Assembly: GCF_029840635.1 (NCBI RefSeq)
Contig: NZ_JAOCCU010000001.1
Span: forward strand, 62,001-126,000
Reading direction: 5' to 3'
From: Mitsuaria sp. GD03876
GTDB taxonomy: Bacteria; Pseudomonadota; Gammaproteobacteria; Burkholderiales; Burkholderiaceae_C
DNA: 64,000 nucleotides
In this document: positions 1 to 64,000 of the stretch, one piece after another
Position numbering within the stretch: position 1 is the first letter of the stretch
How the letters are laid out: each line of letters begins with the position of its first letter
Position numbers and translations under genes: made by a program
The notes under the pieces: generated by a model
What the model was told of the DNA's origin: nothing
What the model saw: only the letters and a program-made list of their open reading frames with translations
Database searches by the model: none

Positions 1-149
1 TGCACTGCGCGCACGACTACGTCGTCGAGTCGCCGTCCGGCCCGCGCGGCGAGGTGCCGCACCGCTGCCGCGTCGTCGCCAATCCGCTGGGCTACGCCAA
101 CAAGGGCGAGCAGGCGGACTACCGGCCGGACCTCGTCATCGAGGTCTGA
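1..149 (+). CDS. Metallophosphoesterase, C-terminal fragment
   Basis: This is the last 48 codons of a gene that enters from the left edge; the reading frame starts at base 3 and ends with TGA at 147-149. The peptide begins HCAHDY and continues with RVVANPLGY, a pattern that fits the end of calcineurin-like phosphoesterases, where a metal-binding GHxH is followed by an Asp-Tyr turn and an R-V-V-x-N-P-x-G-Y strand. The family call rests on this tail alone; the catalytic core lies outside the window. The gene converges on the operon to its right. Confidence 0.55.
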   Translation, partial: HCAHDYVVESPSGPRGEVPHRCRVVANPLGYANKGEQADYRPDLVIEV

Positions 150-211
150 GCGCCACCTGCCTGGTCAGGCAGACGCCAGCGCCGGCGATCGCGGCCGGCG
201 GGCCGCCCGCC

Positions 212-1129
212 TCAGCGCTTCGCCGGCGGACCGTCGTAGGTCCACAGGTACTCGCGCGGCATCGGGCCCTTGTTGCGCCCGCCCTGCTGCGTCTGCTCCC
301 ACGCATGCGCCAGGATGCCCACCGAACGCGAGATGCAGAACAGCCCCCGGGCCAGCGGCGCCGGGAAGCCGAGCTCGGCATAGATCACCGCCGTCGCGCC
401 GTCGATGTTCATCGGGATGCGGCGGCCGTCCTTGCGGCGCTGCAGCTCGGCCTCGACGGCCCGGCCGATCCGCGCGAAGCGGCCCGACACGACCTTGAGC
501 GCCGCCGCCTCGTCGACCAGCTCCAGCAGCCGCGGCGCGCGCGGATCCACCGGATGGAAGCGGTGGCCGAAGCCCGAGACGAACTTGCCGCGCAGCTCGA
601 TCGCCTCGTCCAGGCCCGCGGCCGTGGCGGCCTCGAGCGACGCGCCCGCGTCCATCCGCGCCGCGATCGACTGCAGCATCTCCACGCACTGCTCGCCCGC
701 GCCGCCATGCACGTCGCCGAGCACGTTCAGCGCCGACGCCATCGCGTTGTTCAGCCCGACGCCGCAGGTCGCGGCCATGCGCGCGATCGCGATGCTCGGC
801 GCCTGCGGGCCGTGGTCGACCGCCGCCATCAGCGCGACGTCCAGCAGCTTGGCCTGCTCCGCGCCGGGCAGCTCGCCGCGCGTCATCAGCCAGACCATCT
901 GGGCGAAGCTGACCTGCCCGATCAGGTCCTGGATCGCATGGCCGCGGTAGCGGATCACGCCGGGCGACATCTCGATGATCGAAGTCCGCCACCAGTCCGG
1001 CACCCGCGGGTCGTGCACCGCATCGGCGCCCGGCGCGCGCCCGATGCTCCCGCCCGTTCCGCTCGTGCTGCTCGTGCTGCTCGTGCCGCTCGTGCCGCTC
1101 GTGCCGCGCACGTCGTCCTGTTCGTTCAT
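212..1129 (-). CDS. Citryl-CoA lyase / citrate-synthase-fold lyase
   Basis: This 305-residue protein has the small citrate synthase fold. The three residues that act in citrate synthase have clear counterparts: H141 (in HGGAGEQ), H189 (in GFGHRFHP) and D243 (in MNIDGAT). At about 300 residues it is shorter than housekeeping citrate synthase (about 430) and matches the group annotated as citryl-CoA lyase, which would cleave citryl-CoA or a related acyl-CoA to acetyl-CoA and an oxo-acid. The ATG at 1129 overlaps the TGA of the CoA-transferase gene (ATGA), so the two are translationally coupled. Residues 9-27 are a Gly-Thr-Ser low-complexity stretch coded by a 9-bp tandem repeat. Substrate is inferred from the neighbours: the CoA transferase would activate the acid and the Bug protein would bring it in. 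Confidence 0.75.
   Translation of the reverse strand: MNEQDDVRGTSGTSGTSSTSSTSGTGGSIGRAPGADAVHDPRVPDWWRTSIIEMSPGVIRYRGHAIQDLIGQVSFAQMVWLMTRGELPGAEQAKLLDVALMAAVDHGPQAPSIAIARMAATCGVGLNNAMASALNVLGDVHGGAGEQCVEMLQSIAARMDAGASLEAATAAGLDEAIELRGKFVSGFGHRFHPVDPRAPRLLELVDEAAALKVVSGRFARIGRAVEAELQRRKDGRRIPMNIDGATAVIYAELGFPAPLARGLFCISRSVGILAHAWEQTQQGGRNKGPMPREYLWTYDGPPAKR
1061..1105. repeat. Five-copy 9-bp in-frame tandem repeat
   Basis: Five consecutive copies of gctcgtgcY (two ending in t, three in c) run without interruption inside the 5' end of the citrate-synthase-fold gene. On the coding strand they give Gly/Ser-Thr-Ser triplets. The 9-bp period keeps the frame, so copy number could change without inactivating the gene. 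Confidence 0.85.
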
Positions 1130-2328
1130 ACCGCCTTCTCCGCTTTCAGCGCGGCGCGCTCGTCGGCGCCGTAGCCCAGTTCCTCGAGGATCTCGTCGGT
1201 GTGCTGGCCCAGCCGCGGCGGCGGCGTCGCCACCGACGGCGCCTGCCCGTCGAGCTTGAATCCGGTGCGCACGACCCGGATCGGCCGCCCCACGCCCGGC
1301 ACGTCCTCGAAGCCGCCGACCATGCCGCGCCCCGCGATCTGCGGATGCGCCAGCGCCTCCTTCACCGACAGCACCGGCCCTGCCGGCACCCCGGCGGCGG
1401 TGAAGCGCTGCCACCAGTCCGATGCCGGGCGCTCGCTCATCGCCGCCTCGAGCAGGTGCTTGAGCTCGGCGCGATGCCGGAGCCGCGCCTGCCGGTCGGC
1501 GAAGCGCGCGTCGGTCGTCCATTCCGGATGACCGACGACGGCGCATACCGCCTCGAACTGCTCCTGCTTGTTGGCCGCGATGTTGAGCAGGCCCTCGCCG
1601 GTGCGGAAGGTGCCGGACGGGCTCGCGGTCACGTTGTCGTTGCCCATCGGCTGCGGCTCGCGGCCGGCCACCAGCAGGTTGGACACCGCCCAGCCCATCG
1701 TGGCCATCGCCGCCTCGAGCATCGACACGTCGATGAAGGTCGCGGATGTCCGGTCCCGGTCGGCCAGCGCCGCCGCGATCGCCATCGCCGCGGTCAGTCC
1801 GCCGATCGTGTCCGCCACCGGATAACCGACCCGCAGCGGCGCCGTCTCCGGATCGCCGGTGATGCTCATCATTCCGGACATGCCCTGAATGATCTGGTCA
1901 TAGGCCGGCAGGTCGCGCAACGGGCCGTCCTGGCCGAAGCCCGAGATCGCGCAGTACACGAGGCGCGGATGCTCGTGCCGGAGCTCGTCGAAGCCCACGC
2001 CCAGCCGCTGCATGACGCCGGGGCGGAAGTTCTCGACGACGACGTCGGCCGTCGCGACCAGCTTGCGGAACACCGCCTTGCCGGCCGGCCGCTTGAGGTC
2101 GACGGTGATCGAGCGCTTGCCCGGGTTCTGCGCCAGGAAGGACACGCCCATGTGGGCCTGGTTCAGCGCCGGATCCGCGCCGAGCTGGCGGGCGAGGTCG
2201 CCGGTCTCGCGCGCCTCGACCTTGATGACGTCGGCGCCCAGGTGCGCCAGTTGATGACACGCGAACGGGCCGGCCAGGACGTTGGTCAGGTCCAGGACGC
2301 GCACGCCGCGCAGGGGCTGGTGGCTCAT
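1126..2328 (-). CDS. CaiB/BaiF (class III) CoA transferase
   Basis: This 400-residue protein has the full length of the CaiB/BaiF family. The N-terminal block (RVLDLTNVLAGPFACHQL, residues 10-27, then GADVIKVE) is the family's nucleotide-CoA binding start, FRPGV follows at 101-105, and D173 in VGYPVADTIGG sits where the family's acyl-anhydride-forming aspartate lies. The enzyme moves CoA between carboxylic acids. It sits between the Bug binding protein upstream (19-nt gap) and the lyase downstream (ATGA overlap), so it probably forms the CoA ester that the lyase cleaves. The acid itself cannot be read from the sequence. Confidence 0.85.
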   Translation of the reverse strand: MSHQPLRGVRVLDLTNVLAGPFACHQLAHLGADVIKVEARETGDLARQLGADPALNQAHMGVSFLAQNPGKRSITVDLKRPAGKAVFRKLVATADVVVENFRPGVMQRLGVGFDELRHEHPRLVYCAISGFGQDGPLRDLPAYDQIIQGMSGMMSITGDPETAPLRVGYPVADTIGGLTAAMAIAAALADRDRTSATFIDVSMLEAAMATMGWAVSNLLVAGREPQPMGNDNVTASPSGTFRTGEGLLNIAANKQEQFEAVCAVVGHPEWTTDARFADRQARLRHRAELKHLLEAAMSERPASDWWQRFTAAGVPAGPVLSVKEALAHPQIAGRGMVGGFEDVPGVGRPIRVVRTGFKLDGQAPSVATPPPRLGQHTDEILEELGYGADERAALKAEKAV

Positions 2329-2347
2329 GGGGAACTCCGCCGCGCGC

Positions 2348-3349
2348 TCAATCGACCTTGACGTTGCCGGCGCGGACCAGGTCGCCCCAGCGTTTCTGCT
2401 CGCGCGCCAGGAACTGGGCCGCCTGCTGCGGCGTGCCGGCCATCGGGACGCTGCCCTCGGACTGCAGCTGGCCGATCATGGCCGCCTTGGCCAGCGCCTT
2501 CTGCACCTGCGCGTTCATCCGCGTCACCACCGCCGCCGGCGTGCCGGCCGGCGCGACGATCATCTTCCAGTCCGCCGTGTCGAAGCCCTTGAAGCCGCTC
2601 TCGGCCACGGTCGGGACGTCCGGCAGCACCGGCAGCCGCGCCGCCGAGCTGACCGCCAGCGCGCGCAGCTTGCCGGCCTTGATGAAGGACACCACCGTCT
2701 GCGGCGTCGCGAAGTAGTAGTCCACCTGCCCGCCGAGCAGGTCCGTCGCCGCCGGGCCGGCGCCCTTGTAGGGGATGTGGGTCACCTTGATGGCGGCCTG
2801 CTTGGAGAACAGCTCCCCCGTCAGGTGGCCCACCGTGCCATTGCCGGCGGAGGCCATCGACAAGGACCCCGGCTTGGCCTTGGCGGCGGCGACCAGGTCG
2901 GCGACCGACTTGAACGGCGAGGCGGTCGACACCACCAGCACCACCGGCTGGCCCGCGACCAGCGCCACCGGCGTGAAGGCCTTGGACGCGTCGTAGGGCA
3001 TCTTGGGATAGAGCGTCGGGTTGATCGCCAGGTTGGCGGTCTGGCCCATGCCGAGCGTGTAGCCGTCGGCCTTGCTCTTGGCCACCGCGTCCAGGCCGAT
3101 GTTGCCGCCCGCGCCGGCCTTGTTGTCGGCGACGAAGGTCCAGCCCGTGTCCTCGCGGATCTTGTCCAGCACCAGCCGCGACACGATGTCCGTGCCGCCG
3201 CCCGGCGGGAACGGGACGATCAGCTTGATCGGCTGCGCCGGATAGGCCGGTTCGGCGGCGACCGCCGCGGTCGCGCCCAGCGTCGCGAGCAGCGCCCCGG
3301 CGGCGCCGCGGATCAGGGAGGGCCGGGAAGGCATCGTGGATCGGGTCAT
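2348..3349 (-). CDS. Bug-family tripartite tricarboxylate transporter substrate-binding protein
   Basis: This is a periplasmic receptor of the TctC/Bug type, with a start at 3349 (ATG preceded by GGAG at 8-nt spacing) giving 333 residues. A signal peptide covers about the first 30 residues, ending in TAAVAAEPA. The mature protein opens with YPAQPIKLIVPFPPGGGTDI, the family hallmark, and DNKAGAGGNIG and IPYKGAGPAATDLLGG follow as expected. No TctA/TctB membrane subunits are nearby, so, like most Bug proteins, it is an orphan receptor. It is the first gene of the operon and is transcribed away from the IclR regulator. An upstream start at 3421 is possible but would add 24 residues ahead of the signal peptide and run through the operator. 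Confidence 0.9.
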   Translation of the reverse strand: MTRSTMPSRPSLIRGAAGALLATLGATAAVAAEPAYPAQPIKLIVPFPPGGGTDIVSRLVLDKIREDTGWTFVADNKAGAGGNIGLDAVAKSKADGYTLGMGQTANLAINPTLYPKMPYDASKAFTPVALVAGQPVVLVVSTASPFKSVADLVAAAKAKPGSLSMASAGNGTVGHLTGELFSKQAAIKVTHIPYKGAGPAATDLLGGQVDYYFATPQTVVSFIKAGKLRALAVSSAARLPVLPDVPTVAESGFKGFDTADWKMIVAPAGTPAAVVTRMNAQVQKALAKAAMIGQLQSEGSVPMAGTPQQAAQFLAREQKRWGDLVRAGNVKVD

Positions 3350-3366
3350 CGGTCGTCTCCGTGTTT

Positions 3367-3406
3367 GTTCTATCTGGCAGAACTGTGATTTGTCTGATAG
3401 AACTGT
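3367..3406. promoter_or_regulatory. Putative IclR operator (paired direct repeats)
   Basis: Two copies of CTGrYAGAACTGT (3374-3386 and 3394-3406) lie exactly 20 bp apart, about two helical turns, in the gap between the divergent Bug operon and the IclR gene. The first copy is also part of an inverted repeat, GTTCT-N7-AGAAC (3367-3383). Position and symmetry fit an operator for the adjacent IclR protein; binding is inferred. Confidence 0.55.
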
Positions 3407-3442
3407 AGGCGACGCGATCAACGATGAGGCGAGGGTTTACCC

Positions 3443-4234
3443 GTGGCTGACCAACATCCCCCTTCCGACGGCGCCGGCGGCGAGACCGCCGACAGCAGCG
3501 GCGTGGCCGTGCTCGACCGCGCCTTCGCGCTGCTGGGCGCGTTCGGGCAGGACGACGACAGCCTGACGCTGACCGAGTTGTCGCGCCGGACCGGCCTGTA
3601 CAAGAGCACCGTGCTGCGGCTGCTGACGGCGCTGGAACACGGCGGCTTCGTCCGCAAGCTGCCCGACGGCGCCTATGCGATCGGGCCGGCGCCGCTGCGG
3701 CTGTCGACGATCTACCAGCGCTCGTTCCAGGTCGGGCCGGTGATCGAGCCGCTGCTCAAGCAGCTGAGCGCCGAGACCGGCGAGACCGCGTCGTTCTACG
3801 TCCGCCATGAGGACGCGCGGATCGCGCTCTACCGGTGGGAGCCGGCGCGCTCGGTGCGCGCGGCGGTGGCGATCGGCCAGCAATACGCGCTGCACCAGGG
3901 CGCGTCGGGCAAGGTGCTGTGCGCGTTCTCGGACGACCGGCGGGAGGGCTTCGATGCGATCCGCGCCCGCGGCTGGGCCGCGTCCTACGGCGAGCGCGAA
4001 CCGGACACGGCCTCGGTCGCGGCGCCGGTCTTCGCGATGGGCGGGCACGCGCAGGGCGCGATCGCGATCTCGGGGCCGCGGGTGCGGTTGGCGCCGCCCG
4101 AGGCGATGGTCGCCGCCTGCCGCGCGGTGCTCGGCGGCGCGCGGGAAGCGAGCCGGCTGCTGGGCGGCGACACGGCGCGGCTCGACGCGGCGCTCCAGTC
4201 GCTGCGCATCGAGGACTTCAGCGCCGCCGGTTGA
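3443..4234 (+). CDS. IclR-family transcriptional regulator
   Basis: This 263-residue protein has an N-terminal winged helix-turn-helix at about residues 41-80 (TELSRRTGLYKSTVLRLLTA) and a C-terminal IclR effector domain from about 95 to 255, with the family pattern QYALHQGASGKVLCAF. It is transcribed divergently from the Bug/CoA transferase/lyase operon. The two direct repeats in the 93-bp gap are the natural candidates for its binding site, so it most likely controls that operon in response to the transported acid or its CoA ester. Confidence 0.9.
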   Translation: MADQHPPSDGAGGETADSSGVAVLDRAFALLGAFGQDDDSLTLTELSRRTGLYKSTVLRLLTALEHGGFVRKLPDGAYAIGPAPLRLSTIYQRSFQVGPVIEPLLKQLSAETGETASFYVRHEDARIALYRWEPARSVRAAVAIGQQYALHQGASGKVLCAFSDDRREGFDAIRARGWAASYGEREPDTASVAAPVFAMGGHAQGAIAISGPRVRLAPPEAMVAACRAVLGGAREASRLLGGDTARLDAALQSLRIEDFSAAG

Positions 4235-4298
4235 GCGGCGACCGGGCTCGAGGCGGGTTCGACCGCTGACGACCGGCGGCGAACGACGCACCATGAAA

Positions 4299-4322
4299 AA
4301 CGCCGGCGCGAAGGCCGGCGTT
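4299..4322 (-). terminator. Rho-independent terminator for the SEC-C gene
   Basis: A 9-bp perfect stem (AACGCCGGC/GCCGGCGTT) with a 6-nt loop is followed on the minus strand by a run of five T. It lies 22 nt past the stop of the SEC-C protein gene. Confidence 0.75.
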
Positions 4323-4344
4323 CATCGGGTCAGGCGAGCGGCGC

Positions 4345-5184
4345 TCAGGCGGCGCCGTGGCAGTTCTTGAACTTCTTGCCCGAGCCGCAGTGGCACGGGT
4401 CGTTGCGGCCCAGCTTCGGCGCGTCGCGGCGCACCTGCTCCACGTGGTAGCGCTGTTGCTCGGTCGCTTCCTGCAGGTCGACCACCGTCAGGATCAGGTC
4501 CTCGATCGCCTCGTCGATGTTCTTGAGCGGGTGCTCGCGATTGAGCGTCTCGACGATCTCCTTTTCCTCCGGCGTCTCGGCCGGCAGGTGGCGATACAGG
4601 CGCGCCAGCAGCGTGTTGACGTTGTCGTCGGCCTGCTCGTGCAGGTCGGGGAAGGTCACCGCGGCGTATTCGAAACCGCCCACCCACGGCAGCAGCGCGC
4701 GAGTGATCGGATCGTCGGGCAGCTGGATCGCGTCGGGATCGGTGCCTTCGGCGGCGGCGATCTCGGCGGCCGCTTCGACGGCATCCTCGGCCTTCTCCTC
4801 GGCTTCAGCGGCGTTGTCGGCGCCATCGGCGTCGTTCGCGCTGTCGGCGTCGCCCGCGTCATCGGCGTCCAGGTCCAGCACCACCGGGTAGAACCAGCCC
4901 TGCTCCAACATGCTCTGGTTCAGCGACGCGAACCGGCGCTCGACCAGCGCGCGGATGCGGGCCAGCCAGGCGGGGTCGATGTCGTCGGGCAGCGGGCGGC
5001 CTTCGTAGTCGAAGACCGGCGGTAGCCATTCCTCGATCGGGATCAGCCGCGGCTGCACCAGCACGCCGGCCAGGTAGCCGTCCAGCATCGAGGCGTCCAG
5101 CGGCTCGAGCGGTTCGGGGGTGGCGGCGAGGAGATCGTCGAGTTCATCGAACTCGGCGTCGGAAAGGTCGTGGGCAATGCTCAT
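4345..5184 (-). CDS. UPF0149 / YecA-type protein with C-terminal SEC-C zinc motif
   Basis: This 279-residue protein has an N-terminal UPF0149 (YgfB/YecA) helical domain (from [14 protein letters not shown] to about residue 100 and again from about 155) and ends in a SEC-C zinc-binding motif, [19 protein letters not shown] (residues 259-277), the element also found at the end of SecA. An acidic Asp/Ala/Glu-rich stretch of roughly 45 residues (about 104-148) is inserted in the middle and looks like a flexible linker. The family has no firm biochemical role. Its ATG at 5184 overlaps the TGA of the upstream LysR gene (ATGA), so the two are co-translated. Confidence 0.8.
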
Positions 5185-6155
5185 GGGGCGCGATTGTCGC
5201 CGCTCGCGCCCGCCAGCGCCGTCCCCGGCGACGGCGCCACCGACTCGATCAGCCGTTCCCGCATCCAGCGCTGGGCGCTGCGGTCCTCGTTGCGCAGGTG
5301 CCAGAGCAGGTCCACGTGCACCGGCGACAGCTGCATCGGCAGCGGGCGGTAGATCAGCGATTCCTGATAACCGGTCGCGGTGATGAAGGACTGCGGCAGC
5401 ACCGTCAGCAGGTCCGAGTGGGCGACCACGCGGCCGGCGGTGAAGAACTGGTTGACCGTCAGCGCGATCCGCCGGCTGCGCTTGAGCGCCGACAGCGCCT
5501 CGTCGACGAAGCCGTAGGGCCGGCCCGAGAAGCTCACCAGCAGGTGATGCGCCTGGCAGAAGGCATCCAGCGTCAGCTCCTGGTCGGCCAGCGGATGGCC
5601 GCGGCGCATCACGCAGACGTAATACGAGTCGTACAGCCGCTGCTGGCGGATGGCCGCCATGTCGCCCTGCCCCTTCAGCGCGGCCACGGCGGTCGGGAAG
5701 TAACCGAGCGCGAAATCGGCCTCGCCCTGCTCCAGCAGCGAGCGCGGATCACGGGTGGTCAGCGGCAGCACATGGACGTTGGCCAGCGCTCGCATTTGCT
5801 CGAGCGCCTGCATCAGCGGCGGCAGGATCAGCGCGGCGGTCGCGTCGGCCATCGCCAGGCGGAAGGTGTATTCCTCGGCGGCCGGGTTGTAGTCGCCCGG
5901 ATCCAGCGCCACCCGCAGCCGCGTCAGCGCCGACCGGACCTCCGGCCACAGGCCCTCGGCCCGCGAGGTCGGCTTCATGCCGAAGGCCTGGCGCACGAAC
6001 AGGTCCTCGCCGAGCGCCTCGCGCAAGCGCTTCAGCGCGTGGCTGACCGCCGGTTGCGTCATCGACAGCCGCTCGGCGGCGCGGGTCATCGAGCGCTCCG
6101 CCATGACGGCGTCGAAGACCTTCAGCAGGTTCAGGTCGAGGTTCCGGAAGCTCAT
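5181..6155 (-). CDS. LysR-family transcriptional regulator
   Basis: With the ATG at 6155 this is a 324-residue LysR regulator: winged HTH at about residues 6-65 ([20 protein letters not shown], then [14 protein letters not shown]), followed by the periplasmic-binding-like effector domain. The opening [12 protein letters not shown] resembles the NodD/NahR/LinR branch. The start at 6155 was preferred over an in-frame GTG at 6176 because it has a GAAAGG element just upstream and gives the usual MSFRNLDL N-terminus. Its stop overlaps the start of the SEC-C gene. It is divergent from the small gene at 6451, across 295 bp. Confidence 0.85.
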
Positions 6156-6450
6156 GGCGGCCTTTCTGGCGGGCACTTTGTCACGGGGAAAGCGGGGATT
6201 CGCGGTCGCGCGACACCGGCGGCGGGCGCTGGCAGGCCGCTCAACCCGGGGCGTTCCTGCGCATTCCTTGGCATCCGGCGCCCGGCGATGTGCGTTCGAT
6301 CACGGTCTGCACGCGCTCCGCCCAATGATATGCACGGTGTTTATACATTCGATGCCCATCTTTCATTGGCGTCATGACTAGGGGAAACCCTATAGTTCGT
6401 TCCGTCGGCTCCAGAAGGGCCGCGAAACAAGCCAAACAAAGGAAATCGCC
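6156..6450. other. 295-bp intergenic region between divergent genes
   Basis: This gap separates the LysR gene (minus) and the 80-residue gene (plus). The segment 6325-6375 is clearly richer in A/T than the surroundings, which fits a promoter/operator zone, but no convincing -35/-10 pair or clean LysR box could be assigned. No coding potential was seen. Confidence 0.4.
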
Positions 6451-6693
6451 ATGAGCGTCGCTACCCAAACCTTCGGTCTGCCGCTGAGCCGCACGGTGCG
6501 TCGCGGCGGTACGTTCGCCACCATCGGTGCCCGCGTCTGGGCCCGCACGATCACCAACGTGAAGGCCCGCATCGAGGCCTCCAAGATGGCTCGCGCCGAG
6601 CGCGAACTGCTGCTGCTGGCCGCCCAGTACGAAGAGAGCATGCCCTCCTTCGCCGCTGAACTGCGCGCCGCGAACGCCCGCCGCAACGGCTGA
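6451..6693 (+). CDS. Small basic protein of unknown function (80 aa)
   Basis: The gene begins with ATG preceded by AAAGGA at 8-nt spacing and codes for an 80-residue protein with no signal peptide or membrane segment. It has a basic N-terminal half (RTVRRGG, RVWARTITNVKARIEASKMARAERE) that is predicted to be a long amphipathic helix, then a short tail with several Arg and Ala. Codon use is like the neighbours, and a good terminator follows, so it is likely a real gene. I do not recognise the family. It is divergent from a LysR regulator, which may control it. Confidence 0.65.
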   Translation: MSVATQTFGLPLSRTVRRGGTFATIGARVWARTITNVKARIEASKMARAERELLLLAAQYEESMPSFAAELRAANARRNG

Positions 6694-6787
6694 ACGCCGA
6701 CCCCGCCGGGGGCTGTACAGACCCGGCCGTGACGTCTGGAGGTGAGCGCAGGCTCTCCTTGCCATCCGCACCAGGCCTCACAAGACA

Positions 6788-6820
6788 AAAGCCCGCTTCG
6801 AGTCGTTTCGAGCGGGCTTT
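6788..6820. terminator. Bidirectional terminator
   Basis: A 10-bp stem (AAAGCCCGCT/AGCGGGCTTT) has T-rich flanks on both strands. It ends the small gene to the left and could also serve pckG reading from the right. Confidence 0.7.
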
Positions 6821-6929
6821 GCCTTTTCCGGACGCCGGAAATGGGTCCGCCCGGACCCGCCTCTTTCGAGGCGGCTTCCGGGCGGGATTCGGTTCGGGGG
6901 GCGCCGGGGGTCCGGCGCGGTCCGGTCGA

Positions 6930-8798
6930 TCAGGCCTGGGACAGGCGCTGCTCGATCCGGGCCTTGGTGGCCGGCAGTTCGGCCGGCAGGCCCTGGGCCA
7001 GCTGGACGAAGAGTTCGTCGTGCAGCTTCAGCTCGGTCGCCCAGTCCTCGTTCGAGATGTGGGTGACGGTCTTGAACTGTTCCGGCGTGAAGGCCAGGCC
7101 CTGCCAGTTCAGGTCTTCATAACGCGGGCTGGTGCCGAAGGCGTGCTCGGTGCCCTGGCCCTTGCCGTCGACGCGCTCGAGCATCCACTTCAGGACGCGC
7201 ATGTTCTCGCCGTAGCCGGGCCAGACGAACTTGCCGTCGGCGCCCTTGCGGAACCAGTTGACGCAGAAGATCTTGGGCAGCGTCGCGCCGGAGGCCGACA
7301 GCTTGGCGCCCAGCGACAGCCAGTGCTGGAAGTAGTCCGCCATGTTGTAGCCCATGAAGGGCAGCATCGCGAACGGGTCGCGGCGCACGACGCCCTGCTG
7401 GCCGGCGGCCGCTGCGGTGGTCTCGGAGCCCATCGTGGCGGCCATGTAGACGCCCTCGGTCCAGTCGCGGGCCTCGGTCACCAGCGGCACGGTCGTGGAG
7501 CGGCGGCCGCCGAAGATGAAGGCGTCGATCGCCACGCCGGCCGGGTTGTCCCACTCGGCGTCCAGCGCCGGGTTGTTGGTCGCGGCGACGGTGAAGCGGG
7601 CGTTCGGATGGGCGGCCTTGGCGCCGGTTTCCTTGGCGATGGCGGGCGTCCAGTCCTTGCCCTGCCAGTCGACCAGGTGGGCCGGGGCGGTGTCGGTCAT
7701 GCCTTCCCACCAGACGTCGCCGTCGTCGGTCAGCGCGACGTTGGTGAAGATGACGTCCTTGTCCAGGCTGGCCATGCAGTTGGGATTGGTCTTCTGGTTC
7801 GTGCCGGGGGCGACGCCGAAGTAGCCCGCTTCCGGGTTGATCGCGTACAGGCGGCCGTCCTTGCCGGGCTTGATCCAGGCGATGTCGTCGCCGATGGTGG
7901 TGACCTTCCAGCCCTCGAAGCCGGCGGGCGGGATCAGCATCGCGAAGTTGGTCTTGCCGCAGGCGCTGGGGAAGGCGGCGGCGACGTGGTGCTTCTTGCC
8001 TTCGGGCGAGGTGACGCCCAGGACCAGCATGTGCTCGGCCAGCCAGCCCTGGTCGCGGCCCATGGTGGAGGCGATGCGCAGCGCGAAGCACTTCTTGCCC
8101 AGCAGCGCGTTGCCGCCGTAGCCCGAGCCGTAGGACCAGATCTCGCGGGTCTCGGGGTAATGGACGATGTACTTGGTCTTGTTGCAGGGCCACTTGACGT
8201 CGGCCTGGCCGGCTTCCAGCGGCGCGCCGACGGTGTGGACGCAGGGCACGAACTCGCCGTTGTCGCCCAGCGTGTCCAGGACCGCGCGGCCCATGCGGGT
8301 CATGATGCGCATGTTCACGGCGACATAGGGGCTGTCGGACAGCTCGACGCCGATGTGGGCGATCGGGGAGCCGATCGGGCCCATCGAGAACGGCACGACG
8401 TAGAGCGTGCGGCCGCGCATGGCGCCCTTGAAGAGCGCCTGGTCGCCGGTCTGCAGCAGGGCGCGCATCTCGGCGGGTTCCATCCAGTTATTGGTGGGAC
8501 CGGCGTCGAGCTTGTTCTTCGTGCAGATGAAGGTGCGGTCCTCGACGCGGGCGACGTCGCTGGGGTCGCTCCAGGCGAGGTAGCTGCCGGGGCGCTTGGC
8601 CGGGTTCAGCTTCTGGAAGGTGCCGGCGTCGACGAGTTGCTGGCACAGGCGGTCGTACTCGGCCTGGCTGCCGTCGCACCAGTAGACGTCCTTGGCCTCG
8701 GTGAGCGCGGCGATCTCGGCGACCCAGGCGACGAGGCGCTGGTGCTTGACGTAGGCCGGCACGTTCAGGCGCAGCCCTTCCATTACGGGTTGGTTCAT
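6930..8798 (-). CDS. pckG: Phosphoenolpyruvate carboxykinase (GTP)
   Basis: This 622-residue enzyme converts oxaloacetate and GTP to phosphoenolpyruvate, CO2 and GDP, the entry step of gluconeogenesis. The length is that of the GTP-dependent family. The P-loop [12 protein letters not shown], with the reactive cysteine C280 and lysine K282, is the family signature; [18 protein letters not shown] and [12 protein letters not shown] (guanine/substrate side) are also intact. The ATG at 8798 was chosen because it gives the usual MNQPVMEGL start and has a GGGAA element upstream; the frame extends 12 nt further only through a TTG. It stands alone. Confidence 0.95.
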
Positions 8799-8831
8799 GG
8801 CGATTCCCAATTTGAGGATATGAAAAGCGGA

Positions 8832-8902
8832 ATTGGGTCAGCTCCGATCCGGTGGCTCGCCCCCCTGTCTGACAGAGGAGGAGACCGCGGAGCTGACCCA
8901 AT
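8832..8902. repeat. 15-bp perfect inverted repeat, REP-like
   Basis: The arms 8832-8846 (ATTGGGTCAGCTCCG) and 8888-8902 are perfect reverse complements separated by 41 bp. The loop holds a smaller palindrome, CTGTCtGACAG. There is no T-run, so it does not look like a terminator. Arms starting with TTGGGTCAG resemble the short REP-type repeats linked to Y1 (IS200-like) transposases; that link is an inference. Confidence 0.6.
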
Positions 8903-9079
8903 GCCGCGCCTCAGGCAGTGGCTTCGCCGAACGATGGTTCCAATGTAATCACGCCGTAACTCAAGCGCATGCGCGGGTTATGCGTTTCTGGAATGGTTTG
9001 ATGCACGGGCCGGGGACGGGGTGCGGCGGCGCCGCGCGCAAGGGGGGTGCCGGGGGCGTTCGGGACCTGCGCGGGGCGC

Positions 9080-9985
9080 CTATCGACGGTCCCAGGGCGC
9101 CGTCTCACCCCCGAAGCGCTTCGCCAGGAACTCGATGAGCAGCCTGAGCGGCATTGGCTGATGTCGCCGGGACAGATAGACCGCCTGGACGTCGATGGGG
9201 GCCAGGGCGTAGTCCGGCAGGACCTGCTGCAAGGTGCCGCGAAGCAAATCATCACCGACGAGATAGGTCGGCAGCATGGCGATGCCCGCGCCGGCCAGCA
9301 CGGAGGCCAGGACCACGGCGGTTTCGTTCGCCGTGATCGCGCCGCTCACCGCGACGGTGACCGCTTCGCCCGCCCGGGTGAGCCTGTACTCCGGCGCGAA
9401 GCCGGTGCTGTGGATCACGCACTGGTGCGCGCGCAGGTCGTCGGGCCGCTGGAGGGGGCCGGCTCGCTCGAGGTAGGACGGCGACGCGCACAGGACCGAG
9501 TGGCAGATCGCCAGGCGACGCGCCACGAGGCCTGGAGCGACGTGGTTGCTGAGCCGGATGGCGAGGTCGATGCGGTCCTCGACGAGGTCGACCGTCCGAT
9601 CCACCATCACCAGGTCAATCTCCACCCTGGGGTGCAGCGCCTGAAACTCCACCACCGCGGCGGTCAACTGCGCCGTCGCGAACGATGGCGAGGATGTCAA
9701 TCTCAAGCGCCCTTGCGCCTCGACGCTCCCCGAGCCCGCCTGCGCGACCACGTCGGCGGCCAGCGCCAGCATCTCCCGGCAGGTCACCAGAGCCTGCTGA
9801 CCCGCGTCGGTGAGCGCGAGCTTGCGGGTGGTGCGATGCAGCAGCCTCGCGCCCAGCCAGTCCTCGAGGCCCTCGAGGTAGCGGCTCGCCATGGCCCTGG
9901 ACATGTCCAGGGCGTCGGCGGCGCCGGTGACGCTGCCCCGGTCGACGATCTCCGCGAACACCCGCATCGAGGTCAATCGGTCCAT
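9080..9985 (-). CDS. LysR-family transcriptional regulator
   Basis: This 301-residue LysR protein opens with MDRLTSMRVFAEIVDRGSVT, followed by an HTH (AADALDMSRAMASRYLEGLE) and an effector domain that ends with VYLSRRHQPMPLRLLIEFLA, the usual end of the AaeR/DmlR-like branch. It is divergent from the MBL-fold/DsbA-like pair across about 109 bp that hold a TTGA-N7-TCAA site, so it probably regulates that pair. Confidence 0.88.
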   Translation of the reverse strand: MDRLTSMRVFAEIVDRGSVTGAADALDMSRAMASRYLEGLEDWLGARLLHRTTRKLALTDAGQQALVTCREMLALAADVVAQAGSGSVEAQGRLRLTSSPSFATAQLTAAVVEFQALHPRVEIDLVMVDRTVDLVEDRIDLAIRLSNHVAPGLVARRLAICHSVLCASPSYLERAGPLQRPDDLRAHQCVIHSTGFAPEYRLTRAGEAVTVAVSGAITANETAVVLASVLAGAGIAMLPTYLVGDDLLRGTLQQVLPDYALAPIDVQAVYLSRRHQPMPLRLLIEFLAKRFGGETAPWDRR

Positions 9986-10001
9986 GATTCGCTCGCTCTG
10001 G

Positions 10002-10016
10002 TTGACAAATATTCAA
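10002..10016. promoter_or_regulatory. Candidate LysR-type operator
   Basis: TTGA-CAAATAT-TCAA is a dyad with the T-N11-A spacing of LysR sites, located between the divergent LysR and MBL-fold genes. Its first six bases, TTGACA, also match a -35 element, so binding could block or help transcription of the MBL-fold gene. Assignment is by position and symmetry only. Confidence 0.45.
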
Positions 10017-10094
10017 TCCGGATGGAGTTTATCGACGAGTGGGTACTCAATAAAGTTATCTCCATGGCAGATGTCCTGCCCCCAGGAGAACCGA

Positions 10095-10976
10095 ATGACC
10101 GTCGCCCGTACCCTCGCCAAGCTCGCTGTCACCGCCACCGTTGTCGTGTCTGCCGTGGCGGCGCATGCCCAGACCGCTCCGCTGACCCTCACCGTCTATC
10201 ACGCGGGCCCGGACAGCTTCAACGTCAACTCGGTGCTGATCGCCGGCAAGACCGATGCTGTCCTGGTGGACACCGGATTCACCCGGGCCGATGCCATGCG
10301 TATCGCGGCGATGGTGCTGGACAGCCACAAGTCCCTCAAGACGATCTACATCAGCCAGCCGGACCCGGACTACTACTTCGGCATCGACGTCCTGAAGGCC
10401 TATTTCCCGGACGCGAAGGTCGTGGCCACCGCTCCCACCGTGAAGAAGATCGAAGCGACGCTGCCGACCAAGCTCGCCTTCTGGCCGCCGAAGATGGGCG
10501 CGAACGCCCCCAAGGGAGTCAGCCTCCCCGAGGTGCTGGCCGGAAACACGATCACGCTGGAAGGCCAGACGCTGGAGATTCGCGGGACGGATGACCGGCT
10601 GCCCCATCGCAGCTACGTGTGGATCCCGTCCCTCAAGGCCGTCGTCGGCGGTGTGAACGTCTTCGCCGGCCTGCATGTCTGGACGGCGGACGCGTCGAGC
10701 GCGGAGGACCGTGCCGCCTGGTCCAGGAAGCTGGGCGACATCGCGGCGCTCAAGCCCGCGGTGGTCGTGCCCGGCCATTCGGCGCCTGGCGCCGCCGAAG
10801 ACGTCTCGCAGGTGGCCTATACCCAGGCCTACCTGCAGCGCTGGGACGTCGAGCTGAAGAAGGCCAACAACAGCGCCGAGCTGATTGGCGCGATGAAGGC
10901 CGCGTATCCCACCGCCGGTCTCGGCGTCGCCTTGGACATCGGCGCCAAGGTCGCCAAGGGCGAGATGGCCTGGTGA
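10095..10976 (+). CDS. Secreted MBL-fold protein with degenerate metal motif
   Basis: The ATG at 10095 has AGGAGA upstream and starts a 293-residue protein with a signal peptide (cleavage near AAHAQT). The fold reads as metallo-beta-lactamase: strand VLVDTGFTRADA, the motif region, GGVNVF and the late VVPGHS loop. The motif that normally reads HxHxDH is SQPDPDYYFG here, so the usual histidines are replaced by Gln and Tyr. Either the subfamily uses other ligands or the protein does not hydrolyse substrates in the usual way. It is followed after 23 nt by a DsbA-like oxidoreductase gene and faces a LysR regulator, so the three likely form one regulated unit. Confidence 0.75.
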   Translation: MTVARTLAKLAVTATVVVSAVAAHAQTAPLTLTVYHAGPDSFNVNSVLIAGKTDAVLVDTGFTRADAMRIAAMVLDSHKSLKTIYISQPDPDYYFGIDVLKAYFPDAKVVATAPTVKKIEATLPTKLAFWPPKMGANAPKGVSLPEVLAGNTITLEGQTLEIRGTDDRLPHRSYVWIPSLKAVVGGVNVFAGLHVWTADASSAEDRAAWSRKLGDIAALKPAVVVPGHSAPGAAEDVSQVAYTQAYLQRWDVELKKANNSAELIGAMKAAYPTAGLGVALDIGAKVAKGEMAW

Positions 10977-10999
10977 GCACCGCCACGACGGAGAACGCC

Positions 11000-11659
11000 A
11001 TGAACAAGTTCAGTCTCCCCAAGAAGGCGGTGGTCTACGTCACGGACGCCTATTGCGGCTGGTGCTGGGGCTTCTCGGCGCGCATGGGCGAATTCGAGGC
11101 CGCCAACCGTCACCGCGTGCCCTTCACCGTGGTCAGCGGGGGTCTCTTCGTCGGAAGCCGCGCCGGGGCCATCGCCAACTATCCCTACATCGCCGAGGCG
11201 AACGAACGCATCGCACTTCTCACCGGCGCGGTGTTCGGGCCGGCGTACCAGGCCTTGCTGGAGCAAGGGGACATGGTGATGAACTCCCTGGATGCAGGGG
11301 CGGCGCTGGCGGCGCTGCGTGCCCAGGCGCCCGACCGGGCCGTGCATTGGGCTCACGAACTGCAAGCGGCGTTCTACGGACGAGGGCAGAGCCTTTCGGA
11401 GGCGTCCACCATCGCGGCGATCGCGAAGGCTGGCGGCCTGGACGACGCCCTGGTCCGGCAACAGCTGGCCGACGGCTCGGCCCAGGCCGCGGCGAAGGCC
11501 GACTTCGACCTGGTGCGCCACCAACTGCATGTCAGCAGCTACCCGACGCTGCTGTTCATCGACGGCGACAAGGTGCACCAGCTTCCCGCCACCGGGGCCG
11601 CGCTGGACGTGCTGAACCGGAAGCTGGACGAACTGCTGGCGGACGAGGTCGCCATGTGA
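11000..11659 (+). CDS. DsbA-family (FrnE-like) thiol oxidoreductase
   Basis: This 219-residue protein has a thioredoxin fold with a helical insert. The active-site motif is C19-G-W-C22 (in DAYCGWCWGF) and the cis-proline loop is SSYPTLLF near the C-terminus. No signal peptide is visible, so it probably acts in the cytoplasm, like FrnE or 2-hydroxychromene-isomerase-type relatives. The ATG at 11000 has GGAG 8 nt upstream. It lies 23 nt after the MBL-fold gene in the same operon. Confidence 0.82.
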   Translation: MNKFSLPKKAVVYVTDAYCGWCWGFSARMGEFEAANRHRVPFTVVSGGLFVGSRAGAIANYPYIAEANERIALLTGAVFGPAYQALLEQGDMVMNSLDAGAALAALRAQAPDRAVHWAHELQAAFYGRGQSLSEASTIAAIAKAGGLDDALVRQQLADGSAQAAAKADFDLVRHQLHVSSYPTLLFIDGDKVHQLPATGAALDVLNRKLDELLADEVAM

Positions 11660-11746
11660 GCCCGCCGACCGGCACTGGGCGCTCCCGTCGACAATGCGTG
11701 GTTTTCAAGCATCGAGAAGACCGCCGAAACGGTTCCCAGGGAGTTC

Positions 11747-12751
11747 ATGTTCACCCGATTCCTCTCCGCGCCGACGGGGCGCGGCCTCGCGCTAGCCGCC
11801 GCGCTGGCGACGCAGTTCTTCGCCGCGACAGCGCAGCCGGCGGCTGAAGCGCCGGTCGCGCGCCCGCTGACCCCGGCGCAGGAAGCCGCGGTCCTTCGGA
11901 TCGCCAATGGCACGCCGACCTTCGTCTCGCACTGGCGCGACAGCGCGGGCCTGCAATTCCCCGCTGTGGAGTCCATCCAGCGCCAGGCGCTGCTCGCCCG
12001 CTGCGAGGCGCTGCAGTCGAGGCATTTCAGCCTGCTGAAACCCGACCACCGCGCCGCCGCGGAGCGCGTGGCCCTCGGCGAGGAGCAGGAACGCAGCCGT
12101 ATCCTCGGCGCGCCGGGCAGCGCCACGCGGCACCGCGCGTGGCTGGTGGTCTTCGCGATGCTCCCGCCAGGGGAGCAGGCGTCGCTGCTCGCCGGTGTCG
12201 AGGGCCCGCGCGGCGATCAGGTGCTGCAGGCGTTCTCCGAGCAACGCGTCCTCACCGACTTCATCAGCGCGGCGGCCAATCCGCCGTCCGGCCAGCCGCA
12301 GCCCGCGGCGCCGGTCTGGCTCAAGGCGTACTTCCAGGCGTCGGACCGGCTGCCCGCGCTGCGGGCGGCGGTCGGCAAAGCGCTGCCGGCCCGGCTGCGC
12401 GACTTCGACCGCGTCGACGGATTCGACCGCCTGACCGTGGCCGACGCAGCTTGGCTCATGCCGCTGGCCCAGGATCTGTCGGACCAGGCCGACGCGCTCG
12501 GCGCGGCGCTCATGGCCACGTATCCGAAGGACGTGGTCGACGCGGTGAAGCGTCTTCAGCAGCTCGAATTCGACGCCCACGCCGAATCGCTGCCGTCGTT
12601 CATGCCGCCAGGATCGCCGCGGTCCCCGTTCGCCGAAGCCGCGGACCGGCTGTATCCGCAGCCGGGCGACCCGATGGAGCTCTCTTTCGGTCGCGGCATC
12701 CTGCTGCCGGCGCGCGCGGAGCTTCCGAAGTTCTGCGCGCCGCAGCGTTGA
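11747..12751 (+). CDS. Secreted protein of unknown function (334 aa)
   Basis: A signal peptide is visible in the first 30 residues (GRGLALAAALATQFFAATAQ). The mature part is alpha-helical by composition, rich in Ala, Arg, Gln and Leu, and has two Cys (C86 region and FCAPQR at the end). I do not recognise a family. It is followed after only 14 nt by a small membrane protein gene, and the two probably form an operon. Confidence 0.65.
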   Translation: MFTRFLSAPTGRGLALAAALATQFFAATAQPAAEAPVARPLTPAQEAAVLRIANGTPTFVSHWRDSAGLQFPAVESIQRQALLARCEALQSRHFSLLKPDHRAAAERVALGEEQERSRILGAPGSATRHRAWLVVFAMLPPGEQASLLAGVEGPRGDQVLQAFSEQRVLTDFISAAANPPSGQPQPAAPVWLKAYFQASDRLPALRAAVGKALPARLRDFDRVDGFDRLTVADAAWLMPLAQDLSDQADALGAALMATYPKDVVDAVKRLQQLEFDAHAESLPSFMPPGSPRSPFAEAADRLYPQPGDPMELSFGRGILLPARAELPKFCAPQR

Positions 12752-12765
12752 TCGGAGCCCTCTTC

Positions 12766-13206
12766 ATGGTTCGTCCCGTCAACATCGGCAAGCGCGGCCT
12801 GCTTCAAGCGCTGGCGCCTTCCTTCCTCATGCTGTCGGTCTTCTCCGGCGCGGCGGCCTGGGAGGAAACCCCCTTCGGCGAGCTGTCGAGCACGACCGCC
12901 ACGCTCGACGTCCGCAAGGGCCGCAAGACCCGTTTCGTCTTCCGGTCCGGCGATCGCGAGTTCACCTGTCCCGGCTCGTTCTGCTTCCGGCGCCAGCTCG
13001 AGCGGCGACAGGGCCAGGACTTCGTCATCGAGCACGACACCCGCGGGCTGGCGTTCTCGATCGGCGACGCCCAGGGCGTGATCGTGTCCCGGGACGACGT
13101 CCGCAAGGCGTTCCTCAAGCACGTCGCCTGGTCGGCCGGGTGGTTCCTCGTGTTTGTCCTGTGCGTCGCCCGGCTGCTTCAGCGCCGGCGGTTCTCCGAC
13201 GAGTAA
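12766..13206 (+). CDS. Membrane-anchored protein of unknown function (146 aa)
   Basis: The ATG at 12766 has GGAG at 8-nt spacing. The protein starts with a signal peptide or first membrane helix (LLQALAPSFLMLSVFSGAAA), has an exported middle part of about 75 residues that includes TCPGSFCFRR, whose two Cys could pair, and ends with a strong membrane helix (WSAGWFLVFVLCVARLL) and a basic tail. This is the plan of a small envelope protein with a periplasmic domain. No family is recognised; it is the likely partner of the secreted protein just upstream. Confidence 0.6.
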   Translation: MVRPVNIGKRGLLQALAPSFLMLSVFSGAAAWEETPFGELSSTTATLDVRKGRKTRFVFRSGDREFTCPGSFCFRRQLERRQGQDFVIEHDTRGLAFSIGDAQGVIVSRDDVRKAFLKHVAWSAGWFLVFVLCVARLLQRRRFSDE

Positions 13207-13363
13207 GCAGACGCGCCCCGCCTGACCGAACGTCCCGCGACAGCCGGGCATCGACCGGGTGTAGGCGACCACCGGGACCGGGGAACCCCCAACCCCTCGG
13301 GGCTCCGCCCGCGCGCCGAATGCCCCTATGCTCGGCGCCAACCCCGCGAGGTCCCCGACGCCC

Positions 13364-14710
13364 ATGTCCGCACCCACCGGCCTCTCGCTCCGCGCCCGCC
13401 TCTACCTGGTGCTCGGCCTGGCGCTCGCGCTGGTGGGCGCCTCGGCGCTGCTGGGCTGGTGGCAGTCGCAGCGGCTCGCCGGCATCGCGCAATCCCTCTA
13501 TGAAGACCGCCTCGTCCCGGTCGACCTGCTGCGCGAGCTCGAACACGCGCTCGGCGCGCAGCAGCTGGGCGCGGTCCTGATCGCGCAGGCGCAGCAGCCC
13601 GACGCGGCCAAGATGGACAGCGCCGGCCGCCGCCTCGCGGACTCCACCCGGCGGCTCTGGTCCCGCTACCTCGCCACCCGCATGGTGCCGGCCGAGTCCG
13701 CGCTCATCGCCCGCACCCAGCCGCTGCTGGACCAGCTCTGGAGCGCGCTGACCATCGGCCAGGCGCCCACGCCCGACGCGCTGCGCGAGCTCAACCAGCG
13801 CCGCCTCGCGACGATGAAGATGCTCGACGAGCTGATCGCGTTCCAGCTCAGCCAGGCCCGCGTCGACACCGAGCGCGCCCAGCAGGCCGCCACCGACGCG
13901 GCCCGCCTCGGCCTGCTGCTGGTGCTGCTGACCGCGGGGCTGTGCAGCATCGTCGTGTGCACCGTCTGGACCCGCTACGACGACGAGCGCCGAGCCGGCC
14001 AGCACTCGCGCCAGCGGCTGCAGCAGCTCTACATCGCGCTGTCCCAGACCAACCAGCTCATCGTGCGCCGCGAGGCGGAGGCCTTCGACGACCCCGCCGC
14101 CGAGCAGCACCTGTTCGAGGGCATCTGCCGGATCTGCGTCGAGACCGGCCATGCGCGCTTCGCCTCGGTCGTGCTGGTCGACGGCGACCAGTTCGAGCGC
14201 GTCGCCGAGTTCGGCCCCGGCGACCGCCTGATGCCCGGGGCGCCGCGCCAATGGGGCCGCGACGCGCCCTTCGCGCGCAGCTCGATGGCCACGCGCGCGA
14301 TCGCCGGCGGCACGCACCAGGTCAGCAACCGCGCGCTGGAGGACCCGCACCTGGCCGTGCCCGGCGCGCCGATGATCCCGCCCGGCGTCGAGTCGATGGC
14401 CGCCTTCCCGCTGCGCCGCTGCGGCGAGGTCGTGGGCGCGCTCAGCCTGCTCGCGGGCGAGCCCGACTACTTCGACCCGCAGGTGCTCGGCCTGATCGAC
14501 GAGATGGCCGGTGACCTGTCCTTCGCGCTCGAGCACCTCAAGCGCGAACGCGACCAGGCCCGCGAACTGGAACGGCTGCGCGACGCGCTGCATCGCAGCG
14601 AGCAGGGGCTGTCGGATACCGCACCGGCGGCGTTCCGGCCGACGGCCGCGCCCAGGCCTGCGGCAGAATCGTCCGATGCAACTGATCAGTCTGAACACGG
14701 CCCGCGCTGA
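13364..14710 (+). CDS. Orphan membrane sensor: 4HB-type periplasmic domain plus GAF
   Basis: From the ATG at 13364 this is a 448-residue membrane protein. A first membrane helix (YLVLGLALALVGASALLGWW) leads to a helical periplasmic sensor of the four-helix-bundle (4HB-MCP-like) kind, a second helix (LGLLLVLLTAGLCSIVVCTV) returns, and a cytoplasmic GAF domain follows (about residues 225-390). Proteins of this plan normally continue into a GGDEF, EAL or kinase module; this one stops after a short coiled segment and a disordered tail. The last 35 bases overlap the MOSC gene. It could pass its signal to a separate partner or be a truncated receptor. Confidence 0.75.
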   Translation: MSAPTGLSLRARLYLVLGLALALVGASALLGWWQSQRLAGIAQSLYEDRLVPVDLLRELEHALGAQQLGAVLIAQAQQPDAAKMDSAGRRLADSTRRLWSRYLATRMVPAESALIARTQPLLDQLWSALTIGQAPTPDALRELNQRRLATMKMLDELIAFQLSQARVDTERAQQAATDAARLGLLLVLLTAGLCSIVVCTVWTRYDDERRAGQHSRQRLQQLYIALSQTNQLIVRREAEAFDDPAAEQHLFEGICRICVETGHARFASVVLVDGDQFERVAEFGPGDRLMPGAPRQWGRDAPFARSSMATRAIAGGTHQVSNRALEDPHLAVPGAPMIPPGVESMAAFPLRRCGEVVGALSLLAGEPDYFDPQVLGLIDEMAGDLSFALEHLKRERDQARELERLRDALHRSEQGLSDTAPAAFRPTAAPRPAAESSDATDQSEHGPR

Positions 14711-15242
14711 AGCGCTGCGCATCGACGGTCGCGACGTGATGTCGGGCATCCGCAAGCGGCCGGTCGACGGCCCCGTCGAGGTCCGGCCGCTCGGCCTGGA
14801 GGGCGACGAACAAGCCGATCCCAGCGTCCACGGCGGCCTGTCCAAGGCCGTCTACGCCTACCCCTCCGAACACTACGCGTTCTGGCGCACCGTCCGCGCC
14901 CAGGCCCAGGTCGCCGGCTGGGACGACCCGCTGCCCTGGGGCGCGATGGGCGAAAACCTGTCGATCTCCGGCCTCGCCGAAGCCGACGCCTGGATCGGCG
15001 ACGTGCTCGTCTTTCCCGACTGCGAACTCGCTGTCAGCGAGCCGCGTTATCCCTGCTTCAAGTTCAACGCGGTCATGGGGTTCAACAAGGCCGCCAAGAT
15101 GATGACGCAGAGCGGGTGGTGCGGGTTCTACCTCGCGGTCCGGCGAGCCGGGACCATCGCCGCGGGGCAGGCCTTCACGGTCCGTCCAGGACCGCGCGAA
15201 GTCTCCATCGCGGAGATCTTCAGGTCGAAGGGACAGCGCTGA
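14676..15242 (+). CDS. MOSC domain protein (YiiM-like)
   Basis: This 188-residue protein matches the MOSC fold of molybdenum cofactor sulfurase C-termini and YiiM: LGLEGDEQADPSVHGGLSKA, then YAYPSEHYAFWR, GENLSISGL, and a cysteine in SEPRYPCFKF at the position used for sulfur or cofactor handling. YiiM-type proteins act with the molybdenum cofactor in reduction of N-hydroxylated compounds; the role here is inferred from family. The ATG at 14676 lies inside the end of the sensor gene, so expression is coupled. Confidence 0.85.
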   Translation: MQLISLNTARAEALRIDGRDVMSGIRKRPVDGPVEVRPLGLEGDEQADPSVHGGLSKAVYAYPSEHYAFWRTVRAQAQVAGWDDPLPWGAMGENLSISGLAEADAWIGDVLVFPDCELAVSEPRYPCFKFNAVMGFNKAAKMMTQSGWCGFYLAVRRAGTIAAGQAFTVRPGPREVSIAEIFRSKGQR

Positions 15243-15244
15243 GG

Positions 15245-15276
15245 TCGAGGACTGCGCTAAGTTCGAGGACTGCGCT
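15245..15276. repeat. Two-copy 18-bp-period direct repeat
   Basis: TCGAGGACTGCGCT occurs at 15245-15258 and again at 15263-15276, directly after the MOSC stop codon. No function can be assigned. Confidence 0.7.
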
Positions 15277-15365
15277 CGCGGCACGTTCCGGTGCCCCTCT
15301 CCGCTTCACGCCTCCGCACGCTCGGCAGGCGCTCCGAGGGGCACCGGCCCGAGCCGCTCCAAACC

Positions 15366-15439
15366 AGGACTCCAACGACTGCTTCGACCGAGCCGCTCTC
15401 AGCGAGGACTCCAACGACTGCTGCGACCGAGCTGCTCTC
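15366..15439. repeat. 39-bp-period tandem repeat
   Basis: A 35-bp unit beginning AGGACTCCAACGACTGC recurs at 15366-15400 and 15405-15439 with only two differences (period 39 bp), and a partial third copy (GCTCCAACGAC) follows at 15445-15455, next to the terminator. It lies in the 255-bp non-coding gap between two convergent genes. Confidence 0.75.
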
Positions 15440-15455
15440 GTCAGCGCTCCAACGA

Positions 15456-15479
15456 CAAGGCCGCCCTCGGGCGGCCTTG
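15456..15479. terminator. Stem-loop between convergent genes
   Basis: A perfect 10-bp stem (CAAGGCCGCC/GGCGGCCTTG) with loop CTCG lies between the ends of the MOSC and Old Yellow Enzyme genes. T-runs are poor on both sides, so terminator activity is likely but modest. Confidence 0.55.
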
Positions 15480-15497
15480 CTGCTGGTGCTTGGCGGA

Positions 15498-16574
15498 TCA
15501 GTCGGCCAACGCGGGGTAGTCCGTGTAGCCCTCGGCGCCGCCGCCGTACATCGTGGCCGAATGGGCCTTCTGCAACGGCGCGTTGAGCTTCAGGCGACGC
15601 ACCAGATCCGGGTTCGAGATGAAGCTACGGCCGAAGGCCACCGCGTCGGCATGCCCGGTCGCCACCGCGTCGATCGCCATCTGGCGCGTGTAGCCGTTGT
15701 TGGCGATGTAGACACCCTTGAAGCGCTCGCGCAGCGCGTCGTAGTCGAACGGCGCCACGTCGCGCGGGCCACCGGTGTGACCCTCGATCACATGCAGGAA
15801 CGCCAGCTTCAGCGGCGACAGCTGCTCGACCACATGGTTGAACAGCGCCTGCGCGTCGCTGTCCTGGCCCGCGTCGTTGACCGGCGTCACCGGCGACAGG
15901 CGCAGGCCCGTGCGGTCCGCGCCGATCGCCTCGACGATCGCCTGCATCACCTCGAGCAGCAGCCGCGCGCGGTTCTCGATCGAGCCGCCGTAGGCATCGG
16001 TCCGGTCGTTGATGCTGTCGCGCAGGAACTGGTCCAGCAGGTAGCCGTTGGCGCCATGCACCTCGACCGCGTCGAAGCCGGCCGCCATCGCCGCCTTCGC
16101 GGCATGCACGTAGTCCTGCACGATGCCGGGCAGCTCCGCGGTGGACAGCGCGCGCGGGGCGGCGACGTCGACGAACCCTTCCTTGGTGAAGGTCTTGCTG
16201 TTGGCCTGGCGATCGGTCGACGACTGCGGCTTCGCGCCATCAGGCTGGAACTCGGCGTGGGAGATGCGGCCGACGTGCCAGAGCTGCACGGCGATCTTTC
16301 CGCCTTCGGCATGGACGGCGTCGGTCACCTGCTTCCAGGCGGCGATCTGCTCCGGGGAGTGGATCCCCGGCGTGTCCAGGTAGCCCTGGCCTTGCTGCGT
16401 GATCTGGGCGCCCTCGCTGATGATCAGGCCGGCGGACGCGCGCTGGCGGTAGTACTCGACGGCCAGCGGTCCCGGCACCAGGCCGACGGAACGGTTGCGC
16501 GTCAGCGGGGCCATGACGATGCGGTTGGACAGCGTGAGGGCGCCGACTTGCAAGGGGTCGAAGAGACTGGGCAT
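15498..16574 (-). CDS. Alkene reductase, Old Yellow Enzyme family
   Basis: This 358-residue FMN enzyme reduces activated C=C bonds, and often nitro groups, with NAD(P)H. It has the OYE start (LFDPLQVGALTLSNRIVMAP), the flavin and substrate strand VQLWHVGRISH, the active-site His-Asn pair in EVHGANGYLLDQF, and the late FMN phosphate site IANNGYT and AFGRSFISNPDL. Length and motifs match NemA/XenB-type reductases. It is a single gene and converges on the MOSC gene. Confidence 0.93.
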   Translation of the reverse strand: MPSLFDPLQVGALTLSNRIVMAPLTRNRSVGLVPGPLAVEYYRQRASAGLIISEGAQITQQGQGYLDTPGIHSPEQIAAWKQVTDAVHAEGGKIAVQLWHVGRISHAEFQPDGAKPQSSTDRQANSKTFTKEGFVDVAAPRALSTAELPGIVQDYVHAAKAAMAAGFDAVEVHGANGYLLDQFLRDSINDRTDAYGGSIENRARLLLEVMQAIVEAIGADRTGLRLSPVTPVNDAGQDSDAQALFNHVVEQLSPLKLAFLHVIEGHTGGPRDVAPFDYDALRERFKGVYIANNGYTRQMAIDAVATGHADAVAFGRSFISNPDLVRRLKLNAPLQKAHSATMYGGGAEGYTDYPALAD

Positions 16575-16829
16575 GGTGATTCAGGACAACGTGAGGGTGA
16601 CGTGAAGACCCGGCGGGGGGATGCCGGTCAGGATGCCGCGCAGCTTAGCGAGCGATCCGCCGCGCCGCTGCGCCTAGGCGACAGTCCGGATGCCGGCTGG
16701 GGCCTTGGATCGATGGCGAGAGCGCGTCCGATCGCTTGGCTACACTCGCCCGGCCGCGTGGGGACGCCGTCCCCGGCTGTCCGTTCGCCACGCGGCGATC
16801 CCCCACCGTCCTGCCTCGGGAGCCCGTCG

Positions 16830-18044
16830 ATGTCCTCCGGTGCCGCGCTCGATCCCTTGCTCCGATCCCTGTGCCGGGACGCCTCGCGGCGACGGCTGCT
16901 GCAAGGCGGCGCCGCGCTGGCGCTGCCCGCCTGGCTGGGACGCGCCGGCGCGCAGGCGTCGTCGGCCTCGAGCGCGGTGCTGCGGGTCGGTCCCGACCAT
17001 CCGGTGAAGACGCTCGCCGCGGCCGCCTCGCAGGCGAAGCCGGGCATGACGATCGAGGTGCAGGCCGGCGATTACCCCGGCGACGTCGCGGTCTGGCCGC
17101 AGGACGACCTGACGCTGCGAGCCGTCGGCGGCCGCGCGCGGCTGCTGGCGAATGGGGCGCATGCGCAGGGCAAGGGGATCTTCGTCACCACCGGCAAGCG
17201 GATGACGATCGAGGGTTTCGACTTCATCGGCGCGCGGGTGCCGGACCGCAACGGCGCGGGCATCCGGCTGGAGCGCGGTTCGCTGACGCTGCGCGATTGC
17301 AAGTTCCAGGACAACGAGAACGGGTTGCTCGCCGCGAACGATCCGGCGATCGAGCTGCGGATCGAGTCCTGCGACTTCGGCGCGATCGCGCCCGGCGAGG
17401 GCCGCACCCACAACTGCTACGTCGGCGCGATCGGCAAGCTGACGGTGACGGCGAGCTACTTCCACCACGGTGCGTCGGGTCACCTGCTGAAGACGCGGGC
17501 GGCGGTGAACCATGTCTTCTACAACCGGCTGACCGACGAGACCGGCCGCGCCAGCTTCGAGTTGGAGTTCCCGAATGGCGGCCTGGCGCTGGTGATGGGC
17601 AACGTGATCCAGCAGAGCCCGTCGACCGAGAACTTCCACCTGATCGCGTATGGCAGCGAGGGGCTCTCGAACCGGCGCAACGAGCTGCACCTGATCCACA
17701 ACACGCTGGTGGATCGGCGGCCGCAAGGCGGGGTCTACCTGCGCATGTCGCAGCCGGCGCAGAAGCTGCGGCTGATCAACAACGTGCTGCATGGCAAGCA
17801 TGAGCTGCCGGCAGGGCCGGACCGCGAGCAGCACCACAACTACTTCGTCGAGCTCGACAGCTTCGTCGACGCGGACCGCTACGACTTCCGGTTGCGGCCG
17901 GGGTCGCCGCTGTTCGGGCGGGCGGTGGACGCGGGGACGGTCGACGGCCAGGTGCTGAAGCCGGCGATGCAGTACCAGCATCCTCGCGGGCTCAAGGAGG
18001 TCCCGGCCGGGACGGGGCTGGCGCCGGGGGCGTTTCAGGTCTGA
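16830..18044 (+). CDS. Tat-exported right-handed beta-helix protein
   Basis: The ATG at 16830 has GGAG upstream and starts a 404-residue protein. Its N-terminus has a twin-arginine signal (SRRRLLQGGAALALPAWL, ending near AGAQA), so it is exported folded. The rest has the regular short-strand pattern of pectate-lyase-like beta-helices: AGDYPGDVAVW, GFDFIGARV, LTLRDCKFQDNENG, ASYFHHGASGHLLKT, NVIQQSPSTENF. It may be a polysaccharide lyase or an epimerase-like protein, but no catalytic set can be named with certainty. It is monocistronic. Confidence 0.75.
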   Translation: MSSGAALDPLLRSLCRDASRRRLLQGGAALALPAWLGRAGAQASSASSAVLRVGPDHPVKTLAAAASQAKPGMTIEVQAGDYPGDVAVWPQDDLTLRAVGGRARLLANGAHAQGKGIFVTTGKRMTIEGFDFIGARVPDRNGAGIRLERGSLTLRDCKFQDNENGLLAANDPAIELRIESCDFGAIAPGEGRTHNCYVGAIGKLTVTASYFHHGASGHLLKTRAAVNHVFYNRLTDETGRASFELEFPNGGLALVMGNVIQQSPSTENFHLIAYGSEGLSNRRNELHLIHNTLVDRRPQGGVYLRMSQPAQKLRLINNVLHGKHELPAGPDREQHHNYFVELDSFVDADRYDFRLRPGSPLFGRAVDAGTVDGQVLKPAMQYQHPRGLKEVPAGTGLAPGAFQV

Positions 18045-18154
18045 ATCGCCTGCTGCTTCGCCTCTCGCGCCAGCTTGAGCTCGAAGGGCCGGACGATGTC
18101 GATGCTGCGTGCGCGCTCGGGGATGGACTCGCCGCCCGCGATACAGTCCTGCCC

Positions 18155-19009
18155 ATGCTCGCTTACCGACACGCATTCCACGCCGGCAACCATGCCGACG
18201 TGCTCAAACACCTCGTGCTGGCCGAGGTTCTCCGCTACATGGGGGAGAAGGACAAGGCCTACACCGTGGTGGACACCCATGCCGGCGCGGGGGGTTACGC
18301 CCTCGACGGCCGCTACGCCCAGAAGAACGCCGAGCACCTCGGCGGCATCGCCGCCCTCTACGCCCGCACCGACCTGCCCGAGCCGCTGCAGCAGTACGTC
18401 CAGCTCGTGCATGACTTCAATCCCGGCAAGAAGCTCGAGCAGTACCCCGGCTCCCCCGCCATCGCGCGCTTCCTGATGCGCGAGCAGGACCGCCTGCGCG
18501 CCTACGAGCTGCATCCCACCGACCACCGCATCCTCGCCAGCTACCTCGAGGACCGCCCCAACACGCAGGTGCTGCAGCAGGATGGATTCGCGTCGCTGAA
18601 GGCCGAACTGCCGCCGCCGTCGCGCCGCGGTGTCGTGCTGATCGATCCGCCCTACGAGATCAAGGCGGATTACGGCAAGGTCGTCGCCGCGCTGCGCGAG
18701 GCGCTGCAGCGTTTCGCCGACGGCACCGTCGCGATCTGGTATCCGCAGCTGCAGACCGTCGAATCGGCGCAGCTGGTGCAACGCCTGAAGTCGGCCGCCG
18801 AGCCCATTGCGAAGAAGGGATGGCTGCATGTGCGCCTGACCGTGGCGCAGGCCGACGAGCGCGGCTTCGGCATGATGGGCAGCGGCATGTTCGTGGTGAA
18901 CCCGCCCTTCGTGCTGCATGACAAGCTCGCCGAGTGCCTGCCCACGCTGGTCGACACGCTGGGCCAATACGACGACGCCAACTACCTGCTCGAACAGCAG
19001 ACCGTCTGA
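18155..19009 (+). CDS. rlmJ: 23S rRNA (adenine(2030)-N(6))-methyltransferase
   Basis: This 284-residue protein opens with MLAYRHAFHAGNHADVLKHL, the hallmark of RlmJ/YhiR, and has the SAM loop DTHAGAGGY and the catalytic DPPYE (in VVLIDPPYEIKADY). It methylates A2030 of 23S rRNA. A strong terminator follows 25 nt after the stop, and the gene appears monocistronic. Confidence 0.95.
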   Translation: MLAYRHAFHAGNHADVLKHLVLAEVLRYMGEKDKAYTVVDTHAGAGGYALDGRYAQKNAEHLGGIAALYARTDLPEPLQQYVQLVHDFNPGKKLEQYPGSPAIARFLMREQDRLRAYELHPTDHRILASYLEDRPNTQVLQQDGFASLKAELPPPSRRGVVLIDPPYEIKADYGKVVAALREALQRFADGTVAIWYPQLQTVESAQLVQRLKSAAEPIAKKGWLHVRLTVAQADERGFGMMGSGMFVVNPPFVLHDKLAECLPTLVDTLGQYDDANYLLEQQTV

Positions 19010-19034
19010 CCGGTCAGCCAGCCGCCCCAACGAC

Positions 19035-19060
19035 AACGCGCGCCCCGAGGGGCGCGCGTT
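19035..19060 (+). terminator. Rho-independent terminator after rlmJ
   Basis: A 12-bp perfect stem (AACGCGCGCCCC with its complement) with a 2-nt spacer between the arms, so the inner pairs must open to form the loop, is followed by TTTGCTTT. Confidence 0.7.
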
Positions 19061-19122
19061 TGCTTTCCGGGATCCCGAGCCATCGGTTCGACGTCTGTTG
19101 GAAGTCCTCGCTTGAAGCGGCG

Positions 19123-19194
19123 GATGCCGGCTCCCCCCCGACGCGAATTCCGAGCGGCGAGGAGGAGATTGAGCGGCGGGGGGGAGCCGGCATC
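19123..19194. repeat. 17-bp perfect inverted repeat
   Basis: Arms 19123-19139 (GATGCCGGCTCCCCCCC) and 19178-19194 are exact reverse complements with a 38-bp loop. It lies between the rlmJ terminator and the convergent NAD(P)-binding protein gene, has no T-run, and is not explained by either gene. Confidence 0.65.
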
Positions 19195-19226
19195 TGCCGC
19201 GCTCGCGGTCCCCGAAGCCGGGGGAT

Positions 19227-19868
19227 TCAGTACCCGACCGTGAACCGCCGCCGGATGTGTTGCGGCCGTTCGAGTTCATCGACGATCGCGACCGCCAGGT
19301 CAGCGGTGGACACATGCGCGGGCCCATTGGCGTCCATGACCGGCGTATCGAGGCTGGTGCGATAGCTACCGCGGCGTTCACCCGGTTCCAGGTGGACGGC
19401 TGGCGACAGGAAGGTCCAGTCCAGCGAGGTTTCGAGGCGGATGAGGTTGAGCGCCTCACGCGCTGCGAGGGCGCCTTGTTTCCACTGGGCCGGGAAGTCG
19501 GGCGAGTCGACGATCTGGAGGCCGGGGGCTGCGTACAGGCTGCCGGCGCCGCCGACGACGAGGAGGCGTTTCACGCCGGCGCGTTTGACGCCGTCGTAGA
19601 TGGCGCGGGTGCCTTCGAGGAATTCGGTGTGGATGTCCGGCACGGACCATCCGGGGTTGTAGGCGCTGACGACGGCGTCGGTGCCTTCGACGGCGGCGGC
19701 GACCTGGTCGACCTGCTTGGCGTCGGCCTTGACGACGGAGAGGCCGGGGCGGGCTTCGAGCTTGGCGGCGTCGCGGGCCAGGGCGACGACCTCGTGGCCG
19801 CGGGAGAGCAGTTCCTTGAGCACTTCGCTGCCGACGAAGCCGGTCGGTCCGATCAGGGCGACTTTCAT
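19227..19868 (-). CDS. NAD(P)-binding protein, atypical SDR (YwnB/NAD(P)H-binding)
   Basis: From the ATG at 19868 (AGGA 7 nt upstream) this is a 213-residue protein with a Rossmann fold. It starts MKVALIGPTGFVGSEVLKEL, giving the GxTGxxG dinucleotide loop of atypical short-chain dehydrogenases, and continues with VVGGAGSLY and DWTFLSPAV. Relatives are annotated as NAD-dependent epimerases or NmrA-like redox sensors. The divergent LysR gene is the likely regulator, a common arrangement for this family. Confidence 0.85.
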   Translation of the reverse strand: MKVALIGPTGFVGSEVLKELLSRGHEVVALARDAAKLEARPGLSVVKADAKQVDQVAAAVEGTDAVVSAYNPGWSVPDIHTEFLEGTRAIYDGVKRAGVKRLLVVGGAGSLYAAPGLQIVDSPDFPAQWKQGALAAREALNLIRLETSLDWTFLSPAVHLEPGERRGSYRTSLDTPVMDANGPAHVSTADLAVAIVDELERPQHIRRRFTVGY

Positions 19869-20008
19869 GGGGATTCCTTTCGAGGGAGAAGATCCGAGGT
19901 TCGGGGGATGCGACGGGTGTCGCGATGGGATGAACTGTAGGAACTTCACAATCTCCGCAAAAGTCCTCAGAATCCGCCTTCATTCTTTAGACGATCTACA
20001 CAATCCCG

Positions 20009-20908
20009 ATGTTGGACCAACTGCGCCGAATGGCCGTGCTGGCGACCGTCGTCGAACAGGGCAGCCTGGTCGCGGCGGCCCGGCAACTGCAGACGACGAC
20101 CTCCGCGGTCAGCCAGCAGCTGCGCGCGCTGGAGCGCGACATGGGGGTGACGCTGCTGCACCGATCGACCCGTCGCATGGGCCTGACCCCGGCTGGCGAG
20201 CGCTTCGTGCAGGGTTGCCAGGCGATGCTGGCCGCCGCCCGCGAGGCCCAGACCCAGCTCCATCACTTGCGCGACGCGCCCGAAGGGGAGCTGCGCATCA
20301 GCGCCCCGGTCGGCGCGGCGCGCCAGATCGGGCCGGCGCTGGCGCCGCTGCTGGCCGCCCATCCGGGCTTGAGCCTGCACCTGGAGGTCGACGACGGGTT
20401 CACCGACCTCGTGGCCAAGCGCATCGACCTGGCGGTGCGTTTCGGCCGCCTGCCCGACAGCAGCTGGGTCGCGCAGCGCATCGGGCAGAAGACGGTCGAG
20501 CTCTTTGCCGCGCCGTCGTACCTGGCGCGGCGCGGCGTGCCGACCACGATGTCGGACCTGACGCGCCATGACTGGCTGTTCCTGCGCTCCGACAGCGGCG
20601 CGATCAAGAGCATCGCGCTGGTCGGCCCCGAAGGGCGGGAGGAAGTGCTGCGCGTCAGTCCCCGCGCCAGCAGCAACAACCAGCTGAGCCTGCAGCAGTT
20701 CTGCGAGGCCGGCATGGGCCTGGCGCTGCTCAGCGCCGAGGACACCGACGAGTCCCGCGCCCGCGGCCGCTTGCTGCCGCTGCTGCCGGGCTGGTCCTTG
20801 CCGTCGCTGCCGGTGTACGTGATGACGCCGCAGCGCGACGCGCAACCGGCCAAGGTGCGCCATGCCATCGAGGCGCTCAGCCACGCCTTCACGGCGGCGA
20901 CGACCTGA
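20009..20908 (+). CDS. LysR-family transcriptional regulator
   Basis: This 299-residue LysR protein has the N-terminal HTH (MLDQLRRMAVLATVVEQGSL, then QTTTSAVSQQLRALERDMG) and the effector domain ending in LPSLPVYVMTPQRDAQPAKV, which places it in the CrgA/AaeR-like branch. It is transcribed away from the NAD(P)-binding protein gene across 140 bp and probably controls it. Confidence 0.88.
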   Translation: MLDQLRRMAVLATVVEQGSLVAAARQLQTTTSAVSQQLRALERDMGVTLLHRSTRRMGLTPAGERFVQGCQAMLAAAREAQTQLHHLRDAPEGELRISAPVGAARQIGPALAPLLAAHPGLSLHLEVDDGFTDLVAKRIDLAVRFGRLPDSSWVAQRIGQKTVELFAAPSYLARRGVPTTMSDLTRHDWLFLRSDSGAIKSIALVGPEGREEVLRVSPRASSNNQLSLQQFCEAGMGLALLSAEDTDESRARGRLLPLLPGWSLPSLPVYVMTPQRDAQPAKVRHAIEALSHAFTAATT

Positions 20909-20924
20909 GCGCGGGGCGATCGGC

Positions 20925-21776
20925 ATGGCGGACGACCACTGGATCCAGCTGCGCCGCGACGCGCGTACCGGCATCGAGACGGTGCGGGCGCATTTCACCG
21001 GTCACGCCTACGACCCGCATGGCCACGACGAACTGCTGATCGGCATCACCCAGCAGGGCGTGCAGCGATTCCATTGCGGGCGCGCGCTGCACACCAGCAC
21101 GCCGGGCCGCGCGATCCTGATCGAGCCGGGCGCCGTCCACGACGGCCATGCGCCGGAGGAAGCCGGATTCACCTACGCGATGCTGTACCTGCCGCAGGAC
21201 TGGACCGCGCGCCTGCTCGAGCGGCATGGCCTGGGCGGTCTGTCGGCGATCCAGCCGGCCTTCCGCGACACGCTGGCCGAGGATCGCCGGCTCTTCGACG
21301 CGATCGGGCAGGCCTTCGACGCGCTGCATGCCGGCGAGGCGCGGCTCGCTTGCGACCAGCACCTCGACCGGCTGGTCGCGCTGCTCGCCCGCCATGTGGA
21401 CGCCGATGCCGCCGGCCGCCGGGGCGATTCGTCCCGCCTGGCCGAGCGCGCCCGCGAGCTCCTCCATGACCGCATGGCAGGTGACATCGGCCTGGACGAC
21501 CTCGCCGCGCACACCGGCATGGACCGCTTCCGGCTGACGCGCCAGTTCAAGCAGACCTTCGGGCAGTCGCCCCACGCCTACCTGGTGGGCCTGCGCCTGC
21601 GCACGGCGCGCGCGCTGCTGGCGCGCGGTCACCGGCCGTCGGAGGTGGCGGCCGAGGTCGGCTTCGCGGACCAGAGCCACCTGGGCCGCTGGTTCCAGCG
21701 CGCCTACCGGCTCACGCCGGCCGACTACCGGCGCCGCTGCACAAACGTTCTAGACCCTGACCCGCCCTCGCCGTGA
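20925..21776 (+). CDS. AraC-family transcriptional regulator
   Basis: From the ATG at 20925 this is a 283-residue protein with an N-terminal cupin-like AraC ligand domain (HDELLIGITQQGVQRFHCG, then GRAILIEPGAVHDGHAP) and two C-terminal HTH units (IGLDDLAAHTGMDRFRLTRQ and PSEVAAEVGFADQSHLGRWF). It follows the LysR gene by 16 nt and precedes a DUF2000 gene by 40 nt. AraC proteins of this subtype often sit beside a DUF2000 or LysE gene, which suggests local control. Confidence 0.9.
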   Translation: MADDHWIQLRRDARTGIETVRAHFTGHAYDPHGHDELLIGITQQGVQRFHCGRALHTSTPGRAILIEPGAVHDGHAPEEAGFTYAMLYLPQDWTARLLERHGLGGLSAIQPAFRDTLAEDRRLFDAIGQAFDALHAGEARLACDQHLDRLVALLARHVDADAAGRRGDSSRLAERARELLHDRMAGDIGLDDLAAHTGMDRFRLTRQFKQTFGQSPHAYLVGLRLRTARALLARGHRPSEVAAEVGFADQSHLGRWFQRAYRLTPADYRRRCTNVLDPDPPSP

Positions 21777-21816
21777 CGATCGCCGCATCCCTGTTGATGC
21801 ACCCCGTGCGCTCCTC

Positions 21817-22224
21817 ATGTTCGATACGAAAGTGGCCCTCATCGTCCGCAGCGACCTCGCGACCTGGCAACGGCTGAACGTCGTCGCCTTCCTGGCCACC
21901 GGCGTGGCCTCCTCCGCGCCCGAGGCGATCGGCGAGCCCTACATCGACGCCGCCGGCCGCCGCTTCCCCGGCCTGCTGGTGCAGCCGATGCTCGTCTTCG
22001 AAGGCAACCTCGACGGCCTGCGGGCCGCGCATCGCGAGGGCCTCGACCGCGGCCTGACGCTGGTGCCCTACGTGCACGCGATGTTCTCGACCGGCAACGA
22101 CGCCGACAACCGCCGCGTCTTCCTCGCCGGGGACGCGGACCATCCGGATCTTGTCGGCCTGGCGCTGCGCGGACCGAAGAAGGCTGTCGACAAGGCGGTC
22201 AAGGGTCTCACGCTGCACCGCTGA
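21817..22224 (+). CDS. DUF2000 domain protein
   Basis: This 135-residue protein matches DUF2000 over its whole length: KVALIVRSDLATWQRLNVVAF, PMLVFEG, then FSTGNDADNR. Structures of the family resemble peptidyl-tRNA hydrolase 2, but no activity is established. The adjacent upstream AraC regulator is its usual partner. Confidence 0.8.
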   Translation: MFDTKVALIVRSDLATWQRLNVVAFLATGVASSAPEAIGEPYIDAAGRRFPGLLVQPMLVFEGNLDGLRAAHREGLDRGLTLVPYVHAMFSTGNDADNRRVFLAGDADHPDLVGLALRGPKKAVDKAVKGLTLHR

Positions 22225-22278
22225 ACGCTCCACGGATGTCCGCATGGCGCCGTCATCGGGCGCCGGTACATTCGCCGG

Positions 22279-22953
22279 ATGCCATTGAGTCAAGCCGCCT
22301 GGGCCCGCATCGTCCCGTTCGTCCTGTTCATGGGCCTGCTCGCCTTGCGCGGCGCGGTGCCGGAGGACAACGGCTGGGGCTTCGATCCGCGCTGGATCTA
22401 CGCGTTGAACCTGGTCGTCGTCGGCGGCGCGCTGGCGTGGTACTGGCGCGGCTATGGCGAGCTCGACCGGCAGAACCTGCCGAGCATCGGCGAGGCCGGC
22501 TTGAGCGTCGTCGTGGGGCTGGCCGTCTTCGGACTGTGGATCACGCTGGACGCGCCCTGGATGCAGCTCGGCGAGCCGACCGCCGGCTTCGTGCCGAGGA
22601 CGCCTGAAGGCGGCCTCGACTGGCCGCTGATCGCGGTGCGCTGGCTCGGCGCGACGCTGCTGGTGCCGGTGATGGAGGAGCTTTTCTGGCGCGGCTTCCT
22701 GATGCGCTGGATCGCGAGCCCGCAGTTCGAGACCGTCGATCCGCGCGCCGCCGGGCTGAAGGCGCTGGTGCTGTCGACCTTCGTCTTCATGCTCGCGCAC
22801 ACGCTGTGGCTGGCGGCGATCGTCGCCGGCGCGGCCTACGCGTGGCTGTACCAGCGCACCGGCAAGCTGTGGACCGCCGTGATCGCGCACGCCGTCACCA
22901 ACGGCGTGCTCGGGATCTGGGTCGTCCACAGCGGACGCTGGGAGTTCTGGTGA
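22279..22953 (+). CDS. CPBP-family intramembrane glutamic endopeptidase, exosortase-associated type
   Basis: This 224-residue membrane protein has about seven hydrophobic segments and the ABI/CPBP catalytic motifs: E133-E134-x3-R138 (MEELFWRGF), H174 in FMLAHTLW and H204 in VIAHAVTN. The sequence and the W/GFDPRWIYAL start resemble the CAAX prenyl protease-related proteins that travel with exosortase/PEP-CTERM systems. Two PEP-CTERM substrates are present in this window (42088 and 54712) but no exosortase gene is. Confidence 0.83.
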   Translation: MPLSQAAWARIVPFVLFMGLLALRGAVPEDNGWGFDPRWIYALNLVVVGGALAWYWRGYGELDRQNLPSIGEAGLSVVVGLAVFGLWITLDAPWMQLGEPTAGFVPRTPEGGLDWPLIAVRWLGATLLVPVMEELFWRGFLMRWIASPQFETVDPRAAGLKALVLSTFVFMLAHTLWLAAIVAGAAYAWLYQRTGKLWTAVIAHAVTNGVLGIWVVHSGRWEFW

Positions 22954-22986
22954 ACCGACGGGCGGCCCATCCGGCCGCCTCGCCGA

Positions 22987-23751
22987 TCAGCGCTTGAGCG
23001 CCTTGGCCACGCCTGCCGGGCGCTGCAGGTGCTTGAAGCGCTCGAACAGCCAGCAGCGCATGCCCATCACCAGCGTGAACTGACGCTTCTCCTCGTCGGG
23101 CAGCTTCTGGTCGAGCAGGTGTTGCCGCGCGAAGTCCTCGGCGACGCGCTGCAGCCGGTCGCGCAACTCGCGCGCCATGCCGGGGCTGAGCTGGCCGTGG
23201 ACCAGCATCAGCAGTTCGGCGTCGCTGTCGAAGCCGCCGGCGAAGAAGTCCTGCATCACGTTGTCGCGGAAGAAGCCCATCACTGGCCCCTGCGGCCGCC
23301 AGCGGAAGGTCTTGGCGACCTGCAGCCGGTAACGGTTGAGCGGCCGCAACTCGATGATGCCGAGCCGGTCCAGCTGCGCGAGCGCGCGCGTCACGTCGGC
23401 CTCGCTCATCCGGTAGGTCGCCACGATCTGCTCGAAGCTCCACTGGCTCAGGCAGCAGATGGCGGTCAGCAGCAGCTTCTCGTCGGCGACGACCTCGCGT
23501 TCCTGCTGCAGCGTCAGCTCGCGGCGCAGCGGCTGCGACTGCGCCAGGCGCTGCGAGAGCTCGGCGAAATCGGTCTTGAGCACGCGGCAGATCTCATCGA
23601 TGCGCGAGAGCGGCATCTCGCCGCCGGCGGCGAACATGCGCTTCACGCTGGATTCGGAGAGGTCGAGCTCCTTGGCCAATTGCGCGTAGCTGACGCCGGA
23701 CTGCTTCAACTCGGCCTTGATGAGGTCGATCAGGGATTGGGTGCTCGCCAT
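22987..23751 (-). CDS. XRE-family helix-turn-helix regulator
   Basis: From the ATG at 23751 this is a 254-residue protein with an N-terminal Cro/CI-type HTH (VSYAQLAKELDLSESSVKRM, then MPLSRIDEICRVL) and a long C-terminal region with a second, winged-helix-like stretch (FEQIVATYRMSEADVTRALA, LDRLGIIELRPLNRYRL). This two-HTH plan is common in Burkholderiales regulators of unknown target. The frame runs on to 23892, but that extension lacks good codon use. Confidence 0.8.
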   Translation of the reverse strand: MASTQSLIDLIKAELKQSGVSYAQLAKELDLSESSVKRMFAAGGEMPLSRIDEICRVLKTDFAELSQRLAQSQPLRRELTLQQEREVVADEKLLLTAICCLSQWSFEQIVATYRMSEADVTRALAQLDRLGIIELRPLNRYRLQVAKTFRWRPQGPVMGFFRDNVMQDFFAGGFDSDAELLMLVHGQLSPGMARELRDRLQRVAEDFARQHLLDQKLPDEEKRQFTLVMGMRCWLFERFKHLQRPAGVAKALKR

Positions 23752-23890
23752 GGGGGCGAACGGTAGCGCAGTTCGGTAGCGCGGCGCGACACCCGATGGC
23801 CCGCGCCGCGCTACCGCGCCGGTCGGATCGCCTCTCGGGCCGTGATGCTGCCGACCATCGCGCCCGTCTCCACTTCCCCGGGCGCCGACC

Positions 23891-25138
23891 ATGCTCCGAC
23901 GACGTCATCTCCTGTGCTGCGGCGCCGCCGCGGCGGCGGGTCTGTTCAGCGCGCTCGCGGCGGATGCCGCCGGACCGTGGCGCAATCCCTGCGGGCACCC
24001 GGCGGCGCCCATCCCGGGCGTCGATCCGCAATGACTGGAACGGACCTGGGAGGGCCTCGACCCCGCGCAGCTCTGGGACGTCCACGCCCACCTGATCGGC
24101 ACCGGCGATTCGGGCTCGGGCTGCTGGATCGCGCCCTCGCTGTCGCAGTGGTGGCATCCGGTCGAGGTCGCGCGCAAGCACGCGATCCTCAACGGCGCGT
24201 GCGTCGACGCGCGTGCCGTGGCCTCGGCCGACATCGATCGCGCTTATGTCCGGCGGCTGACCGCGCTGGCCGATGCCTTTCCCGAAGGCGCGCGATGGCT
24301 GCTCTTCGCTTTCGACGAGGCCGTCGACGAGACCGGCCGCCGCCGTCCGGACTGGACGACCTTCCATGTGCCCGATGCCTACGCCCGCGCGATCGCGGCG
24401 GAGCGGCCGGACCGCTTCGGCTGGGTCGCGAGCATCCATCCGAACCGGGAGGACGCCCTCACCCGCCTCGATCGCGCGATCGCGGGCGGCGCGCTGGCGC
24501 TCAAGTGGCTGCCCAGCAGCATGGCCATCGACCTGCGCGACCCGCGGCTGCGCCCCTTCTACGACCGCCTGGCGGCCGCGCGGCTCCCATTGATCGTCCA
24601 TTGCGGCGAGGAGCACGCCGTCCCCGGCGCCGGCCGGCAGGACCTGGGCAACCCGCTGCTGCTGCGCGAGCCGCTGCGCCACGGCGTGCGGGTGATCGCG
24701 GCGCACTGCGCCTCGCTCGGCCTGGCGATGGACCTCGACCTGCCCCGTCCCCGCCCCGCCCAGGCCTTCGACCTGTTCGCCCGCCTGATGGACGAGCCCG
24801 CCTGGCAGGGCCTGCTGCTGGGCGACGTCTCGGCGATGTTCCAGTTCAACCGCCGCCCCGAGGTCTGGCGCACCGTCCTTCGCCGCCGCGACTGGCACGA
24901 CCGCCTGCTGCACGGCTCCGACTACCCGCTGCCGGGGGTGCTGCCGCTGGTCCGCCTGCCGCAGCTGGTCCGGGCCGGCGTGCTGGACGAAGTCCACGTC
25001 GCTCCTTTGGGGGCATTGCGGGATCACCACCCCCTGATGTTTGATCTCGCCCTCAAGCGGCTCGCCCGGTGGCAGGGGGACGCGCTGGGCACCGAGGTCT
25101 TCGCGACCGCCCGGCATTTCTCCCCGCCGCCGGCCTGA
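23891..25138 (+). pseudogene. Amidohydrolase (TIM-barrel) interrupted by an in-frame TGA
   Basis: Reading from ATG 23891, the first 47 codons give a signal-peptide-like start (MLRRRHLLCCGAAAAAGLFS) and a short linker ending in GVDPQ. Codon 48 is TGA (24032-24034). The same frame then continues for 367 codons with clear amidohydrolase_2 features: WDVHAHL (metal-binding H65 and H67), IVHCGEEH, VIAAHCASLG and LHGSDYPLPG with the catalytic Asp. Restarting at the next ATG (24218) would lose the HxH motif. So it is either a recent nonsense mutation (TGG or CGA to TGA), a sequencing error, or a recoded stop. The frame is otherwise intact to 25138. Confidence 0.75.
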
Positions 25139-25335
25139 ACCGTCCCCGGACCCGGCGGTAGCACCGATCGATACCGCCCCAGGCGGCGCGCGATACTCGC
25201 CGCGAATTCACCGGGGGCCCCGGGGCGAAGGCGACGACAGTCGCGCCATCGCCACCGGACACCACCACCCAAGGGGCGACAACGACCCCGATCACATCCC
25301 GGTCCCGCGACCGGTTTCACAGGAGGAATCTCGAC

Positions 25336-25815
25336 ATGACCACCCCGTCCATCCGCATCCAGCGCGACACCCAGGCCTGGCGCTATCAGGTGTGGATCTC
25401 GTTCGGCATCAGCGTGGCGCTGTGCGCCATCGGCCTGGCCTGGCTGCCGGGCGCCGACCTGGACCGCGCCTTCATGGTCATGGGCTACGTGTTCTGCCTG
25501 TCCACCGCGTTCGCGCTGTCCAAGTACATCCGCGACAACCAGGGCGCCCGCACCGACACCCCGATGTGGGGCCTGGTCGTGTGGTCCGGCTTCGCGCTGG
25601 CCATGGGCCTGACCGGCTGGGGCCTGTACCGCATGGAGATCCAGCCCGTCTGGAAGGCCTACCTGCTGGTGTGCTGGCTCTACCTGATCTCCAACGTGTT
25701 CACGCTGGCCAAGATGCTGCGCGACGCCCATGAGGCCGACCTCGCCGACGCCCGCCTGCAAGGCCGCCGCGAGGCCCACCGCGACGCCGCCGTGGCCGCC
25801 GCGGCCGCCGAATGA
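25336..25815 (+). CDS. YiaA/YiaB-family inner membrane protein
   Basis: This 159-residue protein has four hydrophobic segments in two repeated pairs (VWISFGISVALCAIGLAWLP, FMVMGYVFCLSTAFALSKYI, GLVVWSGFALAMGLTGWGLY, AYLLVCWLYLISNVFTLAKM) and the D-R-A-F-M-V-M-G-Y pattern of the YiaA/B domain, ending in an Ala/Arg/Asp tail. Function is unknown. It starts after AGGAGGAAT and is followed by two genes with signal peptides in a tight row. Confidence 0.83.
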   Translation: MTTPSIRIQRDTQAWRYQVWISFGISVALCAIGLAWLPGADLDRAFMVMGYVFCLSTAFALSKYIRDNQGARTDTPMWGLVVWSGFALAMGLTGWGLYRMEIQPVWKAYLLVCWLYLISNVFTLAKMLRDAHEADLADARLQGRREAHRDAAVAAAAAE

Positions 25816-25895
25816 GCGTCCGGCGCCCTCGCCTTCGCCCTCGTTCCCGGCCTTCCCCGTTCCGACCTGAAGTCCCGCTCCCCAGGAGTCACTCC

Positions 25896-26339
25896 ATGCG
25901 CGCCCATCGCGTCCTTCTTTCCGTCCTGACCGCCGCCGCCCTCGCCGTCGGCACCGCCGGCGCGGCCCGCGCCCACGGCGGCCCCAGCGAAGCCAGCGTC
26001 GTGCTGTCCGCCCTGCCGGTGGCGATCTCGGTCGTCGCGCCGTCGGCGGTGCTGGTGGCCGGCGCCTCGCTGGTGGTCGTCGCGGTCGAGACCACCGCCC
26101 GCGGCACCGTCTGGGTGCTGCAGCGCGCCTCCGACGGCGCGCGCATCAGCGTCGAGTTCTCCGGCAAAGTCGTCGCCACCGCCGCCAACTCGATCGGCAC
26201 CGCCGTCGTCGTGACCGCGATCAGCACCGGCTACGTGCTGTCCGCCGCCGGCGAGGCGATCGCCTTCATCCCGAACGAGGTCGGCGCCTCGCTGCTGCAC
26301 AACGAGCGCATCACCGACAAGGACCGCGTGACGCGATGA
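25896..26339 (+). CDS. Exported small protein of unknown function (147 aa)
   Basis: The ATG at 25896 has AGGAG 7 nt upstream; an in-frame ATG at 25812, overlapping the previous stop, lacks such a site and would bury the signal peptide. The product has a signal peptide cleaved near ARAHGG and a mature part with two hydrophobic stretches rich in Val and Ala (PVAISVVAPSAVLVAGASLV, TAVVVTAISTGYVLSAAGEA). I do not recognise the family, but it is regularly found just before DUF2145 genes. Its TGA overlaps the next ATG (ATGA). Confidence 0.7.
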   Translation: MRAHRVLLSVLTAAALAVGTAGAARAHGGPSEASVVLSALPVAISVVAPSAVLVAGASLVVVAVETTARGTVWVLQRASDGARISVEFSGKVVATAANSIGTAVVVTAISTGYVLSAAGEAIAFIPNEVGASLLHNERITDKDRVTR

Positions 26340-27193
26340 GCGCCCGCGCCGCCTTCCCGTCCGCTCCGGCGCCCGCGGCCGCGAAGGCGTTGCTGGCCGC
26401 CGCGATGCTGGGCGCGCTGCTCGCCGCCGCGCCGGCCCACGCCGGCCGGGCCTGCGAGGACAAGCCCCCGACGCTCGACCAGATCCGCCGCGGCATGGAC
26501 CTCGCGCAGGCCACCGCCGCCGCGCTGGACCGCAGCGGCGCCGACGTCGTGCTGCTGGCCCGCGCCGGCCAGGACCTGAGCGAGTACGGCCTGCGCTGGT
26601 CGCATGTCGGCTTCGTCTACCGCGACACGGCGGGCACCGGTGCCCAGGCCCGCCCGGTCTGGCGCGTGGTGCACAAGCTCAACGAGTGCGGCACGGCGCT
26701 GTCCGACCTCTACCGCCAGGGCCTGGGCGAGTTCTTCATGGACAAGCCCTTCCGCTACGAGGCCGCCTTCTCGGTGCTCAAGCCCGAGCTGCAGCAGGCG
26801 CTGCTGCCGCTGCTGCGCGAGAACGCGCGCGCCGCCACGATGCATGCGCCGGCCTACAGCATGGTCGCCTACCCCTGGTCGCGCCAATACCAGCAGAGCA
26901 ACCAATGGGCGCTGGAGACGCTGGCCGCCGCCGCCGCGCCGCGCGAGGTCACCAACCGCGCGCAGGCGCAGGACTGGCTCAAGCGCCAGGGCTACCAGCC
27001 GTCCGACCTGCGCCTGTCCACCGCCAAGCGGCTGGGCGCGCGCGTCGGCATGGCCAACGTCGCCTTCGACGACCATCCGTCGGCACGCCGCTTCGCCGGC
27101 CACATCGAGACGACGACCGCCGACACGATGTTCGACTGGCTGATCCGCGGCGGCTACGGCCAGCCCGTCCAGGCCGTGAAGGCCACGCCCTGA
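26336..27193 (+). CDS. DUF2145 domain protein, exported
   Basis: This 285-residue protein has a signal peptide ending near APAHAGRA and the DUF2145 body: WSHVGFVYRD, WRVVHKLNECG, QGLGEFFMD, APAYSMVAYPWSRQYQQSNQ and MANVAFDDHP. The pattern H-x-G, C and N-Q-W resembles NlpC/P60-like or chaperone-type folds, but the activity is unknown. It is translationally coupled to the preceding gene by ATGA and closes a three-gene operon. Confidence 0.82.
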   Translation: MSARAAFPSAPAPAAAKALLAAAMLGALLAAAPAHAGRACEDKPPTLDQIRRGMDLAQATAAALDRSGADVVLLARAGQDLSEYGLRWSHVGFVYRDTAGTGAQARPVWRVVHKLNECGTALSDLYRQGLGEFFMDKPFRYEAAFSVLKPELQQALLPLLRENARAATMHAPAYSMVAYPWSRQYQQSNQWALETLAAAAAPREVTNRAQAQDWLKRQGYQPSDLRLSTAKRLGARVGMANVAFDDHPSARRFAGHIETTTADTMFDWLIRGGYGQPVQAVKATP

Positions 27194-27268
27194 CACGCGA
27201 CTGACGGACACTCCCTCGTCCCCGGTCCTCCCCGTTCCTCCCCGAACTTCCACAGCGAGCCCTCCCCC

Positions 27269-29194
27269 ATGAGCGACGCCCAACACCCCAGCCAGTTCGC
27301 CCTCCTGGGCCAACGCCGGTTCGCCCCGTTCTTCTGGACGCAGTTCCTCGGCGCGGGCAACGACAACCTGTTCAAGTTCGCCTTCACCGTGCTGGTGACC
27401 TACCAGCTCAATGTCAGCTGGCTGCCGGCGGCGCAGGCCGGGCTGGCGATCGGCGCGCTGTTCATCCTGCCGTTCGTGCTGTTCTCGGCCACCAGCGGCC
27501 AGCTCGCCGACAAGTACGACAAGGCGCGGCTGATGCGCTTCGTGAAGAGCCTGGAGATCGTCATCATGGCGCTCGCCGCGCTGGGCTTCTACACGACCAA
27601 CGTGCCGCTGCTGCTGGGCTGCGTGTTCCTGATGGGGCTGCACTCCACGCTGTTCGGGCCGGTGAAGTACGCCTACCTGCCGCAGCACCTGAACGAGCAC
27701 GAGATCACCGGCGGCAACGGCATGGTGGAGATGGGCACCTTCGTCTCGATCCTGCTGGGCAACCTGGCGGGCGGGCTGCTGGTGGCCGCGCCGATCGTCG
27801 GGCCGCAGCACGTGGCGATCGCCTGCGTGGTGGTGGCGGTGCTGGGCCGCGCGACCGCGCAGGCGATTCCCGCCAGCCCGTCGACCGATCCCGGCCTGGT
27901 CATCAACTGGAACCCGGCCACCGAGACCTGGCGCAACCTGAAGCTGGCGCACGGCCAGCTGGCGGTGTTCCGCTCGCTGCTGGGCATCTCGTGGATGTGG
28001 TTCTTCGGCGCGGTGTTCCTGGCCAACTTCCCGGCCTTCGCCAAGGAGGTGCTGCATGGCAACGAGCAGGTGGCCTCGCTGCTGCTGATGGTGTTCTCGA
28101 TCGGCATCGGCGTGGGCTCGCTGCTGTGCGAGGTGCTGTCGCGCCGCCATGTCGAGATCGGCCTGGTGCCGCTGGGCGCGATCGGCATGAGCATCTTCGC
28201 GATCGACCTGTACTTCGCCTCGCGCGGCCTGCCGCCGTCGGCGCCGCTGAGCGTGGGCGCCTTCCTGGCCAATCACGCCCACTGGCGGGTGCTGGCCGAC
28301 CTGTGCCTGCTGGCGCTGTTCGCCGGCCTGTACAGCGTGCCGATGTACGCGCTGATCCAGATGCGGGCGCAGCCCTCGCATCGCGCGCGGATCATCGCGG
28401 CCAACAACATCCTGAACGCGATCTTCATGATCGCCAGCTCGATCATGGCCGGCGCGCTGCTGGGCGCGGGGCTGTCGATCCCGCAGCTGTTCCTGGTGGT
28501 GGGCATCCTGAACGCGGTGGTCGCGTTCTACATCTTCCTGGTGGTGCCGGAGTACCTGCTGCGCTTCTTCGCTTTCGTGCTGTCGCGGCTGGTCTACCGC
28601 TTCAAGGTCCAGGGCGACCGCCACATCCCGGCGCAGGGCGCGGCGGTGCTGGTGTGCAACCACGTGAGCTTCGTCGACGCGGTGCTGCTGATGGCGGCGA
28701 GCCCGCGGCCGATCCGCTTCCTGATGGACCACCGCATCTTCAAGATCCCGGTGCTGGGCTGGATGTTCAAGCTGGCCAAGGCGATCCCGATCGCGCCGCA
28801 GAAGGAGGACCCCGCGACCTACGAGGCCGCCTTCGCCGCCGCGCAGGCGGTGCTGGACGACGGCGAGCTGGTGGGCATCTTCCCCGAGGGCGGCCTGACC
28901 CGCGACGGCGCGCTGCAGCCGTTCAAGGGCGGCGTGATGAAGCTGCTGGAGGGCCGGCCGGACCTGCCGGTGGTGCCGATGGCGCTGCAGAACCTGTGGG
29001 GGTCGTACTTCTCGCGCGTGGAGCAGGGCGCGGCGATGGTGCGGCCGTTCCGGCGCGGGATCTTCTCGCGCGTCGGGCTGGTGGCCGAGGCGCCGATCCC
29101 CGCGCGCGACGTGACGCCGGAGCTGCTGCGCGAGCGCGTGGCGGGCTTGCTGGGCGAGGCGGCCGCGGTGGCTGGCCAGCCGGCGAAGGCGTGA
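27269..29194 (+). CDS. LplT-type MFS transporter fused to PlsC-type acyltransferase
   Basis: The 641 residues join two parts. Residues 1-430 are a major facilitator domain of the lysophospholipid transporter kind (FAPFFWTQFLGAGNDNLFKF is its signature start). Residues 445-630 are a 1-acyl-glycerol-phosphate acyltransferase domain with the HX4D motif (NHVSFVDAV, near residue 465) and FPEGGLTRDG. Such fusions flip lysophospholipids inwards and re-acylate them. In Aas-type fusions a third, acyl-ACP synthetase domain follows; it is absent here. The gene is monocistronic and marks the left border of the low-GC island. Confidence 0.9.
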   Translation: MSDAQHPSQFALLGQRRFAPFFWTQFLGAGNDNLFKFAFTVLVTYQLNVSWLPAAQAGLAIGALFILPFVLFSATSGQLADKYDKARLMRFVKSLEIVIMALAALGFYTTNVPLLLGCVFLMGLHSTLFGPVKYAYLPQHLNEHEITGGNGMVEMGTFVSILLGNLAGGLLVAAPIVGPQHVAIACVVVAVLGRATAQAIPASPSTDPGLVINWNPATETWRNLKLAHGQLAVFRSLLGISWMWFFGAVFLANFPAFAKEVLHGNEQVASLLLMVFSIGIGVGSLLCEVLSRRHVEIGLVPLGAIGMSIFAIDLYFASRGLPPSAPLSVGAFLANHAHWRVLADLCLLALFAGLYSVPMYALIQMRAQPSHRARIIAANNILNAIFMIASSIMAGALLGAGLSIPQLFLVVGILNAVVAFYIFLVVPEYLLRFFAFVLSRLVYRFKVQGDRHIPAQGAAVLVCNHVSFVDAVLLMAASPRPIRFLMDHRIFKIPVLGWMFKLAKAIPIAPQKEDPATYEAAFAAAQAVLDDGELVGIFPEGGLTRDGALQPFKGGVMKLLEGRPDLPVVPMALQNLWGSYFSRVEQGAAMVRPFRRGIFSRVGLVAEAPIPARDVTPELLRERVAGLLGEAAAVAGQPAKA

Positions 29195-29264
29195 GCTGAA
29201 GTACAGTCGCGACCAACGCGCCGGTGAGACAACCCTTAATGGGCGCCCCACGGTGTAAAGAGCG

Positions 29265-29286
29265 AAGGCCTCCGCAAGGAGGCTTT
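29265..29286 (+). terminator. Terminator after the LplT-PlsC gene
   Basis: AAGGCCTCC-gcaa-GGAGGCTTT forms a 9-bp stem with one G-T pair and is followed by TCTGCT. It separates the core gene from the low-GC operon. Confidence 0.65.
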
Positions 29287-29419
29287 CTGCTATCCGCGAT
29301 CCGAAGCGCTGCTGCAATGCTCAGTGGAGCATCAATGCTGCCTACGGGTCGACCCTGCCCCGAAGTTGGGTGTCGATGATTGCCCGGCACCAAAAGACCC
29401 ATTGCTAGACTCGCCAAAA

Positions 29420-29959
29420 ATGGCAGTCTCGAAGAAGCTCTCCATGACTCAAGCCGCCAGCCGTACGGGAGGCCGTACAGAATTTGCAACCGAAGCGGAC
29501 TTTGTTGAACGTTTTGTCGGCAAGCTCTCGAAAGGTCGGACCTCGTTCGGCAAGGTGCAGATCACGCAGGAGTGGGACCATCGCGCGGGCTTCGTCGATG
29601 TCCTCGCTCGACATCGTCGCAAGACTCTGGTGGCCTTCGAAGCCAAGCTGGACAACTGGAAACGAGCATTTCATCAGGCGTATCGCAGCACTGCGTACGC
29701 CAACAAGTCGTACGTCATCGTCCCCACACATGTGGCCAATAGAGCCCTGAGGGATCGAGACGAATTCGAGTTGCGGGGGGTGGGACTATGTTCATTCGAC
29801 GGGAAGTCCGTGCAGGTGCTCATCGAAGCATCCGAGCAGGACGCACTATTGATCTGGCTGCGCGAGCAGGCGCACGAGCACTTCGACGCGCTCGAAGATG
29901 AGCTCGCAACTGAACCTGGATCAGGTCGCCGCGCAGCTCTGCCAGCAATGCGGATTTGA
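29420..29959 (+). CDS. PD-(D/E)XK nuclease-like protein, first gene of candidate defence operon
   Basis: From ATG 29420 the protein has 179 residues, with no signal or membrane segment. The core reads as a PD-(D/E)XK fold: helix FATEADFVERFVGKL, strand GFVDVLARH with D60, strand TLVAFEAKL with E74-x-K76, then a helix with a Gln (FHQAY, Q86). That is the full set of catalytic residues. The C-terminal part runs into an acidic helix. No Shine-Dalgarno is visible at 29420; 29444 is an alternative start that keeps the motif. The last 62 bases overlap the kinase gene, so the two are coupled. Base composition and codon use (many A/T-ending codons) differ from the surrounding genes. Confidence 0.65.
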   Translation: MAVSKKLSMTQAASRTGGRTEFATEADFVERFVGKLSKGRTSFGKVQITQEWDHRAGFVDVLARHRRKTLVAFEAKLDNWKRAFHQAYRSTAYANKSYVIVPTHVANRALRDRDEFELRGVGLCSFDGKSVQVLIEASEQDALLIWLREQAHEHFDALEDELATEPGSGRRAALPAMRI

Positions 29960-30746
29960 GTTTCGCGGACTCCTGGGAAAGGGCGCGTTCAAGAGCGCCT
30001 ACTTGGCCGTCCATCAGCACTACCCGTTCGCGCTGAAGATCGCCGCTGTTTCGGGCGGCGCCGACCGCCTCATGCGCGAGGCTGAGGCACTCAAGGAGTG
30101 CTCTCATCCCTCGATTGCTAAGCTACTCCAGGCGTTCTCATATGCCTACGGGCCGCATCAGCTGTGGGTTGTCTACGAGGACTACCTTGGCGGAGGCACG
30201 CTTGAGTCACGTCTGAGGATTTCACCGCTGACTGCGCACGACGTCCGCAGCATCGGCATACGGCTGGCCGAGGTGCTCGGCCATCTGGACGACAAGCGTC
30301 TGGTGCATCGAGACATCAAGCCCGCGAACATCATGTTTCGTGGCGTCAACGATGTGGACCCGGTTCTCACCGACTTCGGCATTGTCAGGATGCTGAATCA
30401 GCCAACGTTGACTCAAGCCTTCATGCAGATGGGGCCGGGGACGCCGGCTTATGCGGCTCCGGAGCAACTTACCAACGACAAGTCGCTCATCGACTGGAGA
30501 ACTGACCAGTTCGGACTAGGCATCGTGTTGGCGGAGTGCTTGTTGGGACACCACCCATTCCTGACTCAGGGTCAGAGCATTAACGACGCGATCCACAGCG
30601 TTGCTGCGCGGCAGGAGGTGCCGGCTATCAATGCTCAGCGGCTCAGAGAACTTGGATTCGACAGCGTCACCCGAGCTCTGCGCTCGTGGCCGATCGCGCG
30701 GTTCCGAAAGCCCATCGAGTTCGTCGACGCTCTTATGCGCAACTGA
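29898..30746 (+). CDS. Serine/threonine protein kinase
   Basis: This 282-residue soluble protein is a complete Hanks-type kinase domain with nothing else. The glycine loop is LLGKGAFKSAY (25-35), the ATP lysine K47 (FALKIAA), the helix-C Glu about 61-63, the catalytic loop HRDIKPANIMF (H137, D139, K141, N144), the metal motif DFG (159-161) and the APE motif PAYAAPEQ (187-189). All catalytic residues are present, so it should be active. It lacks membrane, PASTA or sensory domains, unlike housekeeping kinases. It overlaps the nuclease-like gene by 62 nt and is followed after 12 nt by the next gene. A signalling or trigger role is inferred. Confidence 0.9.
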   Translation: MSSQLNLDQVAAQLCQQCGFEFRGLLGKGAFKSAYLAVHQHYPFALKIAAVSGGADRLMREAEALKECSHPSIAKLLQAFSYAYGPHQLWVVYEDYLGGGTLESRLRISPLTAHDVRSIGIRLAEVLGHLDDKRLVHRDIKPANIMFRGVNDVDPVLTDFGIVRMLNQPTLTQAFMQMGPGTPAYAAPEQLTNDKSLIDWRTDQFGLGIVLAECLLGHHPFLTQGQSINDAIHSVAARQEVPAINAQRLRELGFDSVTRALRSWPIARFRKPIEFVDALMRN

Positions 30747-30758
30747 GGGAGCAACATC

Positions 30759-31916
30759 ATGGCCGCCTACCTCCAACAAGGCCACGCCTCTTGGAACCTA
30801 TTAGAGGAACCGGACATTGGGACCTACACCGGCATGGTGCTTAGCCCAGTCAACGATGGTCCGTCCGAAGTTGCCGCCGGGCTGCGCAGACTCGGTGACC
30901 TACGCCCCAACATTGAGGTCATTCTCGATCCGCAGCTGTACAACCCGGCCGTAGACAAGGGGCTGATGGATCGGTGGGCCTACTTCACGTCGGATTTCGC
31001 CACTGCCAACCACGGTGATGCTGCTTGGTGGACTCAGCGCGGCGTTGCCGTCGCAGATCAGGCTGCGGAGCTCGGCGTCGACGCGTTGTGCTCGCCGGCG
31101 ATGTTTCCAAAACACTTCGTCGATGACTACTACAGCCTCGTGGTGGACATTGCCGACGCAACTCGTCAGTACGCAACCGCTCAGGGTCTCGAGACGCTGC
31201 TGACAGCCATCGTCAGCCTTCGCGACCTCGCAAATCCGGCACGGGCGCTCGCGATCGCATCGATCCTTTCTCGCAGCCGCTGTGACCGCATCTATCTCAC
31301 GTTCTTGAACGAGGAGGTGCTGCAGCAAAGGGACCCGCTACACGAGCCCAATGGGCTTCCCACGGCAGTCCACCTAGTTCGACTTCTATCGAGCTACATG
31401 CGGGTGCACGTCGCGTTCGCGGCTCATGACGCCGTGATGTGGAAGTACGCCGGTGCAGCCGATGTCTCCACGGGCAAGTTCATGAACCTTCGGAGGTTCT
31501 CTCCTGGCCGGTGGGAGGAGGCGCAAGGGCGCGGAACGCAGACTGCGTACTGGACCGAGGGCAGTCTGCTGACGCTGCTGCGTCCTGCAGACGTGGCTCT
31601 ACTACGAAGGAATGGATGGTTCGACGGTCGCGATCTCTCGGACAACCCTGCAAGTCTTCGCATCACGGACTTGATCGTCAACGGATCGAAAACACTTTGG
31701 GTGAAAGAGTCGTGGCTGCAGCACCTCCGCTGCATCAGCAACTGTGAAGCACAGTGGAACGAAGGACCAGATGCGGCCGAAGCATTCCTCGTCGAGTCGG
31801 ATCGACTGTGGGGCGACATCATCGACACGCGCCGATTGCTGCTTCAAGACCGCCAGAACAACGGAAATCATGTGCGCCACTGGCTGAACGCTGTTCGAGA
31901 AGGCGGCCGGCGTTAG
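30759..31916 (+). CDS. Unrecognised soluble protein, probable alpha/beta barrel (385 aa)
   Basis: I do not recognise a named family. The protein has no signal peptide or membrane helix. Its first 270 residues alternate short hydrophobic strands with helices in TIM-barrel style: TGMVLSPVN, NIEVILDPQLYNP, VDALCSPAMFP, GLETLLTAIVSL, DRIYLTFLNEE, MRVHVAFAAHDAVMWKYAGA and then a striking DVSTGKFMNLRRFSPGRW. Asp, His and Lys at strand ends suggest an enzyme active site. The layout recalls tRNA-guanine transglycosylase-like barrels such as those used in DNA deazaguanine modification, but no signature of them is present. It starts 12 nt after the kinase with GGGAG upstream and ends 13 nt before the Abi_C gene. 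Confidence 0.6.
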   Translation: MAAYLQQGHASWNLLEEPDIGTYTGMVLSPVNDGPSEVAAGLRRLGDLRPNIEVILDPQLYNPAVDKGLMDRWAYFTSDFATANHGDAAWWTQRGVAVADQAAELGVDALCSPAMFPKHFVDDYYSLVVDIADATRQYATAQGLETLLTAIVSLRDLANPARALAIASILSRSRCDRIYLTFLNEEVLQQRDPLHEPNGLPTAVHLVRLLSSYMRVHVAFAAHDAVMWKYAGAADVSTGKFMNLRRFSPGRWEEAQGRGTQTAYWTEGSLLTLLRPADVALLRRNGWFDGRDLSDNPASLRITDLIVNGSKTLWVKESWLQHLRCISNCEAQWNEGPDAAEAFLVESDRLWGDIIDTRRLLLQDRQNNGNHVRHWLNAVREGGRR

Positions 31917-31929
31917 GAGGATCAATCAG

Positions 31930-32784
31930 ATGAAGAAACTGATCCCTGCACCGGTGCTATCCCTGGTCGCGGACTTTGTCGCCGACCAGGAGACCCACGC
32001 CAGCCTGGACAGCCTCTTCACCTATGCGGAAGCGCCGGGCGATCCTCCGCCAGGCAGCAAGCCAGTGAAGGCGCTCACTTGGCTGCGGGCCACCAACAAG
32101 GATCACCCTGAACCTCTTTCAGTACTGGGGCGGATCATTCACCAGTACATGGAGGCGCCCGAGGTAGCTCAGGACTACAAGTTCGACGATTTGGGGGGGG
32201 ACGAGCCTGAATGGAGCGTCAAGAAGCGCGAGACGGTGCGGAGGATCGAAGCCGCGCTTGCTAAGTATGGGCTTCAATACCGAATGGGCGGCCACATCAC
32301 CGACGGCGGGATGGCGCCCAGCAAGACATTGGGCGAACTTATCCACGGGCGTGACATGCCTGCCATTCATCGGGAGTTTGACCGGGCGATGGAATCAGTC
32401 GAGGCGAAGCCTCGGGACGCAGTGTCCGCAGCTGCGAACGTACTGGAGTCCGTGTTCAAGGTCTACATTGAAGACAATGCCCTGACCATGCCAGACAAGC
32501 AAGACCTGCAGCCAGTCTTCAAGGTGGTGCGAGCCCATCTTGGGCTCGATCCGGCAAGCGTCGAGGACCAGGACCTCCAACGCATCATCACTGGGCTGTT
32601 CTCCGTGGTCGACGGAATCGGTGCGTTGCGAACGCATGCCAGCAGCGCTCACAGCGAGGGCCGGAAAAGCTACAAGCTCGAGCCAAGGCACGCACGGTTG
32701 GCCATCAATGCTGCCCACTCAGTGGCCACATTCATTCTGGAGACGTGGGATAAGCGGGCAACTGCGCAGCGTTCGACCACCTAG
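31930..32784 (+). CDS. Abortive infection protein with Abi_C (HEPN-like) domain
   Basis: This 284-residue protein starts after an AGGAGG. The C-terminal part, residues about 163-273, matches the Abi_C family: DAVSAAANVLESVFKVYIED, QDLQPVFKVVRAHLGL, IITGLFSVVDGIGALR and RHARLAINAAHSVATFILET. Inside it, R234-x6-H241 (RTHASSAH) has the spacing of HEPN ribonuclease motifs. The N-terminal 140 residues are a helical region of unknown role. Proteins with this domain occur in phage-exclusion loci, so this is the likely effector of the operon, probably an RNase held in check until infection. Confidence 0.78.
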   Translation: MKKLIPAPVLSLVADFVADQETHASLDSLFTYAEAPGDPPPGSKPVKALTWLRATNKDHPEPLSVLGRIIHQYMEAPEVAQDYKFDDLGGDEPEWSVKKRETVRRIEAALAKYGLQYRMGGHITDGGMAPSKTLGELIHGRDMPAIHREFDRAMESVEAKPRDAVSAAANVLESVFKVYIEDNALTMPDKQDLQPVFKVVRAHLGLDPASVEDQDLQRIITGLFSVVDGIGALRTHASSAHSEGRKSYKLEPRHARLAINAAHSVATFILETWDKRATAQRSTT

Positions 32785-32899
32785 TAGGGCCGCGATCCCT
32801 TTAAGCCAGTTCGGGCGGGCGATTGGGATTGCCCTTGCCGCCGCGCTCGAAGGACCGCGTCGCTGGTGGCACCGTCGCGAAGGGGACGAAGACGGTTCC

Positions 32900-33409
32900 T
32901 CACCCCCTCCGCGCCCGTAGCATCACGCGCCGGACCCGCAGCCGGATCGCCCTTGCCGAGCGCCACACCGCGCTCGCGCGCACCCAGGCCAGCAGGCCGT
33001 CCTTCCACACCGTCCAGCGCGCGTGCAGCCGCGCGAACCACGGCAGGCTCATCAGCGCGGGCTGCGTCAACGCGAAGATCCGCGCCACGACCGCCGTGCC
33101 GACGACCTTGGCCAGCACGATGACCGCCAGGCCCAGCCCCGGCCGGCCGATGCCGATCAGCCACAGCGCCAGCAGCTTGACCGGCAGCAGCAAAAAGCCC
33201 GGCAGGAAGAACACCACCAGCGCGACATAGGGCGGCAGCCGCCGCACCAGCGCCTCGAGCTGCCGGAACACCGGCAGCCGGCCGATCGCCGCCATCCACC
33301 GCTGCAGCGGTTCCCAGCCCCATTCCTCGAAGAGGATGACCAGGGCCAGCACCACGCGGACCAGCCAGCGCAGCGGCGCGAGCATCGACTTGAACATGGC
33401 CGGGATCAT
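32900..33409 (-). CDS. Membrane protein of unknown function (169 aa)
   Basis: The protein has two or three hydrophobic segments (LVRVVLALVILFEEWGW, YVALVVFFLPGFLLLPVKLL, GLGLAVIVLAKVVGTAVVAR) and a strongly basic C-terminal tail. The spacing and the F-L-P-G-F-L-L-L-P-V-K pattern are typical of a conserved but uncharacterised Burkholderiales inner membrane protein. GC content and codon use return to the genome norm here, so this gene marks the right border of the island. The ATG at 33409 is used; 33397 is also possible. Confidence 0.65.
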   Translation of the reverse strand: MIPAMFKSMLAPLRWLVRVVLALVILFEEWGWEPLQRWMAAIGRLPVFRQLEALVRRLPPYVALVVFFLPGFLLLPVKLLALWLIGIGRPGLGLAVIVLAKVVGTAVVARIFALTQPALMSLPWFARLHARWTVWKDGLLAWVRASAVWRSARAIRLRVRRVMLRARRG

Positions 33410-33477
33410 GCCAGGGCAGCCCCCGCGACCCCCATGCCAGAATCGCCGCCCGCCCCTCGACGGCCCGAGATCCCGCC

Positions 33478-34947
33478 ATGCAAGACCCCGTTTCCCCGCT
33501 GCGCGACGCCGCCCTCGACCACCTGTCCGCCGGTCGGTCGACGCAGGCGATCGCCGCCTATGAAGCGCTGCTGCGCGTCACGCCGGGCGAGCCGGACGAC
33601 TGGTTCAACCTCGCCTGGCTGCAGCGGTCCGGGCGCGACTTCGACGGCGCGCTCGCGTCCTACGACCGCGCCCGCGCGCTCGGCGCCGAGGGGCCCGAGG
33701 AGATCCACCTCAACCGCGCCGTGATCCTGACCGAGGACCTGCGCCGCGAGGACGAGGCGATGGCGGAACTCGAGCGCGCGCTGGCGATCGCGCCGCGTTT
33801 CCTGCCGGCGCTGGTCAACCTGGGCAACCTGCACGAGCAGCGCGGCGAACGCGCCCAGGCGCAGCGCCGCTACGAGGAGGCGCTCGCCGTCGAGCCCGGC
33901 CATGCGCTGGCGCTGTCCCGGCTGGTGAACCTGCGCCGCTTCGAGGCGGCCGACGATCCGCTCATCCAGCGCCTGCGCCAGGCGCTCGGCGTGCGCGGCC
34001 GCCATCCGGCCGAACACGCCGACCTCGCCCACGCGCTGGGCAAGGCGCTCGACGACGCCGGCGCCTACGACGAGGCCTTCGCCGCCTACGCGCACGCCAA
34101 CCAGGCCGCCCGGCACGCCCACGGTCCCCGGCCGCTGCGCTACGACCGCGCGGCGCATGAGCACCTCGTCGACGCGCTGATCCGCCAGTCCCGACAGCCG
34201 GTGCCGCCGTCCCGGGACGACGCGCCCGCGCCGTCGGCGTTCATCTGCGGCATGTTCCGGTCGGGATCGACGCTGCTCGAGCAGATCCTGGGCAGCCATC
34301 CCGGCGCGACCGCCGGCGGCGAGATCGACCTGCTGCCCGCCCTCGCCCAGCGGCACGTGCTGCCGCCGCTGTCGCACCCCGACCAGCCGCTGCCCGCGGA
34401 ACTCGCCGAGCGGATGCGCCGCGAGTACCGCGACGGCGTCGCGCTGCGTTTCCCCGGCGCGTCGCTGCTGACCGACAAGCGGCCGGACAACTTCCTGTTC
34501 ATCGGGCTGATCAAGCAGCTGTTCCCCGACGCCAAGATCCTGCACACGCGCCGCGCGGTGCTGGACAACTGCCTGTCGGTGTTCTTCCTGCACCTGGGGC
34601 CGTCGATGTCGTACGCGCTGGACCTGGAGGACATCGCCCATTGGTACCGGCAGTACCGCCGGCTGATGGCGCATTGGAAGTCGCTCTACGGCGACGACAT
34701 CCACGATGTCGACTACGACGCGCTGGTCACCGACCCGCGTCCGCAGATCGAGCGCGCGCTGGCGCATGTCGGGCTCGGCTGGGACGACGCCTGCCTGGAC
34801 TTCCATGCGAGCAAGTCGACCGTCGCGACGCCCAGCAACTGGCAGGTGCGCCAGCCGCTGTACCAGCGCTCGTCGGGCCGGTGGCGGAACTACGAGCGCC
34901 ACCTCGGCGCGCTGCGCGCGGCGCTGGGCGAGTTCGCGGACGAATGA
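33478..34947 (+). CDS. TPR repeat sulfotransferase
   Basis: The 489-residue protein has at least four tetratricopeptide repeats (residues 10-145, for example DDWFNLAWLQRSGRDFDGAL and PALVNLGNLHEQRGERAQAQ) and then a PAPS-dependent sulfotransferase domain. The 5'-phosphosulfate loop is FICGMFRSGSTLLEQI (255-270), and the second PAPS site is KILHTRRAVLDNCLS. It would transfer sulfate from PAPS to a protein, sugar or other acceptor that the TPR part binds. The CysC gene, which makes PAPS, lies next door on the opposite strand, which supports this role. Confidence 0.88.
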   Translation: MQDPVSPLRDAALDHLSAGRSTQAIAAYEALLRVTPGEPDDWFNLAWLQRSGRDFDGALASYDRARALGAEGPEEIHLNRAVILTEDLRREDEAMAELERALAIAPRFLPALVNLGNLHEQRGERAQAQRRYEEALAVEPGHALALSRLVNLRRFEAADDPLIQRLRQALGVRGRHPAEHADLAHALGKALDDAGAYDEAFAAYAHANQAARHAHGPRPLRYDRAAHEHLVDALIRQSRQPVPPSRDDAPAPSAFICGMFRSGSTLLEQILGSHPGATAGGEIDLLPALAQRHVLPPLSHPDQPLPAELAERMRREYRDGVALRFPGASLLTDKRPDNFLFIGLIKQLFPDAKILHTRRAVLDNCLSVFFLHLGPSMSYALDLEDIAHWYRQYRRLMAHWKSLYGDDIHDVDYDALVTDPRPQIERALAHVGLGWDDACLDFHASKSTVATPSNWQVRQPLYQRSSGRWRNYERHLGALRAALGEFADE

Positions 34948-35031
34948 AGCAGGACGGCGTGACGGGGATCGCCGCGCGGCGATGAACGCGCCACGGTGAC
35001 CGTGGCCCGGTGAACCCGCCGCGGGCGGCGC

Positions 35032-35634
35032 TCAGCCGCCGAAGATCCCGGCCGCGCGCAGGCGCTCGAACACGGTGTCCGCCGCCTCGTCCGGCGACAC
35101 CGTCGCGGTGCGCAGGCGCAGCTCAGGCGCCTCCGGCGGCTCGTACGGCGAGTCGATGCCGGTGAAGTCCTTCAACAGCCCGGCCCGCGCCTTGCGGTAG
35201 AGGCCCTTCGGATCGCGCTGCTCGGCCACGGCCAGCGGCACGTCGACGTGCACCTCGAAGAACTCGCCCGGCGCGAAGCGCTCGCGCACCGCCTGGCGGT
35301 CCTGCCGGAACGGCGAGATCAGCGCCACGATCACGATCAGCCCCGCGTCGGCCATCAGCCGCGCGACCTCGCCGACGCGGCGGATGTTTTCGACCCGGTC
35401 CGCCGCGGCGAAGCCCAGGTCGCGGTTCAGCCCGCCGCGCAGCAGGTCGCCGTCGAGCAGGTAGGTGTGCAGGCCGCGTGCATGCAGGCGTTGCTCGAGC
35501 CGGTCGGCCAACGTCGACTTGCCGGCGCCGGACAGCCCGGTGAGCCACACCACCGCCGGCCGGTGGCCCTTGAGCGCGCCGCGCGCGGCGCGGTCCAGCT
35601 GCAGTTGCGGGGCGAAGGGCGCGGCGCCGCTCAT
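35032..35634 (-). CDS. cysC: Adenylyl-sulfate kinase
   Basis: This 200-residue enzyme phosphorylates APS to PAPS with ATP. The Walker A loop is GLSGAGKST (33-41), followed by the substrate motifs [18 protein letters not shown] and [10 protein letters not shown]. There is no fused sulfurylase (CysN) domain. It sits between tgt (11-nt gap upstream) and the convergent TPR-sulfotransferase gene, so it may serve sulfation and not only assimilation. The start at 35634 gives the usual short N-terminal extension before the kinase core. Confidence 0.93.
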
Positions 35635-35645
35635 CGGGCCGGTCC

Positions 35646-37674
<2,029 letters not shown>

Positions 37675-37729
37675 CCCGCGAGCCGGTCCAGGCCCGGGCC
37701 CGCCGGCGTGCGACGCGACAATCGCGCCC

Positions 37730-38326
37730 ATGCCGTCGAGCCTCGCCGCCCCCGTCCACGCCGAACTGATCATCAAGAAGAGCCGCTTCCTCGGCTGCGT
37801 CGAGGCGGTGCCGGACCGCGCGGCGGCGCTGGCGCGCGTGGCGCAACTGCGCGCCGAGCATCCGGGCGCCGCGCATGTGTGCTGGGCGCTGATGGCGGGC
37901 GGGCAGTCGGCGGCCAACGACGACGGCGAGCCCGGCGGCACGGCGGGCCGGCCGATGCTGGAGGTGCTGCGGCACCAGGACCTGGACGGCGTGCTGGCGA
38001 CGGTGGTGCGCTACTTCGGCGGCGTGAAGCTGGGCGCGGGCGGCCTGGTGCGGGCCTACACGGACGCGGTGGCGCAGGCGCTGCTGACCGCGGAGAAGGT
38101 GCCGATGGTGCGGCTGAAGACCCTGCGCTGCACGCTGCCCTACGCGCAGGAGGGGCTGCTGCGCCGCGAGGCGGGGAAGGCCGGCGCCGAGCTGGTGGAT
38201 GTGGCGCATGGCGCGCTGGTCGAGGTGACGCTGCGCGTGCCGGAGACGGCAGCGGAGGCGTTCGTGGCGCTGCTCAACGAGGCCGGGCAAGGCCGGATCG
38301 GGTGGTTGCAGCCGCCGGAGGACTAG
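37730..38326 (+). CDS. YigZ/IMPACT-family protein
   Basis: This 198-residue protein matches YigZ: IIKKSRFLGCVEAV, then HVCWALMAGG, NDDGEPGGTAGRPMLEVL and VRYFGGVKLGAGGLVRAYTD. These motifs define the N-terminal IMPACT domain (ribosomal S5-like fold); a smaller ferredoxin-like C-terminal domain follows. Its cellular role is not settled. The stop codon TAG overlaps the stop of the hipA remnant on the other strand. Confidence 0.88.
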   Translation: MPSSLAAPVHAELIIKKSRFLGCVEAVPDRAAALARVAQLRAEHPGAAHVCWALMAGGQSAANDDGEPGGTAGRPMLEVLRHQDLDGVLATVVRYFGGVKLGAGGLVRAYTDAVAQALLTAEKVPMVRLKTLRCTLPYAQEGLLRREAGKAGAELVDVAHGALVEVTLRVPETAAEAFVALLNEAGQGRIGWLQPPED

Positions 38327-38690
38327 TTGCCTCCCAGGCAGCGGCGCACGTTGCCACCGACCGCGGTGCCGATGGCCTGGCGCGTCGCGCGCCGGACACC
38401 CTCGGCGTCCAGCATCTGGTCCAGCCCCCGCGCGGCGTCGCACATCGCGTCGATGACTTGCATCCCGGCCTTGGGCGCGATGTCGCAGGCCGCTGCCAGG
38501 CGCAACAGCTGATCGCGGCCCGGATGCCTGGCCTCACCCATCACCGAGGTCTGGTGGTACCCGCCCGGGCCCACGTTGAATGTGAGGTCGAATGCCGGCG
38601 CGAGTTCCCATTCCATCCGCCGATTCATCCGCAGGGCGAAATTCTTCGTATGGGACCCCATCCTCGAAAGACGACATCGACCTTGTTCAT
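38323..38690 (-). pseudogene. hipA: hipA remnant with large internal deletion
   Basis: The ATG at 38690 overlaps the hipB stop (ATGA), and the first 12 codons, MNKVDVVFRGWG, are a normal HipA N-terminus. Immediately after, in a different frame, comes the HipA C-terminus: GSHTKNFALRMNRR, WELAPAFDLTF, GPGGYHQTSVMGEARHPG, to TAG at 38323. A normal HipA has over 400 residues, so roughly 290-300 codons, including nearly all of the kinase core, are lost, and the junction near 38655 is frameshifted. From the native start only 21 codons can be read before a TGA. The toxin is therefore dead while its antitoxin gene remains. Confidence 0.85.
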
Positions 38691-38998
38691 GATTTCCTGG
38701 CCCGCGCCCGTTTGGTTTGCGGCTGTTCAAGGCGCTCCAGGTCGGCAATGCTGAGCGCCACGCCCGGCTTGAAGACCTCACCGAGTTCGTGGACCAACGA
38801 GAGCACTTGAAGCACCTTCACCATCGACAGCACCGTGGCATTGCCTCCGGCCTCGAGATTCCTGACGGCATTCACCGCGATGCCGGCGCGCATCGCAAGG
38901 TCTCGCTGGGTCCATGACCTCGATAACCGCTGCTGGCGCAGCCGCTCTCCCAGCTCGGCCTGGATCTGCGCGGCGGATGCCAATCTGAAGTCGATCAC
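38687..38998 (-). CDS. hipB: HipB-like antitoxin, XRE family
   Basis: This 103-residue protein has a Cro/CI HTH (ELGERLRQQRLSRSWTQRDL, then AGIAVNAVRNLEAGGNATV) and the HipB-type tail LGEVFKPGVALSIADLERLE. It uses a GTG start at 38998, directly next to a large inverted repeat that should be its own operator. It normally neutralises HipA and represses the operon; here hipA is destroyed, so only autoregulation is left. Confidence 0.85.
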   Translation of the reverse strand: MIDFRLASAAQIQAELGERLRQQRLSRSWTQRDLAMRAGIAVNAVRNLEAGGNATVLSMVKVLQVLSLVHELGEVFKPGVALSIADLERLEQPQTKRARARKS

Positions 38999-39003
38999 TT
39001 AAT

Positions 39004-40554
<1,551 letters not shown>

Positions 40555-40593
40555 GCCCCGCGAACGCCTCGCCACGCGGCGGGGTTCGCCACG

Positions 40594-40622
40594 AAAGCCG
40601 CCAGCCCTGGCGGCTTTTTTTT
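40594..40622 (+). terminator. Rho-independent terminator after argG
   Basis: An 11-bp perfect stem (AAAGCCGCCAG and its complement) around a 2-nt centre is followed by an uninterrupted T run to 40622. Confidence 0.88.
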
Positions 40623-40693
40623 TCGCCGGGCCGCCGCGCGAAGGCGCGATGCCGACACTGATCGGGCTTCTTCGATCCTGGAAGGAGTTCACG

Positions 40694-41977
40694 ATGAAGC
40701 GTTCGCATGCCCTGTCGACCTGGGCCCTCGCGCTGGGCAGTGCCCTGGCGGCATCCACGGCCGGCGCGCAAGTCCCGGCCGGCGGGAAGCCCCCGGTTGA
40801 AAAGGCCGCCACCGACGACTGGCAGCGCTGGGGCGGCACCTGGGTCCGCCTCGAAGCCGACGGCCACCTGAGCTGCCTGAGCTTCGACGCCACGAACTGC
40901 GCGTGGAACGACAGCGTCGCGGATCCCAAGAAGACGGCCTGGCCGATCCAGCCGCTGGTCTGCGGTCCGCGGCACCTGGCCTCCACCTGGAAGCTGACCG
41001 GCTACAACGACTACGGCGGCGCGAGCGACCGGCATTGGTGCCGTTCCGCCTACGCGTCGCTGTTCGCCAAGTGGGAGGACTACCGCATCCTCGGCGCGGA
41101 CAAGCTCGTCGCCGCGACACCCTCCGGCGACCTCATGTGCCACTCGACCGACGGCAGCACCTGCTCGGATCCCGCCAAGGTGGATCTCGCCAAGGTCCGC
41201 GAGACGCCGGTCCATCCGCTGGTCTGCGGCGCGCATCACCGCCGCGTGCACGGCAACGACGGCTACGACCAGCCCGGCCACTGGTGCCAGCTGCCGAAGA
41301 TCGTCCAGCGCCACGTCCCGCGCGCGGACATCGCGATCGCGCCGGACGTGGACGCCGTCTCGACGGAGGCCTGGAAGGCGGACGACGAACCGGCCGTCAT
41401 CGTGCGCGCCACGTTGCCCGCGGGTCGGACCTTGGCACTGACGACGAACGTGCGCCCCGATCAGCTCTGGTGGAGCAGCGTGACGGGCGGGATGGTCGAC
41501 GTGATTCCGGTCGGCTTCGAATTCGGGCGTCAGTTCCGCTTCATCGCCGGCAAAGGCGCCTTGGATCGCCACATGGCACCGCCCAACTGGAAAAGGCGGC
41601 GCCTGGCCGGGGACATCGTCGCGGCGATGAAGGTGACGCCCGGCGGACGCATGTGCTTCTTCGGTACCGCCGCGGACGCCCCGCGGGACGGCGGCTTCAT
41701 CGCGTCGGGCGCCGGGATCGGCAGTTCGGCGGGCCTCAGGGACTGGAAGATGCGCCTGGTCACCTTCCCGTCCAGCCCGTTCGACCTCCATGCAGGGCCA
41801 CCCTCTCAGGCCAACACGCTCGATCCCCAGGTGGCCTGGCAACTGGATGACGGCACCGCCACGATCCACGAGATGCTGATGGTGGCGGCCCGCCACGTCC
41901 CGATCGAAGGCGACCTGCACGGCGGCAGGCGCAAGGTCTCCTACGCGCAGGGATGCGACGACGATCCCCGGCCGTGA
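40694..41977 (+). CDS. Secreted protein with two Cys-rich repeats, unknown function
   Basis: From ATG 40694 (AAGGAG 7 nt upstream) the product has 427 residues and a signal peptide ending near TAGAQVPA. Two internal repeats share a pattern: DGHLSCLSFDATNCAW ... PLVCGPRHL ... DRHWCRSAY (about 56-124) and SGDLMCHSTDGSTC ... PLVCGAHHR ... GHWCQLPK (about 146-201). The four Cys per repeat (C..C..C..C) fall in register, suggesting two disulfide-bonded modules. The C-terminal half has no repeats and no family I know. It is flanked by terminators, so it is monocistronic. Confidence 0.65.
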   Translation: MKRSHALSTWALALGSALAASTAGAQVPAGGKPPVEKAATDDWQRWGGTWVRLEADGHLSCLSFDATNCAWNDSVADPKKTAWPIQPLVCGPRHLASTWKLTGYNDYGGASDRHWCRSAYASLFAKWEDYRILGADKLVAATPSGDLMCHSTDGSTCSDPAKVDLAKVRETPVHPLVCGAHHRRVHGNDGYDQPGHWCQLPKIVQRHVPRADIAIAPDVDAVSTEAWKADDEPAVIVRATLPAGRTLALTTNVRPDQLWWSSVTGGMVDVIPVGFEFGRQFRFIAGKGALDRHMAPPNWKRRRLAGDIVAAMKVTPGGRMCFFGTAADAPRDGGFIASGAGIGSSAGLRDWKMRLVTFPSSPFDLHAGPPSQANTLDPQVAWQLDDGTATIHEMLMVAARHVPIEGDLHGGRRKVSYAQGCDDDPRP

Positions 41978-42020
41978 GGCGCTGAACGGGCGCTCCGGAA
42001 CGTGACGCCCTGAAATGACG

Positions 42021-42046
42021 AAAGCCGCTGATCGCTCAGCGGCTTT
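42021..42046. terminator. Bidirectional terminator
   Basis: An 11-bp stem (AAAGCCGCTGA/TCAGCGGCTTT) with loop TCGC has TTTTTCG on the right and T-rich sequence on the left when read on the minus strand. It lies between two convergent genes and can serve both. Confidence 0.8.
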
Positions 42047-42087
42047 TTCGTTTCGGCGGGGCGGCGGCGCCCCGTCCAGGCCCGGCC

Positions 42088-42771
42088 TCAGCCGCGGCGG
42101 CGACGCGCCAGGAAGCCCAGCGCGCCCAGGCCCGCCAGCATCAGCGCGTAGGTCTTGGGTTCCGGCACCGCCGGCACGACCACCGAGCGGTTGACGTTGG
42201 TGTTCAGGAACTCGGCGCGCAGGCCGGTGTAGTTGCCGCCGGCCGTCGCGATGTTGTTCACGACGAATTCCAGCGTGTTCAGGCCGGCCACGAAACCGGT
42301 CGTCGCGGTGAACGCGGTCCAGTCCAGGAAGCCCTTCTCCGCGCCCAGCGTCGAGATGACGTGGCCGTTGAGCAGCACCGAGCCGTTGTTGTCCGCCGCC
42401 CAGCGGCCGCTGAAGGAGGCGGTGCTGGCGTCGAAGCCGCTCAGGTCGAAGGTCAGCGTCCACTTGAACACGCCCGAGGTCGAGCCGGTGTCGAAGACGT
42501 CGTTCTGGTTGGCCGTCGGGATCAGCCACGACGACGAGGCGTTGTTGCCCATCCAGGTCGGGAACGGCGCCTGGTTGCCGTCGGTCACGTGGCCGTTGCC
42601 GGCCAGGCCGGTCGACGCGCCCGCCACCACGCTGAACGAGTAATGGCTGTCGACCGCGCCGGCGCCCAGGCCCGCGCCGGTGTTGACCAGGCCGTCGATG
42701 GTGGCGGCGCCGGCCAGGCCGCTGAACAGGGCGGCAGCGGCGGCGATCGAGGTGCGAGCGAACAACGTCAT
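42088..42771 (-). CDS. PEP-CTERM sorting domain protein
   Basis: From ATG 42771 this is a 227-residue exported protein with a signal peptide (ALFSGLAGAATI) and a mature beta-rich body (VFKWTLTFDLSGFDASTASF, NTLEFVVNNIATAGG). It ends with a PEP-CTERM tail: VPEPKTYALML, a short membrane helix and a final RRRRG. The tail directs cleavage and anchoring by an exosortase, typical of extracellular matrix proteins in this order. The body has no known domain. Exosortase genes are not in the window. Confidence 0.85.
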   Translation of the reverse strand: MTLFARTSIAAAAALFSGLAGAATIDGLVNTGAGLGAGAVDSHYSFSVVAGASTGLAGNGHVTDGNQAPFPTWMGNNASSSWLIPTANQNDVFDTGSTSGVFKWTLTFDLSGFDASTASFSGRWAADNNGSVLLNGHVISTLGAEKGFLDWTAFTATTGFVAGLNTLEFVVNNIATAGGNYTGLRAEFLNTNVNRSVVVPAVPEPKTYALMLAGLGALGFLARRRRG

Positions 42772-42930
42772 GGAGTTTCCCGAGCAGTCATGGGTCTTGT
42801 GGCGCCGATTGTCCCCAAGGCGGGTGGCAATCCGGCGCCGCGCCCCCCCGTGTGCGCGGGGGCCCGAACGGCATCGGGCCTGCCATCTGGGCGTCATGCG
42901 CCCGAATTCACGGATTCGAGGCCCGGATGC

Positions 42931-43920
42931 TCAAGGCTGGGGCGCCGCGCCCGGATCCGGGAGCGGCTCGATCCGCGGCAGGTGGGCCAGCTTGTCCGGA
43001 TTGCGCTGGACGTAGATCGCGCTGATCCGGCCGGGTTCGGCGGCCGGCCGCAGCGCGACCGTCTGCAGCGGCTCGCCGCGCGCGTCGTAGACGACGTAGC
43101 CCGGCAGGCCGTTGACCCGCGCCGGCCGCGTGCGCCAGTCGCGGCTGGTGGGCATCTTCACGAAACCGACGAAGGTCCGCGCCACCAGCGCGCCGCCCTC
43201 GAGCATGCGCGGGATCGCGCTGACCTTGCCGCCGCCGTCGGCCAGCAGCACCGCGTCGTCGGTCAGCACCTTGGCCAGGCCCTCGACGTCGAACGACTGC
43301 AGCGCCCCCATGAAGGCCTGGAACAGCCGCTGGCGCTCCTCGTCCTCGACCTCGTGGCGGGCGTAGTCCGCCTTGACGTGCTGGCGCGCCCGGCTGGCCA
43401 GCTGGCGGCAGGCCGCCGCGCTGCGGCCCAGCCGGCGCGCGATCTCCTCGAAGTCCAGCTCGAAGACCTCGTGCAGCAGGAAGGCCGCGCGCTCCAGCGG
43501 CGACAGCCGCTCCAGCGTCAGCATGAAGGCGACCGACACGTCCTGCGCGAACTCGGCCTGCGCCTCCGGGCTCGGGGACCAGTCGCCGGCCTCGTCGACC
43601 AGCGGCTCGGGCAGCCAGACGCCGACGTACTGCTCGCGCCGCATCGCCGCCGACTGCAGCCGGTCCAGGCACAGGTTGGTCACCAGCCGCGACAGGAAGG
43701 CGCCGGCATGCCGCACCGTCGTCTCGTCGACGTCGGCCCAGCGCAGCCAGGCTTCCTGGACGAGGTCCTCGGCCTCGGCGCGCGAGCCCAGCATTCGGTA
43801 GGCCAGCGCGCGCAGCGAGCGCGCGTGCTCGCGGTCGAAGCGCAGCGCGCGGGCGGCGGCGGAGAGGTCCAGCGCCGGCAGGGGCGCGGCGTCGTCGGCG
43901 GGCGGAGTGAGGTCGGTCAT
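42931..43920 (-). CDS. sigJ: ECF41/SigJ-type RNA polymerase sigma factor
   Basis: This 329-residue protein has region 2 (residues about 30-100: LAYRMLGSRAEAEDLVQEAW) and region 4 (SPLERAAFLLHEVFELDFEE, IARRLGRSAAACRQLASRAR) of an ECF sigma factor, then a C-terminal SnoaL-like domain of about 120 residues (FMGALQSFDVEGLAKVLTDD, SAIYVQRNPDKLAHLP). That fused domain and the NPDKL motif define the ECF41 group, in which the extension replaces an anti-sigma factor. The usual partner gene (carboxymuconolactone decarboxylase-like) is not next to it, so its target is unknown. Confidence 0.9.
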   Translation of the reverse strand: MTDLTPPADDAAPLPALDLSAAARALRFDREHARSLRALAYRMLGSRAEAEDLVQEAWLRWADVDETTVRHAGAFLSRLVTNLCLDRLQSAAMRREQYVGVWLPEPLVDEAGDWSPSPEAQAEFAQDVSVAFMLTLERLSPLERAAFLLHEVFELDFEEIARRLGRSAAACRQLASRARQHVKADYARHEVEDEERQRLFQAFMGALQSFDVEGLAKVLTDDAVLLADGGGKVSAIPRMLEGGALVARTFVGFVKMPTSRDWRTRPARVNGLPGYVVYDARGEPLQTVALRPAAEPGRISAIYVQRNPDKLAHLPRIEPLPDPGAAPQP

Positions 43921-44010
43921 GGCGCGGGGTCCGGAGTCGTCTTGTCCACAAGACGGCGCAGCCTACCCCGATGTGACACGCCCGGGGGACCGGGCGTCGG
44001 CCGCCGGCCC

Positions 44011-45054
44011 TCAGCGGCCGGCGCGTTCCAGCAGCATCGCGTCGCCGTAGCTGAAGAAGCGGTAGCGCTCGGCGATCGCGTGGCGGTAGAGCGCCATGAC
44101 CGGCTCGTAGCCGGCGAAGGCCGACACCAGCATCATCAGCGTGCTCTTGGGCAGGTGGAAGTTGGTGACCAGCCGGTCCACGACCTGGAAATCGAAGCCG
44201 GGGGTGATGAAGATGTCGGTCTCGCGCGCGCCGGCCTTCAGCGTGCCGCCCAGCGCGGCGGATTCCAGCGCCCGCAGCGTCGTCGTGCCGACCGCGGTGA
44301 CCTTGCCGCCGCCGGCGCGGCAGCGCGCGATCGCCTCGACCGTCTCCGGCGCGACCTGGAACCACTCGCTGTGCATCTTGTGGTCGGCCAGCGACTCGAC
44401 CCGCACCGGCTGGAAGGTGCCGGCGCCGACGTGCAGCGTCACGTGCGCGGTGCCGACGCCGCGTTCGGCCAGCCGCGCCAGCAGCGCCTCGTCGAAGTGC
44501 AGCGCGGCGGTGGGCGCGGCGACCGCGCCGGGCTCGCGCGCGAACACGGTCTGGTAGCGGCGCACGTCGTCGTCGGAGTCGCCGTGCGCGATGTAGGGCG
44601 GCAGCGGCACGTGGCCGTGGCGCTCCAGCAGCGCGAACGGGTCGTCCGACAGGCGCAGGTGGAACAGGCCGTCGTCCGGGCCGCAGCGGCCGAGGACCTC
44701 GGCGTCGAACGCGTCGGCGAAGCGCACGACCGCGCCCGGCTTGGGGCTCTTGCTGGCGCGCAGGTGGGCCCAGACCTCGCGGGTGCCGGGGAGCACGCGC
44801 TCGACCAGCGCCTCGACCGCGCCGCCGCTGGCCTTGGCGCCGTACAGGCGCGCCTTGATGACCTTGGTGTCGTTGAACACCAGCAGGTCGCCGGGGTTGA
44901 GCAAGTCGGGCAGCTCGCGGAACACGCGGTCGACCGGCGGGTCGGTCCGGCCGTCGAGCAGCCGCGAGGCGCTGCGCTCGGCGGCGGGATGCTGGGCGAT
45001 GAGGTCGGGGGGCAGAGCGAAGTCGAAATCGCTCACCGAGAAGGTTCGGGACAT
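44011..45054 (-). CDS. queA: S-adenosylmethionine:tRNA ribosyltransferase-isomerase
   Basis: This 347-residue enzyme transfers and rearranges the ribosyl part of SAM onto preQ1 in tRNA to give epoxyqueuosine, the step after Tgt. Motifs include [54 protein letters not shown] and [20 protein letters not shown]. The start at 45054 matches the usual N-terminus. tgt lies 7 kb away in the same orientation, and recG, its frequent divergent neighbour, is displaced by two genes. Confidence 0.96.
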
Positions 45055-45100
45055 GGGGCGCGATTTTCCCATGGCACCCGGGGCCGGGCCGGCCCGGGCG

Positions 45101-45856
45101 CTACTGCCAGCGCGCGCCCTGCTGCAGCAGCAGGGCCAGCCGGCCGCTGCCCTGCAGCTCGCCGATGCCGCGGCTGAGCGCCGCGGCCAGGCGCTCGCCT
45201 TCCGGGCGCGTCTTCGAGAACACCGTGTAGAGCGGCACTTCCGAGACCGCCGGCTCCAGCCACGCCAGCTTGCCGGCGGCGTCTCGCAACTGCGTCTCCA
45301 GCAGGTGCGCGCCGACGCCCTTGTCGATCAGCGCCAGGTCCACGCGCCCCGCCAGCAGCTTGCGCAGGTTGGCCAGGTCGTCGACGGCGCCTTCCACCGC
45401 CAGGTTCGCGTTTTCGAAACGCGCCGGGTTGGCGTAGCCGTGCACGACGCCGATGCGCAGGTGGCGCAGCGCGGCCAGGTCGTCGACCCGGCGCCGGCGA
45501 TCGACGCGCGCCATGAAGCCGATCTGGTTGAGGATGCCCAGCGGCTGCGGGAAGCGCATCGTGCGTTCGCGCTCCTCGGAGCGCCACGCGCCGATGACGC
45601 CGTCGTGGTCGCCGCGCTGGAACTCGAGCAGCGCCCGCGCCCAGGGCCGGAACGACAGCAGCATCGAATGCCCGCCCTGCGCGAGCGCGGCGCGGGTGAT
45701 CTCGCAGGCGACGCCGCCGCCGGGCAGCGTGCTGCCGGTGTAGGGCGGGAATTCGGTGGCGACCATCCGCACCGGGCCCTCCGCGGCGCGCGCGGGCAGC
45801 GCCGTCGCCGCGGCGGCGGCGGCGAGCCAGACGAGGCTGTCGCGACGGGTGGTCAT
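45101..45856 (-). CDS. Periplasmic substrate-binding protein (SBP_bac_3)
   Basis: From ATG 45856 the product has 251 residues. The N-terminus [20 protein letters not shown] has a twin-arginine pair and ends near ALPARAAEG, so it may leave by the Tat route. The body is an amino-acid-type binding fold: [52 protein letters not shown] and [11 protein letters not shown]. There is no permease nearby. It precedes queA by 46 nt on the same strand and may be co-transcribed. It differs clearly from the receptor at 36895. Confidence 0.8.
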
Positions 45857-46026
45857 GGAAACGGCGGGAAGGCGGCGGGAGGCGCGGGCTTGAGGGGAGG
45901 CATCGGTCCGGGAGAACCTCGGGCGCAGCCTAGCAGCGCGGGATGTCGCGCGGCTCCCCTTCGACCCGGGTGACCGGGGCGCAAGGGCGCGCCGAAGCGG
46001 CATTCGGTCACGCCCGCCCATGAAAA

Positions 46027-46059
46027 AAGCCGGCCGGGTCGATCGACCCGGGCCGGCTT
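46027..46059 (-). terminator. Rho-independent terminator for the propeller lipoprotein gene
   Basis: A long GC-rich hairpin (AGCCGGCC-GGGTC-gatc-GACCC-GGGCCGGCT, one bulge) is followed on the minus strand by six T. It lies just after the stop of the gene at 46079. Confidence 0.82.
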
Positions 46060-46078
46060 CAGGCCGTCGGAGGCGGAG

Positions 46079-48457
46079 TTATTGGCCGCCGGTGCCGGTG
46101 GCCAGCAGGGTGCCGTCGACCCCCAGGATCCACCCGGTGCGGACGTCGGTGAACTGCACCTGCGTCAGCGACCGTTGCGCGCCGGAGGCCTGCGCGGTCC
46201 AGGTCTTGCCGGCATCCGCGGTGGTCAGCACCGTGCCGTTGTCGCCAACGGCCCAACCGCGCTGCGGCGTCACGAAACGCACCGCGTTCAAGGCCGACGA
46301 GGTCGACACGCTGGCGGCGGTCCAGGTCAGCCCGTCGTCCTTGGACACGCGCAGCATGCCGCCGTCGCCCGAGGCCCAGAGCGTGCCCGTGTCGCTGTAC
46401 GCGACGGAGCGCGGCGTGGCGCCCGTGCCGAAGTAGCGCCCGGTCCAGTTCTTGCCGCCGTCCGAGGTCGTCACCATCCGGCCGCCCGCGCCGTAGAGGA
46501 CGCCGTTGGATGCGGTCCCGAACTGCAGGCCGGTGTAGTGCGCGTTCGCCGAGCTCAGCGCGGCCAGCAGCGACCAGCTCTTGCCACCGTCCACCGTGCC
46601 CATGACCAACTGGCTCTGCGACATGTTGACGTCGGTCATCAGCGCGAAGCCGGTCGCGGCATCGAGGAACTGGTACGCCTGGACGCGTCGCGTGGGCTGC
46701 ACCGGCGTCACCCAGGTCGCGCCGCCGTCATCGGTCAGCATGAACACGCCGTCCGAGGTCTGTAGCCAGCCCTTCTTGTCGTCGACGAACTGCATCCGGT
46801 CGGCATAGTTGTAGCCATACAAGGACTTGGCCAGCCCCGCGGTCCGGGTCGTCCAGTTCAACCCGCCGTCGGCCGTCGCCAGGAGGTCGCCCATCGCGTT
46901 GAGCCCCAGGCCGCGCTTGGCGTCGAAGAACCACGCCGTCGTCAGCGTCTTCTTGTAGGCGTCGGCATCGGGGCCGCCGATGCGGGTCCACGTCTGCATG
47001 CCGTCCACGCTCAGGCCGGTCGTGCCTTGGCCTCCGCGCGCGACCCAGGCGTTCGCTCCCTGGCGCTTCAACGACCCGCCGGTGTACTCCGCCGGGAGGG
47101 CGCGCCAGGTCGTGCCGGAGTCCGTGCTGACCTCGTTCTGGTACGACAGGCTGCTGCTCGTGTAGTAACCGCGCATCCAAACGCCGTTGGCGCGGGCGGG
47201 GCGGGAGTACGACACGCCCGAGTACGCGTTGCTCGGCTGGGGTTGCGCCGTCCAGTTGCTGCCGCCGTCCCGCGTGCGGTACAGCGTGTCGCTGATGACC
47301 ACCGAGGCATCCGCGCCGCTCGTCATGCTCAGCGCCTGGAGATAGCTCCAGCCGTTGGCGGGCAATCCGGACGCCGTGCCGACATCCCAGGTCTGGCCGT
47401 TGTCGAGGCTGCGCCGGGCCGTGTACGTGGTGACGTAGTTGCCCGACACGTAGCGCTGCGTCGACGTGAGCAGCATCAGGTTCCTACCGGAAAGGTTGAA
47501 ACCGACCAGGTTCTCGTTCTCGAATCTCACCGCGAGCGTGCTGGTGCGCCCCTGGTCCACCGACTTGCGCAGGCCTTCGTAGTAGGACGTCTGCCAGAGC
47601 ACGCCATCGGCGCCCAGCGTCGGATCGCTCTGCAGCGCGGTTCCTTCGATCCAGTTCGCGCCGCCGTCCACGGTCATGCGCGTCCCGGTGTAGCCCGAGA
47701 TCAGCAGCGTGCCGGGGCCGTCGGCCTGAATCGTGAGGTTGCCCAATTGGGATGGCGCCGGCTGCAACGCCCAGGTCTTGCCGCCGTCGGTGGTGCGCAG
47801 CACTGCGCCGAACTCGCCCACGGCCCAGCCGTTGCTGGCATCGAAGAAGGTCACCGCCGTCAGCGTCGACTTGACGCCGCTGGCCTGGCTCGTCCACGTC
47901 TTGCCGCCGTCCGTGGTACGCAGGATCGTGCCCTGCTCACCGACCGACCAGCCGTTGTTCGCATCCACGAACGAGAAGTCGTACTGGACCGTGCCCAGCG
48001 GACGCGGCGCTTGCCAGCACCAGCCGCTACCCTCCGCGCCGGAGCAGGTCAGGCCCTGCACGTGGGCGAGGTTGTTCACCGTGACGGCGAACTTGACTTC
48101 CTTGGACGTGCCGGTCGCATTGGTGACCTTCAGCGTGACCGCGTACTCGCCGCCCTTGGCGTAGTCATGCTTGGGCGCCGCGTCCGTGCTGGTCTGGCCA
48201 TCGCCGAAGCTCCAGGCGAAGGTCAGGCCGGTCGCCGAAGCCAGGTTGGTGGTGAACGCGGTGCCCGTGGCGACGTCGCTCTTCGCGGCCGCCACGATGG
48301 CCAGGTTGTCGGGGATGGCCACGCCCTGGGCCGGCGGAGGCGGCGCGGGCGGCTGCGTGCTGCCGCCATCGCTGCCACCGCCGCCGCAGGCGCTCAGCAG
48401 CGCCGCGCTGACCAGCACGCCGGCCCATCCGGCGCGCGAATATTCCTCTCTGCCCAC
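46079..48457 (-). CDS. Ycf48-like beta-propeller lipoprotein with PKD domain
   Basis: The best start is GTG at 48457, with GGGAGG 7 nt upstream, giving 792 residues. A short lipoprotein signal ends in the lipobox LLSACGGGG. A PKD domain follows (about 55-125: FAWSFGDGQTSTDAAPKHDY, GGEYAVTLKVTNATG). The rest is a propeller region with about 14 Asp-box units such as TTDGGKTW, TRDGGSNW and TADAGKTW, enough for two seven-bladed propellers. Ycf48/HCF136 proteins assist photosystem II assembly, but bacterial relatives without photosynthesis are surface proteins of unknown role; I infer an outer-surface binding protein. Confidence 0.83.
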   Translation of the reverse strand: MGREEYSRAGWAGVLVSAALLSACGGGGSDGGSTQPPAPPPPAQGVAIPDNLAIVAAAKSDVATGTAFTTNLASATGLTFAWSFGDGQTSTDAAPKHDYAKGGEYAVTLKVTNATGTSKEVKFAVTVNNLAHVQGLTCSGAEGSGWCWQAPRPLGTVQYDFSFVDANNGWSVGEQGTILRTTDGGKTWTSQASGVKSTLTAVTFFDASNGWAVGEFGAVLRTTDGGKTWALQPAPSQLGNLTIQADGPGTLLISGYTGTRMTVDGGANWIEGTALQSDPTLGADGVLWQTSYYEGLRKSVDQGRTSTLAVRFENENLVGFNLSGRNLMLLTSTQRYVSGNYVTTYTARRSLDNGQTWDVGTASGLPANGWSYLQALSMTSGADASVVISDTLYRTRDGGSNWTAQPQPSNAYSGVSYSRPARANGVWMRGYYTSSSLSYQNEVSTDSGTTWRALPAEYTGGSLKRQGANAWVARGGQGTTGLSVDGMQTWTRIGGPDADAYKKTLTTAWFFDAKRGLGLNAMGDLLATADGGLNWTTRTAGLAKSLYGYNYADRMQFVDDKKGWLQTSDGVFMLTDDGGATWVTPVQPTRRVQAYQFLDAATGFALMTDVNMSQSQLVMGTVDGGKSWSLLAALSSANAHYTGLQFGTASNGVLYGAGGRMVTTSDGGKNWTGRYFGTGATPRSVAYSDTGTLWASGDGGMLRVSKDDGLTWTAASVSTSSALNAVRFVTPQRGWAVGDNGTVLTTADAGKTWTAQASGAQRSLTQVQFTDVRTGWILGVDGTLLATGTGGQ

Positions 48458-48583
48458 GGCAGTCCTCCCGATTGTTTCAATTTGTCTTCTTGTGAAGCGC
48501 GCGGATTCTGCATCAGCTTCACGCGTCCTGAACGCCGCCCCGCATCGCCCGAACGGGGGATCGCCCAAGGCAGAATCGCGGCC

Positions 48584-50725
48584 ATGCCCGAGGCCCGCTC
48601 TTCCGACCCTTCGCCGCCGCCGCCCGCGAAGCCGGGCCGCGCCGACGCGCCGGCCGGCGAGGCCGCGCCGGCCAAGTCCGCGCCGCAGAAGGCGATGGAA
48701 AAGATGGGCCTGGCCCGCGACATCGACCTGGCGCTGCACCTGCCGCTGCGCTACGAGGACGAGACCTCCCTCACCCCGCTGGACCGCGCCCGCGACGGCG
48801 ACACGGTGCAGTGCGAGGGCGAGGTGATCGAGAGCCGCATCGAGCTGCGCGGCCGCCGCCAATTGCTGGTCAAGCTGCGCGACGACGACGGCGCGCTGCT
48901 CACGCTGCGCTTCCTGCATTTCTATCCCTCGCACCAGAAGACGCTCGCGGTCGGCACCCGGGCGCGCGTGCGCGGCGAGATCCGCGTCGGGTTCTTCGGC
49001 CGCGAGATGGTCCATCCCAACTTCCGCAAGGTCGACGCGGACACGCCGCTGGCAACCTCGCTGACGCCGGTCTACCCGACCAGCGCGCAGTTGCCGCAGG
49101 CCTACCTGCGCAAGGCGGTGGCTTCCGCGCTGCGCCGCGCGCCGCTGGACGAGGTGCTGCCGCTGGCCGTCGTGCCCAAGGGCCTGCCGGCGCTGCGCGA
49201 CGCGCTGAACTTCCTGCACCACCCGCCACCGTCGGCCGGGCTGTCGACGCTGGAGGACCACACGCATCCCGCCTGGCAGCGGCTCAAGTTCGAGGAGCTG
49301 CTCGCGCAGCAGCTCAGCCAGCAACGCGCGCAGCGCGAGCGCGCCCACCTGCGCGCGCCCCCGCTGCGCGGCGCGCCCGGCGGCCTGCATGAACGGCTGC
49401 TGGCCGCCCTGCCCTTCGCGCTGACCGGCGCGCAGCACCGCGTCGCGCAGGAGATCGCCGCCGACCTCGCCCGGGCGCAACCGATGCACCGGCTGCTGCA
49501 GGGCGACGTCGGCTCCGGCAAGACCGTCGTGGCCGCGCTGGCCGCCGCCGTCGCGATCGACGCCGGCTGGCAATGCGCGCTGATGGCGCCGACCGAGATC
49601 CTGGCCGAGCAACACTTCCGCAAGCTGATCGGCTGGCTCGAGCCGCTGGGCATCCGCGTCGCCTGGATCACCGGCAGCGTCAAGGGCAAGGCCCGGCAGA
49701 AGATGCTCGACGCGGCCGCGTCCGGCGAGGCGACGCTGATCGTCGGCACCCACGCGGTGATCGAGGACAAGGTGCGCTTCCACCGCCTGGGGCTGGCGAT
49801 CATCGACGAGCAGCACCGCTTCGGCGTCGCGCAGCGGCTGGCGCTGCGCAAGAAGCTGGCCGACGAGGCCACCGGCGCCGCCGGGTCGGGTTCAGGCCCG
49901 CTCGAGCCGCACCTGCTGATGATGAGCGCCACGCCGATCCCGCGCACGCTGGCGATGACCTACTTCGCCGACCTGGACGTGTCGACGATCGACGAGCTGC
50001 CGCCGGGCCGCAGCCCGATCGTCACCCGCGTGTTCGCGGACGGCCGGCGCGACGACGTCATCGAGAAGATCGCCGCCGCCGTCGACGACGGCCGGCAGGT
50101 CTACTGGGTCTGCCCGCTGATCGAGGAGTCCGAGGCGCTCGACCTCAAGAACGCCACCGAGACCCACGCCGAGCTGAGCGCGGCGCTGCCGGGCAAGATG
50201 GTCGGGTTGCTGCACGGCCGGATGCCGCCGGCGGAAAAGGCGGCGGTGATGTCGCTGTTCAGCGGCGGACAGATGCAGGTGCTGGTCGCGACCACCGTCA
50301 TCGAGGTCGGCGTCGACGTGCCCAATGCCAGCGTGATGGTGATCGAGCACGCCGAGCGCTTCGGGCTGTCGCAGCTGCACCAGCTGCGCGGGCGCGTGGG
50401 GCGCGGCTCCGTGGCCAGCGTGTGCGTGCTGATCTACACCGGACCGCTGTCCGACACCGGCAAGTCGCGGCTGCGCGCGATGGCGGAAACCACCGACGGC
50501 TTCGAGATCGCGCGACGCGACCTCGACATCCGCGGACCGGGCGAGTTCATGGGCGCGCGCCAGAGCGGCGCGCAGCTGCTGCGCTTCGCCGACCTGCAGG
50601 AAGACGCGCCGCTGCTGAGCGCGGCGCGCGCGCTGGCGCCGGTGCTGCTCGACGAGCAGCCGCGCGCGGCGCAGCGGCAGGTCGAGCGCTGGCTCGGCCA
50701 CAAGACCGAGTACCTCAAAGCCTGA
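48584..50725 (+). CDS. recG: ATP-dependent DNA helicase RecG
   Basis: This 713-residue helicase remodels stalled forks and Holliday junctions. After a Pro/Ala-rich N-terminus come the wedge domain (RYEDETSLTPL, GRRQLLVKLRDDDGALLTLR), Walker A QGDVGSGKTVVAALA, the DEQH box IIDEQHRFGVAQR, SATPIPRTLAMT (motif III), TTVIEVGVDVPNASVMVIEH, QLHQLRGRVGRG and the C-terminal TRG-type motif around DLDIRGPGEFMGARQSG. Length is slightly over the E. coli protein. It is divergent from the propeller lipoprotein and converges on the cyclophilin gene. Confidence 0.97.
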   Translation: MPEARSSDPSPPPPAKPGRADAPAGEAAPAKSAPQKAMEKMGLARDIDLALHLPLRYEDETSLTPLDRARDGDTVQCEGEVIESRIELRGRRQLLVKLRDDDGALLTLRFLHFYPSHQKTLAVGTRARVRGEIRVGFFGREMVHPNFRKVDADTPLATSLTPVYPTSAQLPQAYLRKAVASALRRAPLDEVLPLAVVPKGLPALRDALNFLHHPPPSAGLSTLEDHTHPAWQRLKFEELLAQQLSQQRAQRERAHLRAPPLRGAPGGLHERLLAALPFALTGAQHRVAQEIAADLARAQPMHRLLQGDVGSGKTVVAALAAAVAIDAGWQCALMAPTEILAEQHFRKLIGWLEPLGIRVAWITGSVKGKARQKMLDAAASGEATLIVGTHAVIEDKVRFHRLGLAIIDEQHRFGVAQRLALRKKLADEATGAAGSGSGPLEPHLLMMSATPIPRTLAMTYFADLDVSTIDELPPGRSPIVTRVFADGRRDDVIEKIAAAVDDGRQVYWVCPLIEESEALDLKNATETHAELSAALPGKMVGLLHGRMPPAEKAAVMSLFSGGQMQVLVATTVIEVGVDVPNASVMVIEHAERFGLSQLHQLRGRVGRGSVASVCVLIYTGPLSDTGKSRLRAMAETTDGFEIARRDLDIRGPGEFMGARQSGAQLLRFADLQEDAPLLSAARALAPVLLDEQPRAAQRQVERWLGHKTEYLKA

Positions 50726-50864
50726 GCTTGGCGGCGGGGCCTGCGTCAGGCGCCCGGACTTCGGCTCACCGAGCTTGGCCCTGCCAGGGCATGGGGGATC
50801 CCTCCAGGACCCCCAAGCCCTGTCCGGGCCCCACGGTAGGTCGCTGGGCCCAGGCCTGCGGAGG

Positions 50865-51572
50865 TCACTTCAGCTGGGTGGCCCAGTACAGCAGCACTTC
50901 GGTGCGGGGCGTGTCCATGCCCAGCCACACCTGGCTCGGCTCGGCGTTGATCTTGTCGATCGTCGTCTGGCCCGAGATCACGCGGCCGAAGGCGGCATAA
51001 CCCGGATCGTTGGTGTTCTTGAAGTCCAGCGTCGCGCTGTTGTCGACCGAGTTGAAATAGAACTGGCTCGTCGCCGAATCGAACACCGTCGTGCGCGCCA
51101 TCGCGATCGTGTACTTGACGTTGGACACGCCGACATTGCTCTCCAGCTTGATCGTGCCACCCAGGCCGGTCGTCTTCTCGACGAAACCGCTGGAGTAGCC
51201 GCCACCCTGCGCCACGAAGCCCGGCACCACGCGATGGAAGATGGTGTTGTCGTAGTACTTCGCGTTGACGTACTTCAGGAAGTTGGCCACGGTGATCGGC
51301 GCGCGCGCGTCCAGCTGGATCACGATCTCGCCGTCGCTCGTCAGCATGCACACCACGTTGCCCGTCACGCCGTTGGCCGCGGCGACACCGGCGGTGCTGC
51401 ACGTGGTCGTCGGCGGGGTCGTCACGGCGTTCTTCTTCGGCGCCTCGACGGGGTTGTTGTTGTCGTCGTCGCCGCTGCCGCAGGCGGCCAGCGTCAGGGC
51501 GCCGCCCAGCGCGACGGTCAGCGCCAGCAGGCGGCGCTTGGAGGTCAGGGAACCGGTGGAGATCGACTTCAT
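50865..51572 (-). CDS. Cyclophilin-type peptidyl-prolyl isomerase, lipoprotein
   Basis: From ATG 51572 the product has 235 residues. The signal peptide ends in the lipobox LTLAACGSG, followed by an Asn/Asp-rich linker and a cyclophilin domain from about residue 75: VTGNVVCMLTSDGEIVIQLD, ITVANFLKYVNAKYYDNTIF, HRVVPGFVAQGGG. The first Arg of the catalytic site (FHRVVPGF) and the QGG are present. It is a cell-envelope folding helper. The codon use is usual and the gene stands alone. Confidence 0.9.
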   Translation of the reverse strand: MKSISTGSLTSKRRLLALTVALGGALTLAACGSGDDDNNNPVEAPKKNAVTTPPTTTCSTAGVAAANGVTGNVVCMLTSDGEIVIQLDARAPITVANFLKYVNAKYYDNTIFHRVVPGFVAQGGGYSSGFVEKTTGLGGTIKLESNVGVSNVKYTIAMARTTVFDSATSQFYFNSVDNSATLDFKNTNDPGYAAFGRVISGQTTIDKINAEPSQVWLGMDTPRTEVLLYWATQLK

Positions 51573-51801
51573 TGGGGGCTCGCTTGGGAGGCTCGTGGCC
51601 CCCGTTCTGGCAAAGAAGCGCGAAGTATCGTGGTCGGCTCGACACAAGTGGTGGAGCCCGTGCGCGCGGCGCACGAAATCAGACCGGGCTTTCCCTAACG
51701 CGGCGCCACCACGGTGTCGTACGTCACCGAACCGGTCGCCATCGGTCGCGAAACGTCCAGGATCGTCGACCCAATGGAACGCCGCTGAAACTCGACGCCG
51801 C

Positions 51802-52635
51802 TCAGAACTCGAGGTTGTCGATCAGGCGCGTCTGGCCGATGCGGGCCGCGGCCAGCGCGACCAGCGGTTCGCCGTCGCGCGCGGGGGCCAGGTCATGCCG
51901 GCGGCGCAGCGTGAGGTAGTCCGGCGCCCAGCCCGCGTCGCGCAGCGCCTGCAGCGCGTCGGCCTCGATCCGGTCGAGGTCGCGCTCGCCCGACTGCCAG
52001 CGCGCGATCGCCGCCTTCAGCGTGCGCGACAGCAGCAGCGCGTCCTGCTTCTGCTGCTCGCTCAGGTAGCCGTTGCGCGAGGACAGCGCCAGGCCGTCGG
52101 CGTTGCGCTCGGTCTCGCCGGCCAGGACGCGGATCGGCATCGCCAACTGGTCGACCATGCGGCGGATCACCATCAGCTGCTGGTAGTCCTTCTTGCCGAA
52201 GACCGCCACGTCCGGCTGGACGATCTGGAACAGCTTGGCCACCACCGTGCAGACGCCGATGAAGAAGCCGGGCCGGAAGTGGCCCTCGAGGATGTCGGCC
52301 AGCTCGACCGGCGGGTGCACCTTGTAGCCCTGCGGCTCGGGGTACATCTCGCGCTCGTCGGGCGCGAAGACGAGGTCGCAGGTCGCGCCCTCGAGCAGTT
52401 CGGCGTCGCGCGCCAGCGTGCGCGGGTAGCGGTCGAAGTCCTCGTGCGGCGCGAACTGCAGCCGGTTGACGAAGACGCTGGCGACCACGAGCCCGTCCGG
52501 ACCGACCGCCGCACGGGCCTGGCGCACCAGCGCCAGGTGGCCGTCGTGCAGGTTGCCCATCGTGGGCACGAAGGCGACCGGGCGGCCGCCGGCGAGCGCG
52601 GCGCGCAGGCCGGCGATGTCGTGGTGGATCTTCAT
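51802..52635 (-). CDS. panC: Pantoate-beta-alanine ligase
   Basis: This 277-residue enzyme condenses pantoate with beta-alanine using ATP. The nucleotidyl-transfer motif [16 protein letters not shown] holds the HxGH, and [37 protein letters not shown] and [11 protein letters not shown] are intact. It follows panB with 2 nt between the genes, so the two steps of pantothenate synthesis are coupled. No panD or panE lies in the window. Confidence 0.96.
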
Positions 52636-52637
52636 GG

Positions 52638-53498
52638 TCAGTAGCTGTGCTCGGGCGCCGGGAAGGCGCCGGACTTCACGTCCGCGACGTAGCGGGCAAA
52701 CGCCTCGCCCACCGAGGCGGAGCCCCGCATGAAGTCGCGCACGAAACGCGGCTTGCGGCCGGTGCCGACGCCCAGCATGTCGTGCATCACCAGCACCTGG
52801 CCGGAGCACTCGGGCCCGGCGCCGATGCCGATCACCGGCACGCCCAGCGCGCGCGTCAGCTCGCCCGCGAGCGCGGCGGGCACCATCTCCAGCAGCAGCA
52901 TCTGCGCGCCGGCGTCGACCAGCTCGCGCGCATGCGCCTGGATCTGCGCGGCGCTCTCGGCGTCGCGGCCCTGCACCTTGTAGCCGCTCAGCGCGGTGAC
53001 GGTCTGCGGCGTCAGCCCGAGGTGGGCGCAGACGGGGAAGCCGCGCTCGGTCAGGAAACGCACGGTCTCGGTGGTCCAGCCGCCGCCCTCGAGCTTGACC
53101 ATGTGCGCGCCGGCCTGCGCCAGCCGCATCGCGTGGCGCCAGGCGACCTGCGGGGACTCGTGGTACGTGCCGTACGGCAGGTCGGCCAGGATCCAGGCGG
53201 TGTGGCGCGCGCGGGCGACGCACTCGGTGTGATAGACCATCGCGTCCAGCGTCACCGGCACCGTGGTCTTGAGGCCCTGGACGACGTTGCCCAGCGAGTC
53301 GCCGATCAGGATCGCGTCGACGCCGGCGTCGTCCATCGCCTGCGCGAAGGTGGCGTCGTAGGCGGTCAGCATCGCGATCTTCTCGCCGGCGGCATGCATG
53401 TCCAGCAGGCGCTGCAGGGTGACGGGCTTGCGCTCGGGCGCGGCGCCGGGGGTGCCGGCGGGCCGCGGCGCGGCGTAGGGGGAAGTCGGTTCAGTCAT
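52638..53498 (-). CDS. panB: 3-methyl-2-oxobutanoate hydroxymethyltransferase
   Basis: This 286-residue enzyme makes ketopantoate from 2-oxoisovalerate and methylene-tetrahydrofolate. It has [60 protein letters not shown] and [20 protein letters not shown], which together form the metal and substrate sites. The ATG at 53498 gives a 25-residue Pro/Ala extension before the core, common in the group. It is the first gene of panB-panC, divergent from oxyR across 102 bp. Confidence 0.96.
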
Positions 53499-53600
53499 GC
53501 GTGTCCCCTGGGAGGAAGGGCCGGGGCGGCCCCTGGGGGTGGGGCGGCAGTGTACCGGGACGGTGCCACGAGGCCGCTTTCTGAGGACAATGGCGCTCCC

Positions 53601-54521
53601 ATGACCCTGACCGAACTGCGCTACATCGTCGCCGTCGCCCGCGAGCGCCACTTTGGCCGCGCCGCGGAGGCCTGCTTCGTGTCCCAGCCGACGCTGTCGG
53701 TGGCGATCAAGAAGCTGGAGGAGGAGCTCGACGTCAAGATCTTCGAGCGCGGCGCCAACGAGGTGACGATGACCCCGCTGGGCGAGGACATCGTGCGCCA
53801 GGCCCAGTCGGTGATCGAGCAGGCCAGCGCGATCAAGGACATCGCCAAGCGCGGCAAGGACCCGCTGGACGGCCCGCTGCGGCTGGGGATCATCTACACG
53901 ATCGGCCCCTACCTGCTGCCCGAGCTGGTGCGGCACTGCATCGACCTGTACCCGCGCATGCCGCTGATGCTGCAGGAGAACTTCACCCAGAAGCTGCTGG
54001 ACATGCTGCGCACCGGCGAGCTGGACTGCGCCATCATGGCCGAGCCCTTCCCCGACGCCGGCCTGGCGGTGGCGCCGCTGTACGACGAGTCCTTCGTCGT
54101 GGCCGTGCCCGCGGTGCATCCGCTGGCGAAGAAGGAACGCATCAGCGCCGAGGAACTCAAGGCCGAGACGATGCTGCTGCTGGGCAACGGGCACTGCTTC
54201 CGCGACCACGTGCTGGAGGTCTGCCCCGAGTTCGCGCGCTTCTCCACCGACGCCGAGGGCATCCGCAAGAGCTTCGAGGGCAGCTCGCTGGAGACGATCA
54301 AGCACATGGTGGCGTCCGGGATGGGCGTGACCGTGGTGCCGGCGCTGAGCGTGCCGGCGCAGGTGCCGCCGCACCTGCGCTACGTCCCGTTCGAGGCCCC
54401 GGCGCCGACGCGCCGCGTGGTGCTCGCCTGGCGCCGCACCTTCACCCGCTACGAGGCGGTCGCCGCGCTGCGCAACGCGGTCTATGCCTGCCAGCTGAGC
54501 GGCGTGACGCTGCTGTCCTGA
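53601..54521 (+). CDS. oxyR: Hydrogen peroxide-sensing LysR regulator OxyR
   Basis: This 306-residue LysR protein opens [20 protein letters not shown] with a standard HTH. The redox pair is exactly where E. coli OxyR has it: C199 and C208 in [14 protein letters not shown]. Peroxide oxidises these to a disulfide and switches the regulator on. A catalase and dps lie 1.5-4 kb downstream in the same direction and are the natural targets. The divergent neighbour is panB. Confidence 0.93.
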
Positions 54522-54711
54522 CGCGTCGCCGGTTCCCCCGCAAGACCTGCCCCCCCGAAGCGAGGGTCTTCAGGGTTTGCGTGCATATGTCACGTTTGTG
54601 TCGTTGATAGCCTGATGGGTCCATCGAGGCCTCACGGGGCCTTCAGCCCGAACGGCCGGCGCCAGATCCGGACGCCGAGCCCGCCGATCCATCGCACCTG
54701 GGGGGAATCAC

Positions 54712-55827
54712 ATGAAGTTTCGTCCGACGATCCTGGCCGCCGCCCTGCTGGCGGCCGGCGCGGCCCACGCGGGCCCCGCGACCGTGTCCGGCTCCGCCAA
54801 CGGCCTGAACTGGACCGCGTCCAGCAGCATCGTCGGGGTCACCTCGACGGCCACCGGCGTGGGCGGCGGCGACCCGCGCTACAACGCGCCGCGCTCGCAG
54901 TACAGCGGCGTGGCCACGCTGATCATGGACTACGGCGCGGGCGGCCAGTTCATCTGCTCGGGCACGCTGCTGCCCAACCAGCGCTCGATCCTGACCGCCG
55001 CCCACTGCGTCAGCGACGGCACCAACGCGCGTCCGCTGAGCACCTCGGTCTACTTCTACACCGGCTCCGACCCGGACAACGTCACCTGGAACCAGCCGAC
55101 GTTCTCCTACACGGTCACCAACTACGCCGTGCACACCGCCTACACCGGCGACGTGATCGACCAGAACGACATCGCCGTGCTGTCGCTGGACCGCCTGGTG
55201 GACTGGTCGGTGAAGTCGCATGAGCTGTACGACGGCGGCGACCTGACCGGCCAGAACTTCAACATCGCCGGCTACGGCGGCCGCTCCGACACCGGCGGCG
55301 ACGTCGGCGCCAACCTGGGCACCGGCCGCCTGCGCCAGGGCGACAACCGCTACGACTTCCGCCTCGGCGATCCCGACTTCGACGGCGCCTGGGCGGACAT
55401 CCTGGAAGAGCCGGCCGAGCAGATCGAGCACACCTACCTGTCGGACTTCGACAACGGCCTGGCCGTGAACGACCTGTCCTGCAACATCGCCACGCTGGGC
55501 CTGGGCCTGCCGCCGAGCGCCAAGTTCTGCGACCGCGGCCGCGGCGCCAGCGAGGTCTCCTCCGCCGGCGGCGACTCCGGCGGTCCGGAGTTCATCAACG
55601 GCAAGGTGGCCTCGGTGACCTCCTTCGGGCTGACCTTCGGCTCCGACTGGGGCGATGTCGACGACGACCTGAACAGCTCGTTCGGCGAGTTCAACGGCTT
55701 CGTGCCGGTCAGCATCCACCGCGCCTTCATCGAAGCCAACGCGGTGCCGGAACCGGCCTCGTTCGCGCTGGCCGGCCTGGGCCTGCTGGGCCTGGGCTGG
55801 AGCCGCCGCCGCCGCGCCCAGTCCTGA
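54712..55827 (+). CDS. Trypsin-like serine protease with PEP-CTERM tail
   Basis: This 371-residue exported protease has a signal peptide (ILAAALLAAGAAHAGP) and a chymotrypsin fold with the full triad: H98 in LTAAHC, D153 in DQNDIAVL and S289 in AGGDSGGP. It ends with a PEP-CTERM tail (VPEPASFALA, a hydrophobic helix, RRRRAQS), so it is sorted and anchored by exosortase. The insert between the Asp and Ser (about 175-280) is rich in Asp and Gly. A clear GGGGG-like site precedes the ATG, and a strong terminator follows. Confidence 0.92.
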   Translation: MKFRPTILAAALLAAGAAHAGPATVSGSANGLNWTASSSIVGVTSTATGVGGGDPRYNAPRSQYSGVATLIMDYGAGGQFICSGTLLPNQRSILTAAHCVSDGTNARPLSTSVYFYTGSDPDNVTWNQPTFSYTVTNYAVHTAYTGDVIDQNDIAVLSLDRLVDWSVKSHELYDGGDLTGQNFNIAGYGGRSDTGGDVGANLGTGRLRQGDNRYDFRLGDPDFDGAWADILEEPAEQIEHTYLSDFDNGLAVNDLSCNIATLGLGLPPSAKFCDRGRGASEVSSAGGDSGGPEFINGKVASVTSFGLTFGSDWGDVDDDLNSSFGEFNGFVPVSIHRAFIEANAVPEPASFALAGLGLLGLGWSRRRRAQS

Positions 55828-55852
55828 TCCGCTCCTGATCGCTCCTGCAAGC

Positions 55853-55876
55853 AAAGGCCGCCTTCGGGCGGCCTTT
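55853..55876 (+). terminator. Rho-independent terminator after the protease gene
   Basis: AAAGGCCGCC-ttcg-GGCGGCCTTT is a perfect 10-bp stem with a stable UUCG loop, followed by GTCTTT. Confidence 0.8.
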
Positions 55877-55899
55877 GTCTTTCCCTATCGCCGCCTTTA

Positions 55900-55936
55900 G
55901 GCTATTCGAATAGCCACCTCGATAGCCAATCTCTAA
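55900..55936. promoter_or_regulatory. Palindromic operator candidate upstream of catalase
   Basis: GGCTATTCGAATAGCC (55900-55915) is a perfect 16-bp palindrome. Six bases on, ATAG-N7-CTAA (55922-55936) has the ATAG-N7-CTAT spacing of an OxyR half site, with weaker inner bases. Both lie 100-140 bp before the catalase ATG in otherwise unusually A/T-rich DNA. OxyR or another peroxide-responsive factor is the natural candidate. Confidence 0.5.
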
Positions 55937-56036
55937 AGTCCCTCCTCATGCGCCGCCGCGGTCCTCCCTCCGGGAGATGTCGGTGGCGGGTCCGACGCCT
56001 ACAAAGCGTGCCTGTCTGAAGCATCGAGGAGTGCCC

Positions 56037-57521
56037 ATGAGTGCCAAGCCCCCCCATCCCGCCCAATGCCCGGTCATGACGACGTCGGCCGGCGCGCCGA
56101 TCGCCGACAACCAGAACTCGCTGACCGCCGGCCCGCGCGGCCCGGTCCTCATGCAGGACTGGCAGCTGATCGAGAAGCTGGCCCACCAGAACCGCGAGCG
56201 CATTCCCGAGCGCGTCGTGCACGCCAAGGGCTGGGGCGCCTTCGGCACGCTGACGGTCACGCAGGACATCACCCGCTTCACCCGCGCGAAGCTGTTCGGC
56301 GAGGTCGGCAAGCAGACGCCGATGCTGGCGCGCTTCTCGACGGTGGCCGGCGAGCTCGGCGCGGCCGATGCCGAGCGCGACGTCCGCGGCTTCGCGCTGA
56401 AGTTCTATACCGACGAAGGCAACTGGGACCTGGTCGGCAACAACACACCGGTGTTCTTCATCCGCGACCCGCTGAAGTTCCCCGACTTCATCCGCACGCA
56501 GAAGCGCCATCCGGTGTCCAACCTGCGCTCGGGCACCGCGGCCTGGGACTTCTGGAGCCTCTCGCCCGAAAGCCTGCACCAGGTCACGATCCTGATGAGC
56601 GACCGCGGCATCCCGGTCAGCCCGCGCTTCATGAACGGCTACGGCTCCCACACCTACAGCTTCTGGAACGCCGACGGCGAGCGCTTCTGGGTCAAGTTCC
56701 ACTTCAAGACCCGGCAAGGCCACCGCACGATGACCAATGCCGAGGCCACCGCCGTCATCGGCCAGTCCCGCGAGAGCTACCAGGAAGACCTGTTCGGCGC
56801 GATCGGCCAGGGCGACTTCCCGGAATGGACGATGTACGTGCAGGTCATGCCGGAGCTGGACGCGGACAAGACCGCCTACAACCCCTTCGACCTGACCAAG
56901 GTCTGGCCGCATGCGGAGTACCCGCTGATCGAGGTGGGCGTGCTCGAGCTCAACCGCAACCCGGACAACTACTTCGAGGAGATCGAGCAGGCCGCGTTCT
57001 CGCCGAGCAACGTCGTCCCGGGCATCGGCTTCAGCCCGGACAAGGTGCTGCAGGCGCGGATCTTCAGCTACGCGGACGCGCACCGCTACCGCCTGGGCAC
57101 GCATTACGAGGCGCTGCCGGTGAACGCGCCCAAGTGCCCCGTCCATCACTATCACAAGGACGGGTCGATGAAGTTCTTCCGCACCCCGACCGGCAACGCC
57201 AACGCCTACTACGAGCCCAACAGCTTCGGCGGCGCGACGCAGGACCCGTCGGTGGCCGAGCCCCCACTGCGCCTGAGCGGCGACGCGGCGCGCTTCGACC
57301 ACCGCGACGGCAACGACGATTACGCGCAGCCCGGCGCGCTGTTCCGCCTGCTGGGCGCCGAGCAGCAGCAGCGGCTGGGCCGCAACATCGCGGAGTCGAT
57401 GCGCGGCGTGCCGGCCTTCATCGTCGACCGCCAGCTCGGCCACTTCGACCGGGCCGATCCGGACTACGGCCGCGTCGTGCGCGCCGCGCTGGCCGCACTC
57501 GACATCGAGCACACCGCCTGA
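56037..57521 (+). CDS. katA: Monofunctional haem catalase (small-subunit, clade 3)
   Basis: This 494-residue enzyme splits hydrogen peroxide into water and oxygen. The distal His is H62 ([11 protein letters not shown]), the distal Asn is N135 ([10 protein letters not shown]) and the haem-ligand tyrosine is Y345 ([15 protein letters not shown]). The size is that of small-subunit, clade 3 catalases. The distal motif has Trp where most members have Ala or Ser (HAKGW). The ATG at 56037 is preceded by GAGGAG; 20 in-frame codons upstream are not needed. A 35-residue membrane peptide gene and dps follow. Confidence 0.94.
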
Positions 57522-57553
57522 GCCCCCGTGGCCGGCCCATGAAGGAGCAAGAC

Positions 57554-57661
57554 ATGACCCTCAAGAACGGACAACGCACCGTGGGCTGGCTGCTGGTCGC
57601 CGCCGGCGCCGTGCTGAACGCGCAGACGCTGGTCGACTGGATGCGGCACACGACCGTCTGA
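57554..57661 (+). CDS. 35-residue single-span membrane peptide
   Basis: ATG 57554 has AAGGAG at 7-nt spacing. The peptide has a basic start (MTLKNGQRT), one membrane helix ([20 protein letters not shown]) and a short tail (MRHTTV). The strong ribosome site and tight place 32 nt after the catalase stop make it a likely real gene. An ATG at 57540 in the same frame is possible but is itself part of the upstream ribosome-binding stretch. No function is known. Confidence 0.6.
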
Positions 57662-57669
57662 CGTACGAC

Positions 57670-57707
57670 AACGCCACCTGGATGGGTTAGTCTGGGCGGC
57701 GTTTTTG
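57670..57707 (+). terminator. Weak terminator between the peptide gene and dps
   Basis: AACGCC (57670-57675) pairs with GGCGTT (57698-57703), extended by three pairs past one mismatch, with a 14-nt loop and a TTTTTG tail. Read-through into dps is likely. Confidence 0.4.
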
Positions 57708-57734
57708 TCTTCATTCCCAAGAAGGAGTCCCTCG

Positions 57735-58259
57735 ATGGCCAAGAAGAGCCCCTCTCCCGCCAAGGCCGCCTCCGCCAAGGGCGCGCCGTCCATCCAGATC
57801 GGCATCAGCGACAAGGACCGCGCGGCGATCGCGCAAGGCCTGTCCAAGCTGCTGGCCGACACCTACACGCTGTACCTGACCACGCACAACTTCCACTGGA
57901 ACGTGACGGGGCCGATGTTCAATTCGCTGCACGCGATGTTCATGGGCCAGTACACCGAGCTGTGGGGCGCGGTCGATCCGATCGCCGAGCGCATCCGCTC
58001 GCTGGGCCACGCGGCGCCGGGTTCCTACGCGCAGTTCGCGCAGCTGAGCTCGCTGCCGGACGCGCCGTCCTCGCCGCCGAAGGCGCTGGACATGGTCCGC
58101 ATCCTGGTCGACGGCCATGAAGGCGTTGCCCGCACCGCGCGCTCGCTGTTCAGCCTGGTCGACAAGGCCAGCGACGAACCGACCGCCGACCTGCTCACCC
58201 AGCGCCTGACGGTGCACGAGCAGACCGCGTGGATGCTGCGCTCGCTGTTGGAAGAGTGA
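57735..58259 (+). CDS. dps: Dps-family ferroxidase / DNA-binding protein
   Basis: This 174-residue protein forms ferritin-like dodecamers that oxidise iron with peroxide and shield DNA. The basic Lys/Ala-rich N-terminal tail ([16 protein letters not shown]) is the DNA-binding type. The intersubunit ferroxidase residues are visible: H54 in [10 protein letters not shown]66 in [10 protein letters not shown], and D81 and E85 in [15 protein letters not shown] precedes the ATG by 7-8 nt. It follows the catalase and the small peptide, and OxyR is the likely regulator of the group. Confidence 0.93.
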
Positions 58260-58300
58260 TGTGGCGGTGCGCCGCCGGCGCACCTGCCCGGTGAACACGA

Positions 58301-58320
58301 AGGGGACCCGCGGGTCCCCT
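58301..58320. terminator. Terminator after dps
   Basis: A 20-bp perfect palindrome (AGGGGACCCG followed by its complement) is followed by TTCCTTTT on the plus strand. It also separates the RusA cassette converging from the right. Confidence 0.75.
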
Positions 58321-58349
58321 TTCCTTTTGCCGCCCCGAACCAGACCGGG

Positions 58350-59018
58350 CTACGCGATCGCCATTTGCGTGGCCAATTCGCTGATCAAGTCGCGCATGTC
58401 TTGGCAGTCCTCCGGCGTGACCTGGAAATCGAGGCCGTGAACCGCCGCATTGCGTGTCGACAGGAAGTACTGCATGGTCTGGAACTGTCCATGGGAGATA
58501 TATCCAAGTGAATATGCCTTGGTCAGCACGCTGAGGTCGGCACATCCTTCGACCTTTTCACCGTCCTTGTGCAGCAGCATCTTCAAGAACTGAAGCAGCG
58601 CGGTCCAGAGTGCCGGCACGATGAATCCCGCCGTTTCCGCGCGGATGCCCAACCGGTCGATATCCGACAAGCGGCCTTCGATTTCCTCCCATGTCGCCAT
58701 TCCCATCGCGCTTGAGGATTCCGCGAAGAGCTCGCCTTCGGACACGATGCAAAACAGCACATCCCACCCTGGATGGCGATGAATCTCGGCAGTTTCCGGA
58801 CGCATCGAATGGGCGCGGAGCACCCGCCCTGGGAAACTGACATCGACAATCAAATGTCGACCGTCCTTCCATGCCAGCAAATCCGGCAGATAACCATTCA
58901 GGGAAAAGGGAACGAGGGCCAGGTCCGGATCCATCATCACCACATGGCCGTCAGCCTCCAATCGCTTGGCGACGATTCGAGCCGCCTTCCGGGGCGTGTC
59001 GAACTTCATTCGAGTCAT
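58350..59018 (-). CDS. Nuclease-fold plus HEPN-motif protein of unknown function
   Basis: This 222-residue protein has an N-terminal part that looks like a PD-(D/E)XK fold: helix PRKAARIVAKRLEADGHVVM, then GYLPDLLAWKDGRHLIVDV with D46 and D59. The Lys normally two residues after the last acid is missing (D-V-S), so the nuclease site may be dead or altered. The C-terminal half is helical and carries STRNAAVHG, an R189-N-x3-H194 match to the HEPN RNase motif. It overlaps the RusA-like gene by 4 nt (ATGA). GC content is below that of the surroundings and codons are less biased, suggesting acquisition. Confidence 0.6.
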   Translation of the reverse strand: MTRMKFDTPRKAARIVAKRLEADGHVVMMDPDLALVPFSLNGYLPDLLAWKDGRHLIVDVSFPGRVLRAHSMRPETAEIHRHPGWDVLFCIVSEGELFAESSSAMGMATWEEIEGRLSDIDRLGIRAETAGFIVPALWTALLQFLKMLLHKDGEKVEGCADLSVLTKAYSLGYISHGQFQTMQYFLSTRNAAVHGLDFQVTPEDCQDMRDLISELATQMAIA

Positions 59019-59422
59019 ACGAACTCCTCTTGCAAATCCCCGGAATCGGAGATGGCCACGTAGACGCAGGGCTGGCCCAGATCACACGCGTTTGCCAGCA
59101 ATGCCGGCAAGCCCATTGAATGCTGGCTCTCGCATACTCGAAGATGGGCCGATATATCCATGATCATGGCATCGTCAGCATAAATAAGTGAGCACAGCGC
59201 GTCCTGGACTGGCTTGACGAAGTTATTGATATCTCCCGCGTCCCGATCGGAAGTGAGATACACCATGGTGAACTTCAGATCGCAGTCTATCAACGGTTTA
59301 GTCGGCCAGACTTGCATCGCGCGCCCATAGACGAAATCCCGCCACGCCCTTTTATGCTCGACGTTCTTCGACTGATGGGAAATCGGGGTCCGAGGCAATA
59401 AGAGATCGACGATCAGCGGCAT
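59015..59422 (-). CDS. RusA-family Holliday junction resolvase-like protein
   Basis: This 135-residue protein shows the RusA fold signature: DAGDINNFVKPVQDALCSLI followed by YADDAMIMD. D64, K70 and D83-D84 align with the acidic and Lys residues of RusA. The second aspartate of the usual D-x-D-N is Asn here (D-I-N-N), so activity could be reduced or altered. RusA proteins are phage-borne resolvases, but no other phage gene is near. It is the first gene of the two-gene low-GC cassette and is translationally coupled to the HEPN-motif gene. Confidence 0.75.
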   Translation of the reverse strand: MPLIVDLLLPRTPISHQSKNVEHKRAWRDFVYGRAMQVWPTKPLIDCDLKFTMVYLTSDRDAGDINNFVKPVQDALCSLIYADDAMIMDISAHLRVCESQHSMGLPALLANACDLGQPCVYVAISDSGDLQEEFV

Positions 59423-59593
59423 ACAAAGTCAATGGCAGATCAATAACAGCCATTCTTCAGACTTCGCATTTCAAGGCCATCGCCCTGACAGGGGCGCATC
59501 AATCTGCCGCCATCCCCCGTTCGACGGGGACGCCAGGCGCGTGCGCGAACGGTCTCCCTCCCGGAGACAAGCCGCCGGCTCGTCGCGTCAGCT

Positions 59594-60577
59594 TCAGCCC
59601 ACCGCCTTGATCCGTCCTGCCCGGCGCGCGTCGGCCAGCATCGAGGCCAGCGCGCACGACGCCAGCCGCGCGGTCCGCGAATCGGCCCGGCTGGTCAGCA
59701 CGATCGGCACCTTCGCGCCGAGCACCACGCCCGCCGCGTAGGCCTGGGCCAGGAAGCTCAGGCTCTTGGCCAGCATGTTGCCGGCGTCCAGGTCCGGCAC
59801 GATCAGCACGTTGGCCTTGCCCGCCACCGGCGACGCGATGCCCTTGATGCGGGCCGCCTCCGGGTCGATCGCGTTGTCCATCGCCAGCGGCCCGTCCAGC
59901 ACCGCGCCGGTGATCTGGCCGCGGTCGGCCATCTTGCACAGCGCCGCCGCGTCCATCGTCGACGGCACCTTCGGGTTCACCGTCTCCATCGACGACAGCA
60001 GCGCCACCCGCACCTCCGGCAGCCGCAGCGCATGCGCCAGGTCGATCGCGTTCTGGACGATGTCGACCTTCTCCTCCAGCGTCGGCACGATGTTGATCGC
60101 CGCGTCCGAGATGATCAGCGGCTGCGGATGCCCCGGCACGTCCATCACGAAGCAGTGGCTGATGCGCCGCCCGGTCCGCAGCCCGCCCTCGCGCCGCACC
60201 ACCGCGCCCATCAGCTCGTCGGTGTGCAGGCTGCCCTTCATCAGCGCGTCCACGCTGCCCTTGAGCGCCATCGCCACCGCCAGTTCCGCCGCCGCGTGGC
60301 TGTGCGGCACGTCGAACAGCGCGAAGCGCCCCAGGTCGACGCCGGCCGCCGACGCGGCCTCGGCGATCTTGGCCGCCGGACCGATCAGGATCGGCTCGAT
60401 CAGCCCCAGCGACGCGGCCTCGGTCGCGGCCAGCAGCGCCACGTCGCTGCACGGATGGACCACCGCCATGCGCAGCGGCGGCAGGTGCCGCACGGCCTCG
60501 ATCAGGCGGTCGTAGTGGGGATGGGCGCTGTGCGCCTGGGGGTTGAGCGGATGCACGCTCGGACGTTGGTCGATCAC
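59594..60577 (-). CDS. pta: Phosphate acetyltransferase (Pta/Ptb-type)
   Basis: This 327-residue enzyme exchanges acetyl (or butyryl) between CoA and phosphate. It is the short, single-domain PTA form: MAVVHPCSDVALLAATEAAS, LIEPILIGPAAKI, MKGSLHTDELMGAVVRREGG, PLIISDAAINI and the C-terminal IVPDLDAGNMLAKSLSFLA. The GTG at 60577 has a GGGAG element 8-12 nt upstream; the frame runs further but without a ribosome site. It is divergent from DUF3141, and ackA, which uses acetyl-phosphate, starts 3.1 kb away. Confidence 0.9.
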   Translation of the reverse strand: MIDQRPSVHPLNPQAHSAHPHYDRLIEAVRHLPPLRMAVVHPCSDVALLAATEAASLGLIEPILIGPAAKIAEAASAAGVDLGRFALFDVPHSHAAAELAVAMALKGSVDALMKGSLHTDELMGAVVRREGGLRTGRRISHCFVMDVPGHPQPLIISDAAINIVPTLEEKVDIVQNAIDLAHALRLPEVRVALLSSMETVNPKVPSTMDAAALCKMADRGQITGAVLDGPLAMDNAIDPEAARIKGIASPVAGKANVLIVPDLDAGNMLAKSLSFLAQAYAAGVVLGAKVPIVLTSRADSRTARLASCALASMLADARRAGRIKAVG

Positions 60578-60671
60578 CCTGCTTCTCCCTCGGGTTTTAA
60601 CAATCGATCGCGGTCGATGATGCATGCTGCGGTGCAACAAAGCAAGCCGCGACCCGGCTGGGAGCATGCGC

Positions 60672-62921
60672 ATGGCGGAGTGGTTCCACGACTGGCAGAC
60701 CTATGCGACGGATGCCTGGCAGCGCGCGGCGCTGACGCTGGACACGATGCGGGAACGCGGCAACGTGTTCCTGGATCACCTGCACGCGGGCAAGCCGGCG
60801 CTGCTGAAGTTCGAGCATGAACTGCTGATCGACGGCCGCGACCTGGCCCAGCCCTGCAACTACGCGCTGTTGCGCATCCTGCCGCCCGACGGCGCGGTCG
60901 TGGATCCGGCGCGCCGCCCCATCGTCGTCATCGATCCGCGCGCCGGCCATGGGCCCGGCATCGGCGGCTTCAAGCCCGATTCCGAGATCGGCGTCGCGCT
61001 GCGCGCCGGCCACCCGGTCTACTTCATCACCTTCGAGCCGGAGCCGGTCGAGGGCCAGACGTTGCTGGACGTCGCCCGCGCCGAGGCGCAGTTCCTCGAG
61101 GAAGTCGCCCGCCGCCATCCGAAGGCGCCGGGCCTGCCGGCGGTGATCGGCAACTGCCAGGCGGGCTGGGCGGTGGCGGCGCTGGCCGCCGTGCGCAGCG
61201 ACCTGATGGGCCCGATCGTGCTCAACGGCGCGCCGCTGTCGTACTGGGCCGGCTCGCCGGAGCAGAACCCGATGCGCTACGCCGGCGGCGCGCTCGGCGG
61301 GGCGTGGCTGTCGGCGCTGTCGGCCGACCTCGGCGGCGACCGCTTCGACGGCGCGCACCTGGTCTCCAACTTCGAGAACCTCAACCTGGCCAACACCTGG
61401 TGGGACAAGTACTACCACCTCTATGCCAACGTCGACGTCGAGCGCGAGCGCTTCCTCGACTTCGAGCGCTGGTGGGGCGGCTACTTCCGCATGACCGGCG
61501 AGGAGATCGAGGCGATCGTCGAGAACCTGTTCATCGGCAACCGCCTGGCGCGCGGCGAGGTCGAGATGGAGGGCTACCGGCTGGACCTGCGCAACATCGC
61601 CGCGCCGATGGTGATCTTCGCGTCCTGGGGCGACAACATCACCCCGCCGCAACAGGCGCTGGACTGGATCATCGACGTCTGGGGCAGCGAGAAGGCGCTG
61701 GTCAAGGCCGGCCGCACCATCGTCTACATGCTGCATCCGCGCATCGGGCACCTGGGCATCTTCGTCGGCGGCTCCATCGCGCGGCGCGAGCATGAACAGA
61801 TCGTCGACACCCTCGAGCAGATCACCGCGCTGCCGCCCGGCCTGTACGAGATGAAGATCGACGCCCGCGATCCCGACGCGCCGCTGGCGGCGCTGGAATC
61901 GGGCGACTACTCGGTCAGCTTCGAGACCCGCACCGTCGACGACCTGCGCGCGCTGAACCCCGAATGCCGCCGCGACGAAGCGCTGTTCAGCACCATCGCG
62001 CAGGTCTCCGAGATGAACATGCGCCGCTACCGCCAGTGGCTGCAGCCGGCGGTGCGCGCCATGGGCAGCAAGGCGCTCGGCGACTGGCTGCGCTGGTGGC
62101 ATCCGCTGCGCCAGCAGCACCTGGCGGTCTCCGACCTGCATCCGCTCGCGCCCTGGATCCGCCAGGCCGCCGACGCCGCGCGCGAACGCCGCCAGACCGT
62201 GGCGCCGGACAACCCCTGGCTGCAGTGGGAACAACTCGGCTCGCGCTGGATCAGCGAATCGCTGGACCGCGTGGGCCAGCAGCGCGACGCGGCGCTGGTG
62301 CACTGGGTCGAGGCGGTCTACGGACCGCGCGGCCTGGGCGCGCTGCTGCCGCCGCGCGAGTCGGACCAGGCCTCGGGCGCCGCGCACGCAGCCGCCGACG
62401 AGGCGGACGGCCGGCGCGTCGCGCTCGAGCAGGTCGAGCAAGGCGGCTTCGCCGACGCGGTCTGCCGCATCCTGCTGGCCGGGCTGGCGCATCGCGGCGT
62501 CGTGCAGCGGCGCGGGCTGATCCTGGGCCAGCAGCTGGCGGACGCGCATAGGCGCATGGCCGCCGAGGCCGAGGGCGCCGTCGCCGCGGCGCCCACCGAG
62601 GACTGGGCCACGCTGCTGCACCGGCAGGCGCTGATCGTGACCTTCGCGCGGGACGAGGCGATGGCCGCGCTGCCGCGACTGCTGCCCACGCTCGAGGACC
62701 GGGAGCAGGCGCTGGCGCTGGCCAGCGCGGTGCTGATGGCGGAATCGGAGCTCGCCGATCCGCAGTCGCCCGCCGCGCGCTACGTGCACGAGCTGCTGCA
62801 GGTCGATCCGGCGCACGTGGCGGACATGGCGCTGGCGCTGTCCGCGCCGGCCGCGGCGACGGTGTCGATCGCGGCCTCCCCCGCGCCCCGGCCGGCGCGC
62901 CGGCGCAAGGCGGCCGCATGA
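60672..62921 (+). CDS. DUF3141 alpha/beta-hydrolase protein (PHA-synthase-like)
   Basis: This 749-residue protein has the DUF3141 layout: an N-terminal helical part, then an alpha/beta-hydrolase core related to PhaC (PIVVIDPRAGHGPGIGGFKP, then GNCQAGWAVAALAAV with a Cys at the nucleophile elbow G-x-C-x-A-G, and WWDKYYHLYANVDVERERFL), and a long C-terminal helical region ending in a basic tail. GNCQAG matches the lipase-like box of PHA synthases. The ATG at 60672 has GGAG 7 nt upstream. fabI overlaps its end (ATGA). A role in polyhydroxyalkanoate or acyl-CoA metabolism is inferred from family and cluster. Confidence 0.82.
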   Translation: MAEWFHDWQTYATDAWQRAALTLDTMRERGNVFLDHLHAGKPALLKFEHELLIDGRDLAQPCNYALLRILPPDGAVVDPARRPIVVIDPRAGHGPGIGGFKPDSEIGVALRAGHPVYFITFEPEPVEGQTLLDVARAEAQFLEEVARRHPKAPGLPAVIGNCQAGWAVAALAAVRSDLMGPIVLNGAPLSYWAGSPEQNPMRYAGGALGGAWLSALSADLGGDRFDGAHLVSNFENLNLANTWWDKYYHLYANVDVERERFLDFERWWGGYFRMTGEEIEAIVENLFIGNRLARGEVEMEGYRLDLRNIAAPMVIFASWGDNITPPQQALDWIIDVWGSEKALVKAGRTIVYMLHPRIGHLGIFVGGSIARREHEQIVDTLEQITALPPGLYEMKIDARDPDAPLAALESGDYSVSFETRTVDDLRALNPECRRDEALFSTIAQVSEMNMRRYRQWLQPAVRAMGSKALGDWLRWWHPLRQQHLAVSDLHPLAPWIRQAADAARERRQTVAPDNPWLQWEQLGSRWISESLDRVGQQRDAALVHWVEAVYGPRGLGALLPPRESDQASGAAHAAADEADGRRVALEQVEQGGFADAVCRILLAGLAHRGVVQRRGLILGQQLADAHRRMAAEAEGAVAAAPTEDWATLLHRQALIVTFARDEAMAALPRLLPTLEDREQALALASAVLMAESELADPQSPAARYVHELLQVDPAHVADMALALSAPAAATVSIAASPAPRPARRRKAAA

Positions 62922-63706
62922 CCGCGGCCTCCCCCTACGGCCGGCTGCTGGCGGGCCGCAAGGTGCTGGTCACCGGCATCGCCAACGACCAGTCGATCGC
63001 CTACGGCTGCGCCCGCGCCTTCCGCGCGATGGGCGCGGACCTGGCGCTGACCTACCTCAACGACAAGGCGCTGCCGCATGTGAAGCCGCTGGCCGAGGAG
63101 CTCGGCGCCGAGCTGCTGCTGCCGCTGGACCTGCGCGAGCCCGAGGCGCTCGACGCCGTCTTCGACGCGATCTCGGCGCGCTGGGGCGTGCTGCACGCGG
63201 CGTTGCATTCGATCGCGTTCGCGCCCAAGGACGACCTGCACGGCCGCCTGGTCGACAGCAGCGCGGCCGGCTTCGCGATGGCGATGGACATCTCGTGCCA
63301 CAGCTTCATCCGGATGGCGCGGCTGGCCGAACCGCTGATGCGCGCCGGCGGCGGCACGCTGTTCACGATGAGCTTCCAGGGCGCCAGCCGCGTGGTCGAG
63401 CACTACAACCTGATGGGCCCGGTGAAGGCGGCGCTGGAGGCGTCGGTGCGCTACCTGGCGCATGAACTGGGGCCGTCGGGCATCCGGGTGCATGCGATCT
63501 CGCCGGGGCCGATCGCGACGCGCGCGGCCTCGGGGCTGGCGGAGTTCGACGCGCTGCTGGCCGACGCCGCGGCCCGCGCCCCGGCGCACGCGCTGGCCAC
63601 GATCGACGACGTCGGCTACGCGACCGCGATGCTCGCGGCCGATCCCGCGCGGCTCATCACCGGCACCACGCTGTACGTCGACGGCGGTTATCACATCATG
63701 GGGTGA
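62918..63706 (+). CDS. fabI: Enoyl-[acyl-carrier-protein] reductase
   Basis: This 262-residue NADH-dependent SDR reduces the enoyl-ACP double bond in fatty acid synthesis. It has VLVTGIANDQSIAYGCARAF (cofactor loop of the FabI kind) and the catalytic Y163-x6-K170 (HYNLMGPVKAALEASVRYLA). It overlaps DUF3141 by 4 nt. Being inside a pta/DUF3141/ackA cluster and not in a fab operon, it may be a second copy with a special role. Confidence 0.92.
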   Translation: MTAASPYGRLLAGRKVLVTGIANDQSIAYGCARAFRAMGADLALTYLNDKALPHVKPLAEELGAELLLPLDLREPEALDAVFDAISARWGVLHAALHSIAFAPKDDLHGRLVDSSAAGFAMAMDISCHSFIRMARLAEPLMRAGGGTLFTMSFQGASRVVEHYNLMGPVKAALEASVRYLAHELGPSGIRVHAISPGPIATRAASGLAEFDALLADAAARAPAHALATIDDVGYATAMLAADPARLITGTTLYVDGGYHIMG

Positions 63707-63709
63707 GCG

Positions 63710-64000
63710 ATGGATCCACGGCTCGAAGGCGAATTCATCGCGGTGGTCAACGCGGGGTCCTCCAGCATCAAGCTGTCGATGTTCTCGCTGCACGACGACC
63801 GCCGCCAAGGCCCGCTGCGGCTGGAACTGCGCGCGCAGGTCGAGGGCCTGGGCACCTCGGCGCCGCGCTTCGAGGCCGTCCACGCCGACGGCTCGCCGGC
63901 GGGTTCGCGCGCCTGGCCGGTCGACGCGCGGCTCACGCATGACGGCGCGCTCGACCACCTCGTCGAGTTCGTCACCCACGAGTTCCCCGGCATCGAGATG
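63710..64000 (+). CDS. ackA: Acetate kinase, 5' part
   Basis: The first 97 codons of a gene that leaves the window, starting at ATG 63710, 3 nt after fabI. AVVNAGSSSIKLSMF is the acetate/propionate kinase signature of the phosphate-1 loop. It would make acetate and ATP from acetyl-phosphate, coupling to the Pta encoded divergently 3 kb upstream. Confidence 0.93.
   Translation, partial: MDPRLEGEFIAVVNAGSSSIKLSMFSLHDDRRQGPLRLELRAQVEGLGTSAPRFEAVHADGSPAGSRAWPVDARLTHDGALDHLVEFVTHEFPGIEM

Follow-up and report, generated by a model that had tools for sequence, protein, structure and literature searches.

A conserved trio of nuclease-like, kinase and predicted TIM-barrel genes in Mitsuaria sp. GD03876, a candidate mobile defence module

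Organization of the locus

The window, that is, the whole stretch of 64,000 nucleotides analysed here (Mitsuaria sp. GD03876, contig NZ_JAOCCU010000001.1, positions 62,001 to 126,000), carries four tandem genes within an inserted segment, and the features are as follows.

29420..29959, + strand: gene 1, PD-(D/E)XK nuclease-like protein, short form, 179 aa, with D60, E74, K76, W80 and Q86 (from the motif pattern and a predicted model)
29898..30746, + strand: gene 2, soluble Hanks-type Ser/Thr kinase, 282 aa (Pkinase, 115.4 bits)
30759..31916, + strand: gene 3, predicted TIM-barrel protein, activity unassigned, 385 aa (fold from a low-confidence model)
31930..32784, + strand: gene 4, Abi_C/AbiJ protein, 284 aa, with R234-x6-H241, accessory (Abi_C, 77.1 bits)
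29292..32898, no strand: inserted segment, approximate extent (from comparison of aligned orthologous sites in six relatives without the operon)

The coordinates (29420–32784), strand and spacing of the four genes given in a preliminary description of this DNA were confirmed: gene 1 overlaps the kinase gene by 62 nt, and gaps of 12 and 13 nt separate the kinase gene from gene 3 and gene 3 from the Abi_C gene, respectively. The start codon of gene 1 is uncertain, with an in-frame GTG at 29324. The GC content is lower than that of the flanks, as had been remarked, being 0.588–0.612 in six 500-base bins (29500–32499) against 0.660–0.754 upstream (bins 24000–29499) and 0.662–0.758 downstream (bins 33000–37999). 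The operon lies on an insertion of approximately 3.6 kb that is missing at six of the seven relatives' sites examined; on the widest reading the inserted segment starts near 29160, and no direct or inverted word of 10 bases is common to its two edges. A simple scan found no sigma-70-type promoter, and its two hits do not include the upstream terminator of the preliminary description, although the sequence at approximately 29264–29285 does contain a readable hairpin (GGCCTCC..GGAGGC), which several relatives also have. The original view of the locus as a foreign, defence-like kinase–nuclease operon proved right.

Characteristics of the gene products

The residues singled out beforehand (D60 and E74/K76 of gene 1, D139 of the kinase, and R234/H241 of gene 4) are all present in the translations. 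The product of gene 2 scores 115.4 bits in Pfam Pkinase (PF00069), whose cut-off is 31.7, and, judged from its catalytic Lys, HRD, Asn and DxG residues, is a Hanks-type kinase. It had been called intact, and K47, E61, H137-R138-D139, N144, D159 and G161 are indeed kept in 14 of 14 sequences. Since kinases are common, a kinase profile match by itself carries little weight.

Gene 1 has the D and E-x-K of the PD-(D/E)XK motif and is classed on that pattern as a putative nuclease. A pattern search found G-x-x-D, E-x-K, W and Q at all 14 module loci, the D of the long forms being placed by pattern and not by alignment. The predicted model, of low confidence (mean pLDDT 61.3), shows a nuclease-like order of elements, and its best matches among solved structures are SPO1766 and NucS/EndoMS. 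The window protein passed no Pfam or NCBIfam cut-off, and a search of solved structures by sequence gave no match at E 10. Stray weak matches to Csa3, CasR and CARF3, each in one of nine gene 1 members (E 0.0008–0.007), were not used; the window's own protein matches none of these.

The description of gene 3 as barrel-like agrees with the predicted TIM barrel, although the mean pLDDT of the model is only 54.7. D57-P58-x-x-Y61, G8, P30, P113 and G239 are kept in 13 of 13 sequences; at locus L011 the gene is broken by an in-frame TAG; its pieces were searched separately, and neither the gene 3 alignments nor the distance test described below include it. Among 11 members no Pfam or NCBIfam family was found at E 0.01, no PADLOC family gave a convincing match, and solved structures searched by sequence gave a single match at E 1.1. 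The window protein retrieved no relative from the genome contigs, and none was retrieved from viral contigs with single-protein queries or from phage records. The G160 match (E 9e-4, 48 residues with two stops) proved spurious when its region was read, and it was dropped. Weak matches to a type I specificity subunit (one of 11 members, E 0.0037) and to PDC-M53A (one member, E 0.014) were likewise not used.

Gene 4 encodes an Abi_C protein, as first proposed (77.1 bits against a Pfam cut-off of 24), and matches AbiJ in PADLOC (E 9.6e-17). It is 47–58% identical to three plasmid homologues, and R234 and H241 are kept in all four aligned relatives; solved structures searched by sequence gave no Abi_C match at E 10.

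Distribution and co-inheritance

After removal of one spurious match, 15 places were found to carry gene 3, and at 14 of them, window included, it adjoins a kinase gene and a PD-(D/E)XK-like gene. The recurrence of genes 1–3 at 13 further places is more than chance. The carriers comprise Burkholderiales, one plasmid each of Polaromonas (pPNAP03), Kocuria and a haloarchaeon, a site behind TniB and TniQ (L131) and four IMG/VR contigs, two of which (L041 and L042) are nearly identical and amount to about one observation. In L013 the module comes after a head-morphogenesis gene, and in L041 after one that is tape-measure-like. Its spread is patchy, with three of 399 genomes in the family and four of 349 in the order, the own genome included in both counts and one genome of the latter lacking the trio.

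Profiles built only from the five close members recognized both gene 1 and the kinase at each of the seven distant loci, with E values of 1e-7 to 9e-15 for gene 1 and of 2e-25 or better for the kinase. On the Kocuria plasmid the kinase and gene 3 are fused; the gene 3 part was missed by the five-member profile and was linked by tblastn from L010 (E 5e-5). The protein distances of the trio covary over 13 loci (r 0.957–0.974), a result reached in none of 2000 label permutations. Gene 1 converges on the kinase–gene 3 pair at three of the 14 loci, where it may be expressed apart from the pair. These comparisons provide good support for the view that genes 1–3 function together, and they form a real module, a rare travelling unit that occurs in bacteria, in viral contigs and on an archaeal plasmid.

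Gene 4 behaves differently. A tblastn search of the sequence stretches around the 13 other module loci found Abi_C at none of them (best match, 37 residues, E 0.15), and relatives of Abi_C occur on 177 plasmids, the three neighbourhoods examined being without the module. Fixed membership of Abi_C is rejected on these grounds, and we conclude that it is a common stand-alone phage-defence gene and here an accessory neighbour. Hence the four-gene system of the preliminary description, for which co-occurrence in other genomes had been put forward as a check, held for genes 1–3 but not for the fourth, and the constant partners of the kinase are the barrel protein and the PD-(D/E)XK protein.

Some of the other loci have a fourth gene of their own, namely a protein with a CARF-PDDEXK-like C-terminus in Polaromonas (E 1.4e-4), a metallophosphoesterase in Natribaculum, and proteins in Ramlibacter and L041/L042 for which no family was found. 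We do not claim a swappable fourth gene, as no common pattern was seen and some loci have none.

Discussion

Because known defence families match neither gene 1 nor gene 3 of the window, defence is argued here from context; such a role is likely. The trio is conserved and co-inherited, keeps the kinase and nuclease catalytic residues, has its kinase and gene 3 fused at one locus, has mobile and viral carriers and, in this genome, lies in an insertion. With moderate confidence, we propose that genes 1–3 constitute a mobile conflict or defence module against phages or other mobile elements, in which a kinase–barrel unit controls the nuclease. Gene 3 may be the kinase's immediate partner and would sense or process a small ligand arising upon infection. 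The kinase would thereby be switched on and would phosphorylate gene 1, gene 3 or some protein of the cell, a step that would release the gene 1 nuclease, which would presumably cut DNA. A more far-reaching form of this proposal, which we regard as doubtful, is an undescribed type of immune signalling common to bacteria, archaea and viruses: a TIM-barrel enzyme would make, destroy or read a nucleotide-like signal or base modification and, together with a kinase of its own, gate a PD-(D/E)XK nuclease by phosphorylation, Abi_C-like genes being optional. If the module is immune, a family without an assigned function, gene 3, enters prokaryotic defence, and a small three-protein setting becomes available for the control of a nuclease by a Hanks-type kinase, for which the very large PglW is hard to study. 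The viral contigs, plasmids, archaeal plasmid and site behind transposon genes mark a travelling conflict module that is not in the 2023 PADLOC models.

Carriage by plasmids and viral contigs would also suit a toxin–antitoxin-like addiction system, in which the kinase–barrel unit silences gene 1 as a toxic nuclease and the trio stabilizes plasmids or prophages and is not anti-phage. The small RHH-like gene overlapping gene 1 in L041/L042 and the RES-Xre pair adjoining gene 3 of L133, a distant relative without the kinase and gene 1, are in line with this idea. However, one chromosomal insertion has no visible element, and a catalytic kinase with a conserved barrel would be elaborate for an antitoxin; we consider addiction unlikely. 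Regulatory or counter-defence cargo of phages or plasmids, acting on host functions through phosphorylation and not in cell defence, would explain why the module lies among structural genes of phage-like contigs, but it is quite improbable given the nuclease motif kept at every module locus and the chromosomal copies outside recognised phages.

The barrel together with the D-P motif had raised the suspicion of a tRNA-guanine transglycosylase (TGT). In a modification–restriction system, gene 3, as a TGT-like base-exchanging or base-modifying barrel, would mark self DNA or RNA, gene 1 would cut whatever lacks the mark, and the kinase would regulate. None of 11 gene 3 members matches Pfam TGT (PF01702) at E 0.01, and the gene 3 model scores alike with many unrelated barrels. 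Against TGT profiles gene 3 reached only 0.1–0.3% probability, a comparison that cannot resolve barrel families because a TGT–DeoC control pair gave 0.1% as well; as this control failed, the TGT reading stays a rival, albeit one of low probability. Very improbable is a four-gene system in which the kinase controls Abi_C as an integral HEPN RNase effector: the gap of 13 nt, the AGGAGG ahead of gene 4 as a good ribosome-binding site, and the position of this gene in the same insertion with the same low GC would fit, whereas the other module loci and the plasmid neighbourhoods argue against it. The release of an Abi_C RNase by the kinase, suggested at the outset, is without comparative support because Abi_C is missing from the other loci and its relatives lie elsewhere.

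The mobile module has its nearest known counterpart in the nuclease–kinase pairing inside PglW and some DndF proteins, of which it is not a member. As described in PMC12839542 and PMC10853773, PglW (BREX type 2) and a kinase-bearing subset of DndF couple a NERD nuclease domain of the PD-(D/E)XK class to an active Ser/Thr/Tyr kinase, within one large protein that also has an inactive kinase copy. The module shares the pairing of a putative nuclease of this class with a kinase, and the window kinase aligns with PglW (PADLOC, E 1.1e-21); in contrast, it consists of separate small proteins with a TIM-barrel protein as third partner, and the kinase scores 73.4 bits in the PglW equivalog NF033442 against a cut-off of 990. 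The best PADLOC matches of the kinase are mad6 (E 2.1e-40) and PD-T4-6 (E 7.9e-35). It scores 93.7 bits in the NCBIfam MAD6 equivalog NF047741 against a cut-off of 460, and neither gene 1 nor gene 3 matches a component of MADS. PD-T4-6 is a single-kinase system, whereas a kinase and gene 1 adjoin gene 3 at 14 of its 15 places, and the profile match denotes kinase kinship only. In line with the preliminary statement that no described system is known with this gene set, genes 1 and 3 of the window have no match in PADLOC 2.0.0 (2023 models), the defence catalogue compared. No description of the trio was found in titles and abstracts of the literature searched, most subscription papers and preprints lying outside its scope.

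Among other kinases of immunity, CapK/CapS is, according to PMC13373217, a kinase–substrate pair controlling immune operons, and its kinase gene likewise lies beside varied immune genes. CapK is described there as GHKL-type with STAS and HTH domains, unlike the Hanks-type kinase of the window; gene 2 matches Pkinase, its Pfam matches up to E 1 include no GHKL family, and kinship was rejected. The kinase in DS-6 of DefensePredictor is a HipA-type Ser/Thr kinase, and protection requires its predicted catalytic residue; the kinase family and partner (DUF3037/DUF1829) given in that account (PMC13092281) are unlike those of the window. AbiJ is listed in PMC3710099 as a HEPN family with an Rx4-6H motif, and gene 4, with its Abi_C domain and R-x6-H, resembles it without notable difference from that listing.

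The operon and its insertion site

The four-gene operon (29420-32784, plus strand) has the architecture that the preliminary description assigned to it, as the overlap of 62 nt, the gaps of 12 and 13 nt and the reduced GC content were all borne out in the window sequence, and a curated-family search showed the identities of the Ser/Thr kinase (gene 2) and the Abi_C protein (gene 4) to be solid. Gene 1, coding for a PD-(D/E)XK nuclease-like protein, and gene 3, coding for a predicted TIM-barrel protein, matched no curated family of Pfam or NCBIfam above its cut-off, and the window copies matched no PADLOC model at E 1. Gene 3 retrieved nothing from Pfam, NCBIfam or PHROGs, and only stray weak matches from PADLOC 2.0.0.

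The upstream flank (27269-29194) is present in all 16 of the genus's genomes, counting the one that carries the window. Insertion sites were read in seven of the 15 relatives; six of these (G1050, G1047, G736, G1049, G674 and G1044) lack the operon and have the window flanks 61-562 bases apart, and in the seventh (G516) the upstream flank alone aligned. Depending on the relative, the left edge of the insert falls between 29157 and 29292 and the right edge between 32899 and 32945. G1050 and G1044 have the stretch from the insertion to the host tgt gene (32900-36740), and G1047, G736, G1049 and G674 lack it.

35661-36737, minus strand, host tgt gene

Since this stretch also differs among the relatives read, the spot is variable, and its appearance in these alignments suggests repeated gain and loss.

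Genes 1-3 as the conserved unit

Gene 3 or a relative was found at 15 places including the window, a 16th (G160) being left out as spurious: plasmids of Polaromonas, Kocuria rosea and the haloarchaeon Natribaculum, Variovorax, a Ramlibacter MAG, two further genomes of the family, three further genomes of the order and four viral contigs (L013, L014, L041 and L042). L041 and L042 differ by 1, 3 and 5 residues across the three proteins. The gene is infrequent in the family (3/399 genomes), order (4/349, one without the trio), class (1/274) and phylum (2/398, one a spurious match; single-sequence query), own genome counted in each.

The kinase gene and gene 1 adjoin gene 3 at 14 of the 15 places. 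Eleven loci have the order gene 1-kinase-gene 3 on a single strand; in the other three (L010, L011 and Kocuria), gene 1 is convergent to the kinase-gene 3 pair. Of 10 tabulated same-strand loci (starts as used; L042 left out), 9 have a kinase start that overlaps the gene 1 end, and the Kocuria kinase and gene 3 are fused into a single 675-aa protein (WP_290468116.1). The L011 copy may be decaying because its gene 3 (4371-5561) has an in-frame TAG. The four-gene system proposed in the preliminary description is reduced to a conserved trio: tblastn of the available stretches at the 13 other module loci (L006 and L011 end soon after the module) found no convincing Abi_C. Abi_C relatives occur on 177 plasmids (114 matched over at least 80% of the protein); in one of the three neighbourhoods read the gene adjoins a restriction-modification pair, and in the other two its neighbours are hypothetical or plasmid genes.

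Searches by profiles containing the module loci themselves do not alone prove kinship, and a further test used profiles from five close members only against seven distant loci (L003, L010, L011, L014, L015, L041 and L042). Gene 1 was matched in all seven (E 1e-7 to 9e-15), the kinase in all seven (E 2e-25 or better) and gene 3 in five (E 3e-10 or better). The two L011 gene-3 pieces gave E 1.6e-4 and 0.0095, and the Kocuria gene-3 part was not found by this profile. When pairwise distances across 13 loci are compared between the three proteins, the correlations are 0.957-0.974, a level reached by 0 of 2000 label permutations. This correlation, in which close members weigh heavily, shows that the trio is co-inherited, and contact is not implied.

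Mobile setting and possible role

The module lies behind a head-morphogenesis gene in L013 (phrog_2468, E 1.6e-20), a tape-measure-like gene in L041 (phrog_12506, E 3.3e-8), TniB (238.9 bits) and TniQ (103.7 bits) in L131, and, at about 1.4 kb, an Eco57I-type methylase gene in Natribaculum. Judged by eye, the genes at L131:9528-12144, 3' of the module, resemble further cargo for defence or signalling; one has a TIR-like part at its C terminus and another is phosphoesterase-like. In Polaromonas the module is followed, after about 315 bases, by a gene (L002:9465-10538) for a 357-aa protein, the C-terminal part of which gives a weak match to a CARF-PDDEXK profile (E 1.4e-4). In L041 and L042 (6131-6328 in both), a 65-aa protein overlaps the gene 1 start by 4 bases; the L041 copy, which was examined, has weak ribbon-helix-helix matches, and the protein is possibly a regulator of the module.

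Genes 1-3 are almost certainly co-functional, and their role is probably in conflict or defence. Inter-element conflict fits the trio best, because it is a small, patchy unit that combines a nuclease motif with a signalling kinase and is found on mobile elements and viral contigs. In PglW and a subset of DndF proteins, too, a nuclease domain of this kind is paired with an active kinase, and the authors who described them suggest that they act suicidally or as a backup (PMC12839542, PMC10853773). Starting from this pairing, we tentatively propose that the kinase would gate the nuclease action of gene 1 and that gene 3 might be a sensor or signal enzyme, a chain of steps that we regard as rather doubtful. 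No existing name for the trio was found in Pfam, NCBIfam, PHROGs, PADLOC 2.0.0 or the papers listed by the literature searches; newer defence catalogues may hold one.

The single gene-3 relative without kinase or gene 1, a distant 429-aa protein in L133 (4674-6930; match covering about 92 of 389 positions at E 4.1e-6), immediately precedes genes for an Xre-type antitoxin-like protein and a RES-domain protein; the predicted-barrel family may serve other conflict modules too.
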